Source of the DNA: a virus
Virus record (IMG/VR): IMGVR_UViG_3300035698_005085
Coordinates: 1-45,624 of that record
Strand: one strand, 5' to 3'
Length of the DNA: 45,624 nucleotides
Positions 1-45,624 of the stretch are shown here, one piece after another. The first letter of the stretch is position 1. Every line of letters starts with the position of its first letter. The position numbers and the translations under genes were made by a program. The notes beneath the pieces were generated by a model, which was not told where the DNA came from, ran no database searches, and was given only the letters and a program-made list of their open reading frames with translations.

Positions 1-479
1 CTTTATTGAAGAAGTACAAATCATTAAGAAAAGAAACAACAGTGCACATGGGAACAATAGGAGTTGGAGTATCTAAACCTTCACAAGCAAATAAACCTAG
101 TGCACATAGTTCATTAACAATAAATGAGGCAAAGGCTAAGTTTAGAAAGATATTTCCCTCTAGTTATTATAAACTATTTAGTGTAGCTAATACTAACAGT
201 ATGGAACCTTTTATAGATGCTAACACAATTGTAGCAGCTGAAAGGTTAAATGTTAAAACACTAACTAAGCAACAATTAACTGTAGGAGATATTTGCATTT
301 ATACAAGACGAGATGGAACACACATTTTACATAGAATTAGTCAATGTAATCACAAAGATGGCGTGTATAGATTTAAAGGAGACAATAACTTCTATTCAGA
401 TGGATGGGTTCCTTTAAGTAGTATCAATTATAGATTTGTGGCACAGATACAAACACTACAGCAACTAGAAGGTGATTAA
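1..479 (+). CDS. S26B-type (signal-peptidase-fold) serine peptidase, 5' end at window edge
   Basis: The frame is open to the left edge, so the start is uncertain; TTG at 6 and ATG at 48 are in-window candidates but neither has a good SD. Numbering from TTG, the motif N-S-M-E-P (Ser65), L-H-R-I (His109) and K-G-D-N-N (Asp126) matches the Ser/His/Asp set of archaeal/ER-type signal peptidases (family S26B) rather than the bacterial Ser/Lys type. No membrane segment is visible, unlike a cellular signal peptidase, so it is probably a soluble viral peptidase. It lies directly upstream of a coiled-coil/TM protein and a holin-like protein, so a role in lysis (for example cleaving S-layer protein) or in virion maturation are both possible; these roles are inference. 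If the window ends adjoin, the frame continues upstream to ATG 45603. Confidence 0.75.
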   Translation, partial: LLKKYKSLRKETTVHMGTIGVGVSKPSQANKPSAHSSLTINEAKAKFRKIFPSSYYKLFSVANTNSMEPFIDANTIVAAERLNVKTLTKQQLTVGDICIYTRRDGTHILHRISQCNHKDGVYRFKGDNNFYSDGWVPLSSINYRFVAQIQTLQQLEGD

Positions 480-762
480 AGTAGCAGCAACTAATACCAC
501 ACTCATACAAGAAATACACCACAAGGTCATTAGAATTGAAGAACATCTTAAACACCAGAATGGTAAAGTAGATGAGAATTGTGATGAAATAAAAAGAACA
601 CATACGAGAATATCGAATGCTAATGCAAAAATTAACACAAAGATTGAAGAGCTCAAACCAAAGGTTAATAGTATGGGTGTTTGGTATAAGATACAATCTG
701 GAGTTATAGCAACACTAGCAGCCATATTGGGATTTTTAATAAGACATATAATGATAAATTAG
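472..762 (+). CDS. Coiled-coil protein with C-terminal membrane anchor, XhlA-like
   Basis: About 96 residues. The first ~65 are charged and heptad-like (coiled coil), followed by one hydrophobic helix near residues 70-92 (Y-K-I-Q-S-G-V-I-A-T-L-A-A-I-L-G-F-L). This topology matches haemolysin XhlA-type phage proteins that accompany holins. The start GTG overlaps the end of the peptidase gene and no better start is seen. It precedes a holin-like gene by 10 nt. Role in lysis is inferred from topology and position only. Confidence 0.6.
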   Translation: MIKVAATNTTLIQEIHHKVIRIEEHLKHQNGKVDENCDEIKRTHTRISNANAKINTKIEELKPKVNSMGVWYKIQSGVIATLAAILGFLIRHIMIN

Positions 763-772
763 GAGGACAAAA

Positions 773-1033
773 ATGATAGAAAATAACCCAGCAATAGTAG
801 TATTAATGGCATCATTAATTAGAGCAGGAGCAGGATGGCTAGAGAATGCCATGGCTGACGAGAAGATAACTTGGCCAGAGTGGAAAAGATTAGGAGAAAC
901 ACTATTTAGAATGTTAGCACCTTTCTTAAGTCTTTGGGTAGGTTTTGATGTAATACCTTTACAAGCAGCATTTATGAGTATACTGTTCGATATAGTGTTA
1001 CTAAAAGCAATAAAATTATTCAAAAAAGATTAA
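773..1033 (+). CDS. Holin-like small membrane protein
   Basis: 86 residues with strong SD (AGGAGG) 5 nt before ATG. It has two or three hydrophobic stretches (about residues 5-22, 47-58 and 60-80) and a basic C terminus ending K-L-F-K-K-D, the usual shape of a small phage holin. It is the last rightward gene and ends tail-to-tail, overlapping the stop of the leftward gene at 1030 by 4 nt. Holin function is inferred from size, topology and the neighbouring peptidase and coiled-coil/TM genes. Confidence 0.55.
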   Translation: MIENNPAIVVLMASLIRAGAGWLENAMADEKITWPEWKRLGETLFRMLAPFLSLWVGFDVIPLQAAFMSILFDIVLLKAIKLFKKD

Positions 1034-1050
1034 ACAGATTTTTTGAGGAG
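1026..1050. terminator. Bidirectional A/T-tract terminator at convergent gene ends
   Basis: The convergent ends share CAAAAAAGATT followed by AGATTTTTTGAGG: a T tract for rightward transcription and, read on the other strand, a T tract for leftward transcription. Archaeal RNA polymerase terminates on such T-runs. Confidence 0.4.
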
Positions 1051-1386
1051 TTCACCATACAAGTCATGTGACTCTTCCTTTTTTTCTAACTCAGGATTAT
1101 CTTTAACAACATTGTCCATCCAATCTAGTATCTCTTCTATTGATACCTTCTTACCACCTTTCTTTCCAGCATGGTTAAGTATGCTTTTAAGTAGGACCAT
1201 TAGTTGTTGGTCTCTTAACTTACATTTATCTATGTCTCTAGTTAACTTCCTGAAAGCAGTATTGAGGGAAATAAATCTCCCTTCAAGATTGCCATACTTA
1301 AGACTAAGCTTTCTTAATTGATTTAATTGCTTCCTTCTGTAGTCTAAGTCGTTCTTCTCTATTCTTTGCTTTTTGGTCTGTGACAT
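1030..1386 (-). CDS. Hypothetical basic helical protein
   Basis: 118 residues, rich in K/R/E and Leu, predicted helical; no family recognised. Its ATG start lies 83 nt inside the upstream gene and has only a weak purine-rich SD (GAAAAAG). No alternative in-frame start follows until Met63, so either the overlap is real or the protein is shorter. Last gene of the leftward operon. Confidence 0.5.
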   Translation of the reverse strand: MSQTKKQRIEKNDLDYRRKQLNQLRKLSLKYGNLEGRFISLNTAFRKLTRDIDKCKLRDQQLMVLLKSILNHAGKKGGKKVSIEEILDWMDNVVKDNPELEKKEESHDLYGELLKKSV

Positions 1387-1702
1387 CTTTTTCGTGTTTA
1401 GTTAATTCCTCTACTAACTCTTTAACACCTTTGATGTATTCTTCATCACGTGCTAATTTGGCTAGCTCTTCTCTTCTTTGTCCTAAAGCAACTAAGTATG
1501 TTTCTGCATCTAAGTTTTCTGTTATCACTGTTGCTTTATTGTATACTTCACCCTCAGGAGTCTTATTCAGAGCATATGAAACAACTATGCTTCCCATGTC
1601 TGTAGTCCTCTTTTTGGCTAATGTTTCTCGTTCAATTGTTTTAATGGTAAATGTACCATCAGGGTTTCTTGAAACTTCCCTCGTAACTTTTTTCTCGTTC
1701 AT
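1304..1702 (-). CDS. Hypothetical protein
   Basis: 132 residues with a strong SD (AGGAGG) before ATG 1702. The N-terminal half has beta-like segments (V-S-R-N-P-D-G-T-F-T-I-K-T-I) and the C-terminal half a highly charged helix ending E-A-I-K-S-I-K-K-A. No family recognised. Overlaps both neighbours (44 nt with the gene upstream, 83 nt with the gene downstream). Confidence 0.6.
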   Translation of the reverse strand: MNEKKVTREVSRNPDGTFTIKTIERETLAKKRTTDMGSIVVSYALNKTPEGEVYNKATVITENLDAETYLVALGQRREELAKLARDEEYIKGVKELVEELTKHEKDVTDQKAKNREERLRLQKEAIKSIKKA

Positions 1703-1847
1703 TGTCTTGCCTCCTATGTAATTCAGCCATATCGTTATCTAACCATCGATTGTAGTCACTTATTAACTTGTGCAATCTACTAATGGCCACTACTTTTTTA
1801 CCGATACGTCTCTTGAGTATAAATATTCTAATCAAATTTAGGTTCAT
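1659..1847 (-). CDS. Small basic hypothetical protein
   Basis: 62 residues from ATG 1847, preferred over the upstream ATG 1874 because AGGAG lies at good spacing before 1847. Basic and helical (I-L-K-R-R-I-G-K-K-V at residues 9-18). Overlaps the nuclease gene by 20 nt and the next gene by 44 nt. No function recognised. Confidence 0.45.
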   Translation of the reverse strand: MNLNLIRIFILKRRIGKKVVAISRLHKLISDYNRWLDNDMAELHRRQDNEREKSYEGSFKKP

Positions 1848-2262
1848 TCTTAACCATCTCCTTCCATTCATCATACATTACTATTTGTCTATTATAAACT
1901 GTGCCTTCTATCATAGCTAATGTAGGCCATTGGTTTTGTTTCCAGATGAGCACAGGTATCTTTGTCTTGTCCTTCTCTGCTATCTCTTCATTCAACTTCT
2001 TCCAGAAAGCTTCTATGTCTCTCCAAGGCATTACTTTCTTTCTTTTACATTCAATAGCATACTTTCTTTCTAGTTCTAAATCTGCTATGATTTTCTTAGA
2101 GCTTCCAGTGGCTACTGCATTAAGACCAGCACTCCTAAGGTCTTTAAATATCTCGTTCTCAAAGTTCAATCCTTTCCTACGATTGTTCTTTGCTCTCTTT
2201 TGCTTTTTCATCTTTGCAGCTAAGTCTTTTAACTCCTGGCTTGCTTCGTAATTCGTCTTCAT
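1828..2262 (-). CDS. PD-(D/E)XK nuclease, Holliday-junction-resolvase-like
   Basis: 144 residues. After a basic N terminus (residues 11-31) comes G-L-N-F-E-N-E-I-F-K-D-L (Glu35/37), A-V-A-T-G-S-S-K-K-I-I-A-D (Asp61) and Y-A-I-E-C-K (Glu71-x-Lys73). This is the arrangement of Hjc/Hjr-type resolvases and related PD-(D/E)XK nucleases: an early Glu, a G-S loop, Asp, then E-x-K. The expected role is resolving branched replication or recombination intermediates before packaging. Start has SD AGGAGGC. It is the first gene of an operon with a TATA-like element near 2330. A VRR-NUC or restriction-like nuclease is an alternative. Confidence 0.7.
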   Translation of the reverse strand: MKTNYEASQELKDLAAKMKKQKRAKNNRRKGLNFENEIFKDLRSAGLNAVATGSSKKIIADLELERKYAIECKRKKVMPWRDIEAFWKKLNEEIAEKDKTKIPVLIWKQNQWPTLAMIEGTVYNRQIVMYDEWKEMVKNEPKFD

Positions 2263-2324
2263 CTGTAATGCCTCCTATGATGTAGTACTGATGTTATTTA
2301 TTGTCTTTTATTTTTATTTGTGCT

Positions 2325-2345
2325 TTTTATTATATAACTCCAATA
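2325..2345 (-). promoter_or_regulatory. Candidate TATA box for the nuclease operon
   Basis: On the minus strand GTTATATAATAAAAAGC lies about 65-80 nt upstream of the nuclease start. It sits between that gene and the palindrome at 2351-2369. AT-rich context lowers certainty. Confidence 0.35.
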
Positions 2346-2350
2346 TATTA

Positions 2351-2369
2351 CCTATATAGCCTATATAGG
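2351..2369. promoter_or_regulatory. Perfect 19-bp palindrome, operator-like
   Basis: CCTATATAG-C-CTATATAGG: two 9-bp arms around one central base, located directly upstream of the TATA-like element of the nuclease operon and just after the end of PriL. A dimeric regulator site or a short hairpin are both possible. Confidence 0.5.
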
Positions 2370-2382
2370 GCAAGTTTTTGTT

Positions 2383-3108
2383 TTATCTATCGTATGGACA
2401 ACTCATACATGCACTTGACTTCTTAACTAATCTTAGTATCTTTTTAATGTGAGTGCAACCAGCATATCTACCTCTTTTAAAATTCTCAATTCTGTCGTGT
2501 GTAGTAGCAACCATTTGTCTATATGTTAAGTGTCCTCCTAATGTTACTTTGTTCCAATCCAATATGGTGTTTAGTGTTTCTTGTTCATCTCCACTATTTA
2601 CTCCAGCATAATAGTTAGCCATGATGAATAAGACATTCTTACGATAGTCCTTTAGATTAGCAAACTCTACCGAATGAAAGTAAGTAATACAGGGGGGCTT
2701 TAAGATGTTAGCTCCAGTTAACTTAGGCTTATTAACATTTAGTCTCTGCATCTGTTCATCAAAGTGTATCCAAATAGGTAACCAAAACCTAGCATTGACG
2801 TCGTGTATTCTCCACAAAAGCTTAAACTGCTCGAATGATGTGTATTGACTTAAGTAACTATTCCTTATCTTTATGTATCGTGATAGTTCCTCCTCATCTC
2901 TTACACCTACTTTCTCAACTGTCCAGTCCTCATCTATAGGACCTATCAGTTGTTCAGGTGTTAGTGACCAATCCTCTAATCCATTAGCTGAATGAGGGTC
3001 ATGCCTTAATATCCTAGTATCTCTTTTATACGTAGCATACACTCTTGAACGATTCTTCCTTCTTTCGTCAGCACTAGCACAAATGAGCCTTTTTTCTTTT
3101 TCTTCCAT
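2383..3108 (-). CDS. DNA primase large subunit (PriL) C-terminal Fe-S domain protein
   Basis: 241 residues. The C-terminal ~105 residues carry the PriL Fe-S signature: K-P-P-C-I (Cys140), a following helix with D-Y-R-K-N-V-L-F-I-M (153-163), then Cys218, Cys234 and Cys237 (G-C-T-H-I and S-A-C-M-S-C-P-Y). Archaeal/eukaryotic PriL uses four such cysteines for a 4Fe-4S cluster and helps start primers. The N-terminal part (1-130) is not recognised. A PriL without a visible PriS or polymerase implies recruitment of the host primase small subunit. The ATG has an SD (AGAGGAG) but lies 103 nt inside the upstream wHTH gene; GTG at codon 23 is another possible start. Confidence 0.7.
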   Translation of the reverse strand: MEEKEKRLICASADERRKNRSRVYATYKRDTRILRHDPHSANGLEDWSLTPEQLIGPIDEDWTVEKVGVRDEEELSRYIKIRNSYLSQYTSFEQFKLLWRIHDVNARFWLPIWIHFDEQMQRLNVNKPKLTGANILKPPCITYFHSVEFANLKDYRKNVLFIMANYYAGVNSGDEQETLNTILDWNKVTLGGHLTYRQMVATTHDRIENFKRGRYAGCTHIKKILRLVKKSSACMSCPYDR

Positions 3109-3260
3109 ACTAACTTCTTCTCCTCTAGATGTCTTAATGCTGCCAGTCCAGCAGCATATGTTGTCTTTTTCTTACGTAGTATACTCATTAAGTTAGACTC
3201 ACCATCTATGTCCATTAGAATGGTTCTAGCTACTCTATTATATGCCTCCCTATATCTCAT
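3006..3260 (-). CDS. Winged-helix DNA-binding protein
   Basis: 84 residues: helix 1-20, helix 23-30, recognition-helix-like T-T-Y-A-A-G-L-A-A-L-R-H-L-E-E-K-K-L-V (33-51), then a basic beta-wing K-K-K-K-K-G-S-F-V-L-V-L-T (52-65) and a C-terminal helix, as in MarR/PadR-like wHTH proteins. ATG immediately follows the stop of the DpdA-like gene (TAG-ATG), so translation is coupled. Likely a small transcription regulator or replication accessory. Confidence 0.6.
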   Translation of the reverse strand: MRYREAYNRVARTILMDIDGESNLMSILRKKKTTYAAGLAALRHLEEKKLVWKKKKKGSFVLVLTKEGRIVQECMLRIKEILGY

Positions 3261-4055
3261 CTACCATCGCCTGTTTCCTTTCATTGTGTTTACATATCTC
3301 ATATTTTCTTTTGCTTTTGTATAAGCCTCAGGAGTTAACTTCTCCACAAAGTACTTATGTGGTGTCTCTGGTCTATTAGTGGCACCCATATCTTTTATGT
3401 TTATATCCAGCTTAGCTACATTTATAGGTAATGCACTATCCATACTCCTAGCATTAGTATCTAATTCACTTACATCTCCCATACCTAGTAGATGTATCTC
3501 CACACCACGTATTTTGTTATCACTCAAAAATTGTGACGTATATCTATATGCCTCTCGTCTACATTGAGACACACTATTAGTTTCCATAGAGGCATGCTTA
3601 AATCCAGAAAGCACACTAAATCTAGATAAACCAACTACACTAATTAATTTACGTCCTATAGCCTTTTCTAATTTAAATAACTCTTTTAAACAATATGACC
3701 ATTCACCAAAGCTTCTTCCTTGAGGCACTACCATGTAATTAAAAGTGCTTTCATTTCCAGTCTTTATTGCCTCTGTAAGGAAGTCTCTTGTTGTTTGTAC
3801 TGTTTTCACTCCATCATACAATACATCTGGAGTGACTATTTCATCTACTCCTAAATCAGTAGCTAACTTCAATAAGTTCGCATTGGTTTCAACTACTCCT
3901 TCTGCTGCACCATTATCTATTATCTTATACATTGTAGAGTTTTTGACATATTCACGATACCTCTCACTACCTGTTAAGTGTGGTAGTACTAATAAGAAGT
4001 CTCCTTCGTCCATTAACTCTAAATGTGGTTCCGGACTTATAAATCCAAATTTCAT
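3261..4055 (-). CDS. dpdA: DpdA-like 7-deazaguanine DNA transglycosylase (TGT superfamily)
   Basis: 264 residues, SD GAGGTG before ATG. DpdA proteins exchange guanine in DNA for a 7-deazaguanine base, as TGT does in tRNA. Visible TGT-like features are I-I-D-N-G-A (Asp47), V-T-P-D-V-L-Y-D-G (Asp77), V-V-P-Q-G (109-113), V-G-L-S-R-F (141-146), H-L-L-G-M-G (188-193) and A-R-S-M-D-S-A (Asp206) at the end of the barrel. It lacks the tRNA-binding PUA domain and is near the size of phage DpdA rather than cellular TGT. FolE, QueD and QueE in the same leftward region support this role. Which of Asp47, Asp77 or Asp206 is the nucleophile cannot be decided here. Confidence 0.75.
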   Translation of the reverse strand: MKFGFISPEPHLELMDEGDFLLVLPHLTGSERYREYVKNSTMYKIIDNGAAEGVVETNANLLKLATDLGVDEIVTPDVLYDGVKTVQTTRDFLTEAIKTGNESTFNYMVVPQGRSFGEWSYCLKELFKLEKAIGRKLISVVGLSRFSVLSGFKHASMETNSVSQCRREAYRYTSQFLSDNKIRGVEIHLLGMGDVSELDTNARSMDSALPINVAKLDINIKDMGATNRPETPHKYFVEKLTPEAYTKAKENMRYVNTMKGNRRW

Positions 4056-4058
4056 CTC

Positions 4059-4334
4059 TTACACCTCATCTAATCTTTGTGCCAAATAGTTGCAGTAGTT
4101 AATTGTGTCAACTAATTGGTCACGCATACTCTTAACGTCAGCTTTACTTAAGTCACTATAGTCTTTCCTGTTAGTCATAGGCTTTAATCTACTTAACTTC
4201 ATAAGTATTATATCCACATGACTCTGTAATCTTAACTGTCTCCAACTGACCCCATACTTATTTCTCTTCTGTAGGAAGATTAACTTGCACTCCTCTACTA
4301 CCCCATCGTACTTTCTTTTGTCCTTTGTTATCAT
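4059..4334 (-). CDS. Nucleotide modification associated domain 1 (DUF1599) protein
   Basis: 91 residues with SD GGAGGAG. The pattern K-Y-G-V-S-W-R-Q-L-R-L-Q-S-H-V-D-I-I-L-M-K, then a C-terminal L-V-D-T-I-N-Y-C-N-Y-L, matches DUF1599/Nmad1, an all-alpha domain found with phage DNA-base modification genes. It precedes DpdA by 3 nt, so the two are probably coexpressed. Its biochemical role is unknown. Confidence 0.65.
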   Translation of the reverse strand: MITKDKRKYDGVVEECKLIFLQKRNKYGVSWRQLRLQSHVDIILMKLSRLKPMTNRKDYSDLSKADVKSMRDQLVDTINYCNYLAQRLDEV

Positions 4335-4461
4335 CTTTCTCCTCCGGTATAATAACTCTTATCTCTTCACAAACTTCACACATCTCATCATCATAATGTA
4401 GGTGATAAAAATTATCACTCTTACAAATACGAGACGATAGCTCCGTTTTCATTGTCTTCAT
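4258..4461 (-). CDS. Small acidic/zinc-binding-like protein
   Basis: 67 residues (64 from the second ATG at 4452), with Cys13, Cys28 and Cys31 and several His (H-L-H-Y-D-D-E-M-C-E-V-C). The Cys/His pattern suggests metal binding. It overlaps both neighbours (41 nt upstream, 77 nt downstream) and its SD is weak. No family recognised. Confidence 0.4.
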   Translation of the reverse strand: MKTMKTELSSRICKSDNFYHLHYDDEMCEVCEEIRVIIPEEKDDNKGQKKVRWGSRGVQVNLPTEEK

Positions 4462-4765
4462 TCACTTCACAGAATACACATTTATCTTTGTATTTAAGTT
4501 TCATATGTTTCATTATCTTTTCTGCTATCTGTTCGCAACTATACTCAAAGTGTTGCCCTGCTAACACTAAGCCTATGTAAACATCTAAATCTTTCTTAAC
4601 TGTAAAGAATTCTAATTCTCTATTACTATCGTCAACGTCTAATCCTACTTTAACGTGGAACATGTGCCTATGCCAACATCGTAAAAACCCTACGTCTTTT
4701 GGAGCATCTACCCATCTATGAAATGCAGGGAATCTACTCTTTACATATATTACTTTTGACACCAT
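4421..4765 (-). CDS. Conserved phage protein, QueD-like His pattern, unknown function
   Basis: 114 residues, SD AAGGAGG. F-H-R-W-V-D-A-P-K-D-V-G-F-L-R (15-29) followed by W-H-R-H-M-F-H-V-K-V (31-40) and R-E-L-E-F-F-T-V-K-K resembles an uncharacterised family I know from many tailed phages but cannot name. The H-R-H-x-F-H-V pattern recalls the H-G-H motif of 6-pyruvoyl-tetrahydropterin synthase/QueD, so a tetrahydropterin-synthase-like fold is possible. That link is inference. It lies between FolE and DpdA. Confidence 0.55.
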   Translation of the reverse strand: MVSKVIYVKSRFPAFHRWVDAPKDVGFLRCWHRHMFHVKVGLDVDDSNRELEFFTVKKDLDVYIGLVLAGQHFEYSCEQIAEKIMKHMKLKYKDKCVFCEVNEDNENGAIVSYL

Positions 4766-4950
4766 TTTAATAAAGCCTCCTTATCTTTTAATTCTTGTAT
4801 TCTTATCTCATTGAATTCTAACTCAATGTCTAACTTAGTAGCGAGAGCATTGGGTTCTACTACAGTGAGAGGTCCTAACACAACTCTAATTAAGTCATCG
4901 TGAGCTCTCTCACGTTCGTATCTATCTTTAATCTGTTGTACTGTCTTCAT
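4750..4950 (-). CDS. Small hypothetical protein
   Basis: 66 residues, SD GAGGGATGA before ATG 4950. Charged, mostly helical (I-K-D-R-Y-E-R-E-R-A-H-D-D-L-I). It overlaps the next gene by 16 nt, consistent with translational coupling. No family recognised. Confidence 0.55.
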   Translation of the reverse strand: MKTVQQIKDRYERERAHDDLIRVVLGPLTVVEPNALATKLDIELEFNEIRIQELKDKEALLKWCQK

Positions 4951-5374
4951 CTATCATCCCTCTCAATTTATCTAACTGCGTTTGTGTAAGGTCACTAACG
5001 TTAATAAGTCTTCTCTGTTTAGGTTTCTTACCTTTCTTTTTATATTGCTTTTTTAGTCTCTCTCTTTGTTTTTCAAATGTGACTATGACATCTTCCATAG
5101 CAGTCATCTCTACTCCTTTAAAAGCATCACTTAGAGGTTTGTGTTGTTTCTGAACTTCGTGAATGTCTTTAATAGGAGAGGCATTTATCTTTTTTAACTT
5201 AGCTTTACGTCTAGTGTTATCCTTATTGCGTAAATCATTCATGGTTCCTACTAGGTGTCTTTTCTTTCCGCCGAAGAGGTGTTCTACCTCGCTGCCTTTT
5301 GGAACGTAGTCTCCCTCGTTCCAGCTTTCGTTCTTTTCTGTCCATGAATTTACGTTCTTCTTCTTTTGGGTCAT
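4928..5374 (-). CDS. Basic hypothetical protein
   Basis: 148 residues with a near-ideal SD (GAAGGTGA) before ATG 5374. Very lysine-rich, with K-K-Q-Y-K-K-K-G-K-K-P-K-Q-R-R at about 109-123, then a helical C terminus (T-Q-T-Q-L-D-K-L-R-G-M-I). Probably nucleic-acid binding. Its 5' part overlaps the small gene upstream by 140 nt. Confidence 0.6.
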   Translation of the reverse strand: MTQKKKNVNSWTEKNESWNEGDYVPKGSEVEHLFGGKKRHLVGTMNDLRNKDNTRRKAKLKKINASPIKDIHEVQKQHKPLSDAFKGVEMTAMEDVIVTFEKQRERLKKQYKKKGKKPKQRRLINVSDLTQTQLDKLRGMIDEDSTTD

Positions 5375-5465
5375 CTGTCACCTTCTTATACTTCTTATAC
5401 GTGTCACTCTTAGGAATGTCCGTAAAGTATTTTGTATTTGTTCTACTGCGTCTATATTTAGCCAT
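5235..5465 (-). CDS. Small very basic protein overlapping the next gene
   Basis: 76 residues starting inside the folE stop region (ATGGCTAA). Extremely rich in K/R (R-G-R-L-R-S-K-R-Q-R-G-R at about 50-61). The last 46 codons overlap the next gene in another frame, and that gene has the better SD. The N-terminal half is probably real; the C-terminal half could be a by-product of the overlap. Confidence 0.4.
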   Translation of the reverse strand: MAKYRRSRTNTKYFTDIPKSDTYKKYKKVTDDPKEEERKFMDRKERKLERGRLRSKRQRGRTPLRRKEKTPSRNHE

Positions 5466-6075
5466 TTATAAATTCTTGTCTTGTTTTCTCATCTGTAAAG
5501 AACAAGCCCTTCAATGTTGTAGTCTTAGTCTTAGCTCCTGGAGTTCTTACTCCTCTGATAGACATACACATGTGCTCTGCTTCTAATTGAACTGCTACAC
5601 CTGCATTAGGTACATTCTCATCTATGGCTGTAGCAATCTGTTCAGTTAATCTCTCTTGTATCTGTAGTCGTTTAGCAAACACTCTAGCTATCCTGACTAA
5701 CTTAGACAAACCTAACACTTTATTACCCATAGGTATGTATGCAACCTTCATAGTGCCCACAAATGGTATTATGTGGTGCTCACAGAAACTATAAAATGGA
5801 ACGTCTTTAACCATAACCATGTCTCCTACACTTTCAAGGATACCATCATCAGTCATTATATTCTTATCCATAGGTGTGTTAAATAGTTTAATGTGCTTTT
5901 GAATATCTTCATCATATCCCATTAAGATGTCTTTATACATTCTCCAAACTCTATCTGGTGTCTCTACTACACCTTCTCTCTTAGGGTCATCACCTATACA
6001 CATAATTATAGTTTGTATAGCACTCTTAAACATTTCTTCTTTAGTTAACTCTCTCGTCATTGTATCTTTTGTCAT
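5458..6075 (-). CDS. folE: GTP cyclohydrolase I
   Basis: 205 residues, normal family length, SD GGGAGG. Converts GTP to 7,8-dihydroneopterin triphosphate, the first step to 7-deazaguanines. Motifs: E-T-P-x-R-V (38-43), S-F-C-E-H-H-I-I-P-F-V-G (Cys98, His101 as zinc ligands), L-G-L-S-K-L-V-R-I, L-Q-I-Q-E-R-L-T-E-Q-I-A, and H-M-C-M-S-I-R-G (Cys170, third zinc ligand). This is the bacterial/eukaryotic type I enzyme. Many archaea use MptA or a type IB enzyme instead, so a viral type I copy is notable. With QueD and QueE it would feed DpdA. Confidence 0.93.
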   Translation of the reverse strand: MTKDTMTRELTKEEMFKSAIQTIIMCIGDDPKREGVVETPDRVWRMYKDILMGYDEDIQKHIKLFNTPMDKNIMTDDGILESVGDMVMVKDVPFYSFCEHHIIPFVGTMKVAYIPMGNKVLGLSKLVRIARVFAKRLQIQERLTEQIATAIDENVPNAGVAVQLEAEHMCMSIRGVRTPGAKTKTTTLKGLFFTDEKTRQEFING

Positions 6076-6145
6076 TGTTTCTTGCCTCCCTGGTATGATT
6101 CATAAGCTCTAGGGCTTATACTCTTTACTAATTCTTTCTGTTATA

Positions 6146-6622
6146 CTACTGTCTTTTGCCATTTTGGTATTGTCCATCGTATGTACCTGCAGCATCTGCT
6201 TCCATAAAGAATATCTGCATTATCCTAGTGTTCACTTCTAATTGTAAATTGTGCATTGGGTATATAGTATTAGTAAACTTTCCTTTGTATCCACTATCAA
6301 ACACACATCCTTCAACCATTATACCCATTCGATTTAATGTACTTCTTTGTTTAGTTAAAGCCATTACGTCTTTAGGAATGTTAACTTCTTCATTAAATTC
6401 AACAGCATAAGGTTGTCCTGTTTCTAAGTGCCACACATTACTAATTGGTTTCAATTCAACCAATATTGGCATCATTTTATAAGTGGTACCTAATGCTGCT
6501 CTACCTTCTATTGTCCATATCTTAGCTGCAGTGCAGTCAATACCATTCTGTTGTATTTGGTCTACATTAAGTAAACCTTTGATTGCTCCTCCCTTATATA
6601 TTTTCTGTGGGTTTAATATCAT
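6146..6622 (-). CDS. dCTP deaminase/dUTPase superfamily protein
   Basis: 158 residues, SD AAGGTGA. Motifs: Q-Q-N-G-I-D-C-T (24-31), R-S-T-L-N-R-M-G-I (93-101), V-F-D-S-G-Y-K-G-K-F (107-116) and the C-terminal G-T-Y-D-G-Q-Y-Q. The family deaminates dCTP and/or hydrolyses dUTP. In Dcd the general base Glu follows the D-P-G-(W/F)-x-G loop (C-I-V-L-E-F), but here that stretch reads K-F-T-N-T-I-Y-P with no Glu. The dUTPase-type Asp of motif 3 (Asp109) is kept. So dUTPase-like activity is more likely than deamination. Expected role: limiting dUTP in viral DNA. Confidence 0.8.
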   Translation of the reverse strand: MILNPQKIYKGGAIKGLLNVDQIQQNGIDCTAAKIWTIEGRAALGTTYKMMPILVELKPISNVWHLETGQPYAVEFNEEVNIPKDVMALTKQRSTLNRMGIMVEGCVFDSGYKGKFTNTIYPMHNLQLEVNTRIMQIFFMEADAAGTYDGQYQNGKRQ

Positions 6623-7200
6623 AGTCCTTTCACCTTTTCTAATAGTCCGGAAGCTTTTAACTTCTCTAATCTTTTTTCATTTGCTTTCTTTTGATGCCAC
6701 GTCTGTTTAATTACTGGCTCTAAGTTTTTCTTTTCTTGTAACACTAGCTTACCTTTCTCCTCATCTTTGTTCTCATAAGGAAATCTAACCCATGTGTCTT
6801 TAATTGTAAACAATTTATAGTCTGCTTTAAATTTAGAATGTTCTTTCTCAACTACAACGGCAGTCTTAACAAACTTAGGAAAATGCATTTTGATGTGTGG
6901 AATTAATACACCCAACGTTACTCCTGTATCGTTTATATCGTCCACAACTAGAGCACTCTCCATTGGTCTATCATACACCATAGAGTATTCAATGTTATAT
7001 TTTATTTTTGCTTGTGCTCCTTTATGATAACTCTTAGCAGACACCACTGCTAAAGGTACACCTAGTTTATGACTAATTATGAGTCCTGGAATCAATCCAC
7101 CTCTGTTAATTGCCACAATGTAACTAAATGGTAACTTAGGAATGCTATCTGCTAACTTATAACAGTAAGAGATAAACTTATCCCATTCAATGTCAATCAT
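6619..7200 (-). CDS. Type I phosphoribosyltransferase (purine-base type)
   Basis: 193 residues. The PRPP-binding motif A-L-V-V-D-D-I-N-D-T-G-V-T-L (83-96) is clear, preceded by I-N-R-G-G-L-I-P-G (31-39), as in Gpt/HPRT-like enzymes. W-V-R-F-P-Y-E follows the core as in xanthine/guanine PRTs, then a basic C-terminal helical extension (about 165-193). It would join a purine base to PRPP. In this cluster it may salvage guanine/xanthine or act on a free 7-deazaguanine base; the latter is inference. ATG overlaps the stop of a 42-residue ORF upstream (GAATGATTG). Confidence 0.8.
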   Translation of the reverse strand: MIDIEWDKFISYCYKLADSIPKLPFSYIVAINRGGLIPGLIISHKLGVPLAVVSAKSYHKGAQAKIKYNIEYSMVYDRPMESALVVDDINDTGVTLGVLIPHIKMHFPKFVKTAVVVEKEHSKFKADYKLFTIKDTWVRFPYENKDEEKGKLVLQEKKNLEPVIKQTWHQKKANEKRLEKLKASGLLEKVKGL

Positions 7201-7325
7201 TCAAAACACCTTAATGCTTGTTTATCAGTCAATGGTGTAGTCTTAATAAGTGCAATACCATCTATTTTAAATAGCTTCGTAAGCTTCTCATACTTACCTG
7301 TTTTTGTATCAAATATTAGTTTCAT
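7197..7325 (-). CDS. Small hypothetical protein
   Basis: 42 residues, strong SD AGGAGGAAAGA-ATG at 7325. Begins M-K-L-I-F-D-T-K-T-G-K-Y and ends A-L-R-C-F-E. Its stop overlaps the phosphoribosyltransferase ATG, so the two are translationally coupled; its start lies inside the 3' end of the upstream gene. No family recognised. Confidence 0.6.
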   Translation of the reverse strand: MKLIFDTKTGKYEKLTKLFKIDGIALIKTTPLTDKQALRCFE

Positions 7326-7551
7326 TCTTTCCTCCTATTAATTTGTATCCATCCATTATCTGTTGATACAATGGCAAATACAATTTAACTACATCGTTCT
7401 TGAATTCATATCTTGTAGTGTGATAGTTTAACAAGTGTTGGTCTAACTCTCTCTCAGCTAACTCAAATCCCCATCTTGCTTGTTGTGGATTAGTTTCTAT
7501 TCTTGCTTCTGATTTATCTACTAAACTTATTATGTCTCTTATGTTACCCAT
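7309..7551 (-). CDS. Small hypothetical helical protein
   Basis: 80 residues, GGAGG about 12 nt before ATG. Mostly helical and acidic/basic mixed (W-G-F-E-L-A-E-R-E-L-D-Q-H-L). Ends G-G-K-N-E-T-N-I, over the SD and start of the next gene. No family recognised. Confidence 0.6.
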   Translation of the reverse strand: MGNIRDIISLVDKSEARIETNPQQARWGFELAERELDQHLLNYHTTRYEFKNDVVKLYLPLYQQIMDGYKLIGGKNETNI

Positions 7552-7552
7552 T

Positions 7553-7660
7553 TTAATACAACTCCTCCACTGCTTTAAGTATTTGTGATAGTTTAACTAA
7601 ACCTAGGATACAAAGGAATATAAGCAAAAAAAATAAAAAATAAATTAATTGTGTTGACAT
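7553..7660 (-). CDS. Single-pass membrane micropeptide
   Basis: 35 residues: M-S-T-Q-L-I-Y-F then a strongly hydrophobic stretch (residues 5-22) and a short charged tail K-A-V-E-E-L-Y. ATG lies inside the end of the collagen-like gene; the SD is weak (GGGAT). Its last codons supply the GGAGG used by the next gene. Short, so moderate confidence. Confidence 0.45.
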   Translation of the reverse strand: MSTQLIYFLFFLLIFLCILGLVKLSQILKAVEELY

Positions 7661-8397
7661 TCTATCCCATTTGGATAACATGTCCAATCGTTGAAGTAAA
7701 CTATTTCATTAGTTCTCTGTGCTTTGTGTTGTGCTGCAATTAAATCTACTTCTGTAGCAGATAATCCACCTACTACTTGTATTCCCCATAACCTATCTTG
7801 TAAGTCATCATATTCACTTCTTGGAACAAACATTGTTCTTAAGAAATCTGTAAACTCACCATATAGGAATTCTAATGCGTGTGACCTTTTCCATCCACCA
7901 TTTCTATCAACTCTCCATGAGTCTTCATTGGCTTCAATAAAAGCATTTGTTGCTAATATATCGTCTTCATTGTCCTCAATGTCGTCTTCATTATCACGGA
8001 TAGCACGTTTATTTTTACCAATTAAATGGAATTGAATCATTTCTATGAAAGGGTTAGCGTCTTCTCCATCTTCACCGTCTTCTCCATCCTCTCCATCTTG
8101 TCCATCAATACCTGGTTTACCATTGTTTCCATCTTTACCGTCTTCACCAGTTTCTCCCTGTTCTCCCTGTTCTCCCTGTTCTCCCTGTTCACCAGTTTCT
8201 CCTTGTTCTCCTGCTGGTATATTATTTATCTGACCTTGTAGGTCTTCGATGTCGTCATCTAAGTCATCTACTGCGTCTTGAACTTCTTGCTCATTACATG
8301 ATGGATAATGTCCCCAACCACAATCAACATTTGTTGCTACTACACTCACAGTCATAAGAATTACAACCATAAGTGTTACTACTATTGTTTTATTCAT
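7645..8397 (-). CDS. Secreted collagen-like protein
   Basis: 250 residues with SD GGGAGG. Residues 1-22 form a Sec signal peptide (M-N-K-T-I-V-V-T-L-M-V-V-I-L-M-T-V-S-V-V-A). Cys26 and Cys34 follow, then an acidic coiled coil (about 36-60) and 17 uninterrupted Gly-X-Y triplets (63-113), mostly G-E-Q and G-E-D. A second acidic coiled coil (R-D-N-E-D-D-I-E-D-N-E-D-D-I, about 134-147) and a C-terminal domain with a Cys pair complete it. Collagen-like repeats in phages usually make trimeric fibres, but this gene lies among early genes. A role at the infected-cell surface, such as adhesion or superinfection exclusion, is therefore as plausible as a fibre. Confidence 0.75.
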   Translation of the reverse strand: MNKTIVVTLMVVILMTVSVVATNVDCGWGHYPSCNEQEVQDAVDDLDDDIEDLQGQINNIPAGEQGETGEQGEQGEQGEQGETGEDGKDGNNGKPGIDGQDGEDGEDGEDGEDANPFIEMIQFHLIGKNKRAIRDNEDDIEDNEDDILATNAFIEANEDSWRVDRNGGWKRSHALEFLYGEFTDFLRTMFVPRSEYDDLQDRLWGIQVVGGLSATEVDLIAAQHKAQRTNEIVYFNDWTCYPNGIECQHN

Positions 8398-8399
8398 AT

Positions 8400-8576
8400 T
8401 TAATACCTCCCATTATTTTTTCTATGCATCTTATAGAATGGCCATACGTTGTTTGTAGTAACCATTCTGTTAACTATACTCTTTAAAGTAGTAGTGCATA
8501 CTGCACACACATATCCTAACTTTGCTTTGTGACCGTACACATCTCTACCACATCTTGGGCATTTTTCAGTTATCAT
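8400..8576 (-). CDS. Zinc-ribbon microprotein
   Basis: 58 residues, SD GGAG 7 nt before ATG. One C-P-R-C (6-9) and one C-A-V-C (24-27) pair form a zinc ribbon, followed by a helical tail with N-N-V-W-P-F-Y-K-M-H-R-K. Stop is 2 nt before the collagen-like ATG. Confidence 0.65.
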   Translation of the reverse strand: MITEKCPRCGRDVYGHKAKLGYVCAVCTTTLKSIVNRMVTTNNVWPFYKMHRKNNGRY

Positions 8577-8659
8577 TCTTTAACTCCGTTTTCGTTTAAT
8601 GCGTCAAATAATCGATTTAAACGATTCTTTTTCAAAATGTATATTTTATCTTGGACCAA
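8573..8659 (-). CDS. Possible 28-residue peptide
   Basis: TTG start with SD GAGG about 6 nt upstream; ends L-N-E-N-G-V-K-E with its TGA overlapping the next ATG (ATGA). Spacing and coupling support it, but the length and rare start keep confidence low. Confidence 0.3.
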   Translation of the reverse strand: MVQDKIYILKKNRLNRLFDALNENGVKE

Positions 8660-8675
8660 TTATTTCCTCGTTAAA

Positions 8676-9266
8676 TCAAATGTATGATGACTTTAACGTA
8701 AAATCTAAAATCTTTTTAGACATTGATTTGTTGGGTTCTATTAAAAAGAACCAAGACGGACCATTCTCAGTCGTTAAATAGATGTCGGTAGTAATGTTAT
8801 GTATCTCTCTAAAGACGTCTATTGCCTCTCTCACACTCTTTAACTGATAGTCATGCCCACACATAACGCCACCCTTTTTTAACTTAGGGTACCAATCGTT
8901 TAAATCTCTCAATATACTCTTATATGTGTGACTTCCATCAATGTAAACCCAATCAAAAAAACTAGTAGGAAATATCATAGCTGCTTTCTCGTGTAACATC
9001 TTTAGTATCGAAACATTAAAAGCATCTCTATGTTCTCTAACTACTTTAACACATTCCATCATTCTTTGCCACTGCTTCTCGTCCTCCACTTTAGATGAAC
9101 TTTCTTGCCACGAGTGGTGTTCCCAACAATCAATTAAATAAAGATGTTTACCTTCCCACGACTTTAATATCATTTCACTAAAGGTTCCTTTCCTCACTCC
9201 TAGTTCTATTCCACTTCCTAGTAAGTTTAATTCGTTAAATAAGTAACCTAATTGACTTCGTTCCAT
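8676..9266 (-). CDS. Class I SAM-dependent methyltransferase (Methyltransf_24-like)
   Basis: 196 residues from ATG 9266, chosen because AGGTG lies at good spacing and the preceding QueE gene stops there; an upstream ATG (9329) would overlap QueE by 62 nt. SAM-binding motif G-I-E-L-G-V-R-K-G-T-F-S-E, then L-Y-L-I-D-C-W-E, and F-D-W-V-Y-I-D-G-S-H-T-Y (metal/substrate loop), followed by L-K-K-G-G-V-M-C-G-H-D-Y. This is the pattern of CmcI/macrocin-O-methyltransferase-like enzymes. Being coupled to QueE and QueD, it may methylate the deazaguanine base or nucleotide. Sugar O-methylation is the alternative. Confidence 0.7.
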   Translation of the reverse strand: MERSQLGYLFNELNLLGSGIELGVRKGTFSEMILKSWEGKHLYLIDCWEHHSWQESSSKVEDEKQWQRMMECVKVVREHRDAFNVSILKMLHEKAAMIFPTSFFDWVYIDGSHTYKSILRDLNDWYPKLKKGGVMCGHDYQLKSVREAIDVFREIHNITTDIYLTTENGPSWFFLIEPNKSMSKKILDFTLKSSYI

Positions 9267-9267
9267 T

Positions 9268-9939
9268 TCATACACCTGTTGTTTTATCCCAGATAACACA
9301 CTGCAATCTATCTGAGTAATTAAATCCATGAACCTTGCAGAGGTGTGCTACTTTTTTTCTAATGACAGTACTACTAGGACTATTATCTATTAATTCTGGC
9401 ATTAACCATATTTTTCTTTTTGGTATAAAACACTCTTGTTGCATTTTAATGACTTCCATTATGTCCTGTCCATCAGATATAACAAACTTAAATACAACAT
9501 TCTTTTTATTAGCATACTCTGTTAATATGTGTTTCTTGTACCTTAATTTTTCTTTGACTCCACTATTGGCTAACTTGGGGGAGCAATTTATGCGGTTGAA
9601 CAGGTATACATCGTCAAAAGGTATTGCTATTGTGCCATTAGTTTCTATTTCTACTCTCATGTGAGGTATATACTTTATTAACTCATTAATACCTTTCATT
9701 TGTAATGTAGGCTCTCCACCAGTTATAACTAATCTATCACACACATTTAACCATTCGTTATCATAACAAAGGTCGAATATCTCTTTAGTTGACATTTCCT
9801 TACCTTTTTTCCATACTTCTGTTGTGTCACACCATTTACAATTTAAGTTACAATTTTGTAACCTTAAGAAGATTGCTGGTCTACCCATTGTAGGGCCTTC
9901 TCCTTGTATTGAATAGAATAGTTCACTAACCTTTAACAT
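9268..9939 (-). CDS. queE: 7-carboxy-7-deazaguanine synthase, radical SAM
   Basis: 223 residues, SD GGAGAGATGA. Converts 6-carboxy-tetrahydropterin to 7-carboxy-7-deazaguanine (CDG). N-terminal S-I-Q-G-E-G-P-T-M-G-R-P (10-21), then C30-N-L-N-C34-K-W-C37-D-T, the CX3CX2C cluster of radical SAM enzymes, and I-T-G-G-E-P-T-L. The C-terminal L-M-P-E and Q-C-V-I-W segments are also typical of QueE. The start overlaps the queD stop by 14 nt, giving a queD-queE-methyltransferase operon. Confidence 0.93.
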   Translation of the reverse strand: MLKVSELFYSIQGEGPTMGRPAIFLRLQNCNLNCKWCDTTEVWKKGKEMSTKEIFDLCYDNEWLNVCDRLVITGGEPTLQMKGINELIKYIPHMRVEIETNGTIAIPFDDVYLFNRINCSPKLANSGVKEKLRYKKHILTEYANKKNVVFKFVISDGQDIMEVIKMQQECFIPKRKIWLMPELIDNSPSSTVIRKKVAHLCKVHGFNYSDRLQCVIWDKTTGV

Positions 9940-10357
9940 TTAAATCATCTCTCCTGTTCCATATAGCACAACTAGTTGGAGTTTCCCAAAGCACTAGTTT
10001 ATTTAGTTTAATGTTTTTAAACTTCTCATTCTTACTAAAAGCATACTCTAAACGTTCTGCTATTTGTCCTATCATATTCTCTGCAGTAGTCTGTGTCTTT
10101 TCAAACATAGGCACTTTGTTCAAGAATGAGTGGTCACACTCTTTAATAATGTGTTCATCTACTACTTCTTTTAAGTCATTGAAATTTACCAACATTCCAT
10201 GTGTTAACTCTTTTCCTTTGACATACACTTCTAGTTTGTATGTATGACCATGTAAATGAGCACACTTACCAAATATCTGTTCGTTTTCTAACATCGTAGC
10301 AGTTGTATAGGCTAACCTATGTGCTGAGTCAAAAACGAAGTCTTTTCTTATTAACAT
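9926..10357 (-). CDS. queD: 6-carboxy-5,6,7,8-tetrahydropterin synthase
   Basis: 143 residues with strong SD AAGGAGGG. Makes CPH4 from dihydroneopterin triphosphate. F-D-S-A-H-R-L (His13) and C-A-H-L-H-G-H (His36, His38) give the three zinc ligands with Cys32 as catalytic Cys; E-C-D-H-S-F-L-N (Asp75-His76) and L-W-E-T-P-T (Glu125) complete the active site. All key residues are present, so it should be active. Coupled to queE downstream. Confidence 0.93.
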   Translation of the reverse strand: MLIRKDFVFDSAHRLAYTTATMLENEQIFGKCAHLHGHTYKLEVYVKGKELTHGMLVNFNDLKEVVDEHIIKECDHSFLNKVPMFEKTQTTAENMIGQIAERLEYAFSKNEKFKNIKLNKLVLWETPTSCAIWNRRDDLNVKG

Positions 10358-10474
10358 TTAAATCCCTCCTTCCTTATAATTCTTTTGTGCTAATAGTAAT
10401 CCATATAGAGTAGGATACTCTTTCTTATTAAATATAATCTCTCTCCTTTCATCAGTTGTAAAATTTAAAGTCAT
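10358..10474 (-). CDS. Small hypothetical protein
   Basis: 38 residues, SD GAGGA before ATG 10474. Sequence runs M-T-L-N-F-T-T-D-E-R-R-E-I-I to L-L-A-Q-K-N-Y-K-E-G-G-I. The last codons include the GGAGGG used as SD for queD, whose ATG directly follows the stop. No family recognised. Confidence 0.55.
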   Translation of the reverse strand: MTLNFTTDERREIIFNKKEYPTLYGLLLAQKNYKEGGI

Positions 10475-10604
10475 CTTTATCGTCCTCTTGTTTCTTTTTA
10501 GTTACGTCACTACCACATTCATTACAAATGTTATTCGTTGTTATTTGCTCCACACCACATGTTTCACAAAATTGAAAGTTTGCTGTAGTTTTTATTAAGT
10601 TCAT
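10452..10604 (-). CDS. Zinc-ribbon microprotein
   Basis: 50 residues, SD GAGGTT. Two Cys pairs, C-E-T-C (13-16) and C-N-E-C (27-30), ten residues apart form a compact zinc ribbon; the tail is K/D-rich. Overlaps the next small gene by 23 nt. Confidence 0.65.
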   Translation of the reverse strand: MNLIKTTANFQFCETCGVEQITTNNICNECGSDVTKKKQEDDKDDFKFYN

Positions 10605-10617
10605 ATAATCAACCTCA

Positions 10618-10734
10618 CTATGTAAATAACATCCATATTGTTCCTAGCCCCACCACTACCCCTAGACTAATGACTAAACAAACAAAAGCAAATAAAATAT
10701 TAAACTTATCTCGTAAATATTCTTCCGCATTCAT
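10618..10734 (-). CDS. Single-pass membrane micropeptide
   Basis: 38 residues, SD GGAGGA 7 nt before ATG. N-terminal M-N-A-E-E-Y-L-R-D-K, then one hydrophobic helix (about 12-37, F-N-I-L-F-A-F-V-C-L-V-I-S-L-G). ATG overlaps the stop of the AAA+ ATPase gene (ATGA), so it is coexpressed with it. Confidence 0.55.
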   Translation of the reverse strand: MNAEEYLRDKFNILFAFVCLVISLGVVVGLGTIWMLFT

Positions 10735-12212
10735 TTTAAGTCCTCCTCTGGTATGCCGATAACGTTCTCAGGTCTGTTATCGACTATAGTTTCTTCTTCA
10801 TAGCCTTTGTCTTCTTTGATAGGTCCTGAGTATTCATCTAGTGATGCTTGTTCAACATAATGTTCTTGTTCTTTCCTAGTTTTGTAATAGTCTAATCTAG
10901 GCATTTGTAATAACTTATGTTTGTCACCAGTTATAGGGTCTATAACCTCTGGGTCTGTACAATACCTTCGAATATACTTCTCTGCTATTGTAGGAAAGTG
11001 TTTTCTTACATTCTTTACACATTCTTGTAATACAGATACCCAATCTATTTCAAAGTTAAACTCAAGTATATCGCCTGCTTTGTACATTGTAGCAGAACTA
11101 TACTTCATCTTATCAACATAACCTATGTCTGCTAACTGATTAAGGTGTTTAGTACACATATGTTGACTTACTGTTATTCCAAACTTACGTAGTTCTTTCT
11201 GAACAGACTTTCTGTCCATCTCTCCTCCAGAGCCTTTTACTACTTCTATTATCTTTCTTTGTAGTGCTGAGCACTTTAAAGAAGTCTCAATTAGAATACC
11301 CCCAAAGATTCTATGGTTCTCATACATATCTTGAGGTGTTATAAGCATAAATTTTCTTTCATTCTTTTTGAATTTCATTCTTTGCTTATAGTAGAATCTA
11401 GCAATCCCATACGTATTGTGTAAGTACTTTGGAAAGTCTCTCCTACTGTCAGAAAAGTATTTAGGTATGACATTCATAAAGAGATTTGCTGCAGGATGTA
11501 TGTATTCAAAATCATCAAACTTAGGTAGTGTGTAGATGTGTTCTATCATCTTACCTTTATTATAAGGACTCTCTTTTACTTTTTGATTAGGATTGACAGC
11601 TTGACTAGCTTGCCGTGTTAATACAGCAGCATTTTGTTTAGCAGAGTCATCAGTTCGTATGATGATTAGTCTACTCTTTAGCTCTACTGGCACTGTAGCT
11701 TCGTTCTCATCTGCTAAACAAAAGATGAAAGGTTTTCTAGGCAGAACAAATCTATTGATTATCCTCTGCCCTTCAACCATTGCTGTGTTTTTATACACAC
11801 TCTTTTTCCCTTCTCCCCAGTCTTTTAATGTCTCTAAGAATTCTTTAGGTATCTTATTCAACTCTAGAATACGAACAAATCTACAGTTCGATATTTTCTT
11901 AGCTTGATACCATCCAGATTTATCAGAACCACTTGTAGTAGTAAAGAACTGGCCACTGTTATCCTCACCCTCTGCATTCTCTTCAAAGCCACAGACGGCC
12001 ATTATGTTATCTGTAATCCATGTTTTACCAGAGGCTCTTGGACCTCCCATTAATACACACTCCTCACCTAGTATCCAACTAGTGAATACTGCCATTCGTG
12101 TGAAGTAATCACCTACTATCTTTTCATCTAGTAAGTTATTCACTAAATGTAAAGTAGGTAAGAAACCCATATCAGGGTGTACACTACTTTTATCCTCTGG
12201 AACTACTACCAA
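10731..12212 (-). CDS. AAA+ ATPase, probable MCM-like replicative helicase with C-terminal winged helix
   Basis: 493 residues. Walker A is G-G-P-R-A-S-G-K-T (56-64, Lys63); a Walker-B-like strand is F-V-R-I-L-E-L-N (Glu117); E-L-K-S-R-L-I-I-I-R-T-D looks like the sensor/arginine-finger region after residue 175. The order and the C-terminal winged helix (about 325-390, R-K-S-V-Q-K-E-L-R-K-F-G) recall MCM/SF6 helicases, though the Walker B lacks the usual Asp-Glu pair. Next to PriL and an A/P-rich partner, it probably works in replication. A packaging or transcription ATPase is an alternative. Confidence 0.6.
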   Translation of the reverse strand: MVVVPEDKSSVHPDMGFLPTLHLVNNLLDEKIVGDYFTRMAVFTSWILGEECVLMGGPRASGKTWITDNIMAVCGFEENAEGEDNSGQFFTTTSGSDKSGWYQAKKISNCRFVRILELNKIPKEFLETLKDWGEGKKSVYKNTAMVEGQRIINRFVLPRKPFIFCLADENEATVPVELKSRLIIIRTDDSAKQNAAVLTRQASQAVNPNQKVKESPYNKGKMIEHIYTLPKFDDFEYIHPAANLFMNVIPKYFSDSRRDFPKYLHNTYGIARFYYKQRMKFKKNERKFMLITPQDMYENHRIFGGILIETSLKCSALQRKIIEVVKGSGGEMDRKSVQKELRKFGITVSQHMCTKHLNQLADIGYVDKMKYSSATMYKAGDILEFNFEIDWVSVLQECVKNVRKHFPTIAEKYIRRYCTDPEVIDPITGDKHKLLQMPRLDYYKTRKEQEHYVEQASLDEYSGPIKEDKGYEEETIVDNRPENVIGIPEEDLK

Positions 12213-12223
12213 TCATTTCACCC

Positions 12224-12823
12224 CTATTTATTGTAATGTGATAAGAAAATCAGTTCTATTCTGGCGTCTTGTAATTTACCACCAAATAGTGAATCATTAT
12301 TTGCCATAAAGATTGCTTTAAACCTTTCTAAATCTACTTTCTTATCTGGGCTACTAGTATTAATAGCCTTTAGAACTTCTTGTTCACCAGATGTTAATGA
12401 AAACGTTACTGGTGCTGCTGCTGGTGCTACTGGTGTAGCTGGTGCTGCAGGTGTAGCAGGTGTTACTGCTACTGGTGTAGCTGGAGCTACTGGAGCAGGT
12501 GCACTAGGTGCTGCTGCTACTTCTCCAACAATTGTAATCTCATACTTATCCATTGGTGCTTTAGCATTATCAAATGCTTGTTTATATAATGCAGTTATAG
12601 GGTCTTTTCCTAGTGCTGTTAATGTAGCCATCTTATCGACTAGTTTCTTATTAGAGCTAATACCAAAACTATAAGCATAGACTGCTCCTGAGATTACGAT
12701 ATCTCTAACGAAATTAGTCCTCTTTTGTAAGTCTGGGTATAATCTAAGGAAGTCTCCTCGTGCCATAAACTTTATCTGAGTTTTAATGTCTCTTTGTATA
12801 TTATCTACTGGACTTGCTAGCAT
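12224..12823 (-). CDS. Hypothetical protein with Ala/Pro/Val/Thr-rich linker
   Basis: 199 residues. A helical N-terminal domain (1-95), a linker of A-P, A-T-P and V-A-P repeats (about 103-140), and a C-terminal helical domain (141-199, S-L-T-S-G-E-Q-E-V-L-K-A-I). This two-domain layout with a flexible linker suggests a scaffold or protein-protein adaptor for the helicase encoded next. The ATG is 3 nt after the preceding stop. No family recognised. Confidence 0.6.
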   Translation of the reverse strand: MLASPVDNIQRDIKTQIKFMARGDFLRLYPDLQKRTNFVRDIVISGAVYAYSFGISSNKKLVDKMATLTALGKDPITALYKQAFDNAKAPMDKYEITIVGEVAAAPSAPAPVAPATPVAVTPATPAAPATPVAPAAAPVTFSLTSGEQEVLKAINTSSPDKKVDLERFKAIFMANNDSLFGGKLQDARIELIFLSHYNK

Positions 12824-12826
12824 TCC

Positions 12827-12979
12827 TTAACCAATTGGGAAAGCTATAACTCCTACTGCTGTGTATTGTTTTAATGTGGTTTCTCTGTCTTTCTGATATC
12901 CTACGTCTAATCTGAACATTTCTCTTGCTTCCGTAGTTGTCAGTTGGAACTGGAAGTTCTTTTCATTATAGAAAGCCAT
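12827..12979 (-). CDS. Small hypothetical protein, first gene of the helicase operon
   Basis: 50 residues, SD GAGGTGA before ATG 12979. Reads M-A-F-Y-N-E-K-N-F-Q-F-Q-L and ends V-G-V-I-A-F-P-I-G. It follows the promoter at 13071-13093 with a leader of roughly 70 nt. No family recognised. Confidence 0.6.
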   Translation of the reverse strand: MAFYNEKNFQFQLTTTEAREMFRLDVGYQKDRETTLKQYTAVGVIAFPIG

Positions 12980-13070
12980 ACTTTGGTCACCTCACCATAT
13001 TTTAGCACACTTACTGTGTGATAGATGTCTTATCACCTACTCACTATCTACTACATATGTAAAATCATTA

Positions 13071-13093
13071 CACATTTATATACTTTTGTATCC
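13071..13093 (-). promoter_or_regulatory. Archaeal BRE/TATA promoter
   Basis: Minus strand reads GGATACAAAAGTATATAAATG: purine-rich BRE plus TATA box. The core TACAAAAGTATATAAAT is identical to the promoter at 23674 and differs by one base from that at 35245. It drives the leftward helicase operon. Confidence 0.75.
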
Positions 13094-13105
13094 TTTACTA
13101 TACAA

Positions 13106-13432
13106 TTACTGTGGGATAACAATAGCACTACTATTTTGTGTCTTATTTTGCAATGAAGTAGGATTAACATTATAGTAAAAAAAAGCATCATAAAGATTAA
13201 CAATTACTTTCTCTTTATTACCTTTACTGTCCTCTACTGTTACTTCTTCTGTCATAGGGACTAGTATTTGTTCTTCTCCAAACCTTTTAAGGTGTGTTAA
13301 AGGAAATATAGTTGTTGCTACCATTATACGATTAGGGTCTAAGTTAATCTCAGTCTGTTCCTCTTGTATATCGTATCCAGTAGTCTTATGTATGTATTTG
13401 GCTCTTTGTAACCAATCAAATCTAGGATTCAT
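13106..13432 (-). CDS. Hypothetical protein
   Basis: 108 residues, SD GAGGT. Beta-rich middle (E-I-N-L-D-P-N-R-I-M-V-A-T-T-I-F-P-L and V-T-V-E-D-S-K-G-N-K-E-K-V-I-V). Last gene of its operon, ending just before the helicase promoter. No family recognised. Confidence 0.6.
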   Translation of the reverse strand: MNPRFDWLQRAKYIHKTTGYDIQEEQTEINLDPNRIMVATTIFPLTHLKRFGEEQILVPMTEEVTVEDSKGNKEKVIVNLYDAFFYYNVNPTSLQNKTQNSSAIVIPQ

Positions 13433-13571
13433 TTTTCATTACCTCTCTTAAGTTATTAACTACGTCTTCTAAGTCTAACACTCTCTTGATGAGTAATTTT
13501 ACTATTGTGTCTTGTTGCTCATCTGCTTTCTGTAGAGCAGTCAGCATTTGCATAATCTTCTTATCGTTCAT
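13422..13571 (-). CDS. Small helical protein
   Basis: 49 residues, M-N-D-K-K-I-M-Q-M-L to V-M-K-N-E-S, with a heptad-like coiled-coil pattern (V-K-L-L-I-K-R-V-L-D-L-E-D-V-V). Overlaps the next gene by 11 nt; its 3' codons hold that gene's SD. Confidence 0.5.
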   Translation of the reverse strand: MNDKKIMQMLTALQKADEQQDTIVKLLIKRVLDLEDVVNNLREVMKNES

Positions 13572-13689
13572 TTAATACCCACTCCAATGCCTTTACATAA
13601 CCTTTCCAAAAACCATGGTCAGATTCATCATAAACATCACAAGTGTTTTCAATGTGTTGTTCTATTTCTTGTTTAGTTTTTATTGTCAT
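13561..13689 (-). CDS. Small hypothetical protein
   Basis: 42 residues, M-T-I-K-T-K-Q-E-I-E then C-D-V-Y-D-E-S-D-H-G-F-W-K-G-Y-V. SD is AGGTGAATTAG before ATG. The motif H-G-F-W-K-G-Y-V-K-A-L-E-W-V resembles small phage proteins that end in an amphipathic helix. Overlaps both neighbours by 11-17 nt. Confidence 0.5.
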   Translation of the reverse strand: MTIKTKQEIEQHIENTCDVYDESDHGFWKGYVKALEWVLNER

Positions 13690-13798
13690 CTAATTCACCT
13701 GCTTTTGCTCTACGAATCAATTCAGTTATTTTCATACCTTCCATTGCTGGAGATTCATTACTCATAAGTATTTCTTGACTCACTTCTCTAATGTTCAT
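13673..13798 (-). CDS. Small hypothetical protein
   Basis: 41 residues, SD GAGGTG. M-N-I-R-E-V-S-Q-E-I-L-M-S-N-E-S then M-K-I-T-E-L-I-R-R-A-K-A-G-E-L. Two short helices; could be an RHH-like or anti-repressor fragment, not recognised. Confidence 0.5.
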   Translation of the reverse strand: MNIREVSQEILMSNESPAMEGMKITELIRRAKAGELDDNKN

Positions 13799-13799
13799 T

Positions 13800-13952
13800 T
13801 TACACCTCTGGTATTATAACATGTTGTATGTCACGAGGACACCCTACAGTGTCTCTCTTATGACATACATCGTTTTTAATTGCATTGGCTTTATATACGT
13901 CCTCAAATACAGGACAACCTTTACAATTATGTTCACTCACTACTATTACCAT
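13800..13952 (-). CDS. Four-cysteine microprotein
   Basis: 50 residues with Cys10, Cys13, Cys30 and Cys38 (C-K-G-C-P ... V-C-H-K ... G-C-P-R). The spacing CX2CX16CX7C suggests a zinc or Fe-S site. ATG is inside the end of the upstream gene; its tail holds the GAGGTG SD of the next gene. Confidence 0.5.
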   Translation of the reverse strand: MVIVVSEHNCKGCPVFEDVYKANAIKNDVCHKRDTVGCPRDIQHVIIPEV

Positions 13953-14316
13953 TTGATATTAACCTAGCAATTGATTTATAAGCACTAAATCTATAATAAT
14001 AATACTTAGCCATTGCTTTCTTTCTAGTCATAGTCTCACTTAACTCACTAACTAATTGTTTGACCTTCTGACCCTGTGGACTGGCATCGATTCTTTTCTC
14101 TACTTCTCTGTTCCTTTTATCCACTGTGGATAGATAATGTCCTCTGCCTTCTAAGTCCTTTGCTTCGTTTTCTACAGTCGTAGCAACTGTTGCTCTATAC
14201 ATGTCTGCATTGTAGTTAGCATCATCTAACTCAACTTGAGTGTTAATAACATCAACCTCTGCATCGTATATCTTCTTTGGTGAAGTTTGCAAGACTTCTA
14301 ATACTTTATCTTTCAT
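13933..14316 (-). CDS. Helical hypothetical protein
   Basis: 127 residues from ATG 14316, preferred over 14325 because GAGGTG is at good spacing. Long helices with many charged residues (D-A-E-V-D-V-I-N-T-Q-V-E-L-D-D-A-N), then L-V-S-E-L-S-E-T-M-T-R-K-K-A-M-A-K-Y-Y-Y. Likely a helical bundle or coiled coil; no family recognised. Confidence 0.6.
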   Translation of the reverse strand: MKDKVLEVLQTSPKKIYDAEVDVINTQVELDDANYNADMYRATVATTVENEAKDLEGRGHYLSTVDKRNREVEKRIDASPQGQKVKQLVSELSETMTRKKAMAKYYYYRFSAYKSIARLISNGNSSE

Positions 14317-14491
14317 CTCATACACCTCATGCTAATGAGTTGGAGGTGGAAAAACAAACAATGTGAGTGTGTGGTTAAACAAACTACCATTGCTAAGTTG
14401 TCCTACTCTCTCCATCATTAGAAATTGACCACACTTACTAAAGAACAAGTTCTCTGGAGGAAAACATGAATAAACTCTAGTGGTGTGTTTA
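14317..14491. other. Non-coding gap of about 175 nt
   Basis: No convincing gene or TATA box. It contains an imperfect inverted repeat (GTGTGGTTAA near 14370 and TTGACCACAC near 14430) that could form a hairpin in the leader of the downstream leftward gene, and a GGAGG on the plus strand without a following gene. Confidence 0.35.
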
Positions 14492-14689
14492 TCATCTCAT
14501 TTCGATGTCTACATTTGAATGATTAAGTGTGTTACATTTAACACACCTGCAAGTTGTAATTGTATTGATACTACTCTTAGTTCTTTCTACTACTTGTTTG
14601 AATGTGTGATATCTCCACCTCTTGCAGTTATCACAAAAAGTACTACTGTATTGACCAAACTCTGTTTTAAATTGTCTTATTGCTTCCAT
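14492..14689 (-). CDS. Zinc-ribbon small protein
   Basis: 65 residues. F-C-D-N-C (Cys19, Cys22) and a second knuckle C-R-C-V-K-C (about 47-52) form a zinc ribbon, with R-W-R-Y-H-T-F between them. Overlaps the winged-helix gene by 23 nt. Confidence 0.6.
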   Translation of the reverse strand: MEAIRQFKTEFGQYSSTFCDNCKRWRYHTFKQVVERTKSSINTITTCRCVKCNTLNHSNVDIEMR

Positions 14690-14894
14690 TATCTTTCTGT
14701 TCCTCTTTTAGTTTATAAATATAACTTAGTCCTTGAGCTTCTTTCCTTACAAGATTAGCTTTACTCAATCTATTAACGTTAGCTCTTATACTACCTATAG
14801 ATATCTTGTAATTTAGAAGTTTATACATTTGAGTTGTATTAAGCCAATCGTTAGGATGTGACTCTAATAACTCTAATACGTCTTCTTGACTCAT
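14667..14894 (-). CDS. Winged-helix regulator
   Basis: 75 residues, SD GGAG. D-V-L-E-L-L-E-S-H-P (5-14), W-L-N-T-T-Q-M-Y-K-L-L-N (17-28), recognition-like S-I-G-S-I-R-A-N-V-N-R-L-S-K-A-N-L-V (32-49), then a wing with L-S-Y-I-Y-K-L. Typical small archaeal wHTH; probably a transcription factor. Confidence 0.65.
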   Translation of the reverse strand: MSQEDVLELLESHPNDWLNTTQMYKLLNYKISIGSIRANVNRLSKANLVRKEAQGLSYIYKLKEEQKDNGSNKTI

Positions 14895-14896
14895 TT

Positions 14897-15397
14897 TTAC
14901 TCCAGTATGTGATATAATGCTTTATTCTTGGGATGCTTAACAATCTCATATGTGCTCAAGGCTAAGTCCACTTGTGACTCTTTAAAGCCTTGTTGCAATA
15001 TTTGTATGTGGTTAGTCCATCCATTGACTCTTATAAAGTCGATTAACTCCTGAGTTGATTTACTTAACTTAGGAACATACTTCTTCAAAAATGTTACGAC
15101 TGATTGTATATGTCCACAATCACGTCTAAACTTATAAGCCATACAAAGAGTTCCACTAGGTTCCTTACAACTACTTAAGTCTTTAGAAACTGTGTGCCAG
15201 TGTGAACCATCACTACTTTGAACTAAGTAATGGTCTACCATATCTATTACCTTTCTCTCTGTTCTAGCTCTCTTCTGTTTATCTAACCTCTCCTGCTTCT
15301 TTATTACTTTTTGTTCTCTAGCGTGTGCTAAGAGTTTATCCTTGTTTTTCAAAATGTCAGCAGCAAAGTCGATATTCTCATCAACTGTGATTTTCAT
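14897..15397 (-). CDS. Hypothetical protein with SWIM-like Cys/His cluster
   Basis: 166 residues. A basic coiled coil (20-50), then D-H-Y-L-V-Q-S-S-D-G-S-H-W-H-T-V-S (55-71) followed by C-K-E-P-S-G-T-L-C-M-A-Y-K-F-R-R-D-C-G-H (77-96). A beta hairpin followed by Cys, Cys, Cys-x-His recalls a SWIM zinc finger, but spacing is not canonical. The C-terminal ~60 residues look like a small helical wHTH-like domain. Confidence 0.5.
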   Translation of the reverse strand: MKITVDENIDFAADILKNKDKLLAHAREQKVIKKQERLDKQKRARTERKVIDMVDHYLVQSSDGSHWHTVSKDLSSCKEPSGTLCMAYKFRRDCGHIQSVVTFLKKYVPKLSKSTQELIDFIRVNGWTNHIQILQQGFKESQVDLALSTYEIVKHPKNKALYHILE

Positions 15398-15602
15398 TTA
15401 AACTTCTCTGAATCTCTTTATGCTCTTGTATGTATATTTTAGTTAGAATAGGTTCGTAATCTTGTTTCAATTGTGAGTACACATCTATAACGTGTATTCT
15501 ACCTAATAATAGGTTCTTTAATTGATTCTGTAAAGCACCTCTAGTTAAGTGTTGCAGTGCAAAATCCATTATGTCTTCATCTGCTGGTTCTTTTATTGCC
15601 AT
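15381..15602 (-). CDS. Small hypothetical protein
   Basis: 73 residues, SD AGAGGT. Helical (D-E-D-I-M-D-F-A-L-Q-H-L, then L-L-L-G-R-I-H-V-I-D-V-Y-S-Q-L). The stop region overlaps the start of the next gene by 17 nt. No family recognised. Confidence 0.55.
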   Translation of the reverse strand: MAIKEPADEDIMDFALQHLTRGALQNQLKNLLLGRIHVIDVYSQLKQDYEPILTKIYIQEHKEIQRSLNENHS

Positions 15603-15765
15603 TTTTACCTCTTATCTCAGGAAAGATAGTCTTTCCTCTCTTAGTAACTTCACATTTGTGTGGATTCTCTACACTCTCGTGCATTGCTTTACCACACTTT
15701 AGACAGAAAGTAACCTTACCCAATCTCTTGTGTAATGCTTTCTTTCCACTGAATAGTTCTTTCAT
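15577..15765 (-). CDS. Basic zinc-finger-like small protein
   Basis: 62 residues: basic N terminus, then F-C-L-K-C-G-K-A-M-H (Cys21, Cys24) and H-K-C-E-V (His36, Cys38), a CX2C...HXC metal site, and a basic tail. Overlaps the next gene by 26 nt; preceded by the structured leader at 15779-15841. Confidence 0.55.
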   Translation of the reverse strand: MKELFSGKKALHKRLGKVTFCLKCGKAMHESVENPHKCEVTKRGKTIFPEIRGKNGNKRTSR

Positions 15766-15778
15766 AATCTCGCCCAGC

Positions 15779-15841
15779 CAACCAAATCAATTACTTAGTG
15801 AGATAAATCTCTGAATCGAGAGTTTGGTTGTTTTACTTAGT
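15779..15841 (-). ncRNA. Structured leader or small RNA element
   Basis: A perfect 8-bp stem (CAACCAAA 15779-15786 with TTTGGTTG 15823-15830) encloses two mutually exclusive small hairpins (TCTC-GAATC-type loop, and GAGAT-ATCTC), and a 9-bp direct repeat TTACTTAGT (15791 and 15833). It sits between the T-run at 15891-15904 and the gene at 15765, so it would be in that gene's 5' leader. Alternative pairing suggests attenuation or a stable RNA. It is not a tRNA. Confidence 0.4.
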
Positions 15842-15888
15842 CTATCTCCATTTTCAGGGTCATACGAACAAGTGCTGTTTAGCGTATC

Positions 15889-15906
15889 AAAAAGAAAAAA
15901 AAATAG
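15889..15906 (-). terminator. T-tract terminator downstream of the RHH-like gene
   Basis: Read on the minus strand, a run CTATTTTTTTTTCTTTTTG follows the stop at 15935 by about 30 nt. Archaeal transcription commonly ends at such T-runs. It separates the RHH-like gene from the leader and gene downstream. Confidence 0.55.
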
Positions 15907-15934
15907 AGAGATTACTCCCCCTATGTTAGCATTC

Positions 15935-16192
15935 CTATTTTAAGAATGATTTGATTTTCTGGACTCTTTCTTTGAACTCAGGGCTTTGTAATGTTGCTGC
16001 GACTCCTGCTTTAAAGATATCCTTTGAGCTTATGTCAGCTGCAACAGACCTAATTATTTCATAGTTCTCCATTGCTTCTGCGTCATCCCCGTCGTTAAGA
16101 ACTACATTCACGTATTTCTTTTTAACGTCTACTTCTGTTTCGGTACCAGCTTCAGGTTCCATTGCTTCTAACTCTTCGACTTCATCAGCCAT
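15935..16192 (-). CDS. RHH-like regulator A (paralogue of 19971-20162)
   Basis: 85 residues with SD GGAG. Acidic N terminus (1-22), then K-K-K-Y-V-N-V-V-L-N (24-33; beta strand), and helices D-A-E-A-M-E-N-Y-E-I-I-R-S-V (37-50) and S-K-D-I-F-K-A-G-V-A-A-T-L, ending E-R-V-Q-K-I-K-S-F-L-K. The strand-helix-helix order resembles ribbon-helix-helix DNA-binding proteins. Residues 24-85 align throughout with the gene at 19971. Both have their own promoters, suggesting paired repressors. Confidence 0.55.
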   Translation of the reverse strand: MADEVEELEAMEPEAGTETEVDVKKKYVNVVLNDGDDAEAMENYEIIRSVAADISSKDIFKAGVAATLQSPEFKERVQKIKSFLK

Positions 16193-16290
16193 ATTTAATC
16201 AACTCCTATTTGTATATATATCGGGACTCACTAGGTTGTAGAGTTTAACGACTCCACAAAATCTAATAAGCCCTAATATATGGATATTTC

Positions 16291-16308
16291 GTAGATTTAT
16301 AAATATTT
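16291..16308 (-). promoter_or_regulatory. TATA box of the RHH-like gene A
   Basis: Minus strand AAATATTTATAAATCTAC, about 100 nt upstream of ATG 16192, giving a leader of about 75 nt. The leader contains a short inverted repeat (GAGT-ttaacg-ACTC near 16240-16253). Confidence 0.55.
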
Positions 16309-16340
16309 GTATTATGTAGTATACACAAGAGTGGACTCAC

Positions 16341-16541
16341 TTAGTTCCGCCTCTTGCCTTTCAATTTCCTTTTGCTTTTCTTCTTGGTGAAGTATACTTC
16401 GTTAGTGATGACATTCCATATCTTATAAACCTTACCGGTGTGTTCCTTTGCTAACGCTCTCATCTCTGCATTGTCACATAGCTCTTCAACTGAGCCATGC
16501 TGCACTTTGTATCTTATCTTATATATCTTTAATTTCTCCAC
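16341..16541 (-). CDS. Small basic protein, GTG start
   Basis: 66 residues from GTG 16541, which has AAGGAG at proper spacing; the upstream TTG 16550 is too close to that SD. Basic C terminus (T-K-K-K-S-K-R-K-L-K-G-K-R-R-N). Beta-like core K-V-Y-K-I-W-N-V-I-T-N-E-V-Y-F. Possibly RNA/DNA binding. Confidence 0.5.
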   Translation of the reverse strand: MEKLKIYKIRYKVQHGSVEELCDNAEMRALAKEHTGKVYKIWNVITNEVYFTKKKSKRKLKGKRRN

Positions 16542-16749
16542 TATTCTCAACTCCTTTCCTTGTTACCTTACCTTCATATCGTTCCAACACTTTGATAGTT
16601 ATTTCCATCTTAATGTAGTCTCCGATATAAGGTGTTAATAGTTGTGAAGTTATACTAGGAGCTATCCACCCCTTAACTTCAGTCTTCTCAATAGTGCCTA
16701 CTTCAACACTACCTACGTATTCTACTGCTGTAGTACTTAATGTTTTCAT
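16519..16749 (-). CDS. Beta-rich hypothetical protein
   Basis: 76 residues, SD GGAGGT. Alternating hydrophobic strands (A-V-E-Y-V-G-S-V-E-V-G-T-I, I-K-M-E-I-T-I-K-V-L) suggest a small beta barrel. No family recognised. Overlaps the next gene by 23 nt. Confidence 0.55.
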   Translation of the reverse strand: MKTLSTTAVEYVGSVEVGTIEKTEVKGWIAPSITSQLLTPYIGDYIKMEITIKVLERYEGKVTRKGVENSGEIKDI

Positions 16750-16946
16750 TATGTGAAACCTCCATCTGCGAATTGGTCTCTACAGAAGTGTTCGAAGCTA
16801 TCTTCGTTTTGTTCACAATATTGCTCTCTTAACGAATCGATGCTCTCTCTCTTATACTCCTGATAAGCCTCATCCTTCATCTCTCTGTAGTCTTCCTTAT
16901 TCTGTTCGTCTTGTATCTCATCTCTCTCTTCCTTAGTTAGTCCCAT
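16749..16946 (-). CDS. Very acidic small helical protein
   Basis: 65 residues, SD GAGGGA. Rich in Glu/Asp (K-E-E-R-D-E-I-Q-D-E-Q-N-K-E-D-Y) and helical, ending F-C-R-D-Q-F-A-D-G-G-F-T. Strong acidity suggests a DNA-mimic or inhibitor-like role, but that is speculation. Confidence 0.55.
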   Translation of the reverse strand: MGLTKEERDEIQDEQNKEDYREMKDEAYQEYKRESIDSLREQYCEQNEDSFEHFCRDQFADGGFT

Positions 16947-17193
16947 TGTACGTTCCCTCCATTATCTCTTTTATGCGTTTCAACTGTGACTCCTTTAGTT
17001 CATTTAATTTTGTAGTTTTAGTTGTATTCTTTTTATGCTTTTTTGTCTCTTTAGGTAATACGTATAAAGGGCACTTATATACACCCTTATTATATACACA
17101 GGGAGACTCAGTGTGGCTTACTTCGTCAGGACAATCTGGAAAGGTCTTATTTCCATTACCCGTTTCACACTTAATGTTCTTTTTTAGTCTCAT
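16933..17193 (-). CDS. Four-cysteine small protein
   Basis: 86 residues, SD GAGGA. Cys9, Cys21, Cys32 and Cys41 (I-K-C-E-T, P-D-C-P-D-E, S-P-C-V-Y, K-C-P-L-Y) are followed by a Lys/Thr-rich linker and a basic helix. A metal-binding head with a nucleic-acid-binding tail is likely. Confidence 0.55.
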   Translation of the reverse strand: MRLKKNIKCETGNGNKTFPDCPDEVSHTESPCVYNKGVYKCPLYVLPKETKKHKKNTTKTTKLNELKESQLKRIKEIMEGTYNGTN

Positions 17194-17305
17194 TCTTTTT
17201 CCTCTTTAATTTGTCACACTCTGGACAATGTCTTCTACCTGAGTATAGGACAATGAAACCTTTATGCTTGTGACACTCTTTAGTGTCGTTTGATAGCAAT
17301 ATCAT
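17171..17305 (-). CDS. Zinc-binding microprotein
   Basis: 44 residues. Starts on the stop of the upstream gene (ATGA). C-H-K-H (11-14) and C-P-E-C (27-30) give a CXXH/CXXC zinc site, followed by a basic tail K-L-K-R-K-K-N. Overlaps the next gene by 23 nt. Confidence 0.55.
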   Translation of the reverse strand: MILLSNDTKECHKHKGFIVLYSGRRHCPECDKLKRKKNETKKEH

Positions 17306-17535
17306 TTATCTAACCTCCTCATGGCACTCGTGGCCTTATCTAACAGGTTTGTCATGTGGTCTCTTTGTGATTCAGTCACACCTTTAGCTTCCTTATAAGC
17401 ATAAACTTCTTTACTAAATTTAGCTACTAAGAATAACTCTCTTTGTGTTAAATTACTAAGAGATACAAGAACCTCCCTCAACTGAGGAAGGTCTGTACAA
17501 TTCTCCTGTTCAATGAACTCATCAATGTATCCCAT
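17302..17535 (-). CDS. Small helical hypothetical protein
   Basis: 77 residues from ATG 17535 (an in-frame GTG lies at 17544). Helical throughout (L-P-Q-L-R-E-V-L-V-S-L-S-N-L-T-Q-R-E-L-F-L). The ATG immediately follows the stop of the upstream gene. No family recognised. Confidence 0.55.
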   Translation of the reverse strand: MGYIDEFIEQENCTDLPQLREVLVSLSNLTQRELFLVAKFSKEVYAYKEAKGVTESQRDHMTNLLDKATSAMRRLDK

Positions 17536-17536
17536 T

Positions 17537-17953
17537 TTACTCACTGTAGGCCCATTTTCTGATTCGTGCTAAGATTCTTTGCCACCAATTAGGCTTTGGT
17601 AATACTGTAAGGTAAAACCTACAAGGTAGTCTCAACATTCTATAGCCTGCTAATTTAGTGTCCTTACCAAATATAATAGGCTCTCCCATCTTAACGGCTA
17701 GTCCTCTGCTTTCCCACTTACCACTAATCTTTTCCATTTTCCAGCTAACTCGTTTAACTTCTGAGTGTCCATCTTTCTTACTCTTGAGCATGAACTCATC
17801 CAGTTGTTTAACTTCTCTAACGTTTAGAAACTTTCCAATGTCGGCTAGTACTCTAGTCGGATTATACTGACAACTATAATACTTATATTGTTTATAGTAG
17901 TTAGTCCAATCAGAGTGTTTCTTCATTATAGCTCTTATGTTGTTCTTTCTCAT
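17537..17953 (-). CDS. Hypothetical protein
   Basis: 138 residues, SD GGAGGA. Basic; aromatic-rich N terminus (W-T-N-Y-Y-K-Q-Y-K-Y-Y), a beta region around 70-115 and a hydrophobic/basic C-terminal helix W-W-Q-R-I-L-A-R-I-R-K-W-A that looks membrane-associated or amphipathic. No family recognised. Confidence 0.55.
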   Translation of the reverse strand: MRKNNIRAIMKKHSDWTNYYKQYKYYSCQYNPTRVLADIGKFLNVREVKQLDEFMLKSKKDGHSEVKRVSWKMEKISGKWESRGLAVKMGEPIIFGKDTKLAGYRMLRLPCRFYLTVLPKPNWWQRILARIRKWAYSE

Positions 17954-17991
17954 ATTAACTCCTCCAATATATCTAAGTATGTTCAGGAAAA

Positions 17992-18005
17992 ACCTTTAAA
18001 TAACT
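17992..18005 (-). promoter_or_regulatory. TATA-like element upstream of 17953
   Basis: Minus strand CAGTTATTTAAAGGTT, about 40-50 nt before the ATG, immediately downstream of the inverted repeat 18011-18032. Confidence 0.45.
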
Positions 18006-18010
18006 GTAGT

Positions 18011-18032
18011 AAGTGGACATGGTGTTCCACTT
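18011..18032. promoter_or_regulatory. Inverted repeat, copy 1 of AGTGGACATGG(T/A)GTTCCACT
   Basis: Arms AAGTGGA and TCCACTT around a 7-8 nt centre, overlapping the stop codon of the upstream gene and preceding a TATA box. The same element recurs at 18313-18336. It may be an operator or a hairpin terminator. Confidence 0.55.
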
Positions 18033-18246
18033 ATCTACTACTCACCTTTTCTCCCCACTTAATGTATAATACAACTAACTCTTGTTTAGATAACTTACCC
18101 ATCTTCCTAAAGTGTAAGTCACGTAAGTCATCTATGTGTTCATTAATGACAAAGTCCCAGTTCTCCCATAAAGCGTCTGATAACTCTGCTTTGGTTAGAC
18201 CCATTGCCTCTAACATTACTTTCATTGCTTGTTCTTGTTCTTTCAT
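18031..18246 (-). CDS. Small helical hypothetical protein
   Basis: 71 residues, SD AGGTGATTAG. Begins M-K-E-Q-E-Q-A-M-K-V-M-L-E-A-M-G-L-T-K-A-E-L-S-D, a helix-turn-helix-like start, then W-E-N-W-D-F-V-I-N-E-H. It has its own promoter and is the only gene between the two inverted repeats. Confidence 0.55.
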   Translation of the reverse strand: MKEQEQAMKVMLEAMGLTKAELSDALWENWDFVINEHIDDLRDLHFRKMGKLSKQELVVLYIKWGEKVSSR

Positions 18247-18279
18247 ATCTAATCACCTATAATCTAGTAATATGCTTTT

Positions 18280-18292
18280 ACTTATAAATGCT
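18280..18292 (-). promoter_or_regulatory. TATA box upstream of 18246
   Basis: Minus strand AGCATTTATAAGTAAAA, about 35-45 nt before the ATG; same GCATTTATA core as promoters at 19248, 20231 and 20893. Confidence 0.6.
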
Positions 18293-18312
18293 TGCTTTAA
18301 AAGCATAAGTAG

Positions 18313-18336
18313 GTAGTGGACATGGAGTTCCACTAC
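18313..18336. promoter_or_regulatory. Inverted repeat, copy 2 of AGTGGACATGG(T/A)GTTCCACT
   Basis: Arms GTAGTGGA and TCCACTAC (8 bp). About 20 bp upstream of a TATA box and about 18 nt after the preceding stop codon. One base of the centre differs from copy 1 (A for T), and the flanks change together so that pairing is kept. Confidence 0.55.
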
Positions 18337-18353
18337 TCTACTGCTTAAAGCTA

Positions 18354-18524
18354 TTAAGGTTTAAGTGTAATGTCTAGTTCGTTAGCTGACTCTATGAATT
18401 GCCTAACGTGATTAACTAAGTCAACTTCTAAGTCTTGTAATTGACCTAAAGTGATGTTGTCATCAATGTTCCACTCTTCAAGATGCTTAACTACTATCCT
18501 AGCAATACTATTTAACTTATCCAT
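18354..18524 (-). CDS. Small acidic helical protein
   Basis: 56 residues, excellent SD AGGAGGT. M-D-K-L-N-S-I-A-R-I-V-V-K-H-L-E-E-W then an acidic helix (L-E-V-D-L-V-N-H-V-R-Q-F-I). No family recognised. Confidence 0.6.
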   Translation of the reverse strand: MDKLNSIARIVVKHLEEWNIDDNITLGQLQDLEVDLVNHVRQFIESANELDITLKP

Positions 18525-18526
18525 CT

Positions 18527-18721
18527 TTACCTCCTATTGAAGCTTATCGTTACTCTAGCAGCTTCTACCTCTAGTAGATGTTTACGTATCAATCCTTTTA
18601 TACAGAAGAGATACATTATGTATATCCACAATCGTAACCCAAACTCAGTTAATACCATGAATGCCATAGTTCCTACTATGGTGAGTATGATTGTGTGTTT
18701 AGATATCTGTTTCTCATCCAT
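18527..18721 (-). CDS. Small membrane protein
   Basis: 64 residues, SD AGGTGATAAC. Two hydrophobic stretches (about 10-25 and 28-45, I-I-L-T-I-V-G-T-M-A-F-M-V-L and L-W-I-Y-I-M-Y-L-F-C-I) with a charged C-terminal tail. Possible membrane-remodelling or superinfection protein. Confidence 0.55.
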   Translation of the reverse strand: MDEKQISKHTIILTIVGTMAFMVLTEFGLRLWIYIMYLFCIKGLIRKHLLEVEAARVTISFNRR

Positions 18722-18727
18722 TCGTTA

Positions 18728-18904
18728 TCACCTGTTCTTCATTACTAAGTTAAATAGTAACTTAAACTCATTTCTATCTAACTTGTCTTTGACCACAAAC
18801 CAATCCTCTATAGTATCTACAAAGTGTTTAGCTCTATAGCTTAGTCTGTTTCCCATTGATTCTACTTTCTTTTCCTCTACTGTTTCTTTTATTTCCTTTG
18901 CCAC
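18728..18904 (-). CDS. Small helical protein, GTG start
   Basis: 58 residues from GTG 18904, which is preceded by GGAGGTGA at good spacing; the ATG at 18919 is inside that SD. Charged helices (K-E-T-V-E-E-K-K-V-E, F-V-V-K-D-K-L-D-R-N-E-F). Overlaps the zinc-ribbon gene upstream by about 70 nt. Confidence 0.5.
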   Translation of the reverse strand: MAKEIKETVEEKKVESMGNRLSYRAKHFVDTIEDWFVVKDKLDRNEFKLLFNLVMKNR

Positions 18905-19025
18905 GTTTATCACCTCCATTCATTATACCTTTCAAAGACTCCTTAACGCAGTCTTCACAAACGAGAATATCATCAAACTTAAGCTTCTTACCACATCTAG
19001 CACATAGGTGTTTCCTGTATATCAT
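18834..19025 (-). CDS. Zinc-ribbon small protein with basic tail
   Basis: 63 residues from ATG 19025 (SD AAGGTG). C-A-R-C (8-11) and C-E-D-C (23-26), then a K/R/G-rich tail (G-D-K-R-G-K-G-N-K-R-N-S-R-G-K). The tail falls in the overlap with the next gene. Likely nucleic-acid binding. Confidence 0.55.
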   Translation of the reverse strand: MIYRKHLCARCGKKLKFDDILVCEDCVKESLKGIMNGGDKRGKGNKRNSRGKESRINGKQTKL

Positions 19026-19183
19026 ATGTTGCACCTTCTTTCTAGTGTACCTACTCTCCTTACTTTGAGTAGTAAATTGTTTAGAACATCATCTACTCTA
19101 ATACGAACTTCTCCATTATCGTATATGATGACACGTAGTCTTTCTCCACTATCTTGATTGTATATACTTAATAGCTCATTCAT
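19022..19183 (-). CDS. Small hypothetical protein
   Basis: 53 residues, SD GGAGGT. M-N-E-L-L-S-I-Y-N-Q-D-S-G-E-R-L-R-V-I-I-Y, then V-R-I-R-V-D-D-V. First gene of an operon with the promoter at 19248 and an operator-like direct repeat in its leader. Confidence 0.55.
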   Translation of the reverse strand: MNELLSIYNQDSGERLRVIIYDNGEVRIRVDDVLNNLLLKVRRVGTLERRCNI

Positions 19184-19196
19184 CTATGTTACCTCC

Positions 19197-19225
19197 ATAA
19201 GTTCTATGTGAACCTTATAAGTTCT
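19197..19225. repeat. Direct repeat ATAAGTTCT, 20 bp apart
   Basis: Exact 9-bp copies at 19197-19205 and 19217-19225, placed between the TATA box (19248) and the SD of the gene at 19183, near the expected transcription start. Two-turn spacing suggests binding by a dimer on one DNA face. Confidence 0.45.
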
Positions 19226-19247
19226 TACATATAATAAGAATATGTAC

Positions 19248-19262
19248 TTATATTTAAATGCT
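19248..19262 (-). promoter_or_regulatory. TATA box upstream of 19183
   Basis: Minus strand AGCATTTAAATATAAGT, about 65-80 nt before the ATG. Confidence 0.6.
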
Positions 19263-19290
19263 ATGTTTTTCATATCGTTCCTACCAATCA

Positions 19291-19431
19291 CTAGTAAGTA
19301 GTTACTATTTCATCACAACACTCTTTACAGATAAATCCGTAATATTCCTCATTGTTGTCAATTATGTTCAATATGTTCTTAACATTAACACATTGCCTTC
19401 TTTCTCCACACTTCTTACAATAATCTCCCAT
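19291..19431 (-). CDS. Zinc-ribbon microprotein
   Basis: 46 residues, SD AGGAGGG. C-K-K-C (5-8), a separate Cys14, and C-K-E-C-C (35-39) define a zinc ribbon with about 26 residues between knuckles. Ends E-I-V-T-T-Y. Confidence 0.6.
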   Translation of the reverse strand: MGDYCKKCGERRQCVNVKNILNIIDNNEEYYGFICKECCDEIVTTY

Positions 19432-19443
19432 CTTACATCCCTC

Positions 19444-19629
19444 CTAATGTTCGAAGTTAAGTACTCCACTACTTATCTTGAATTCCTTATCTCCATTGTA
19501 CTTATACTCACTTTCGAATATAAGTTCCCTTATTAACTCTTCATCACTATATTCTTTATCACTAACATCTCTTAAATGACATCTTAATCTATCTATGTCA
19601 TTCTTGCTTATTTTCATAATAAACTCCAT
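19444..19629 (-). CDS. Small hypothetical protein
   Basis: 61 residues from ATG 19629, which follows AAGGAGGTAACC; the upstream ATG 19653 overlaps the SD and the previous gene's end. Begins M-E-F-I-M-K-I-S-K-N-D-I-D-R-L and continues acidic/helical (S-D-E-E-L-I-R-E-L-I-F-E). No family recognised. Confidence 0.55.
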   Translation of the reverse strand: MEFIMKISKNDIDRLRCHLRDVSDKEYSDEELIRELIFESEYKYNGDKEFKISSGVLNFEH

Positions 19630-19642
19630 TTTGGTTACCTCC

Positions 19643-19792
19643 TTACCATTCATACTTTCTTATTTCGTTACTATACTTATCTCCCACATAATGCTTTTCA
19701 CATTTAATACAATAGAAGTTTAATCCTTCATTACCTCTACCTCCCATACCTTCTACTTTAAAGGTATCACTTCCACAACTACATATATACAT
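19643..19792 (-). CDS. Zinc-ribbon microprotein
   Basis: 49 residues, SD GGAGGTAAAG. C-S-C-G (Cys4, Cys6), a Gly-rich loop (G-M-G-G-R-G-N-E-G), then F-Y-C-I-K-C-E-K-H (Cys28, Cys31): a treble-clef or rubredoxin-like ribbon. Confidence 0.6.
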   Translation of the reverse strand: MYICSCGSDTFKVEGMGGRGNEGLNFYCIKCEKHYVGDKYSNEIRKYEW

Positions 19793-19806
19793 CTTCTTTA
19801 CCTCCA

Positions 19807-19926
19807 TTAATATGTTATGTTATTATCCTTCTCATAACACTCATTACTACAATAATAGTAATCCTCTATATTCTCATCATACTCAAACTCTACTCCACAC
19901 TCTTTTCTCTTACATGTTCTTCTCAT
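19807..19926 (-). CDS. Zinc-finger microprotein
   Basis: 39 residues from ATG 19926 (SD GGAGG at 8 nt; ATG 19932 is too close). R-T-C-K-R-K-E-C-G (Cys5, Cys10) and Y-Y-C-S-N-E-C (Cys26, Cys30) suggest a CX4C...CX3C zinc site similar to MYM/FCS-type fingers. Confidence 0.55.
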   Translation of the reverse strand: MRRTCKRKECGVEFEYDENIEDYYYCSNECYEKDNNITY

Positions 19927-19970
19927 ATTCATTACCTCCATTTCTAATAAAAGAAAGGAAATTGAAAGAA

Positions 19971-20162
19971 CTAACCTAATAGTTCTTTCAACTTCTTCAC
20001 TTTCTCTTTGAACTTGTCACTAACTAACATCTCCTTCACTCCCATCTCTACAATCTCTCTATTAGAGACTCCCATTATCTTTGTCACTATACTTAGATTT
20101 TCTATTAAGTCACTATCATCTACTCTATTTAATACTACACTTATATACTTTTTCTCACTCAT
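19971..20162 (-). CDS. RHH-like regulator B (paralogue of 15935-16192)
   Basis: 63 residues from ATG 20162 (SD GGAGGAAAAG; ATG 20177 lies inside the SD). E-K-K-Y-I-S-V-V-L-N (strand), D-D-S-D-L-I-E-N-L-S-I-V-T-K-I, then S-N-R-E-I-V-E-M-G-V-K-E-M-L, ending F-K-E-K-V-K-K-L-K-E-L-L-G. It aligns with the C-terminal 62 residues of the gene at 15935. First leftward gene next to the divergent region, where a repressor would be expected. Confidence 0.6.
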   Translation of the reverse strand: MSEKKYISVVLNRVDDSDLIENLSIVTKIMGVSNREIVEMGVKEMLVSDKFKEKVKKLKELLG

Positions 20163-20230
20163 TTTCTTTTCCTCCATTTGTTTTTTCTCTCTCTTTTTTT
20201 ACTTATCTTATAATACTAATAATCTACTTG

Positions 20231-20244
20231 TATTTATAAATGCT
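20231..20244 (-). promoter_or_regulatory. Leftward early promoter
   Basis: Minus strand AGCATTTATAAATACAAG about 70-80 nt before the RHH-like gene B; matches the GCATTTATAAAT consensus of this genome. Confidence 0.65.
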
Positions 20245-20341
20245 ATCTTTTTAGAAAAAAGAGTAGCCATAGTAGATACACTAGTGTACTATGATAGGGT
20301 AGTAGCATACTAGTCTGACTCTTAGCATACACATAAGGATG

Positions 20342-20374
20342 CTAGGGGGGAGAATAGTAGACTCCCTCCCCCTA
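20342..20374. repeat. GC-rich hairpin
   Basis: CTAGGGGGGAG paired with CTCCCTCCCCCTAG across a short AATAGTAGA loop. It is the most G/C-rich spot in an AT-rich region and could stop transcription or mark an origin structure. Confidence 0.5.
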
Positions 20375-20452
20375 GATACTTACATATGACTATTGGCATC
20401 TAAGATACTATTCTCATATGTTAGTATACTAGGAGCTATGGAGGGCTATGAG

Positions 20453-20615
20453 GAGCCATAGTAGTATATAAGGAGCCATACTTAGTTGTCTCTCTAGAGC
20501 CATAGTAGTATACTAGGAGCCATATTTGTAAAGAGCCATAGTCAGCTACTCTAGCTCCTAGTGTACATAGTAGCATAGTATGCATAGTACTATCCTAAGT
20601 AGACTAAGAGCCATA
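20453..20615. repeat. Iteron-like GAGCCATA repeats
   Basis: Exact GAGCCATA at 20453, 20473, 20497, 20517, 20533 and 20608, with AGCCATA also at 20265. The block GAGCCATAGTAGTATA plus AGGAGCCATA (28 bp) occurs twice (20453-20480 and 20497-20524) with 26 of 28 bases identical. Spacings of 20, 24, 20 and 16 are near two helical turns. Confidence 0.6.
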
Positions 20616-20637
20616 TGTGTGGGAGGGACTGAGGTTG

Positions 20638-20733
20638 CTATTTCTAAACTATGTAATCTTTGGCCTGATAAGGTATAGAGGTACATTGTCACTATTTCTA
20701 AACTGTATAATGTTAGACCTGGTAAGGTATACA
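20638..20733. repeat. Pair of ~40-bp imperfect direct repeats
   Basis: Copies begin CTATTTCTAAACT at 20638 and 20692 (54 bp apart) and share the pattern TAAT-TT-G-CCTG-TAAGGTATA. No ORF explains them. Confidence 0.55.
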
Positions 20734-20800
20734 GTTATTGGCTACTTATTGCCTCTATAGTCTACATTGTAATACTATTGTATATATTGTATAAGTTTCT

Positions 20801-20866
20801 GTCCTATTTGTAGGACTTGTCACTAATATTGGCACTATTAGTGTGTGTCTTATTTGGCGGGATAAG
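20801..20866 (+). promoter_or_regulatory. Three consecutive stem-loops upstream of the rightward promoter
   Basis: GTCCTA-tttg-TAGGAC (20801-20816), CACTAATA-7 nt-TATTAGTG (20821-20843) and a CTTAT/ATAAG hairpin near 20848-20865 lie end to end about 30 bp before the TATA box. They may be operators or an RNA structure for a leftward transcript. Confidence 0.45.
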
Positions 20867-20892
20867 TCTAGGTATTGTATACGATTGTATAC

Positions 20893-20906
20893 AAGCATTT
20901 ATATAT
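20893..20906 (+). promoter_or_regulatory. Rightward late-region promoter
   Basis: AAGCATTTATATAT, preceded by two GTATAC palindromes; about 70-80 nt before the first late gene. The leader holds a hairpin GGCGA (20929-20933) with TCGCC (20944-20948). Confidence 0.6.
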
Positions 20907-20973
20907 CTATAGGTATTCCTGCTACATAGGCGAGTTATTATTATCGCCGTCAAATGAACGAAGTGAAATTTAT

Positions 20974-21132
20974 ATGGTAATAGAAGTTCCGCATTTAAAG
21001 TGTCATCATTGTGGTAATGAATTAAAAGCAAAAGTAGTAGTTTACCAATTTAAGAAAGGATTGATGCGATACTGCACTTGTGATAAGTGGTTAGCAGAGT
21101 TTCCTAAGACTAGGTATGTAAATATGTTATGA
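20974..21132 (+). CDS. Zinc-ribbon small protein, first late gene
   Basis: 52 residues from ATG 20974 (weak SD AAGTGA). L-K-C-H-H-C-G-N-E-L (Cys9, Cys12) and R-Y-C-T-C-D-K-W form a zinc ribbon. Placed before terminase genes; possibly HNH-like remnant or transcription accessory. Confidence 0.55.
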   Translation: MVIEVPHLKCHHCGNELKAKVVVYQFKKGLMRYCTCDKWLAEFPKTRYVNML

Positions 21133-21142
21133 AGTGAATTAA

Positions 21143-21379
21143 ATGAACAAAAGGACTACACTATATTGTGATACTGATACAAAGGCAGACTTACAAGTAT
21201 TTAAAGTTATACCAAATCAATCAGATATGCTTACTTTAAAACTTATGATGCTCTACATAGGAAAAGACAATATAAATGATTTTAAGATATTTAGTCAAAC
21301 AACGTTACAGGAGGGATTTTACGATGTTAAAGTGGATAAACAAACAAATTGTGTTATTGCGATTAAACCAGGCACTTAA
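21143..21379 (+). CDS. Small hypothetical protein
   Basis: 78 residues, SD GAAGTGA. Starts M-N-K-R-T-T-L-Y-C-D-T-D-T-K-A-D-L, ends N-C-V-I-A-I-K-P-G-T. Mixed alpha/beta. No family recognised. Overlaps the next gene by 56 nt. Confidence 0.55.
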   Translation: MNKRTTLYCDTDTKADLQVFKVIPNQSDMLTLKLMMLYIGKDNINDFKIFSQTTLQEGFYDVKVDKQTNCVIAIKPGT

Positions 21380-21656
21380 AGAAACTATGAAGACTATGAA
21401 ACCTATTTGGGATAGTAAATCTGTAAAGGGTTTTTGGAACGAAGAGAACGCAGCAGTATGGAACAGACTGGAAGGACGTAGACTTATCTTAGGATATGCT
21501 ATCAGTCACTACCATTACTTCGACGAGATGCCACCAGGTGCAGATAAAATCTTAACAGAGATGTTTGGAGATTATGGCTTACAGAACAGTGCCATCACTA
21601 CAGTAATAGTTGTTGTTATGATTACGATTATTTTATTTTTGCTTTTACCCAAATAG
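21324..21656 (+). CDS. Hypothetical protein with C-terminal membrane helix
   Basis: 110 residues from ATG 21324 (SD AGGAGGG; the longer frame from 21276 lacks one). Mostly soluble helical, then a single C-terminal hydrophobic helix (T-T-V-I-V-V-V-M-I-T-I-I-L-F-L-L-L-P-K). A tail-anchored protein just before the terminase genes is unusual. Confidence 0.55.
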   Translation: MLKWINKQIVLLRLNQALKETMKTMKPIWDSKSVKGFWNEENAAVWNRLEGRRLILGYAISHYHYFDEMPPGADKILTEMFGDYGLQNSAITTVIVVVMITIILFLLLPK

Positions 21657-21671
21657 TACATTGAAGTTACA

Positions 21672-22172
21672 ATGGCTGAACCAAAGAAGAGACCACCAAG
21701 ATGGAAGAGGAAAGAATATTCTTTAGCCTTATTAAACAAAGCAAACTTACCAGTTAAGGCAGAGGAGAAAGAGTTATATGACTCTTTAATGACTCAGATA
21801 ACTGAAAAGAATAAAATTACTCAACCACAGGACATGATGTTAACACATAATGCAGTATTCGATTTCTTAAGAGTTCTAAGGGTACAAAAGATTATAATTG
21901 ATGAAGGAGACATCACTACATTAATCACCAAAGGCGGTAATAAGATAAGAAAGGCACACGAAGCATCTTACTTATTAAACTCTATTCAGACTCAATTAAG
22001 ACAAGGCCTGAAAGAGTTAATGTTAACTAGAAAGGAACAAACTAAAAAGATACTAGGAAGTGGAAAGGCACAAGACATTACTCAGTTCATGGAGATAGAG
22101 GCAGAGGTCTTAGAACAAAAGACCTCTAACGTACAGAAAAGTACTACAGAAGATGAAGATAAAAAGGTTTGA
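21672..22172 (+). CDS. Probable terminase small subunit
   Basis: 166 residues. Basic N terminus (K-K-R-P-P-R-W-K-R-K-E-Y), helical core and a C-terminal acidic tail. Not matched to a family by motif; called from its position directly before TerL with a 20-nt overlap, and from its size and helical DNA-binding-like composition. Confidence 0.5.
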   Translation: MAEPKKRPPRWKRKEYSLALLNKANLPVKAEEKELYDSLMTQITEKNKITQPQDMMLTHNAVFDFLRVLRVQKIIIDEGDITTLITKGGNKIRKAHEASYLLNSIQTQLRQGLKELMLTRKEQTKKILGSGKAQDITQFMEIEAEVLEQKTSNVQKSTTEDEDKKV

Positions 22173-23655
22173 ACAGTTAGTAGAGAAGTATGGTCCTAAT
22201 CTACAGAATATGCTTAAGAATGACCCAGCCTTCTTTATAGAACAAACGTGGCCACACATTAAGCTCACTGAATGGCACAAAGAGTGGTTAAGGTTAATGG
22301 AAACTAATAAGAGAGTTAGTATGTGGGCTTTTAGAAGTAGTGGGAAGACAGAAGTTTGTGGAGTTGATTATCCTATCTGGAAAGCAATAAGACAACCAGG
22401 TTGGATGGGTTTAATAGTTTCTAACAGTCTACCTAATGCAACAGAAGTTTTAAGAAGAATAAAAGATAATGTAATGATGAGTGAAGTACTAAGGACTGCT
22501 GTTCCTGGCTCTAAGAGAAGTAGTTGGACTAAGACAGAAATAGAGTTTAAGAATGGTTCACGTATCCTAGCAAAGCCGTTTAGTGAGAGATTAAGAAGTT
22601 GGCATGTTGATTGGATACTATTTGATGAGATAGGTGAGTATATGAACCATGATACATTCTTTAGTGCTGGTCTACCCACATTAACAGCTAAAGATGGAAG
22701 TGCAGTAGGTATTGGTACACCTAAGACTAATGTTGACTTACCTCATAAGCTGGAAGCAGAACCTTACAATCACATTTGGAAAACTAAAAAGTATCCTGCA
22801 TTAGTCTATAAAGACACTACAATAATACAAAACTTATATGAGGAACGTTACGATAAGAGAAGTTGGAAGGATAAAAGAGCAGAATACAATTCAATGACTT
22901 GGGCTAGAGAATTTCTACTGAAAGTTATGAGTGATGAAGATGCACTATTCCCTTACGACTTATTAGCCATGACTTACGATTATAGTCAGACGTTCTCTTA
23001 TAAGATTAACCCTCTTAGAGTTTATTATATAGGTATAGATTTTGCTTTAACAGCAAGAGCAGGTGGAGATTACACAGTAATTACTGTTTTAGAAGTAGAC
23101 AGAAAAGCACAAGAAATGAAAGTAGTAAACATTGAAAGATATAAAGGTTTATCTTATCAAGCACAAAAGCAAAGGATATTTGACATATCTCAACATTATA
23201 AACCTGTTAGGTTATTAGTGGATGAGAACACATTTGGAAAGACATTCGTCCAGGAACTTAAAGGGAAGGGAGTTCCTATATTTGGTTTCCATTTCAATCA
23301 TGCATCTAAAGTTGATTTAATCTCAGTTCTTAGAGGAATTCTAGAAAATCGTCATCCAGACATAGGGGGGAAACCAATATTAACTATTCCTTACTCTGAG
23401 AGTGACGCAAGAACACATAAGACAGTAACGGCATTAGAGAAAGAGATGCTTGAATTTGCTGTAAAATATAAGAAAGTTCAAGGTAGGTTTACAGGGACTG
23501 TAGAATACCAAGGTTTAGGGCAACACGATGATTTAGTTATGAGTTTGGCACTAGCAGTGTATGGTGCTAGAAACTTAGCAAAACCAGTTTACTATGTGGG
23601 TCGTGGTAATAGGAGAAGAGGCGGTAGAGGCGGTTTCTTATTCAGTAAAACATGA
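22153..23655 (+). CDS. terL: Terminase large subunit
   Basis: 500 residues. ATPase: Walker A W-A-F-R-S-S-G-K-T-E (58-67), Walker B W-I-L-F-D-E-I-G-E-Y (Asp158-Glu159), motif III-like G-I-G-T-P. Nuclease: G-I-D-F-A-L-T (Asp296), L-L-V-D-E-N (Asp357-Glu358) and Q-H-D-D-L-V-M-S (Asp459/460), the RNase H-like metal ligands. It cuts and pumps concatemeric DNA into the prohead through the portal. Length is normal and all key residues are present. Confidence 0.93.
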   Translation: MKIKRFEQLVEKYGPNLQNMLKNDPAFFIEQTWPHIKLTEWHKEWLRLMETNKRVSMWAFRSSGKTEVCGVDYPIWKAIRQPGWMGLIVSNSLPNATEVLRRIKDNVMMSEVLRTAVPGSKRSSWTKTEIEFKNGSRILAKPFSERLRSWHVDWILFDEIGEYMNHDTFFSAGLPTLTAKDGSAVGIGTPKTNVDLPHKLEAEPYNHIWKTKKYPALVYKDTTIIQNLYEERYDKRSWKDKRAEYNSMTWAREFLLKVMSDEDALFPYDLLAMTYDYSQTFSYKINPLRVYYIGIDFALTARAGGDYTVITVLEVDRKAQEMKVVNIERYKGLSYQAQKQRIFDISQHYKPVRLLVDENTFGKTFVQELKGKGVPIFGFHFNHASKVDLISVLRGILENRHPDIGGKPILTIPYSESDARTHKTVTALEKEMLEFAVKYKKVQGRFTGTVEYQGLGQHDDLVMSLALAVYGARNLAKPVYYVGRGNRRRGGRGGFLFSKT

Positions 23656-23673
23656 GCTCTGACAAGTGAACAA

Positions 23674-23690
23674 TACAAAAGTATATAAAT
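23674..23690 (+). promoter_or_regulatory. Archaeal promoter before the portal gene
   Basis: TACAAAAGTATATAAAT, 22 nt before the portal ATG, giving a very short or leaderless transcript. GAGCTCTGACAAGT lies 10-20 bp upstream, a block also found before the promoter at 35245. Confidence 0.75.
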
Positions 23691-23711
23691 CAATTAAGTC
23701 TATTAGTTCTT

Positions 23712-25097
23712 ATGGCAATTACACTTTTTGGTAAAAAGCAATCTAAAGTCGTCAGTTTACAAGATAGAGGTTTAGGGTTAGTGGTAAGTTCTGCTAACAA
23801 GAATCAATTGGGTTCCGGCGCTAAGGATAGCGGCGATGACAGCAAACCAGAGGACAGTTACTTAGTTATGCTTAAAAACGCATACTTGAATTGTCCAGAA
23901 GCACATGACGGAATTGAGTTATATGTCGCATTAATCGTGCAAGACCCATACTTTGTGGGGCCTAGCTCAGATAAACTGGAGAAATTTAAAGATGTTCACA
24001 ATTTGAGATTACTAGCAGAAGATATTCAGAGACAGAAAATGGTCTATGGTGACTGTTATGTTGAAGCTGTTGAAGGAAACGGTGCTACTATCCCTGAAAA
24101 GCTAAATATAGAGAAGTTTAAGTTCTTACCACCAGAAACGATGATACCTTTAAGAACACCTAAAGGCACTATGGTTGGTTACGTGCAAGAGATTGCACCT
24201 AGTAGGTTTATCCTGTGGGGTAAGAAATCTGATGTGGCTAAGTTTAGTCAATTACAAAAATATGCTGATGCTGAGGAAGTTGGCAAGATGGAATCAATCT
24301 TACACTTCCCACACATTAAACTACCTCACGAAAAGAATGGTAGTAGTCAATTACATGCAGCAATGCCTTCTATTAATAGGAAACTTAATCTAAATATGTT
24401 TAAGCAACAAATTGCAGAAAGATACGCAGCACCAATGATAGATGCAGAAGTAGGAAATGATGAGAATCCTCCTACAGTAGACGATATAGCATTAGTTGAA
24501 GACGAATTAGAAGATATATCAACAGATAGTGAATTAGTTCATTCTTACTTAGTTAAAGTTAAAACACTAGGATTTGAAGGACAGACACTACCTATTCAAG
24601 ATTACATTGTGCAAGACTCACTTGAGATAATTAGAGCAATGGGAGTTCCTCCAATTGCAATGGGTATTGCATCTAACACAACTGCAAAGGATGAAGCACA
24701 ATTAAGAGTGTGGTGGCCTAAGTTAAGAGCCATGCAAGAAAGATTAAGAATGCAGATTGAAGACAAAATTATAGTTGGTCTAGGTATAGGAACTTATAAA
24801 GACCACATACATTTTGAGATTCCAGAGATAAGAGAAAAGGAGATGGAGTGGGATATGTTAAGAGGTTTAGTTAAAGATGGTATGCTTACCGCACAAAAAG
24901 CAAACGACCAATTACCACAACGTCTAAGAGAAAAATTACCAGAGATGCCAAAAGAACCATTGCCAGGTCAAGACTTCGGTCCAGATAAGATAAAGGATAA
25001 ACCTACGGACCCTACAAAGTCTACAAACAATGACGATGGAAAAAGAGTTGATAAGAATGTTAGAAACGTTGACCCCGCCAGAAAGAGGGGTACCTAG
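23712..25097 (+). CDS. Portal protein
   Basis: 461 residues. N-terminal variable part, then the portal core with P-E-A-H-D-G-I-E-L-Y-V, Q-K-M-V-Y-G-D-C-Y-V-E-A, P-P-E-T-M-I-P-L-R, a wing region, and the helical stem/crown (M-F-K-Q-Q-I-A-E-R-Y-A-A-P, I-R-A-M-G-V-P-P-I-A-M-G). Position after TerL and size support the call. Forms the dodecameric DNA gate. The ATG has no strong SD, consistent with a near-leaderless message. Confidence 0.85.
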   Translation: MAITLFGKKQSKVVSLQDRGLGLVVSSANKNQLGSGAKDSGDDSKPEDSYLVMLKNAYLNCPEAHDGIELYVALIVQDPYFVGPSSDKLEKFKDVHNLRLLAEDIQRQKMVYGDCYVEAVEGNGATIPEKLNIEKFKFLPPETMIPLRTPKGTMVGYVQEIAPSRFILWGKKSDVAKFSQLQKYADAEEVGKMESILHFPHIKLPHEKNGSSQLHAAMPSINRKLNLNMFKQQIAERYAAPMIDAEVGNDENPPTVDDIALVEDELEDISTDSELVHSYLVKVKTLGFEGQTLPIQDYIVQDSLEIIRAMGVPPIAMGIASNTTAKDEAQLRVWWPKLRAMQERLRMQIEDKIIVGLGIGTYKDHIHFEIPEIREKEMEWDMLRGLVKDGMLTAQKANDQLPQRLREKLPEMPKEPLPGQDFGPDKIKDKPTDPTKSTNNDDGKRVDKNVRNVDPARKRGT

Positions 25098-25284
25098 ATA
25101 TATTAAACAGGAAGGCACTTTAGCCTTGAATAAAAGATTCCAATTAAAGCGCAGTGATAGAAAACCATACAAACAAGATTGTCCACATTGTAATAGTAAA
25201 GAGATAATGTATGACAAACGATTTGGGAAGTATGTTTGCCGCACTTGTGGCGAATGTTGGAAACATCAAAAGAAGAGGTATTAA
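25030..25284 (+). CDS. Zinc-ribbon protein
   Basis: 84 residues (ATGs at 25030 and 25036). Basic linker, then C-P-H-C (51-54) and C-R-T-C-G-E-C (71-77), a classic zinc ribbon, ending with a basic tail. Starts inside the portal 3' end (68-nt overlap). Confidence 0.55.
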   Translation: MTMEKELIRMLETLTPPERGVPRYIKQEGTLALNKRFQLKRSDRKPYKQDCPHCNSKEIMYDKRFGKYVCRTCGECWKHQKKRY

Positions 25285-25286
25285 AA

Positions 25287-25586
25287 ATGGTCCAAGTATT
25301 AAATATGGGTGGAACAGTAACATTTAAATGTCCTGTGTGTAAGCAAATACATTCTAAAGCACAATTTGGTGGAGATGAATACATTTGCACGAATAGTATC
25401 AAGAAAGTTAGAAAGACACAAAATGCTAGGCCTGTTGATATAATATCTAGAAGAGCTTACAATCTTAACAAATTATCTACCAAAGAAGACAGATACGATG
25501 ACATTGAATTGACTAATGTTAATAAGTCAGTCATGTCTAACAATCATAGAGACTTTGGCGGTGGAAAGAAAGGAGACAACTGGTGA
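25287..25586 (+). CDS. Zinc-knuckle protein
   Basis: 99 residues from ATG 25287 (SD AGAGGT). F-K-C-P-V-C-K-Q-I-H (Cys15, Cys18) with a later Cys in Y-I-C-T-N; a C-terminal Asn/Gly/Lys-rich tail. Between portal and structural genes; possibly a head-associated or DNA-binding protein. The longer frame from 25236 lacks an SD. Confidence 0.5.
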   Translation: MVQVLNMGGTVTFKCPVCKQIHSKAQFGGDEYICTNSIKKVRKTQNARPVDIISRRAYNLNKLSTKEDRYDDIELTNVNKSVMSNNHRDFGGGKKGDNW

Positions 25587-25592
25587 TAAAGA

Positions 25593-26006
25593 ATGGCTAT
25601 GCAAACATATGATAGTGGCACACTAACAATGACTGGTGCTACACACACATTAAATACAACTAAAGTTTCAGGAAAGATTATTAAAGTACAAATCGTTAGT
25701 TCTGCATCAAATACATTTAAACTATGGGTAGATGCTAGTGACACTAATACAAAAGCAATAGTAGATGAATACGTAATTGGTGCATCTGGTAGTGCTGTTA
25801 CGGTTGCTGCTAGTTTAACTATTTATCCAGCAGCTGTTATGGAACTTGCTGCAGGTACAGGAATAACAGTTACAGGGAACACATACGATAAATACATTGT
25901 AGACGACGTAATGGAAGTAGCTGTAGCATCAGGAGTAGCAGATGACACATTTAGAATAGTCATTTGGTATGATGACTTAAATGGTAGAGCACTCCCTAGA
26001 GGTTAA
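25593..26006 (+). CDS. Beta-rich structural protein
   Basis: 137 residues, Thr/Ser/Val/Ala-rich with alternating strands (T-L-T-M-T-G-A-T-H-T-L-N-T-T-K-V-S, I-I-K-V-Q-I-V). Located before the prohead protease; likely a minor virion protein. No family recognised. Last codons overlap the SD of the next gene. Confidence 0.55.
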   Translation: MAMQTYDSGTLTMTGATHTLNTTKVSGKIIKVQIVSSASNTFKLWVDASDTNTKAIVDEYVIGASGSAVTVAASLTIYPAAVMELAAGTGITVTGNTYDKYIVDDVMEVAVASGVADDTFRIVIWYDDLNGRALPRG

Positions 26007-26007
26007 A

Positions 26008-27039
26008 ATGGAAGAAGCAATTTATTTCAGTGAAAAGATTGAAGTCATAGAAGCTTATGAAGAAGACGGAGTTCAGAAGATTAAAGTTAGTGGCAATGTC
26101 ATTGCTAAGACACCTACTGTCTCTGTTAATGGTAAGAAATATACTTACAAGAACCTTACCGAGAATGAAGGTAAGAAAATCAAATATACTTTTGGACACC
26201 CTATAATGCATGGTGAAATGTATGAAGACCATTTAGTAGGAGAAGGTGTTTTAAAAGTATTAGATGGTGCTTTAGTACATGAGGGATGGGTTATGGATAC
26301 TTCCAGGCATCCAGATGTAATAAAGACTACTCATGCTAAACTCTTCGATGCCTCCCTTGATGGGAGTTTCTTAAGAGGTGCCGTCAAGAAAGCTGACGGA
26401 AGAGATGTAATAGATGTTGCTAAACTAGACGTGGATTATGTAGGTCTAGTTGCTAGAGGTTCTGTACCTGGCAACAGTTTTGTTGCAGTAGCAGAATCTA
26501 TTGTAAATGAGTTGGACGAGATGAATAAAAATAAGGAGCAGGTGAATACTGTGGATGAAAAAATTAAAACAGAAGTTCAGGAATCAGTCTCCGCTTTGAA
26601 GCAAGAAATAGCAAGCAAAAACGAAATGGTTGAAAAACTACAAGAGAGTCAGAAAGCTCTTGAGGAAAAGTTCAATACATTAGTTGAAAGCCAAGCTACA
26701 GCTAAAAAGGAAGGACTGGTTGAAGAAGTTATGAAAGTCAATAAAGACTTGAACAAAGAAGACCTTGAGAAACTTAGTGAGGGTGAATTAGCTATGAAAA
26801 AGCAATATGAATCAAAAATTGCAGAAATGGCAAAGGTACCACCAACAGGTGAAGGACGAGTAGTTGAGGAAGAAGAGAAAGAAGGAAAGAGTGAAGAAGA
26901 CAAATTAGTCGAAAGTATCTCTGTAGATGAGAGAAAAGGCGAAATTACAATGTCTGAAAAGCTTTATGAAACTTTCCAAGCAGACCTTGCAGATAGTCCT
27001 ATTAAAGAAAGACTATCAGAATCAATGAGAGGCAACTAA
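26008..27039 (+). CDS. Prohead protease fused to scaffold
   Basis: 343 residues from ATG 26008 (SD AGAGGT). The N-terminal ~165 residues are beta-rich with F-G-H-P-I-M-H-G, S-R-H-P-D-V, T-H-A-K-L-F-D-A-S-L-D-G-S-F and Y-V-G-L-V-A-R-G-S-V-P-G, matching the herpes/HK97-type prohead protease layout with His and Ser candidates. From about 175 there is a long coiled coil (K-T-E-V-Q-E-S-V-S-A-L-K-Q-E-I) ending in an acidic tail, as expected for a delta/scaffold domain. Protease assignment rests on layout and position; the catalytic Ser is not certain. Confidence 0.65.
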   Translation: MEEAIYFSEKIEVIEAYEEDGVQKIKVSGNVIAKTPTVSVNGKKYTYKNLTENEGKKIKYTFGHPIMHGEMYEDHLVGEGVLKVLDGALVHEGWVMDTSRHPDVIKTTHAKLFDASLDGSFLRGAVKKADGRDVIDVAKLDVDYVGLVARGSVPGNSFVAVAESIVNELDEMNKNKEQVNTVDEKIKTEVQESVSALKQEIASKNEMVEKLQESQKALEEKFNTLVESQATAKKEGLVEEVMKVNKDLNKEDLEKLSEGELAMKKQYESKIAEMAKVPPTGEGRVVEEEEKEGKSEEDKLVESISVDERKGEITMSEKLYETFQADLADSPIKERLSESMRGN

Positions 27040-27040
27040 A

Positions 27041-27535
27041 ATGGCACAATATGGTTTTAGGTTACACGATTACCCAAGCCCAATACATGTTATGAACGAC
27101 TCAGGTACAACCGCACTAGTAGATGGTGACTTTGTATACTTTGCAACAAATGATGACGTATTAACAACAACATTTGCAAGTAACAGAGCTGCAATCGGTG
27201 CAGATGATATTTTGGTATCACATGTTAAATGGACAACAGGGACAACAGCACAATATTACCCAGCAGGAGTTATGGTTGGAGATTGTGCAGCAGATAGTTA
27301 CGGAATGTTAGCAAGATGTGGTATATTTGTGCACGCAGTAAGTGCAAACACAGAGGCAGGTAATAGATTACAGTTAACTGAACAAACAACAACAAAAGTT
27401 AGCAACATTTTAATGCCACTAGCAGAACCAGGTACAACAGCACCTCAAAATGCAGTCATAATGAACATTGGACAAGCATTATCAGGTGGAGCAACAGAAG
27501 GGGAATATATTCTGTGGCAGTTAAACTTGGGTTAG
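27041..27535 (+). CDS. Head decoration-like protein (DUF2190-like)
   Basis: 164 residues, Gly/Ala/Thr-rich and beta-structured, with D-G-D-F-V-Y-F-A-T-N-D, C-G-I-F-V-H-A-V and N-R-L-Q-L. The D-G-D-x-V ... G-I-F pattern and the site just before the major capsid gene fit decoration/stabilisation proteins. Stoichiometric with capsid if correct. Confidence 0.55.
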   Translation: MAQYGFRLHDYPSPIHVMNDSGTTALVDGDFVYFATNDDVLTTTFASNRAAIGADDILVSHVKWTTGTTAQYYPAGVMVGDCAADSYGMLARCGIFVHAVSANTEAGNRLQLTEQTTTKVSNILMPLAEPGTTAPQNAVIMNIGQALSGGATEGEYILWQLNLG

Positions 27536-27550
27536 GAGGGCTGAAAGAAA

Positions 27551-28414
27551 ATGGTAAACACATTATTAACAACCGACGGTAAAGACTCAGCAAGCGATAC
27601 AGCAGGCACAAGTACAGCAAGTTACTTGATTCCTAGAAAACTGTACTCTAGAATATTCAGAGCAGTCAGAAGGAAGATGTTCCTTAGTCCACTAGCAGTA
27701 ATGAGAGTAGGACCAAGTGGCGTACCAGGTAGTAGTATCGATATCCCAAGAGAGATGGGAACAATGACACTGATGCAAACAGCAGAGGGAGCACAGATAG
27801 CACTAGATGTCGAATCATTCGATAACTTCAACGTTAAACCTTTGAAGTATGGTGTCAGAATAGGTATAACAAAAGAAGCCGAAGAGGATTCATTGTTTAG
27901 CTTAATGGCATTAAACGTTGATTGGGCAGGTTATGAATTTGCTAAAAATGAAGACTCATTAATTGTAGCACAATTAGATGCAGCATCATCAGCAGCAAGT
28001 TACAACGTAGCTAACTCAAATGCAGCAATATCAGTTTCAGATATAACTGAGGCAATGCAGAATCTATGGTCATCTGAGTACGTACCATCACACATCATTT
28101 GTGGTGTTGAAGTAGCAAACGATATATTGAACATAGATACCTTTGTAGAGAAAGACAAAGCAGGTATAACAGACCCATCTAAAAGAATCATAGGACAAAT
28201 CTATGGTATGAAGGTCATGGTTACAACCGCAGTGTCATCTGTGCTAGCATATGTTATAGATGCAGATTACGCATTCATAATTGTAGAGAAAAGACCACTA
28301 ACAGTAGAAAGGTACTTTGATGCAGCAAGAGATACTAACTTTGCAGTATTAACACAAAGGATAGCAATGAGATATCTAAGAGCATATTCAGTCTCTGAGA
28401 TAACTACAACGTAA
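27551..28414 (+). CDS. Major capsid protein, HK97 fold
   Basis: 287 residues, SD GGAGGG. N-terminal arm (1-55), E-loop-like P-S-G-V-P-G-S-S-I-D-I-P-R (54-66), spine-helix region (about 135-150), A-domain P-S-H-I-I-C-G-V-E-V-A-N-D-I and a C-terminal K-R-P-L-T-V-E-R-Y-F-D-A-A-R-D. This matches HK97-type capsid proteins in size and order. Followed by a T-tract terminator, as is common for highly expressed capsid genes. Confidence 0.8.
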   Translation: MVNTLLTTDGKDSASDTAGTSTASYLIPRKLYSRIFRAVRRKMFLSPLAVMRVGPSGVPGSSIDIPREMGTMTLMQTAEGAQIALDVESFDNFNVKPLKYGVRIGITKEAEEDSLFSLMALNVDWAGYEFAKNEDSLIVAQLDAASSAASYNVANSNAAISVSDITEAMQNLWSSEYVPSHIICGVEVANDILNIDTFVEKDKAGITDPSKRIIGQIYGMKVMVTTAVSSVLAYVIDADYAFIIVEKRPLTVERYFDAARDTNFAVLTQRIAMRYLRAYSVSEITTT

Positions 28415-28441
28415 GCATATATTTTTTATTTTATTTTTTTT
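28415..28441 (+). terminator. T-tract terminator after major capsid gene
   Basis: Begins at the stop: GCATATATTTTTTATT followed by more T. The same GCATATATTTTTTATT block recurs at 36968 after the tail tube gene. Confidence 0.65.
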
Positions 28442-28476
28442 GCTTTATTTACAGTGACAGTAACACGTGATTTTTG

Positions 28477-28500
28477 GCAACTTTATTTAAAATGCGTTGC
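28477..28500 (+). promoter_or_regulatory. Promoter flanked by an inverted repeat
   Basis: GCAAC-CTTTATTTAAAAT-GTTGC arrangement: TATA-like 28481-28493 with inverted arms GCAAC (about 28477) and GTTGC (about 28496). About 25 nt upstream of the SD of the next gene. A dimeric repressor site over the TATA box is plausible. Confidence 0.45.
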
Positions 28501-28524
28501 AAAGAAATAGGAGGATGATTAAAC

Positions 28525-29433
28525 ATGGCCGGACTAAACGACGGAATTGAAAGTGGTGGAGGCTCTATAGGAGCAACATCAGGTACATTTTCAGGTAGTG
28601 TCACATTAGGTGATGCATCAGGAGATGCAATAACTGTAACAGGTACAATGACTGTTACACCAACAGCTGTATTCACAGGAGGAGTTACATTAAACAATAA
28701 CTCAACCATAGCAGCTGCAAAGAACCTTACAATAGGTACAACTGGTAAAGTAATATTTAGAGATACTGGACTATACATGAATAGTGGTGCAGATGGTAAA
28801 TTAACTATATCAGCAGATGGTACAGGAGCAGACGATTTAACACTTGGATGTACTGTAACAGTTAGTGATAATATAACACTAGCAGCCGCTAAGAATGTAT
28901 TACTATATACAACTGGTAAAGTTCAATTTAGAGATACAGGATTATATATTGCCTCAAGTGGAGACGGTATAATGGATATTGTATCTGATACAACTGTAGC
29001 AGTTAGTGGAGCAGTCACAATGGACAGTACACTAGCAGTGACAGGAGCACAAACAAATACAGTTGGTATTCAATGTGCAGCAGTGTCTAGGACAGCAACA
29101 ACAGATGGTACAGCAGCAGGATTAATTGCAGCAGGAACATCAATGGTATCAATCGTTGATTCATCAAATGCAGCATTCTGGGTAACATTACCAGCACCAG
29201 TTCCAGGAACAATTATTTGGTTGTTAACATCAGCAGATGCCACAGGATTCGAGATTAGAACATCAGCACCAGCTACAATCGCATTAAACGGCGGTTCAAC
29301 AGCAGGATTCGAATCAGCAGTGCCTTCAACAGCAATGGCAGTAAGATTAGTATGTGTTAGTGCTACAGCTTGGATAGGAACAATGTTCGATGCAGATGGT
29401 GACGAAGCAAAACTACCAGCAGCAGATGCTTAA
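28525..29433 (+). CDS. Repeat-containing beta-rich fibre or spike-like protein
   Basis: 302 residues, SD GGAGGATG. Low-complexity Gly/Ala/Thr/Ser beta-rich sequence with two internal repeats: K-N-L-T-I-G-T-T-G-K-V-I-F-R-D-T-G-L-Y and K-N-V-L-L-Y-T-T-G-K-V-Q-F-R-D-T-G-L-Y, about 58 residues apart. This suggests a beta-helix shaft. The C-terminal ~100 residues form a separate domain. It follows the major capsid protein in its own transcription unit, so a head fibre is as likely as a tail fibre. Confidence 0.6.
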   Translation: MAGLNDGIESGGGSIGATSGTFSGSVTLGDASGDAITVTGTMTVTPTAVFTGGVTLNNNSTIAAAKNLTIGTTGKVIFRDTGLYMNSGADGKLTISADGTGADDLTLGCTVTVSDNITLAAAKNVLLYTTGKVQFRDTGLYIASSGDGIMDIVSDTTVAVSGAVTMDSTLAVTGAQTNTVGIQCAAVSRTATTDGTAAGLIAAGTSMVSIVDSSNAAFWVTLPAPVPGTIIWLLTSADATGFEIRTSAPATIALNGGSTAGFESAVPSTAMAVRLVCVSATAWIGTMFDADGDEAKLPAADA

Positions 29434-29460
29434 TTATTTTTTTTTCTTTTCTTTATATAT
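29434..29460 (+). terminator. T-tract terminator after fibre gene
   Basis: TTATTTTTTTTTCTTTTC directly after the stop; read-through or a nearby promoter (CTTTATATATTAG at 29451) would serve the following gene. Confidence 0.5.
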
Positions 29461-29478
29461 TAGACAAAGGTGACTATA

Positions 29479-29754
29479 ATGAATAAAATTGATGGAAAAA
29501 CAAAAGAAGAGTGGGAACACGAATTTAAGATATGGAATGGAGTTAATCCACATTTAACATATGCAGCTAGAAAGGCATTAGATAAATTTGACATTAAATC
29601 TCCAGAAGAAGTATCCAAGGCTGAAGATGAATTTTACAAATTAAACAAAGACGAGCAAATTAGTATGCTTGAAGATTATGGCTTGAGTGCTAAAGATATT
29701 AAAGAACTCAATTCAGAAAGAAAAAGAGTTGAAAAATTACTGTCCTTAAAATAG
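29479..29754 (+). CDS. Small helical protein
   Basis: 91 residues from ATG 29479 (SD AAAGGTGA). Helical, charged (E-E-W-E-H-E-F-K-I-W, L-S-A-K-D-I-K-E-L-N). Possible SAP/HeH-like small domain or head-tail accessory; not recognised. Confidence 0.55.
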   Translation: MNKIDGKTKEEWEHEFKIWNGVNPHLTYAARKALDKFDIKSPEEVSKAEDEFYKLNKDEQISMLEDYGLSAKDIKELNSERKRVEKLLSLK

Positions 29755-29778
29755 GATTAAACACATGAGGTGATAGAG

Positions 29779-30255
29779 ATGGCTTTCTTTGAAGTAAATC
29801 CAGATATGCCAGAGCGTTGGTTAGACCACGCCACAATTAAGAAACCGTCAGCAATAGACCCAAGAAAGGACTATGTTGATGTAACACCAGAGAACAAGAG
29901 TACTGCTACAGCAGGCACACATAAATTTAAACGTGAGAGTTCTTTGAGCGTTTATGAGAAACGTGAAGCTATGTTCAATTTAGGGAACCTTTCATTTGAA
30001 GGAGTCCTTAAGAAAGTAGAACTATGGCTAGCATCACAGAATAGATTTGTACTTGAGAAGTATAAGTATATGGTTAAAAACTGTGAGAGATTTGCTAAGA
30101 GTGGCAAACTGGAAGACGGTAGGTACGTGTTCAGTAGAGATATAAATAACAAACCTAAATGGGTAGGTCATCTAAACGTAGGATTACTAGAGTCACATAG
30201 AATAATCAAGAAAAAGAAAAAGACTGCTAGTGTACCAAACGTACCAGGGACTTGA
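29779..30255 (+). CDS. Hypothetical virion-associated protein
   Basis: 158 residues from ATG 29779 (SD GAGGTGA). Mixed; basic C-terminal tail K-K-K-K-K-T-A-S-V-P-N-V-P-G-T. No family recognised; probably head or neck related by position. Confidence 0.5.
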   Translation: MAFFEVNPDMPERWLDHATIKKPSAIDPRKDYVDVTPENKSTATAGTHKFKRESSLSVYEKREAMFNLGNLSFEGVLKKVELWLASQNRFVLEKYKYMVKNCERFAKSGKLEDGRYVFSRDINNKPKWVGHLNVGLLESHRIIKKKKKTASVPNVPGT

Positions 30256-30265
30256 GGCGATAAAG

Positions 30266-30580
30266 ATGCCTTACGTTCTCCACGATGTTAAAGGGAATAC
30301 ATTCCCTAGTGAGATAGGTCCTCTTGAAGGAGGCGTTGCTTACCCGATTACTGATGAAGTAGCAAAGAAGTTCAAAAGGATTAAACATTTGATTGTTTTT
30401 GACAGGATAGAAGGTATGAGTGAAGAAAAGGCTCAGAAGAGATTATATGGAGTTAAGTTTAAACATAACATTTCTGATGAGGTATTAACATTTCAGCACT
30501 TTGTATCAAAGAATGGCGGAGACATGAAAAAAGCATCAGTAGAATACGATAAATATAAACTCGAGAGGGGCTTGAAATGA
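30266..30580 (+). CDS. Hypothetical protein
   Basis: 104 residues from ATG 30266 (SD GAGGCGATAA). V-A-Y-P-I-T-D-E-V-A-K-K-F-K-R-I-K-H-L-I-V-F and a charged helical C terminus. No family recognised. Its stop overlaps the next ATG. Confidence 0.5.
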   Translation: MPYVLHDVKGNTFPSEIGPLEGGVAYPITDEVAKKFKRIKHLIVFDRIEGMSEEKAQKRLYGVKFKHNISDEVLTFQHFVSKNGGDMKKASVEYDKYKLERGLK

Positions 30581-30960
30581 AATTAACAAATATATTACTT
30601 TTTATTTTTATCATTATGCTTAGTTCTTGTACTGTAAAGATGAGTGAGGTTAGTGTGTCTGCGGATTACTATGTCTGTGATAGCAGGCCTACAATGGAAC
30701 CACAAACGTGCTTAGCAGGTTTGAGCAGCACAATGATAACTTGTTACTATTATGACGAAGATGGCTCAAAAAGAGGTTTTAGATGTAGTGAAGGTTGGAA
30801 AGGCGTTACTTCTGTAATCACCCCCGACGATGACATAGTGCCTAACCAACCAATATCTTCTGACTGTAAAGACTACAGATGTTATCCTCAGAAAGGATAC
30901 TGTCGATTAGAAGGATTGTTAACAAATCCCAAAGTGCCAATAGGTGAGCTAGATTGTTAA
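30577..30960 (+). CDS. Cysteine-rich lipoprotein
   Basis: 127 residues. Signal peptide M-K-L-T-N-I-L-L-F-I-F-I-I-M with lipobox L-S-S-C (Cys18), then a secreted domain with eight further Cys (e.g. Y-Y-V-C-D-S-R, K-D-Y-R-C-Y-P-Q-K-G-Y-C), likely disulphide-bonded. A lipid-anchored surface protein inside the structural operon is unusual. It may act on the host surface late in infection (superinfection exclusion) or be part of the virion. Confidence 0.65.
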   Translation: MKLTNILLFIFIIMLSSCTVKMSEVSVSADYYVCDSRPTMEPQTCLAGLSSTMITCYYYDEDGSKRGFRCSEGWKGVTSVITPDDDIVPNQPISSDCKDYRCYPQKGYCRLEGLLTNPKVPIGELDC

Positions 30961-32144
30961 AGAAAATTATTAGTGTATTATTTTTACTACTAGTTATAAG
31001 TAGTTGCACTAATGATATTGAAGAAGTACAACCAGGTATTATCTCATCTAAAGAGGATTTAAAGCAAAATGTAATATATAGTGCTTACATTAAATCAACT
31101 ATAAATGAAACAAGAGTTAAACAAGAGATTGATATGTTTCCAAAGTATTCTGATTCTAATGGAACCTTACTTAATGAGACACCTAGTTTAATGAATAGTG
31201 AATTTAAACCATTAGTTATTAGAGTAAACTCTGATGGTGAACATAATGTTACAGTTCTTGATTTCAATCTTACATCTGTTAAGTTAGAAATCAAATTGAA
31301 TAGTAAAGATACAAAGTCAGTTCCTATAAGTAAATATAGGTTAGATAAAGTTTATAATGAAACAACTATGAACCTATCGAAGAAAGGAAATGTTGAATTT
31401 GTTAGAGACGTTATATCTGTAAATAAAACTTTAATTGATAATAAGATGAAAGATGTCAAATTTAACACATTACATAGAAAAGACGTAGATTGGTATGATT
31501 TGAAATATGGAGAAGAATTACATGTAGGTACTACTAGTACAGAAGTTACATATGATTTCGCAAATGGGAGTGATGAAGGGTTTGCAGAAGCATATGGAAA
31601 TAATTGTAATCCAGATTTTTCAGATAATACTTACGATGCCACAGGTACTTGTGCTGATAGTATAGGTATATATAAGGACATAGATTTAGATGCCTCAGAA
31701 TATTTCTTAATGTCAGTTGACCACACAATATATAGTGGTGGTTATATAGTATATGGTATATTGGCAGACGCATCTAGTGGGTGGGGAAGTGTATATCATA
31801 GAATTATGTTCCACGGTAGTGTAGGTATAAGAGTTTACGATGACGACACTACTTACGATGTAGTTGTAGGGTCAGTTAATACAGGTAGTTGGGAAACATC
31901 TACATGGGAACAAATTGGTACTGCTTACAATGTCACATATGATGGTACATCTTATACAGGAACTTTTGGTAGTGCACCTTCAGACACTTATGATGACATA
32001 TTATTAACATTAGGTAGAGCTGCAGGTGCTGGTTATGGAGACGAAATAGATAACATTGTAGTTACATGGGGTGTTACTGAAGAAGAAGACGTAATACCTT
32101 CAACAGCAGTTAATCAAATTTATAATACAATTCAACAATGGTGA
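30954..32144 (+). CDS. Surface lipoprotein with jelly-roll-like C-terminal domain
   Basis: 396 residues from TTG 30954 overlapping the previous stop. Signal with lipobox I-S-S-C (Cys18). N-terminal ~190 residues carry several N-x-T/S sequons (N-E-T, N-V-T, N-L-T, N-K-T). The C-terminal ~190 residues (from about E-V-T-Y-D-F-A-N-G-S) have strand-rich Gly/Tyr/Asp sequence typical of LamG/concanavalin-like or carbohydrate-binding folds. Possible receptor-binding or surface-decoration protein. Confidence 0.6.
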   Translation: MLKKIISVLFLLLVISSCTNDIEEVQPGIISSKEDLKQNVIYSAYIKSTINETRVKQEIDMFPKYSDSNGTLLNETPSLMNSEFKPLVIRVNSDGEHNVTVLDFNLTSVKLEIKLNSKDTKSVPISKYRLDKVYNETTMNLSKKGNVEFVRDVISVNKTLIDNKMKDVKFNTLHRKDVDWYDLKYGEELHVGTTSTEVTYDFANGSDEGFAEAYGNNCNPDFSDNTYDATGTCADSIGIYKDIDLDASEYFLMSVDHTIYSGGYIVYGILADASSGWGSVYHRIMFHGSVGIRVYDDDTTYDVVVGSVNTGSWETSTWEQIGTAYNVTYDGTSYTGTFGSAPSDTYDDILLTLGRAAGAGYGDEIDNIVVTWGVTEEEDVIPSTAVNQIYNTIQQW

Positions 32145-32149
32145 TGCAG

Positions 32150-34228
32150 ATGAAAAAGATAATAATATTAGTTTTAATGTTGGCAATAACAATAGCCTCA
32201 GCAATGGCAATTACATTTAAAGCAAGTACTGATAATAATTTACAGTTTACTTGTTACAACTTTAGTAACGCAGCACCAGTTGGTACTACTGCGACTTTAA
32301 CTTGTAAAGATGATGCTTTCAATACAGATATCTCTGCTGTGTCCATGACACAGGTATCAACAGGGAAGTTTAATTATACGTTTAACCTCATAGAGGGTTC
32401 CTATAGTTGTGAAATCAACTGTGGGGACGCAGGAGCATTAGACCCTGTCTTTTTTGTAGAAGTTAGACCAGATTACCTAGCAGCAGGAGATTTAACCTCA
32501 GCAACCATTGGAACTGTAACAAATCCAGTGCATGTAAATGATACAGTTGTTACAATGATAGAAACTGTAGATGGAATAGTAGATGATGTTTTAGTAGATA
32601 CAGCTGCACAAGATACAGCTGGAGAATGGAACACACTTATAGACTTAACTACTGAGACGGTAGGAACAGCAAGTGTGTGTACAGTCGCTACAACAGTAAC
32701 TAATCCAGTGCATTTAAATGATACAGTTGTTGTAATTATGGAGACGGTTTTAGCAGACACTAATGAGTTGCAGGGTGATGATTACCCTACAAGGTTTGAT
32801 ACAGTTGACTCAGCAATAGTGACAGTCGATAACTATGTGGACACAGAAGTAGCATCAATTTTAGCAAGAGTATTGTTACCAGTTGGAGTCAACGAGAGTG
32901 GTGTTGATGACATATGGGATGAACCATTATTGTTTTCAACTCACAACGTTGTTAAATCAGCTGGAAAAAGATTAAGAAGAATTTCAGCCTCAGTGATTAC
33001 TGATGGAGGAGCACAAGCAGGTACAATTAATACAATTACACTAGCAAATGGAGAAAGTTCAATAAATGGAACTTATGACCCAGCAACTATATTTATTTCC
33101 AGTGGAACAGGTGAAGGACAAGCAAGAGAGATTCTTCAATATAACGGAGATACAAAAGTCGCTGTTGTTGGTAGAGATTGGAAAACTACTCCAGATGCAA
33201 CATCAGATTATGTTATTGTTGCATCAATAAGTCCTTGGAATGTAAATGAAGGATTATTAACAAGTGCAACAAGTACAACTGCAGTATTAAATAATCTTGC
33301 TAGTAAAACAGATGGAATGTATGCAGGACAAACATTAAACATCGTAAGTGGTACTGGTGAGGACCAATCAAGAGTCATACACGACTACACAGGAGCAACA
33401 CAGACAGCAATAATAGTAGAGGATTGGGCAGTAACTCCAGATGCAACATCAGGATATAGAATAATGATGGTGGGACGAGTGCAGGTAATAGACTTCGTAG
33501 GACACGCAGCAACAAACGTAAGTGATATATTCTTAGACATAGATGTTGTCACAGGAGCACTAGATGGAAACTTAACTGAGGAGCTAGCATTCGATAGTGA
33601 CATAACAACAATTACAGATAACCAAGATACTTTGTTAGGTGCTATGGACTTAAACTTTACTTCAATAATTGCATCATTAACAGCAATTGATAATTATGTA
33701 GATACAGAGGTAGCAGAGGTATTACAAGCAATTAAAGGTAATACAAGTTTGTGGATTGCAGCTACAGGATTTAGTACACATAGTGCAGCAGACGTATGGT
33801 CAGTAGTAACAAGAGCATTAACTATACTAGATGAGGACTCAACTACTTTAGATTTAGATAGTACAACAATTGGTGTAGTTACAACTGTAACTGACCCAGT
33901 GCATGTGAACGATACAGTAGTTCAAATGGTAGATGAAGTAGAAGGGTATCTTGATACAGAGATTGCATTGATTCAGCAAGCAATCATAGGAAACACAACT
34001 TATTGGAACGTTTGGGATGACGCCACTAGGGCATTAACTATTTTAGATGAAGACGACACAACAATTGATTTAGATAGTACAATTGTGGCAAGTATGATAA
34101 GTGACTTAGCAATAAGCACAATTGTAAATGGTACTTTGTCACAAGAATTGAATACGTCGTTGTGTAACAGTACTACTGAATCAACACTTTGCGCATATAT
34201 ATACAGAGCAGACAGAGGGTGGACCTAA
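32150..34228 (+). CDS. Large secreted repeat protein with signal peptide
   Basis: 692 residues from ATG 32150 (SD GGTGATG). Signal peptide K-K-I-I-I-L-V-L-M-L-A-I-T-I-A-S-A-M-A (about 2-20). Internal repeats: T-N-P-V-H-V-N-D-T-V-V twice plus T-D-P-V-H-V-N-D-T-V-V, two copies of T-R-A-L-T-I-L-D-E-D, and two copies of a ~75-residue unit with D-W-x-x-T-P-D-A-T-S. Many N-D-T/N-x-S sequons suggest N-glycosylation. Looks like an exported adhesin/fibre; a Sec signal on a tailed-virus structural protein is notable. Confidence 0.65.
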   Translation: MKKIIILVLMLAITIASAMAITFKASTDNNLQFTCYNFSNAAPVGTTATLTCKDDAFNTDISAVSMTQVSTGKFNYTFNLIEGSYSCEINCGDAGALDPVFFVEVRPDYLAAGDLTSATIGTVTNPVHVNDTVVTMIETVDGIVDDVLVDTAAQDTAGEWNTLIDLTTETVGTASVCTVATTVTNPVHLNDTVVVIMETVLADTNELQGDDYPTRFDTVDSAIVTVDNYVDTEVASILARVLLPVGVNESGVDDIWDEPLLFSTHNVVKSAGKRLRRISASVITDGGAQAGTINTITLANGESSINGTYDPATIFISSGTGEGQAREILQYNGDTKVAVVGRDWKTTPDATSDYVIVASISPWNVNEGLLTSATSTTAVLNNLASKTDGMYAGQTLNIVSGTGEDQSRVIHDYTGATQTAIIVEDWAVTPDATSGYRIMMVGRVQVIDFVGHAATNVSDIFLDIDVVTGALDGNLTEELAFDSDITTITDNQDTLLGAMDLNFTSIIASLTAIDNYVDTEVAEVLQAIKGNTSLWIAATGFSTHSAADVWSVVTRALTILDEDSTTLDLDSTTIGVVTTVTDPVHVNDTVVQMVDEVEGYLDTEIALIQQAIIGNTTYWNVWDDATRALTILDEDDTTIDLDSTIVASMISDLAISTIVNGTLSQELNTSLCNSTTESTLCAYIYRADRGWT

Positions 34229-34230
34229 AA

Positions 34231-34866
34231 ATGACAGTATCAACAACAAGAAGAATAGTAGTTCAAGCCAAAGGTAGGACGTCAAGTCTTACCAATGTTG
34301 TAATTTCAGTATATGATTCTGATGGTAATGCTGACGTAGATGAAGCTACTATGACAGAAGACACTAATGAATCAGGTTATTACTATTATGAGTTTACTAC
34401 TACAGATAGTGGATGGTACACATACGTAGTAACATGTCCTTTCCCTACATTTGAGAAGTTTGGTGAAATATACTTAGGAACGCCTTCTCTAATAGTAACA
34501 ACCACATCAGGTATCACTAATGATGAGTTAAGAGCAGACTTAGGAGAAGTATATGACACACTGATAAATGGAACAACATCCATGGCAATATTGTTATCTA
34601 GAGCAGAAGACAAAGTAAAAGCAGTAACTGGTACAACTACTGGTTACACATTACCTATAAGAGATTACACAGGTTATTTAGCTTGTAGACAATCATTAGG
34701 TAATGCACATGCTACAAGTCAAGAAGCAGGAACATTAAAGGTAGGTAATAAAGCAATAAAAGAAATGATGAATCGATTTTACGATGATGCTAAAGAATCT
34801 TTATTAAAGAGTGGATACAAATTAAATGCAGGAGGCTCAGTTATATTTACTAACGTGAATCAATAA
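34231..34866 (+). CDS. Structural protein, possible neck/adaptor
   Basis: 211 residues from ATG 34231 (SD AGGGTGG; the longer frame from 34189 lacks one). Ig-like beta N-terminal half (R-I-V-V-Q-A-K-G-R-T-S-S-L, S-G-W-Y-T-Y-V-V-T), helical C-terminal half. By position between head proteins and the gp10-like connector it may be a head-tail adaptor. Confidence 0.5.
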   Translation: MTVSTTRRIVVQAKGRTSSLTNVVISVYDSDGNADVDEATMTEDTNESGYYYYEFTTTDSGWYTYVVTCPFPTFEKFGEIYLGTPSLIVTTTSGITNDELRADLGEVYDTLINGTTSMAILLSRAEDKVKAVTGTTTGYTLPIRDYTGYLACRQSLGNAHATSQEAGTLKVGNKAIKEMMNRFYDDAKESLLKSGYKLNAGGSVIFTNVNQ

Positions 34867-35240
34867 TGGGAACCGGATTATCTTTTAAGATTTATTGTCA
34901 TGGCTTAATTGACAATACATTTGGAGTAGAGATTACTTATTACACACTAGCTAATGCTACTACAAATGAGAGTGATGAAGGAGATATCTCAATAAGTGAT
35001 TGGGGTACAGCTAAGACTACTAATGCAATAGTTGATGAAGTTGAGACTTTTCTAAGTGATATAGAGGAACACTTAGAGGAGAGTCCTGGTAATGCTAGAA
35101 TTATAGTGAAAGATGAAGCTAGCATAGCAGGAGGTGATAAAGTAACACTAGTTACTGGTGATTACACAGTTAGTAAGATAACACCAAAGTATACACAGGG
35201 CACTTTGTTATTCTATATAGTCGAGCTCTCTGACTTGTAA
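34866..35240 (+). CDS. Hypothetical structural protein
   Basis: 124 residues starting on the previous stop. Beta-rich with G-D-K-V-T-L-V-T-G-D-Y-T-V and an acidic helix (V-E-T-F-L-S-D-I-E-E-H-L-E-E). Likely a head completion protein by position. Its last codons contain GAGCTCTCTGAC, part of the extended promoter block. Confidence 0.5.
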   Translation: MGTGLSFKIYCHGLIDNTFGVEITYYTLANATTNESDEGDISISDWGTAKTTNAIVDEVETFLSDIEEHLEESPGNARIIVKDEASIAGGDKVTLVTGDYTVSKITPKYTQGTLLFYIVELSDL

Positions 35241-35244
35241 TGCA

Positions 35245-35261
35245 TACAAAAGTATTTAAAT
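35245..35261 (+). promoter_or_regulatory. Archaeal promoter for connector/tail genes
   Basis: TACAAAAGTATTTAAAT, one base different from the portal-gene promoter. The leader has a hairpin TGGTCT-gcaat-AGACCA (35286-35302). Confidence 0.7.
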
Positions 35262-35333
35262 ATCAATGATTTTATTATGCTTAGATGGTCTGCAATAGAC
35301 CACTGAGTCCTCAATTTGTGTTGGGTGAAAGAA

Positions 35334-35780
35334 ATGGCAGATGTAAGTTTTACTAATCTATTAACTAATTCTTGGGATAATCTTTATGCTTTGTTACAGA
35401 CTGGAACGTATGCACTAACTACCAATAACATATATGGTTTTTGGAACGATAAGTTAGCAAAGAACGTTACGTTACCAATTGTTGTTATAAGAAAGCCACT
35501 AGTTTCAGTAACTAGGAGAACCATTGCCTCTGGTGTGAGGCAAGCGGAGCTTAGTTTTCTAATTGGAGTTTATCACACTACTGATGCTAATTGTAAAGCT
35601 GTAATGGATGAAGTTATGTCTGCTCTAACTAATCAAGACGCACTTAATGTTTTTGCAGGAAATCAGATGTATGTAGATGACAAAGAATACATTACACCTG
35701 GTGACACTAGAATATTTTCAACGAATAAGAAAAAGATACATGTTACAGAAGTTAATGTTAACTTCGTATTTGGAGATTAA
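35334..35780 (+). CDS. Head-tail joining/tail completion protein
   Basis: 148 residues from ATG 35334 (SD GGGTGA). W-D-N-L-Y-A-L-L-Q, V-T-L-P-I-V-V-I-R-K-P-L and K-I-H-V-T-E-V-N-V-N-F-V-F-G fit tail terminator/DUF3168-like proteins, which cap the tail tube. Sits before the gp10-like gene, the usual order. Confidence 0.55.
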   Translation: MADVSFTNLLTNSWDNLYALLQTGTYALTTNNIYGFWNDKLAKNVTLPIVVIRKPLVSVTRRTIASGVRQAELSFLIGVYHTTDANCKAVMDEVMSALTNQDALNVFAGNQMYVDDKEYITPGDTRIFSTNKKKIHVTEVNVNFVFGD

Positions 35781-36236
35781 ATGAGAATTATATTACACAT
35801 AAGGGGCTTAGATGACGCAATTAAAAAAGCCAAACTAGATGAAACTAGAGGAGCAAGAGTGAAAAGAAACGTTTTAAGAGAAGCAGGCTTTAGAACTAAA
35901 AGGTATGCTAAAATGAACATTAAAAGCAGATATGGAGGAGGTAGTCACTCAGAGAACCTTAGAGGTTCAATATATATGAGAACTACTAAAAACTTTGTGT
36001 CAGTCACTGCTGGAGCTAGTTACGCAGGATACGTTGAGTATGGAACAAAACCAAGTATTAAGAACTATCCTAGGAACGTTTATATTGCAGGAGTTGGATG
36101 GAGAAGAATGGATATGCACCCTGGTGCACAAGGATATCCTTCACAACATTTTATGACTAGAGCTGTAGTTAGAGTTGAAAAGGAATTTGATGATATCATT
36201 AAAATTCAGATTAAAAAAGTATATGGAGGCAAATAA
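35781..36236 (+). CDS. HK97 gp10-like head-tail connector protein
   Basis: 151 residues. Diagnostic segments: I-R-G-L-D-D-A-I-K-K-A (8-18), V-T-A-G-A-S-Y-A-G-Y-V-E-Y-G-T-K-P (76-92) and Q-H-F-M-T-R-A-V. These match the HK97-gp10 family of tail-attachment proteins. Starts directly after the previous stop. The site after the head and before the tail tube is as expected. Confidence 0.8.
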   Translation: MRIILHIRGLDDAIKKAKLDETRGARVKRNVLREAGFRTKRYAKMNIKSRYGGGSHSENLRGSIYMRTTKNFVSVTAGASYAGYVEYGTKPSIKNYPRNVYIAGVGWRRMDMHPGAQGYPSQHFMTRAVVRVEKEFDDIIKIQIKKVYGGK

Positions 36237-36238
36237 AT

Positions 36239-36940
36239 ATGGCAGCAGCATCGTATAAGAACCCAATAGGAACATGGAAGTCTTCTAACTGTAGAATATT
36301 CTTTGAACCAGATGGGTTAACAAACGTATTCCAATTAGAAGGAATGGTTACGAGAATTCGTAAGTCAGGTGGAGAGACAGAAACAAGGTCTACACCTACT
36401 TGTGGAGGAAACGCAATATCAAGTGAAGGCTCACCAGGAGACTTCAAAGTTGAACTATCAGTTATCTTTAGAGATACAAGAATAGCATCATTAGATTTTG
36501 GTACTAGTACAACAGCATCAAGAACAGGAGAGCAGTTCAACACTGGTGGCAACAAAGGTAAGAAGTGGAGAATCATTGTTTGGTTCGCTAGTGAACCTTG
36601 GTTATCAAGTACAGTATCAGCAGGAGCAGATATTCCACCAACCACAGGAGAACAATTAAGATATATCTTCAAAGACGCAACAAGTGTTAGCTTTGATGAA
36701 GAGTTCAGTCCTGGTGATGGTTTATCAGGTACAATTAGTTTTAACATTCCATGGAACGATGAGAATAGTAAACCTAATGTGTATAAACAGTACACAAGTG
36801 GTGTAGGAACAACAGCATTAGCTATAGTTGGTACAACAACATATACAACACCTGGAAGTACAACTTACCAAATAGATAGAGGCGGAGACCTTACCTGGAC
36901 TAGTACAACTACAAAACAGTGGACTAGTGCATACACATAA
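36239..36940 (+). CDS. Major tail tube protein
   Basis: 233 residues, beta-rich, Gly/Thr/Ser-rich (F-F-E-P-D-G-L-T-N-V-F-Q-L-E-G, S-L-D-F-G-T-S-T, S-G-T-I-S-F-N-I-P-W-N). Located between connector and tape-measure genes and followed by a strong terminator, as expected for an abundant tube protein. Ends with a Thr-rich Ig-like tail. Confidence 0.7.
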   Translation: MAAASYKNPIGTWKSSNCRIFFEPDGLTNVFQLEGMVTRIRKSGGETETRSTPTCGGNAISSEGSPGDFKVELSVIFRDTRIASLDFGTSTTASRTGEQFNTGGNKGKKWRIIVWFASEPWLSSTVSAGADIPPTTGEQLRYIFKDATSVSFDEEFSPGDGLSGTISFNIPWNDENSKPNVYKQYTSGVGTTALAIVGTTTYTTPGSTTYQIDRGGDLTWTSTTTKQWTSAYT

Positions 36941-36994
36941 TATGGAGGATTTGAAACTTCCATAAATGCATATATTTTTTATTATTTTTTTTTA
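36941..36994 (+). terminator. Hairpin plus T-tract terminator
   Basis: TATGGA (36941) pairs with TCCATA (36959-36964) across a short loop, followed by GCATATATTTTTTATT and more T. Same T block as at 28415. Confidence 0.65.
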
Positions 36995-37112
36995 TGTGTA
37001 ATTACATTAAGTTCAAATAATTCCTCGTTAAATCGAATATTTGACGGGTTAAACAAAAAAATAGAAAGCATAATTAAACTAAATTAAGAGATGAACACGT
37101 GAGGTGTAAAAA
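36995..37112. other. Intergenic region with repeat-like motif
   Basis: About 120 nt. Holds TTCCTCGTTAAATCGAAT-type sequence at 37021-37050, similar to two places near 8594 and 8666, then GAGGTG as SD for the next gene. No clear TATA box. Confidence 0.35.
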
Positions 37113-38144
37113 ATGACAAAGAAAAAGTTTGTGATAGTGCCACAGAAGATGACAGAAGGAATGAGAGTGGCATTAAACGAAGTACCAAGAAGAAGTGGAC
37201 AATACAATTGGCTGTGGGCATTAAAACCACAATTTAGAACAGAGATACGACCGTTTATGAATCCTATTGGAGATTGGGACCCAAAAGAAGAACTAGAAAA
37301 GTATGACGTAGTGCAAGTTAATGGTTCTCCAGTAGATTTAAGAATAGTTCCTGAGATAAGGAGAATACTAGGAAATAGCTCAGATACAAAATTAGTTATA
37401 AATAACGATTATGTTTGTGAAGCTTGGGCTAATCACCAAATGCATCCAATGGAATATGATAATTACTTCTCACAAGCAGATATGGTCTTTGGAACAGAAC
37501 CTCAGCAAGTTACACATTTACCTCCTGGTTCATTTGTATTACCTCACCCTACTCCAACACAGTATTTAAAACACGTTGGTCACGATGTAGTGCACAATAA
37601 GATAGGAACTATGCATCACCACTGGGAAGGTGGTAACAACTTAACCGCAGGTTTAGTAATGCATAGATTAAAGAAACAATTTAACTTTACTAGCACTTTA
37701 TTTGCTCATGACCCACAAAGAGATAAGACGGTGAGATGGACACACACAATGTTTGATGAATTAAAGCAATATATGCACTTTCCAGATTTCTTACAACACG
37801 TTGCAAGATTGAGGATATTGTATGACCCTGCCATATCGCACACCTATGGAAGAAATACAGTAGACACTGCTTGCCTAGGAGTTCCTAGTGTAGGTTCTGA
37901 GAGAATCTATTCTATGAAGAAGCTTTGGCCTAAAACGTCATGTAACCCTTTTGATTTAACTAAAACAATAGCACTGATGAAGAGGATATTAACAGATGAT
38001 AAGTTTAAAGAAGACATTTGTGAGTATGCTTATGAGAATGTAGAATACTTCAATTATAAGAATAGTGCAAAAAGATGGCATGCAGCATTTGATACCGCCA
38101 TAGATAGAGGAGGTAGAGATTACTACCAGAAGGTGCTAAAATGA
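37113..38144 (+). CDS. Glycosyltransferase-like protein (GT-B type)
   Basis: 343 residues, SD GAGGTG. N-terminal Rossmann-like (K-K-F-V-I-V-P-Q-K-M-T-E-G-M), D-V-V-Q-V-N-G-S, and C-terminal R-I-L-Y-D-P-A-I-S-H-T-Y-G-R-N-T-V-D-T-A-C-L-G-V-P-S-V-G-S, which resembles the nucleotide-sugar binding E/D-x(7)-E region of GT-B enzymes, where a Thr-Ala-Cys-Leu-Gly-x-Pro segment is typical. Coupled to a methyltransferase. Probably decorates tail or surface proteins with sugar. Confidence 0.6.
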   Translation: MTKKKFVIVPQKMTEGMRVALNEVPRRSGQYNWLWALKPQFRTEIRPFMNPIGDWDPKEELEKYDVVQVNGSPVDLRIVPEIRRILGNSSDTKLVINNDYVCEAWANHQMHPMEYDNYFSQADMVFGTEPQQVTHLPPGSFVLPHPTPTQYLKHVGHDVVHNKIGTMHHHWEGGNNLTAGLVMHRLKKQFNFTSTLFAHDPQRDKTVRWTHTMFDELKQYMHFPDFLQHVARLRILYDPAISHTYGRNTVDTACLGVPSVGSERIYSMKKLWPKTSCNPFDLTKTIALMKRILTDDKFKEDICEYAYENVEYFNYKNSAKRWHAAFDTAIDRGGRDYYQKVLK

Positions 38145-38833
38145 AGCCACGTTTAAAAGAAGACAAGAAAAATGAAACAGAGTTTAAAGTAATGCAGATG
38201 AGTAAAGAACAAATGCAATCTTATTTGGGTGAAGAGAATTGGGAAGCTGCTTACGACCAAGACAACTTAAGGATTGATGAGTTTGCTAACTTTGAAACTA
38301 GAGTTAAAGGTAAATACTACAGATTTAGATACGTCATCAATGAGATAAAAAAGTTAGGTATTGATAATCCAAAGATAATTGACATAGGTTGTCAAGATGG
38401 TGTTCTAATGAAGATGTTAATAGATGCTGGATTTAAAAGAGTCACAGGTATTGACATCAGTCAGAAGACATTGGATAGAGCAAAGATAAATTTGAAATTA
38501 CCAGATTATGCTTTTATTCAAGGCGATATTAACAATGAGAAGTTTGAAATACCAAAAGCAGATATAGTTGTTTCAGTACAAGTAATGGAACATCTTGTAG
38601 ACCCTAAGTTGTTTATTAAAAGGTTATGGGAGGCTACAGAAGTGATGATGATTGTGACAACTCCTATAGAACAGAATTTAAAAGATGCATTACATTTGAG
38701 TACATTTAATTTTTACGATTTGTGTCACTTAATGAGACCACATACAAAAGATTTCAAAGTAACACAGATTCATAAATACCAGCAAAATGCGAAAGCAAAC
38801 ATTTTCGCATTAAAGGCTATGAAACCGAGGTGA
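38141..38833 (+). CDS. Class I SAM-dependent methyltransferase
   Basis: 230 residues; ATG overlaps the previous stop (ATGA). Motif I I-I-D-I-G-C-Q-D-G-V-L (84-94), G-I-D-I-S-Q-K-T-L-D-R-A (acidic end of beta2), D-I-V-V-S-V-Q-V-M-E-H-L-V-D-P (motif II, UbiG-like). Coupled with the glycosyltransferase, so it probably methylates a sugar or protein side chain of the virion. Confidence 0.8.
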   Translation: MKPRLKEDKKNETEFKVMQMSKEQMQSYLGEENWEAAYDQDNLRIDEFANFETRVKGKYYRFRYVINEIKKLGIDNPKIIDIGCQDGVLMKMLIDAGFKRVTGIDISQKTLDRAKINLKLPDYAFIQGDINNEKFEIPKADIVVSVQVMEHLVDPKLFIKRLWEATEVMMIVTTPIEQNLKDALHLSTFNFYDLCHLMRPHTKDFKVTQIHKYQQNAKANIFALKAMKPR

Positions 38834-38838
38834 ATGAG

Positions 38839-39165
38839 ATGAGTGAAGAATATGACGTAGGTAAGGAAGAAGTCCCTCAAGAGACAATGAGAGAGAGAAG
38901 AGAAACAATAAATTTTAATGTTAAGAATTGTCCAAAGACAGTTTATGAAGCATTTAAGAAGTTTGCTAATGACAATTGTGCAGGTTATTTTGCACTAGCA
39001 ATTAGTAAGCTGTTAGATTACAAAGACTACTCTTTAATGGCACACACTTTAATGAATAGATTAGACCAAGTAGAAATGACTGTGGACCAAATCAAAGAAG
39101 ATTTAGCACCTAAGAGTGCACCTGAGCAACCAAGAACTGTAGCAGGTAAAAATGTGATGGGGTGA
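38839..39165 (+). CDS. Small RHH-like protein
   Basis: 108 residues from ATG 38839 (SD AGGTGAATGAG; ATG 38830 lies in the SD). E-T-I-N-F-N-V-K-N-C-P-K-T-V-Y-E-A-F-K-K-F-A-N-D-N-C (strand then helices) resembles MetJ/Arc-type small phage proteins, followed by an acidic linker and a short tail. Coupled by overlap to the next gene. Confidence 0.5.
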   Translation: MSEEYDVGKEEVPQETMRERRETINFNVKNCPKTVYEAFKKFANDNCAGYFALAISKLLDYKDYSLMAHTLMNRLDQVEMTVDQIKEDLAPKSAPEQPRTVAGKNVMG

Positions 39166-39704
39166 ATGAGATGAATGAAGACGCAAACTTTGATGACGTA
39201 CTAGCTCCACCAAAGACTATTAAGATAACAGGAACTAGTGGTGCTATACACAATTACACATTTTACCCACTACCTTTTGATTACATGCCTAAGATGTGGA
39301 AGTTATTTAAGAAATTAAATGAACTTAGGGAAGGTAAGGATATGGGTGAATTAGACGAACAAGACATTTATGATGCAGCAGAAAAACTATTTGATATACT
39401 AGACACTGACACAGTTACAGTATTAAGAGATTTAGTTACTGCATTAGTTAAATTCAATTACCCTAAACTAGTAGATAAAGCAAGAGATAGATTTTGTACC
39501 AAGTATTGGTTCACACTATATCCTTTACTTATTGAGTTACACATGCCAGCAATGGATGAAGGCTTAATGAGTGATGAAATGAAAGATAAATATGATGAAC
39601 ACATGGACAAAATAAGCAAAATAAAAGAAACTAAGAAAAATGAACCTACAAAGGATAAGTCAGCAAATAGAGAGCAAACAGGGTCTGCTGTTCTCGGACA
39701 GTAA
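39162..39704 (+). CDS. Tail assembly chaperone, short form (gpG-like)
   Basis: 180 residues. All-alpha core (Y-M-P-K-M-W-K-L-F-K-K-L, A-A-E-K-L-F-D-I-L, V-L-R-D-L-V-T-A-L-V-K-F) and a charged tail K-I-K-E-T-K-K-N-E-P-T-K-D-K. It precedes the tape measure gene and is followed by a second ORF in another frame without an SD, the usual G/GT arrangement. The chaperone coats the tape measure before tail assembly. Confidence 0.65.
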   Translation: MNEMNEDANFDDVLAPPKTIKITGTSGAIHNYTFYPLPFDYMPKMWKLFKKLNELREGKDMGELDEQDIYDAAEKLFDILDTDTVTVLRDLVTALVKFNYPKLVDKARDRFCTKYWFTLYPLLIELHMPAMDEGLMSDEMKDKYDEHMDKISKIKETKKNEPTKDKSANREQTGSAVLGQ

Positions 39705-39906
39705 GGACCAAGCTGAGTTTACTCCTATACAATTGACTCAACAGATGGCTTATGCTTTAATCAAGATGACTGGTTGGGACTATGAAACATTAAGGAAGCA
39801 ACCTATCCCTTTTTGTTTTATGCTTTTAGAACATATGGTTGAAGAAAATAAAGCTCAAGAGGCTAGAATGGAACAAATAGGAGGAAACAAAGATGGTCGC
39901 CATTAG
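39622..39906 (+). CDS. Tail chaperone extension, probable frameshift product (gpT-like)
   Basis: An ORF in frame +1 relative to the preceding gene, open from about 39622; first ATG 39640, no SD. It encodes Q-L-T-Q-Q-M-A-Y-A-L-I-K-M-T-G-W-D-Y-E-T-L-R-K-Q. The overlap with the short form is about 80 nt. Shift would have to be +1 or -2. The A-rich stretch AAGAAAAATGAA (39634-39645) is one candidate slip site. The product would be a G-T fusion. Confidence 0.5.
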
Positions 39907-41086
39907 AGAAGTTACTACAATATACAATGCAGACTCTTCCAAGTTTAGTAAAGAAACTAAGAAAGTTATAGGAGCCTTACTATTTTTAGGAATGGTAGCT
40001 AAAGGTACTGCTAAGACATTAAGTATAGGTTATGCCGGTGCTACTGAGGTTGCTACAAAGAAGACAGTTAAGTTTGGTAGAACAATTAGTCTAGTGGGCA
40101 GAGAATTGTACATGATGATGATTGGAATGACCTTTTTCGGTATGGCCATTCAAAGAACATTCTTAGGTATTCTTAGAGCAGGTGTAGACACATTTACGAG
40201 AATAACAGAAGACAGTACTTATGCAGGTAGTAACATAGCAAGACTGAGTGCACATTTTAATTATTTAAAATACGTTTTAGGTTCTACAATCAACAGAGCA
40301 TTAGCACCTTACATTGATAAAATTGAAAAATTAATAATAAAGGTAGCTAAATGGATACAGCAAAATCCTGAGTTAGTATTACAAATTCTAAAAACAGGAG
40401 TAGTAGTAGGAACACTAATAATGTTAATAGGTAGTTTTACATTAGGTCTTAATAGTTTATATATGATGATGGGCAAAGTTATAATACCAGTAGTTACTAG
40501 ACTGTATTATTGGTTAGGCGCCTTAGCTACAACGGCAGGAACAACTACAGTGTTAGCGTTTGCTAATTTGTTTGCAGCAGGATTGGGATTCCTCTGGTTA
40601 TTAGATATGGTTAATAAATTTGGAGGAGGCTGGCATGGTGTAGGAGAACTAATCAAATCAGTTGTGAGAGGAATATTAAGAGCCTTTTTCTTTATGCGAG
40701 ATGTTACCAATACTATCATGTGGGGCATTATAGATGGCGTTATATGGATGGTTAATCAAGCAATAAAAGCAATTAATAGATTACCAGGTAGAAACATAAG
40801 TGCAGTGAGTGCCTCTGGTTATAAATATGGAGACACTCTATCTAATTATTTAGATTGGGAATCAAATAGTGCTCTAGCACCTAGTGATGGTTATTTACAG
40901 CAAGGAGATGATAAAGCCTTTTTAACACCTGGTAGTGGATACCAAGTAGGAGAAGTTAATATCCATATTGATGGTTCAACCATTCCAGCTGATACTGATG
41001 ACTTAGATGCTTGGGCTAAAGCAATAGCAGACCAAGCCATAAGTTTAATGGATGACGATATATTGAAGAGGACGGTGAGTGGATAA
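39893..41086 (+). CDS. Tail tape measure protein
   Basis: 397 residues, SD AGGAGG. Long helices with several hydrophobic segments (about 70-90, 165-190, 195-235: L-M-L-I-G-S-F-T-L-G-L, T-T-V-L-A-F-A-N-L-F-A-A-G-L-G) typical of tape measures. Short for the family, so the tail should be short; roughly 60 nm by the usual 1.5 Angstrom per residue rule. Confidence 0.7.
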   Translation: MVAIREVTTIYNADSSKFSKETKKVIGALLFLGMVAKGTAKTLSIGYAGATEVATKKTVKFGRTISLVGRELYMMMIGMTFFGMAIQRTFLGILRAGVDTFTRITEDSTYAGSNIARLSAHFNYLKYVLGSTINRALAPYIDKIEKLIIKVAKWIQQNPELVLQILKTGVVVGTLIMLIGSFTLGLNSLYMMMGKVIIPVVTRLYYWLGALATTAGTTTVLAFANLFAAGLGFLWLLDMVNKFGGGWHGVGELIKSVVRGILRAFFFMRDVTNTIMWGIIDGVIWMVNQAIKAINRLPGRNISAVSASGYKYGDTLSNYLDWESNSALAPSDGYLQQGDDKAFLTPGSGYQVGEVNIHIDGSTIPADTDDLDAWAKAIADQAISLMDDDILKRTVSG

Positions 41087-41538
41087 TGGCAGTTAATACT
41101 TTAACACCAAATAGAGCAACACTAACGAATTCTACTATCAATAGTGGAACAGCAGTTACAATGGATGTCATTAAGTTCAAAAGGAGCTTTAGAAACTTTG
41201 TAAAGGCTCCAGAACTAAAAGGTTCATTTGACATACCTACAGTTGAAGTAAGTGGATACATGGCTCCAACAATTGACATAACTATTCGTTTCGATGTTGA
41301 CATAACTATAACACATCACATTACTGAATCTTTACTTATTGACTTCTTGAAAGAGGTCACAGCAGATACAACACTACATTTATACTATGGAAGTACACCA
41401 AAGACGTTATTAACTTTTGGTAAGCTCACCACTGGAATACCAGTAGCTATACAATCAATAGACATAAGTGCTAATGCTACTGCATCTAAATATGCAAAAG
41501 TAGTAGATGTAAAAATAACAATGGTTGAAACAGGATAA
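41086..41538 (+). CDS. Tail/baseplate protein
   Basis: 150 residues, beta-rich (I-D-I-T-I-R-F-D-V-D-I-T-I-T-H-H-I). Start overlaps the previous stop. Position after the tape measure fits a distal tail protein. No firm family. Confidence 0.5.
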   Translation: MAVNTLTPNRATLTNSTINSGTAVTMDVIKFKRSFRNFVKAPELKGSFDIPTVEVSGYMAPTIDITIRFDVDITITHHITESLLIDFLKEVTADTTLHLYYGSTPKTLLTFGKLTTGIPVAIQSIDISANATASKYAKVVDVKITMVETG

Positions 41539-41539
41539 A

Positions 41540-43120
41540 ATGGCTAAGAGATTTAACAGGATAAGAATAGAGGTGTATAAGAAATTACCAGATAATACTT
41601 ATGACACCAATGCTGGAGTGATTACAGAGTTCTTTAATGTTGAATGGAGTAAAGGTAGTAAGAAAATAAAAGACACTTTTAGGTTTGAAATTAACAATGC
41701 TAGAAATAGAATGGTAGATGAGTTCCATAGTGGAGATGGTTCAGATAAAAACTTTTCTTTATCAACTGAACCTAGTGGACAATTTTGGAATGATGTAGAT
41801 GTTAAAGTGTATGAGAAGTTAGCTGGTGTATGGACACAAAGGCAATATATTACACATTACTCATTTTTAAAGATTGGTTCTAATCCTGTAGGTATGTCAT
41901 TCGTTACTGCTCCTGCTGCTGGAACTAGAAACATTAGAGTGGAGTATAAGCAAATAGAGAATGACGATTTAGTAAAAATATATAGATGGAGAGGAGCAGC
42001 CTTTAGTGGACTTAACACTGCACAGAAAACTGCCGCACTAGCAGAAGGAATGGTAGGAGTTGTAGAAAGGCCTATTTATTCTTGGGATAGTAATGGTCGT
42101 AAGTTAACTATTAGAGGTAAGAGTTTAATAGAAATACTATTTAGAGGAATGGTTGTTAATACAAACACTTCAACTAATAATACTGCACACTTAATACTTA
42201 TTGATACTCTTAAACAATTGAATAGTAGAAATCCTCCTGCTAAGAAAATATATGGAGAGAGCTTAACAGAGTGGGCAACAGATATAGGGAATAGTGTAAC
42301 AACTAGAGCAGTGCAGTATGCCACGGATTATGTACCTGCTATTGACATTTGGGAAAAGATGAGTACACATGAGTTCACTGGTGATGGTGAGTACGATTTC
42401 TGGTTAGACTACGATAACACAAATAGTAGATTCACACCTAAATGGCAAAAGAAAGACCCTGACACTTTGAGTGGTGATGTAGAACAAGGAAGTTATGGAA
42501 TTAAGTTACTATCAGAAAAAAGCACAGATGAAATAGTAACAACAGTTATTTACAATGTAGGAGAAGATTGCAATAATAATGGTCAAGAGTATTTGTTCTA
42601 TGACTACACTGCACAAAGTGATGGCTTTGCTAAAGAAGAGTATATGACTGACACTTATCCTGTTACTGAGATATTAATCAATAATGAATTTAAAGCAGAC
42701 AATACAAAGTGGGATTATCAAACAGACGATAGTGGTATCACACTTAGACAAGGTAGATACCCTAAAAGTGCAGCAATAGCCACTTATGGAGCGATGCAAT
42801 TTAAAACAAGAGATGCTAATAATGATAAGACTGCTGTTGAGTATAACATAACTAGTAATGAGGAATTTAACAACGCAATTAGAAATGAGGCTTATGCAGT
42901 AGGTTGGAAATTAGCAAAAGAGTTTGTTATGTCACGTAGAAGTGCTCTAGATAAATCAAAGATTGCTTTAAGAGCATCTGGTTCTTTTACAATGTCACAA
43001 CTTTGGAATATAGATGTAAGGAGTTTAGGTGTACTAGCTGAGCCATTAAGGATAAGAGAATTTACTAGTACTTATGACACTGACGCAATTACATTTGAAC
43101 AAGATGAGGTGCAATACTAA
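41540..43120 (+). CDS. Baseplate hub/tail protein
   Basis: 526 residues from ATG 41540 (SD AGGATAA weak; longer frame from 41525). Strand-rich with R-I-R-I-E-V-Y-K-K-L-P, an internal domain I-E-I-L-F-R-G-M-V-V-N-T, and a C-terminal R-S-L-G-V-L-A-E-P-L-R-I-R-E-F. The layout resembles phage hub proteins of the gp44/gpD type. Likely the tail-tip structural hub. Confidence 0.55.
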   Translation: MAKRFNRIRIEVYKKLPDNTYDTNAGVITEFFNVEWSKGSKKIKDTFRFEINNARNRMVDEFHSGDGSDKNFSLSTEPSGQFWNDVDVKVYEKLAGVWTQRQYITHYSFLKIGSNPVGMSFVTAPAAGTRNIRVEYKQIENDDLVKIYRWRGAAFSGLNTAQKTAALAEGMVGVVERPIYSWDSNGRKLTIRGKSLIEILFRGMVVNTNTSTNNTAHLILIDTLKQLNSRNPPAKKIYGESLTEWATDIGNSVTTRAVQYATDYVPAIDIWEKMSTHEFTGDGEYDFWLDYDNTNSRFTPKWQKKDPDTLSGDVEQGSYGIKLLSEKSTDEIVTTVIYNVGEDCNNNGQEYLFYDYTAQSDGFAKEEYMTDTYPVTEILINNEFKADNTKWDYQTDDSGITLRQGRYPKSAAIATYGAMQFKTRDANNDKTAVEYNITSNEEFNNAIRNEAYAVGWKLAKEFVMSRRSALDKSKIALRASGSFTMSQLWNIDVRSLGVLAEPLRIREFTSTYDTDAITFEQDEVQY

Positions 43121-44109
43121 TGGGAAATGCATCCACTCTAATAGCAAGAGCAATTGACGAAGCTAACAGTAATAAGAGTGAGTTATCTAAGCCTAGTTCA
43201 ACTCACACAATATTCATTATCAATAGATACAAATTAAGATTTCATGTCTCACAATTAGTTACAGAGAAAAGAAATATGGGAACTGCTTTTGTTATGGGAA
43301 GTCCTACTAAAGCAGTAATGGGTACTGACGCCATAGGAGAAGGAACTATGGGTGCTTGGACTACTATAGAAACTATATATGCCACAGGACCTTTATATAA
43401 TGAAGGTAAAACAGAGATAGCAAATTGGTTTGCTGGTGACACAGCTCAGTATCCTAAATACATTGCTTTTGGTAATGCAACTAATGTTAAAGATATAACA
43501 GATACTGCCTTAGGAGGAAAAATAGGAGACTACAGTATTGGAACTTACACTAAGTCAACTAGTACATTAGAATTTTATGGTAGAAGAAATTCAGTTCTAC
43601 ATGCAGGTTCTATAGTTAGAGAGATAGGTCTTAAGGGAACAACTAGTGGACCTTTATTTGTTAGACAATTACTTAACACTACATTTACTTTAAGTACCTC
43701 TTGTGAACATCGTGCTAGGATAAAAATGAAGATTAAAGATGTCTCACGAGGTAGAGGTGTAATCTCAGATGCTGGAGTAGAACTAGTAAGAAATTGGTTT
43801 GCAGGAGATTCAGTAGATGAACCTACACAAATGGCATGGGGAACTGGGACTACAGCATTAGATGATGCTGTTACCACATTTTATGGAGAACAACAAAGGA
43901 ATGTTGTAAGTTATTCAGAACCAAGAGATTTTGTAGCAGTCTATAGAGAAGTATTAGAAACTAGCCAAGCAAATGGTAGTACAATTAGAAGAAGTGCATT
44001 ATATGATTCAACAACAGGGGGCAATAAAGTATGTGAATCTCTTTATGCCTCTTTTACTAAGGACAACTCCTTTAGAGTAGAGGAGACGAACGATATAACA
44101 ATAGTATAG
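43120..44109 (+). CDS. Baseplate/tail-tip protein with internal duplication
   Basis: 329 residues starting on the previous stop. Two tandem copies of N-W-F-A-G-D (about 105 and 228), each followed by A-W/F-G-x-x-T/A and A-L-x-D/T pattern, indicate a duplicated domain. Probable receptor-contacting structural protein. Confidence 0.6.
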   Translation: MGNASTLIARAIDEANSNKSELSKPSSTHTIFIINRYKLRFHVSQLVTEKRNMGTAFVMGSPTKAVMGTDAIGEGTMGAWTTIETIYATGPLYNEGKTEIANWFAGDTAQYPKYIAFGNATNVKDITDTALGGKIGDYSIGTYTKSTSTLEFYGRRNSVLHAGSIVREIGLKGTTSGPLFVRQLLNTTFTLSTSCEHRARIKMKIKDVSRGRGVISDAGVELVRNWFAGDSVDEPTQMAWGTGTTALDDAVTTFYGEQQRNVVSYSEPRDFVAVYREVLETSQANGSTIRRSALYDSTTGGNKVCESLYASFTKDNSFRVEETNDITIV

Positions 44110-44118
44110 GTGATGTAA

Positions 44119-44499
44119 ATGGTTAAAAAAGGCAATAAGAAAAGAGAAAAGATAACAGTATCAGATGGTATCCCAAAGGATAAAGATGTAGAGTCCTTTG
44201 GAGGTAAGTTAAGAACAGCAGAAGAGATAAGTGCTATGAAGGTCTTACGTCAAGAGGAACTCCTTTTATACCTTCGAGAAGTCGGGTTCAAGATAACTAA
44301 ACAAGGGTTAGGATTACTCTGGCAACTAGCGGGAGTGGATACAGATGTAGAACTAGTTGAGTTTATAGAGTGGTACAAGAAAAGGTACTTAGTTATCAAT
44401 GCTACAGATGTGAGAGAGTTTATATCAATGAGAGCAAGAGAACAAGTAGACCCAAGTATCCAAGCATTAGCTAATAAAGGGTTGGTTGACAATGAGTGA
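44119..44499 (+). CDS. Small helical tail-associated protein
   Basis: 126 residues, SD AGGTGATG. Basic N terminus, then helices L-R-T-A-E-E-I-S-A-M-K-V-L-R-Q-E-E-L-L-L-Y-L-R. No family recognised; may be an adhesin chaperone or fibre-assembly factor by position. Confidence 0.5.
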   Translation: MVKKGNKKREKITVSDGIPKDKDVESFGGKLRTAEEISAMKVLRQEELLLYLREVGFKITKQGLGLLWQLAGVDTDVELVEFIEWYKKRYLVINATDVREFISMRAREQVDPSIQALANKGLVDNE

Positions 44500-45580
44500 G
44501 AAGAAGTTCTTACGTAAGCCTGTAAAGAGACCTACAGATGAAGAAGTAAAGAAAATCATTTCTAAAGTCTTACATGGTCATTCATCTATTAATGATGTTA
44601 ACGATGGTGACGTGTTATATGAGGCTGATTGGGATAGTATTCAAACAGAGATTAATTACCCTATAATGATTGCCGGTAGAATACCTGATAGTGATTTTCA
44701 CTTCCAAGACGACGTCACAATTAGTTCTGCTGCCACATTAATGGCAGGTAAAGTTTATAGATTTTGTTCTCTTACAGTTACAGATACACTTACATTTTCT
44801 ACTGGAGATGGTACTCCCACTATTCTAATAATAGATGGCAATTGTACAGTCTCAGGCTCAGGAGTTATAGATTGTGATGGAGAAGGATATGACACTGGTG
44901 GCGCTGCAAATGGTGCTAATGGTACAACAGGTTTAGATAGTACAACAGTGTGGGATTTTATAACTAGTGGAGCAGGAAAAGGTGGTGCTGGTTCTAGTTA
45001 CCAATCAGGATTGTCAGATTATGGTGGAGCAGGAGGAGGAGGTGCTCAAGGAGCATCAGCAGTAGCTGCTGTAGCAGGGACAGCAGGGAGTGCTGGAGCT
45101 ACAGGAGATGGAGGTACTGGAGGAATAGCAGGAACGTATGTAGCCTTTTCAAGTGTACCAACTAGTGTTACAACTATGTTTAATGAAGCTGCTGGAGCCT
45201 CAGGGGGAGGAGGAGCAGCAGGAGACGGAGCCGATGGTGGTAATGGTGGTGGAGGAGGCTCAGGTGGAGGTTGTTTAATACTCATAGTTAGAGGAAATTT
45301 CAATGGAGATTCTGCCAATGGAACTATAACTTGTGATGGTGCTGGAGGTAGCGTAGGAACAAACGCAACTAACTCTGATGGAGGAGGAGGAGGAGGTGGC
45401 GGTGGTGCTGGAGGTACTATAGTAATTGCTTATGGTGGAACTTATAGTGCACCAACTTATTCAGTAACAGGAGGAGCTGGTGGGGCAGGGGGAACAGGAG
45501 GAGGAGGCTCAGGAGGAGCTGGTGGAGCAGGAGGAGCAGGTAGTGCAGGAAAAGATTACCATTTCACAATAGATATTTAA
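44492..45580 (+). CDS. Glycine-rich adhesin / receptor-binding tail protein
   Basis: 362 residues from ATG 44492. The N-terminal ~120 residues (attachment domain) give way to a Gly-rich region (about 130-355) with G-G-G-G-S-G-G-G, G-D-G-G-T-G-G-I-A-G-T and repeats of G-G-A-G-G. Poly-Gly-rich tails of this kind pack as polyglycine-II sandwiches in T4-like gp38 adhesins and determine host range. Ends D-Y-H-F-T-I-D-I. Confidence 0.7.
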   Translation: MSEKKFLRKPVKRPTDEEVKKIISKVLHGHSSINDVNDGDVLYEADWDSIQTEINYPIMIAGRIPDSDFHFQDDVTISSAATLMAGKVYRFCSLTVTDTLTFSTGDGTPTILIIDGNCTVSGSGVIDCDGEGYDTGGAANGANGTTGLDSTTVWDFITSGAGKGGAGSSYQSGLSDYGGAGGGGAQGASAVAAVAGTAGSAGATGDGGTGGIAGTYVAFSSVPTSVTTMFNEAAGASGGGGAAGDGADGGNGGGGGSGGGCLILIVRGNFNGDSANGTITCDGAGGSVGTNATNSDGGGGGGGGGAGGTIVIAYGGTYSAPTYSVTGGAGGAGGTGGGGSGGAGGAGGAGSAGKDYHFTIDI

Positions 45581-45594
45581 AGTAGGTGATTAAA

Positions 45595-45624
45595 ATGATA
45601 AAATGGCCATGGCCAACATTATTC
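45595..45624 (+). CDS. Start of next gene, cut by window edge
   Basis: SD AGGTGA (45584-45589) precedes ATG 45595 (M-I-K-W-P-W-P-T-L-F) and a second ATG 45603 in another frame. If the window is circular, ATG 45603 reads M-A-M-A-N-I-I-P-L-L-K-K-Y and runs in frame into the peptidase at position 3, whereas ATG 45595 stops after 12 codons. Confidence 0.4.
   Translation, partial: MIKWPWPTLF

Follow-up and report, generated by a model that had tools for sequence, protein, structure and literature searches.

The window, a 45,624-nucleotide stretch covering positions 1 to 45,624 of IMG/VR record IMGVR_UViG_3300035698_005085, carries at positions 3261 to 10357, on the minus strand, a gene set with which the virus probably makes 7-deazaguanine (DG) by means of a small QueD-fold protein, QDL, and inserts it into DNA by means of DpdA. 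Sequence and structure support the assignments to enzyme families, the folds of the transglycosylase and of QDL (that of QueD), and the finding that QDL and QueC exclude each other. There seems little doubt that the substrate is DNA and not RNA, it is very likely that QDL acts on 7-carboxy-7-deazaguanine (CDG), and DG is overall its likely product. In the proposed pathway, FolE would convert GTP to dihydroneopterin triphosphate, QueD would then give 6-carboxytetrahydropterin, and QueE would give CDG. QDL would take CDG at the node where QueC would give preQ0, most likely stripping the carboxyl group to leave DG, which the DpdA-like transglycosylase would exchange for guanine in DNA (dDG). The modification would presumably shield the viral DNA from host restriction.

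The three genes assigned to CDG synthesis are well characterized by their matches. FolE (GTP cyclohydrolase I, 205 aa; 5458..6075, minus strand) matched the Pfam family GTP_cyclohydroI (2.9e-64), exceeded the cut-off of the NCBIfam folE equivalog, and matched GTP cyclohydrolase I in the PDB (4.8e-44); its translation carries the active-site motifs SFCEHH and HMC. QueD (6-carboxytetrahydropterin synthase, 143 aa; 9926..10357, minus strand) matched Pfam PTPS (1.5e-32) and PTPS/QueD structures in the PDB, and shows the motifs C-HLHGH, CDH, and ET. The radical SAM protein QueE (9268..9939, minus strand) matched phrog_2076, described as “QueE-like” (5.5e-52), and its PDB matches were CDG synthases. 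Its top NCBIfam matches were QueE families, yet these fell under the equivalog cut-offs, and its translation contains CNLNCKWC, a CX3CX2C motif. Profiles, PDB matches, and motifs agree with the original prediction that all three have intact active-site residues, and together the predicted enzymes constitute a pathway that makes CDG. As also foreseen, these genes and the DpdA-like gene lie on one strand, all of them on the minus strand.

The DpdA-like DNA guanine transglycosylase (264 aa; 3261..4055, minus strand) was assigned by profile and predicted structure, sequence-only searches having given nothing useful, with no match of note in Pfam, NCBIfam, or PDB sequences. It matched phrog_20335 (2.1e-10). 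Its AlphaFold (AF2) model (pLDDT 92.3) ranked DpdA (7ui4) first among PDB structures (E = 1.5e-6), followed by TGTs, and the top 50 PDB matches were all DpdA and TGT. Comparison with known folds thus revealed similarity to TGT, with no other barrel family on top, in line with the DpdA-like assignment first made from the sequence. The residues invariant among 23 sequences of the family (D47, D77, Q112, G142, S144, H188, L190, G191, and D206) presumably correspond to catalytic and base-binding residues of TGT. Homologs were found in the phages phiST and MA9V-3, located in FolE/QueD/QueE clusters. A point against the favored reading is that identity between the window protein and its relatives was only 21-30%. 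A scan of viral contigs with this protein as a single-protein query retrieved no relatives. The model and the homologs support a predicted DpdA/TGT-type TIM-barrel transglycosylase.

QDL (114 aa; 4421..4765, minus strand) is encoded by an ORF absent from the gene set of the original prediction, and is proposed as a candidate CDG decarboxylase on the basis of phrog_17812, its AF2 fold, co-occurrence, and exclusion of QueC. It matched phrog_17812 (1.5e-15) and, weakly, the QueD-like phrog_2389. The top five matches of the QDL profile in the PDB were PTPS/QueD structures, 21 of 67 members had a weak Pfam PTPS match, and the AF2 model (pLDDT 96.5) reached a TM of 0.86 against Escherichia coli QueD. 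Invariant among the 67 sequences were H16, H32, and H34, which form the zinc triad, as well as E103 and many polar residues. QDL was not classified as QueD because the catalytic Cys of QueD before HxH and its Asp-His pair are not among these invariants. By model and conservation, QDL has a diverged form of the QueD fold in which the zinc histidines are retained but the catalytic residues of QueD are not. A role as a substitute for QueD was rejected, since QueD is found in most QDL loci. One scan gave 438 QDL relatives in viral contigs.

Three further genes accompany the set. An ORF at 4059..4334 (minus strand), also overlooked in the original prediction, encodes a 91-aa DUF1599 protein (“nucleotide modification associated domain 1”; Pfam PF07659, 1.5e-10, above the cut-off). 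The 158-aa protein at 6146..6622 (minus strand) belongs to the dCTP deaminase/dUTPase family (Pfam DCD, 3.8e-19; NCBIfam PRK02253, 3e-34), a common neighbor in related loci (24 of 109). Next to it lies a 193-aa phosphoribosyltransferase of the xanthine/guanine type (6619..7200, minus strand; Pfam Pribosyltran, 5.3e-18; top NCBIfam match xanthine phosphoribosyltransferase, 1e-17), which recurs in other FolE/QueE/QDL loci and might possibly salvage the released guanine. A nucleotide-level route based on this enzyme was set aside, given the presence of the transglycosylase.

The record, which has no terminal repeat and may be a fragment, gave no profile match to PF06508 (QueC) or PF14489 (QueF or QueF-L) over its whole length, as had been noted before; in the QueC scan, archaeal control genomes did give QueC. 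By these profiles, neither the preQ0 branch (QueC) nor the preQ1/G+ branch (QueF) is found in the record. Across viral loci, 78 of 80 centered on QDL contained FolE/QueD/QueE, and the 80 loci centered on QueE comprised 22 with QDL, 22 with QueC, and none with both. A Pfam check of whole records found QueC in 20 of 20 records called as QueC carriers and in 0 of 22 QDL records; a further 43 QDL records gave one weak partial match, and 24 DpdA-family records gave no QueC above the cut-off. Dereplication of the QueE set at 60% identity fused QDL and QueC sisters, leaving one QDL locus. Since such sisters merge at this identity, plain Fisher tests are not independent, and a tree-based test was used instead: on the QueE tree, 9 of 9 independent QDL-QueC contrasts were in opposite directions (P = 0.004). 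Between two sister phages (L127 and L128), a QDL+DpdA cassette was exchanged for DpdA+QueC with collinear flanks, and identical DpdA families occur paired with QDL or with QueC. The comparison supports the view that QDL and QueC are mutually exclusive in viral loci and that QDL stands in for QueC. The original prediction of a DNA modification therefore stands, but its choice between dCDG and host-supplied preQ0 overlooked QDL; as QDL replaces QueC across viral loci, a QDL-processed base is a better guess than either.

The virus is tailed and probably has an archaeal host. The AAA+ protein encoded at 10731-12212 matched 53 records; 52 of them bear the names of Halorubrum, Haloarcula, or halophage viruses, and the remaining one is “Hardygib1.” This match supports kinship with archaeal tailed viruses and is consistent with the archaeal host proposed at the outset. 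Terminase matches were a mixture of bacterial and archaeal, and a scan of viral contigs with the window terminase as a single-protein query gave no relatives. No phage was matched when the first 20 kb were searched by megablast, so that the host can be inferred solely from one replication-type protein.

Other readings of the gene set were weighed against the production of DG by QDL. DpdA could insert CDG directly, giving dCDG, with QDL as an accessory (e.g., in CDG binding or delivery). The lack of QueC in the record and the sufficiency of FolE, QueD, and QueE for CDG agree with this, and CDG was already suggested for a phage without QueC (Hutinet et al. 2019, PMC6884629). We nevertheless consider it unlikely, since QDL, with its metal site and numerous invariant polar positions, looks like an enzyme and occurs in nearly all DpdA-family loci, and since CDG as the end product would make a dedicated, QueC-excluding protein superfluous. 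Slightly less likely again is the conversion of CDG by QDL to another C7 derivative (e.g., one with a hydroxyl handle) that is glycosylated in relatives. A GT-B-like glycosyltransferase was found in 58 QueE loci with QDL versus 5 without it, and never together with QueC in the control set; 36 of 75 glycosyltransferase-QDL pairs were less than 100 bp apart, all on the same strand. This enzyme, linked to QDL in many relatives, would need a handle that DG does not obviously have, which argues against bare DG, and the T-fold of QDL could serve a C7 reaction other than decarboxylation. However, the window itself has no GT-B-like glycosyltransferase, no redox partner was seen, and QueD relatives are not known to reduce carboxylates.

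A scenario in which the virus inserts preQ0 made with a QueC of its host appears improbable, even though QueC was detected in the archaeal controls and certain viruses carry DpdA alone, relying on host preQ0 (PMC6884629, PMC8651126). QDL and QueC exclude each other on the tree and are swapped along with the transglycosylase, so that QDL viruses do not resemble preQ0 users merely deprived of QueC. It is highly improbable that the set serves folate synthesis, or the formation of queuosine or archaeosine in host tRNA, instead of DNA modification. FolE and QueD are common to pterin pathways, and TGT and DpdA are homologous, but the solved structure nearest to the transglycosylase is that of the DNA enzyme DpdA, and its Immutovirus relative is annotated (annotation only) as a DNA guanine transglycosylase. 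Moreover, tRNA TGT has a C-terminal zinc-binding part, for which 264 aa leave little space.

With virus-made DG as the favored reading, the gene set extends 7-deazaguanine routes without QueC to a virus that is probably archaeal. Comparative evidence, controlled by a tree, indicates that a single small protein with the QueD fold determines whether the pathway takes the preQ0 branch or leads to another base. The glycosyltransferase linked to QDL hints at a possible additional base. The base of the window is probably none of those that are known better, and it could be 7-deazaguanine itself. More tentatively, QDL could be a widespread viral enzyme turning CDG into a 7-deazaguanine form chemically undefined for these viruses; this would be a QueC-independent branch, followed by glycosylation in many phages, and the window would be its archaeal-virus example without the sugar.

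Among known systems, the haloarchaeal tailed viruses HCTV-1 and HVTV-1 resemble the window in encoding QueE, and HCTV-1 also has FolE and QueD. The original prediction that an intact FolE is uncommon in an archaeal virus does not hold, given the GTP cyclohydrolase I of HCTV-1 and the listing of FolE among genes of archaeal tailed viruses (PMC8651126). Unlike the window, HCTV-1 encodes QueC and QueF, and neither of the two records has QDL or the DpdA family of the window. Enterobacteria phage CAjan shares FolE, QueD, QueE, and a transglycosylase with the window but encodes QueC, together with a putative transporter for preQ0, and lacks QDL, and it follows a dPreQ0 pathway (Hutinet et al. 2019, PMC6884629). 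The DpdA-family profile (A5) gave nothing at E ≤ 10 in the CAjan, HVTV-1, and HCTV-1 records, which also weighs against the favored reading. Chryseobacterium phage MA9V-3 is closer, with FolE, QueD, QueE, QDL, and a DpdA homolog (28%), but its QDL is fused with an endonuclease VII-like domain. Cellulophaga phage phiST (HQ634192) has QueD-QueE-FolE, a QDL homolog (30% identity), a DpdA of the same family, and no QueC, as in the window; its host is bacterial, and MazG-like and kinase-like genes adjoin its QDL, in place of which the window has DUF1599 and the phosphoribosyltransferase. Other cultured phages with QDL are Synechococcus BUCT-ZZ01 and Rhizobium RHph_I1_18, and phi38:2 encodes QueC and QueF but not QDL. 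In 2023, Cui et al. reportedly described phages whose DNA contains 7-deazaguanine or the 7-carboxy form of this base, along with subfamilies 3 and 4 of DpdA and a route to dDG that includes DpdL, a predicted CDG decarboxylase, and the gene set of the window would belong to this already published type of route.

The window spans all 45,624 bases of an IMG/VR virus record, in which no terminal repeat was found, and encodes a tailed-virus terminase, portal, and major head protein on its plus strand. On the minus strand, profiles and similarity to solved structures unambiguously placed FolE (5458-6075), QueE (9268-9939), and QueD (9926-10357) where they had been predicted, and their translations showed intact active-site motifs. 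Neither QueC nor QueF was found by profile search of the whole record; the QueC profile matched 12 of 14 control genomes. The overall observation of a modification gene set was confirmed. A xanthine/guanine-type phosphoribosyltransferase (6619-7200) lies inside the cluster, as in loci L025, L026, L077, L083, and other FolE/QueE loci, and could recycle the guanine released by DpdA. Between QueE and FolE, a 250-residue ORF (7645-8397, minus strand) contains G-x-y repeats like those of collagen, and its N terminus includes a hydrophobic stretch. The window also encodes two methyltransferase-like proteins, at 8676-9329 (minus strand) and 38141-38833 (plus strand), of the Methyltransf_24/TylF and Methyltransf_11 types. 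The former gene shares bases with the end of the QueE gene; no counterpart of it was found in the loci of relatives.

For the 264-residue transglycosylase-like protein (3261-4055, minus strand), Pfam and NCBIfam gave no match, and PDB sequences gave no notable one. It is a member of phrog_20335, and its homologs in Cellulophaga phage phiST and Chryseobacterium phage MA9V-3 both lie within FolE/QueD/QueE clusters. A three-member profile of this family recovered 22 more viral loci. By profile, the family was not recognized in the CAjan, HVTV-1, and HCTV-1 records. Its structure, confidently predicted from 23 aligned sequences (mean pLDDT, 92.3), best matched the DNA preQ0 insertase DpdA in the PDB (7ui4; E = 1.5e-6), followed by TGT structures. 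The original prediction had left room for another barrel family; the model points to a DpdA-like protein. The conserved residues of the family occur in the TGT order (DN(G/S)A, PD, PQG, GxS, HxLG, DS) and presumably correspond to the named catalytic residues.

The original prediction missed QDL, a 114-residue ORF (4421-4765, minus strand); two small ORFs lie between it and DpdA. QDL is a divergent QueD relative. Its model (pLDDT, 96.5) superposes on Escherichia coli QueD with a TM score of 0.86, the top five PDB matches of its profile are all PTPS/QueD structures, and 21 of 67 family members weakly matched Pfam PTPS. The C-terminal glutamate and three histidines matching the zinc triad are retained. 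A role as a second QueD was rejected, since the invariant residues of QDL include neither the catalytic cysteine nor the Asp-His pair of QueD, and QDL has its own set (R49, E52, S76-C77-E78, D104, E106, and N107). In MA9V-3, QDL is fused with an endonuclease VII-like domain (L002:10647-11528).

QDL belongs to the FolE/QueD/QueE pathway. One scan of viral contigs gave 438 relatives, of which 80 were kept; FolE, QueD, or QueE was encoded in the same locus for 78 of these, and all three for 49. One of three disjoint transglycosylase-like families was present in 100 of 106 QDL loci: the window DpdA family (32 loci), a family matching phrog_887, "queuine tRNA-ribosyltransferase" (43 loci), and a family of 458 residues that is TGT-like by eye only (25 loci). 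A small AAA/kinase-like protein, absent from the window, occurs near QDL and DpdA in most relatives of the window DpdA family (L001:9520-9999 and 23 further loci). A homolog of Vut_1, a family of putative preQ0 transporters, was found in L060 (10189-10860) and 16 other QDL loci. QDL was also found on contigs of 14 bacterial or archaeal genome assemblies (L190-L203), Methanosarcinales METP1 and Nitrosopelagicus bins among them. FolE, QueD, or QueE is encoded nearby in 8 of the 14, and the contigs are probably viral or proviruses. One, L193, binned to a Methanosarcinales MAG, carries QDL with FolE, QueD, and QueE and could be viral.

The assignment to an archaeal virus is supported by the AAA+ protein at 10731-12212, since nearly all of the 53 phage records that it matched are named haloarchaeal tailed viruses; the terminase matched bacterial and archaeal viruses alike. 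A halophilic host is unlikely given the G+C content of the window (35.6%). FolE had been considered uncommon in an archaeal virus, which did not hold, as it is already known in such viruses.

QDL takes the place of QueC. Among 80 loci picked by QueE alone, 22 had QDL, 22 had QueC, and none had both. Whole-record Pfam searches found QueC in all 20 QueC-called records versus none of the 22 QDL records; 43 other QDL records gave a single weak partial match, and no QueC exceeded the cut-off in 24 DpdA-family records. QueF was never found together with QDL in the loci compared. Because the loci are related, the test was redone with a 109-row QueE phylogeny (a quick tree with some long branches and SH-aLRT support only). 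The rows carrying QDL or QueC offered nine independent contrasts at branches with good support, and all nine were opposite (P = 0.004). The closest such contrast is between two collinear sister phages, L127 (282-5045) and L128 (7072-12469), whose flanking DNA is 80 to 98% identical (98% at queD): L127 carries a QDL and transglycosylase cassette where L128 carries a transglycosylase and QueC.

In relatives, a GT-B-like glycosyltransferase family, absent from the window, adjoins QDL (L026:10364-11530, L051, L131, L132, and about 70 other loci); 20 of its 24 members matched Pfam Glycos_transf_1. QDL was present in 58 of 63 QueE loci bearing this gene, and 36 of 75 glycosyltransferase-QDL pairs were less than 100 bp apart, all on one strand. 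This adjacency suggests a glycosylated 7-deazaguanine in those phages. Both this linkage and the exclusion of QueC by QDL are worth following.

In the established pathway, QueC acts on 7-carboxy-7-deazaguanine (CDG), the product of QueE (PMC6884629). Since QDL substitutes for QueC while FolE, QueD, and QueE are retained, CDG is its best-placed substrate, and QDL would act at this step. Its QueD-like pocket, where the glutamate would hold a pterin-like ring with zinc near the side chain, may suit CDG, and the simplest reaction would be removal of the CDG carboxyl, for which no further cofactor should be needed. The original prediction, which offered CDG in DNA (dCDG) or, with a host QueC, preQ0, was partly supported; the most likely base in the window is 7-deazaguanine (dDG), made through QDL. 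Cui et al. (2023) reportedly found both dDG and dCDG in phages and predicted a CDG decarboxylase, DpdL. The contrast between QDL and QueC recurs in Cellulophaga phages: phi38:2 carries QueC and an annotated QueF with no QDL, whereas phiST carries QDL and no QueC.
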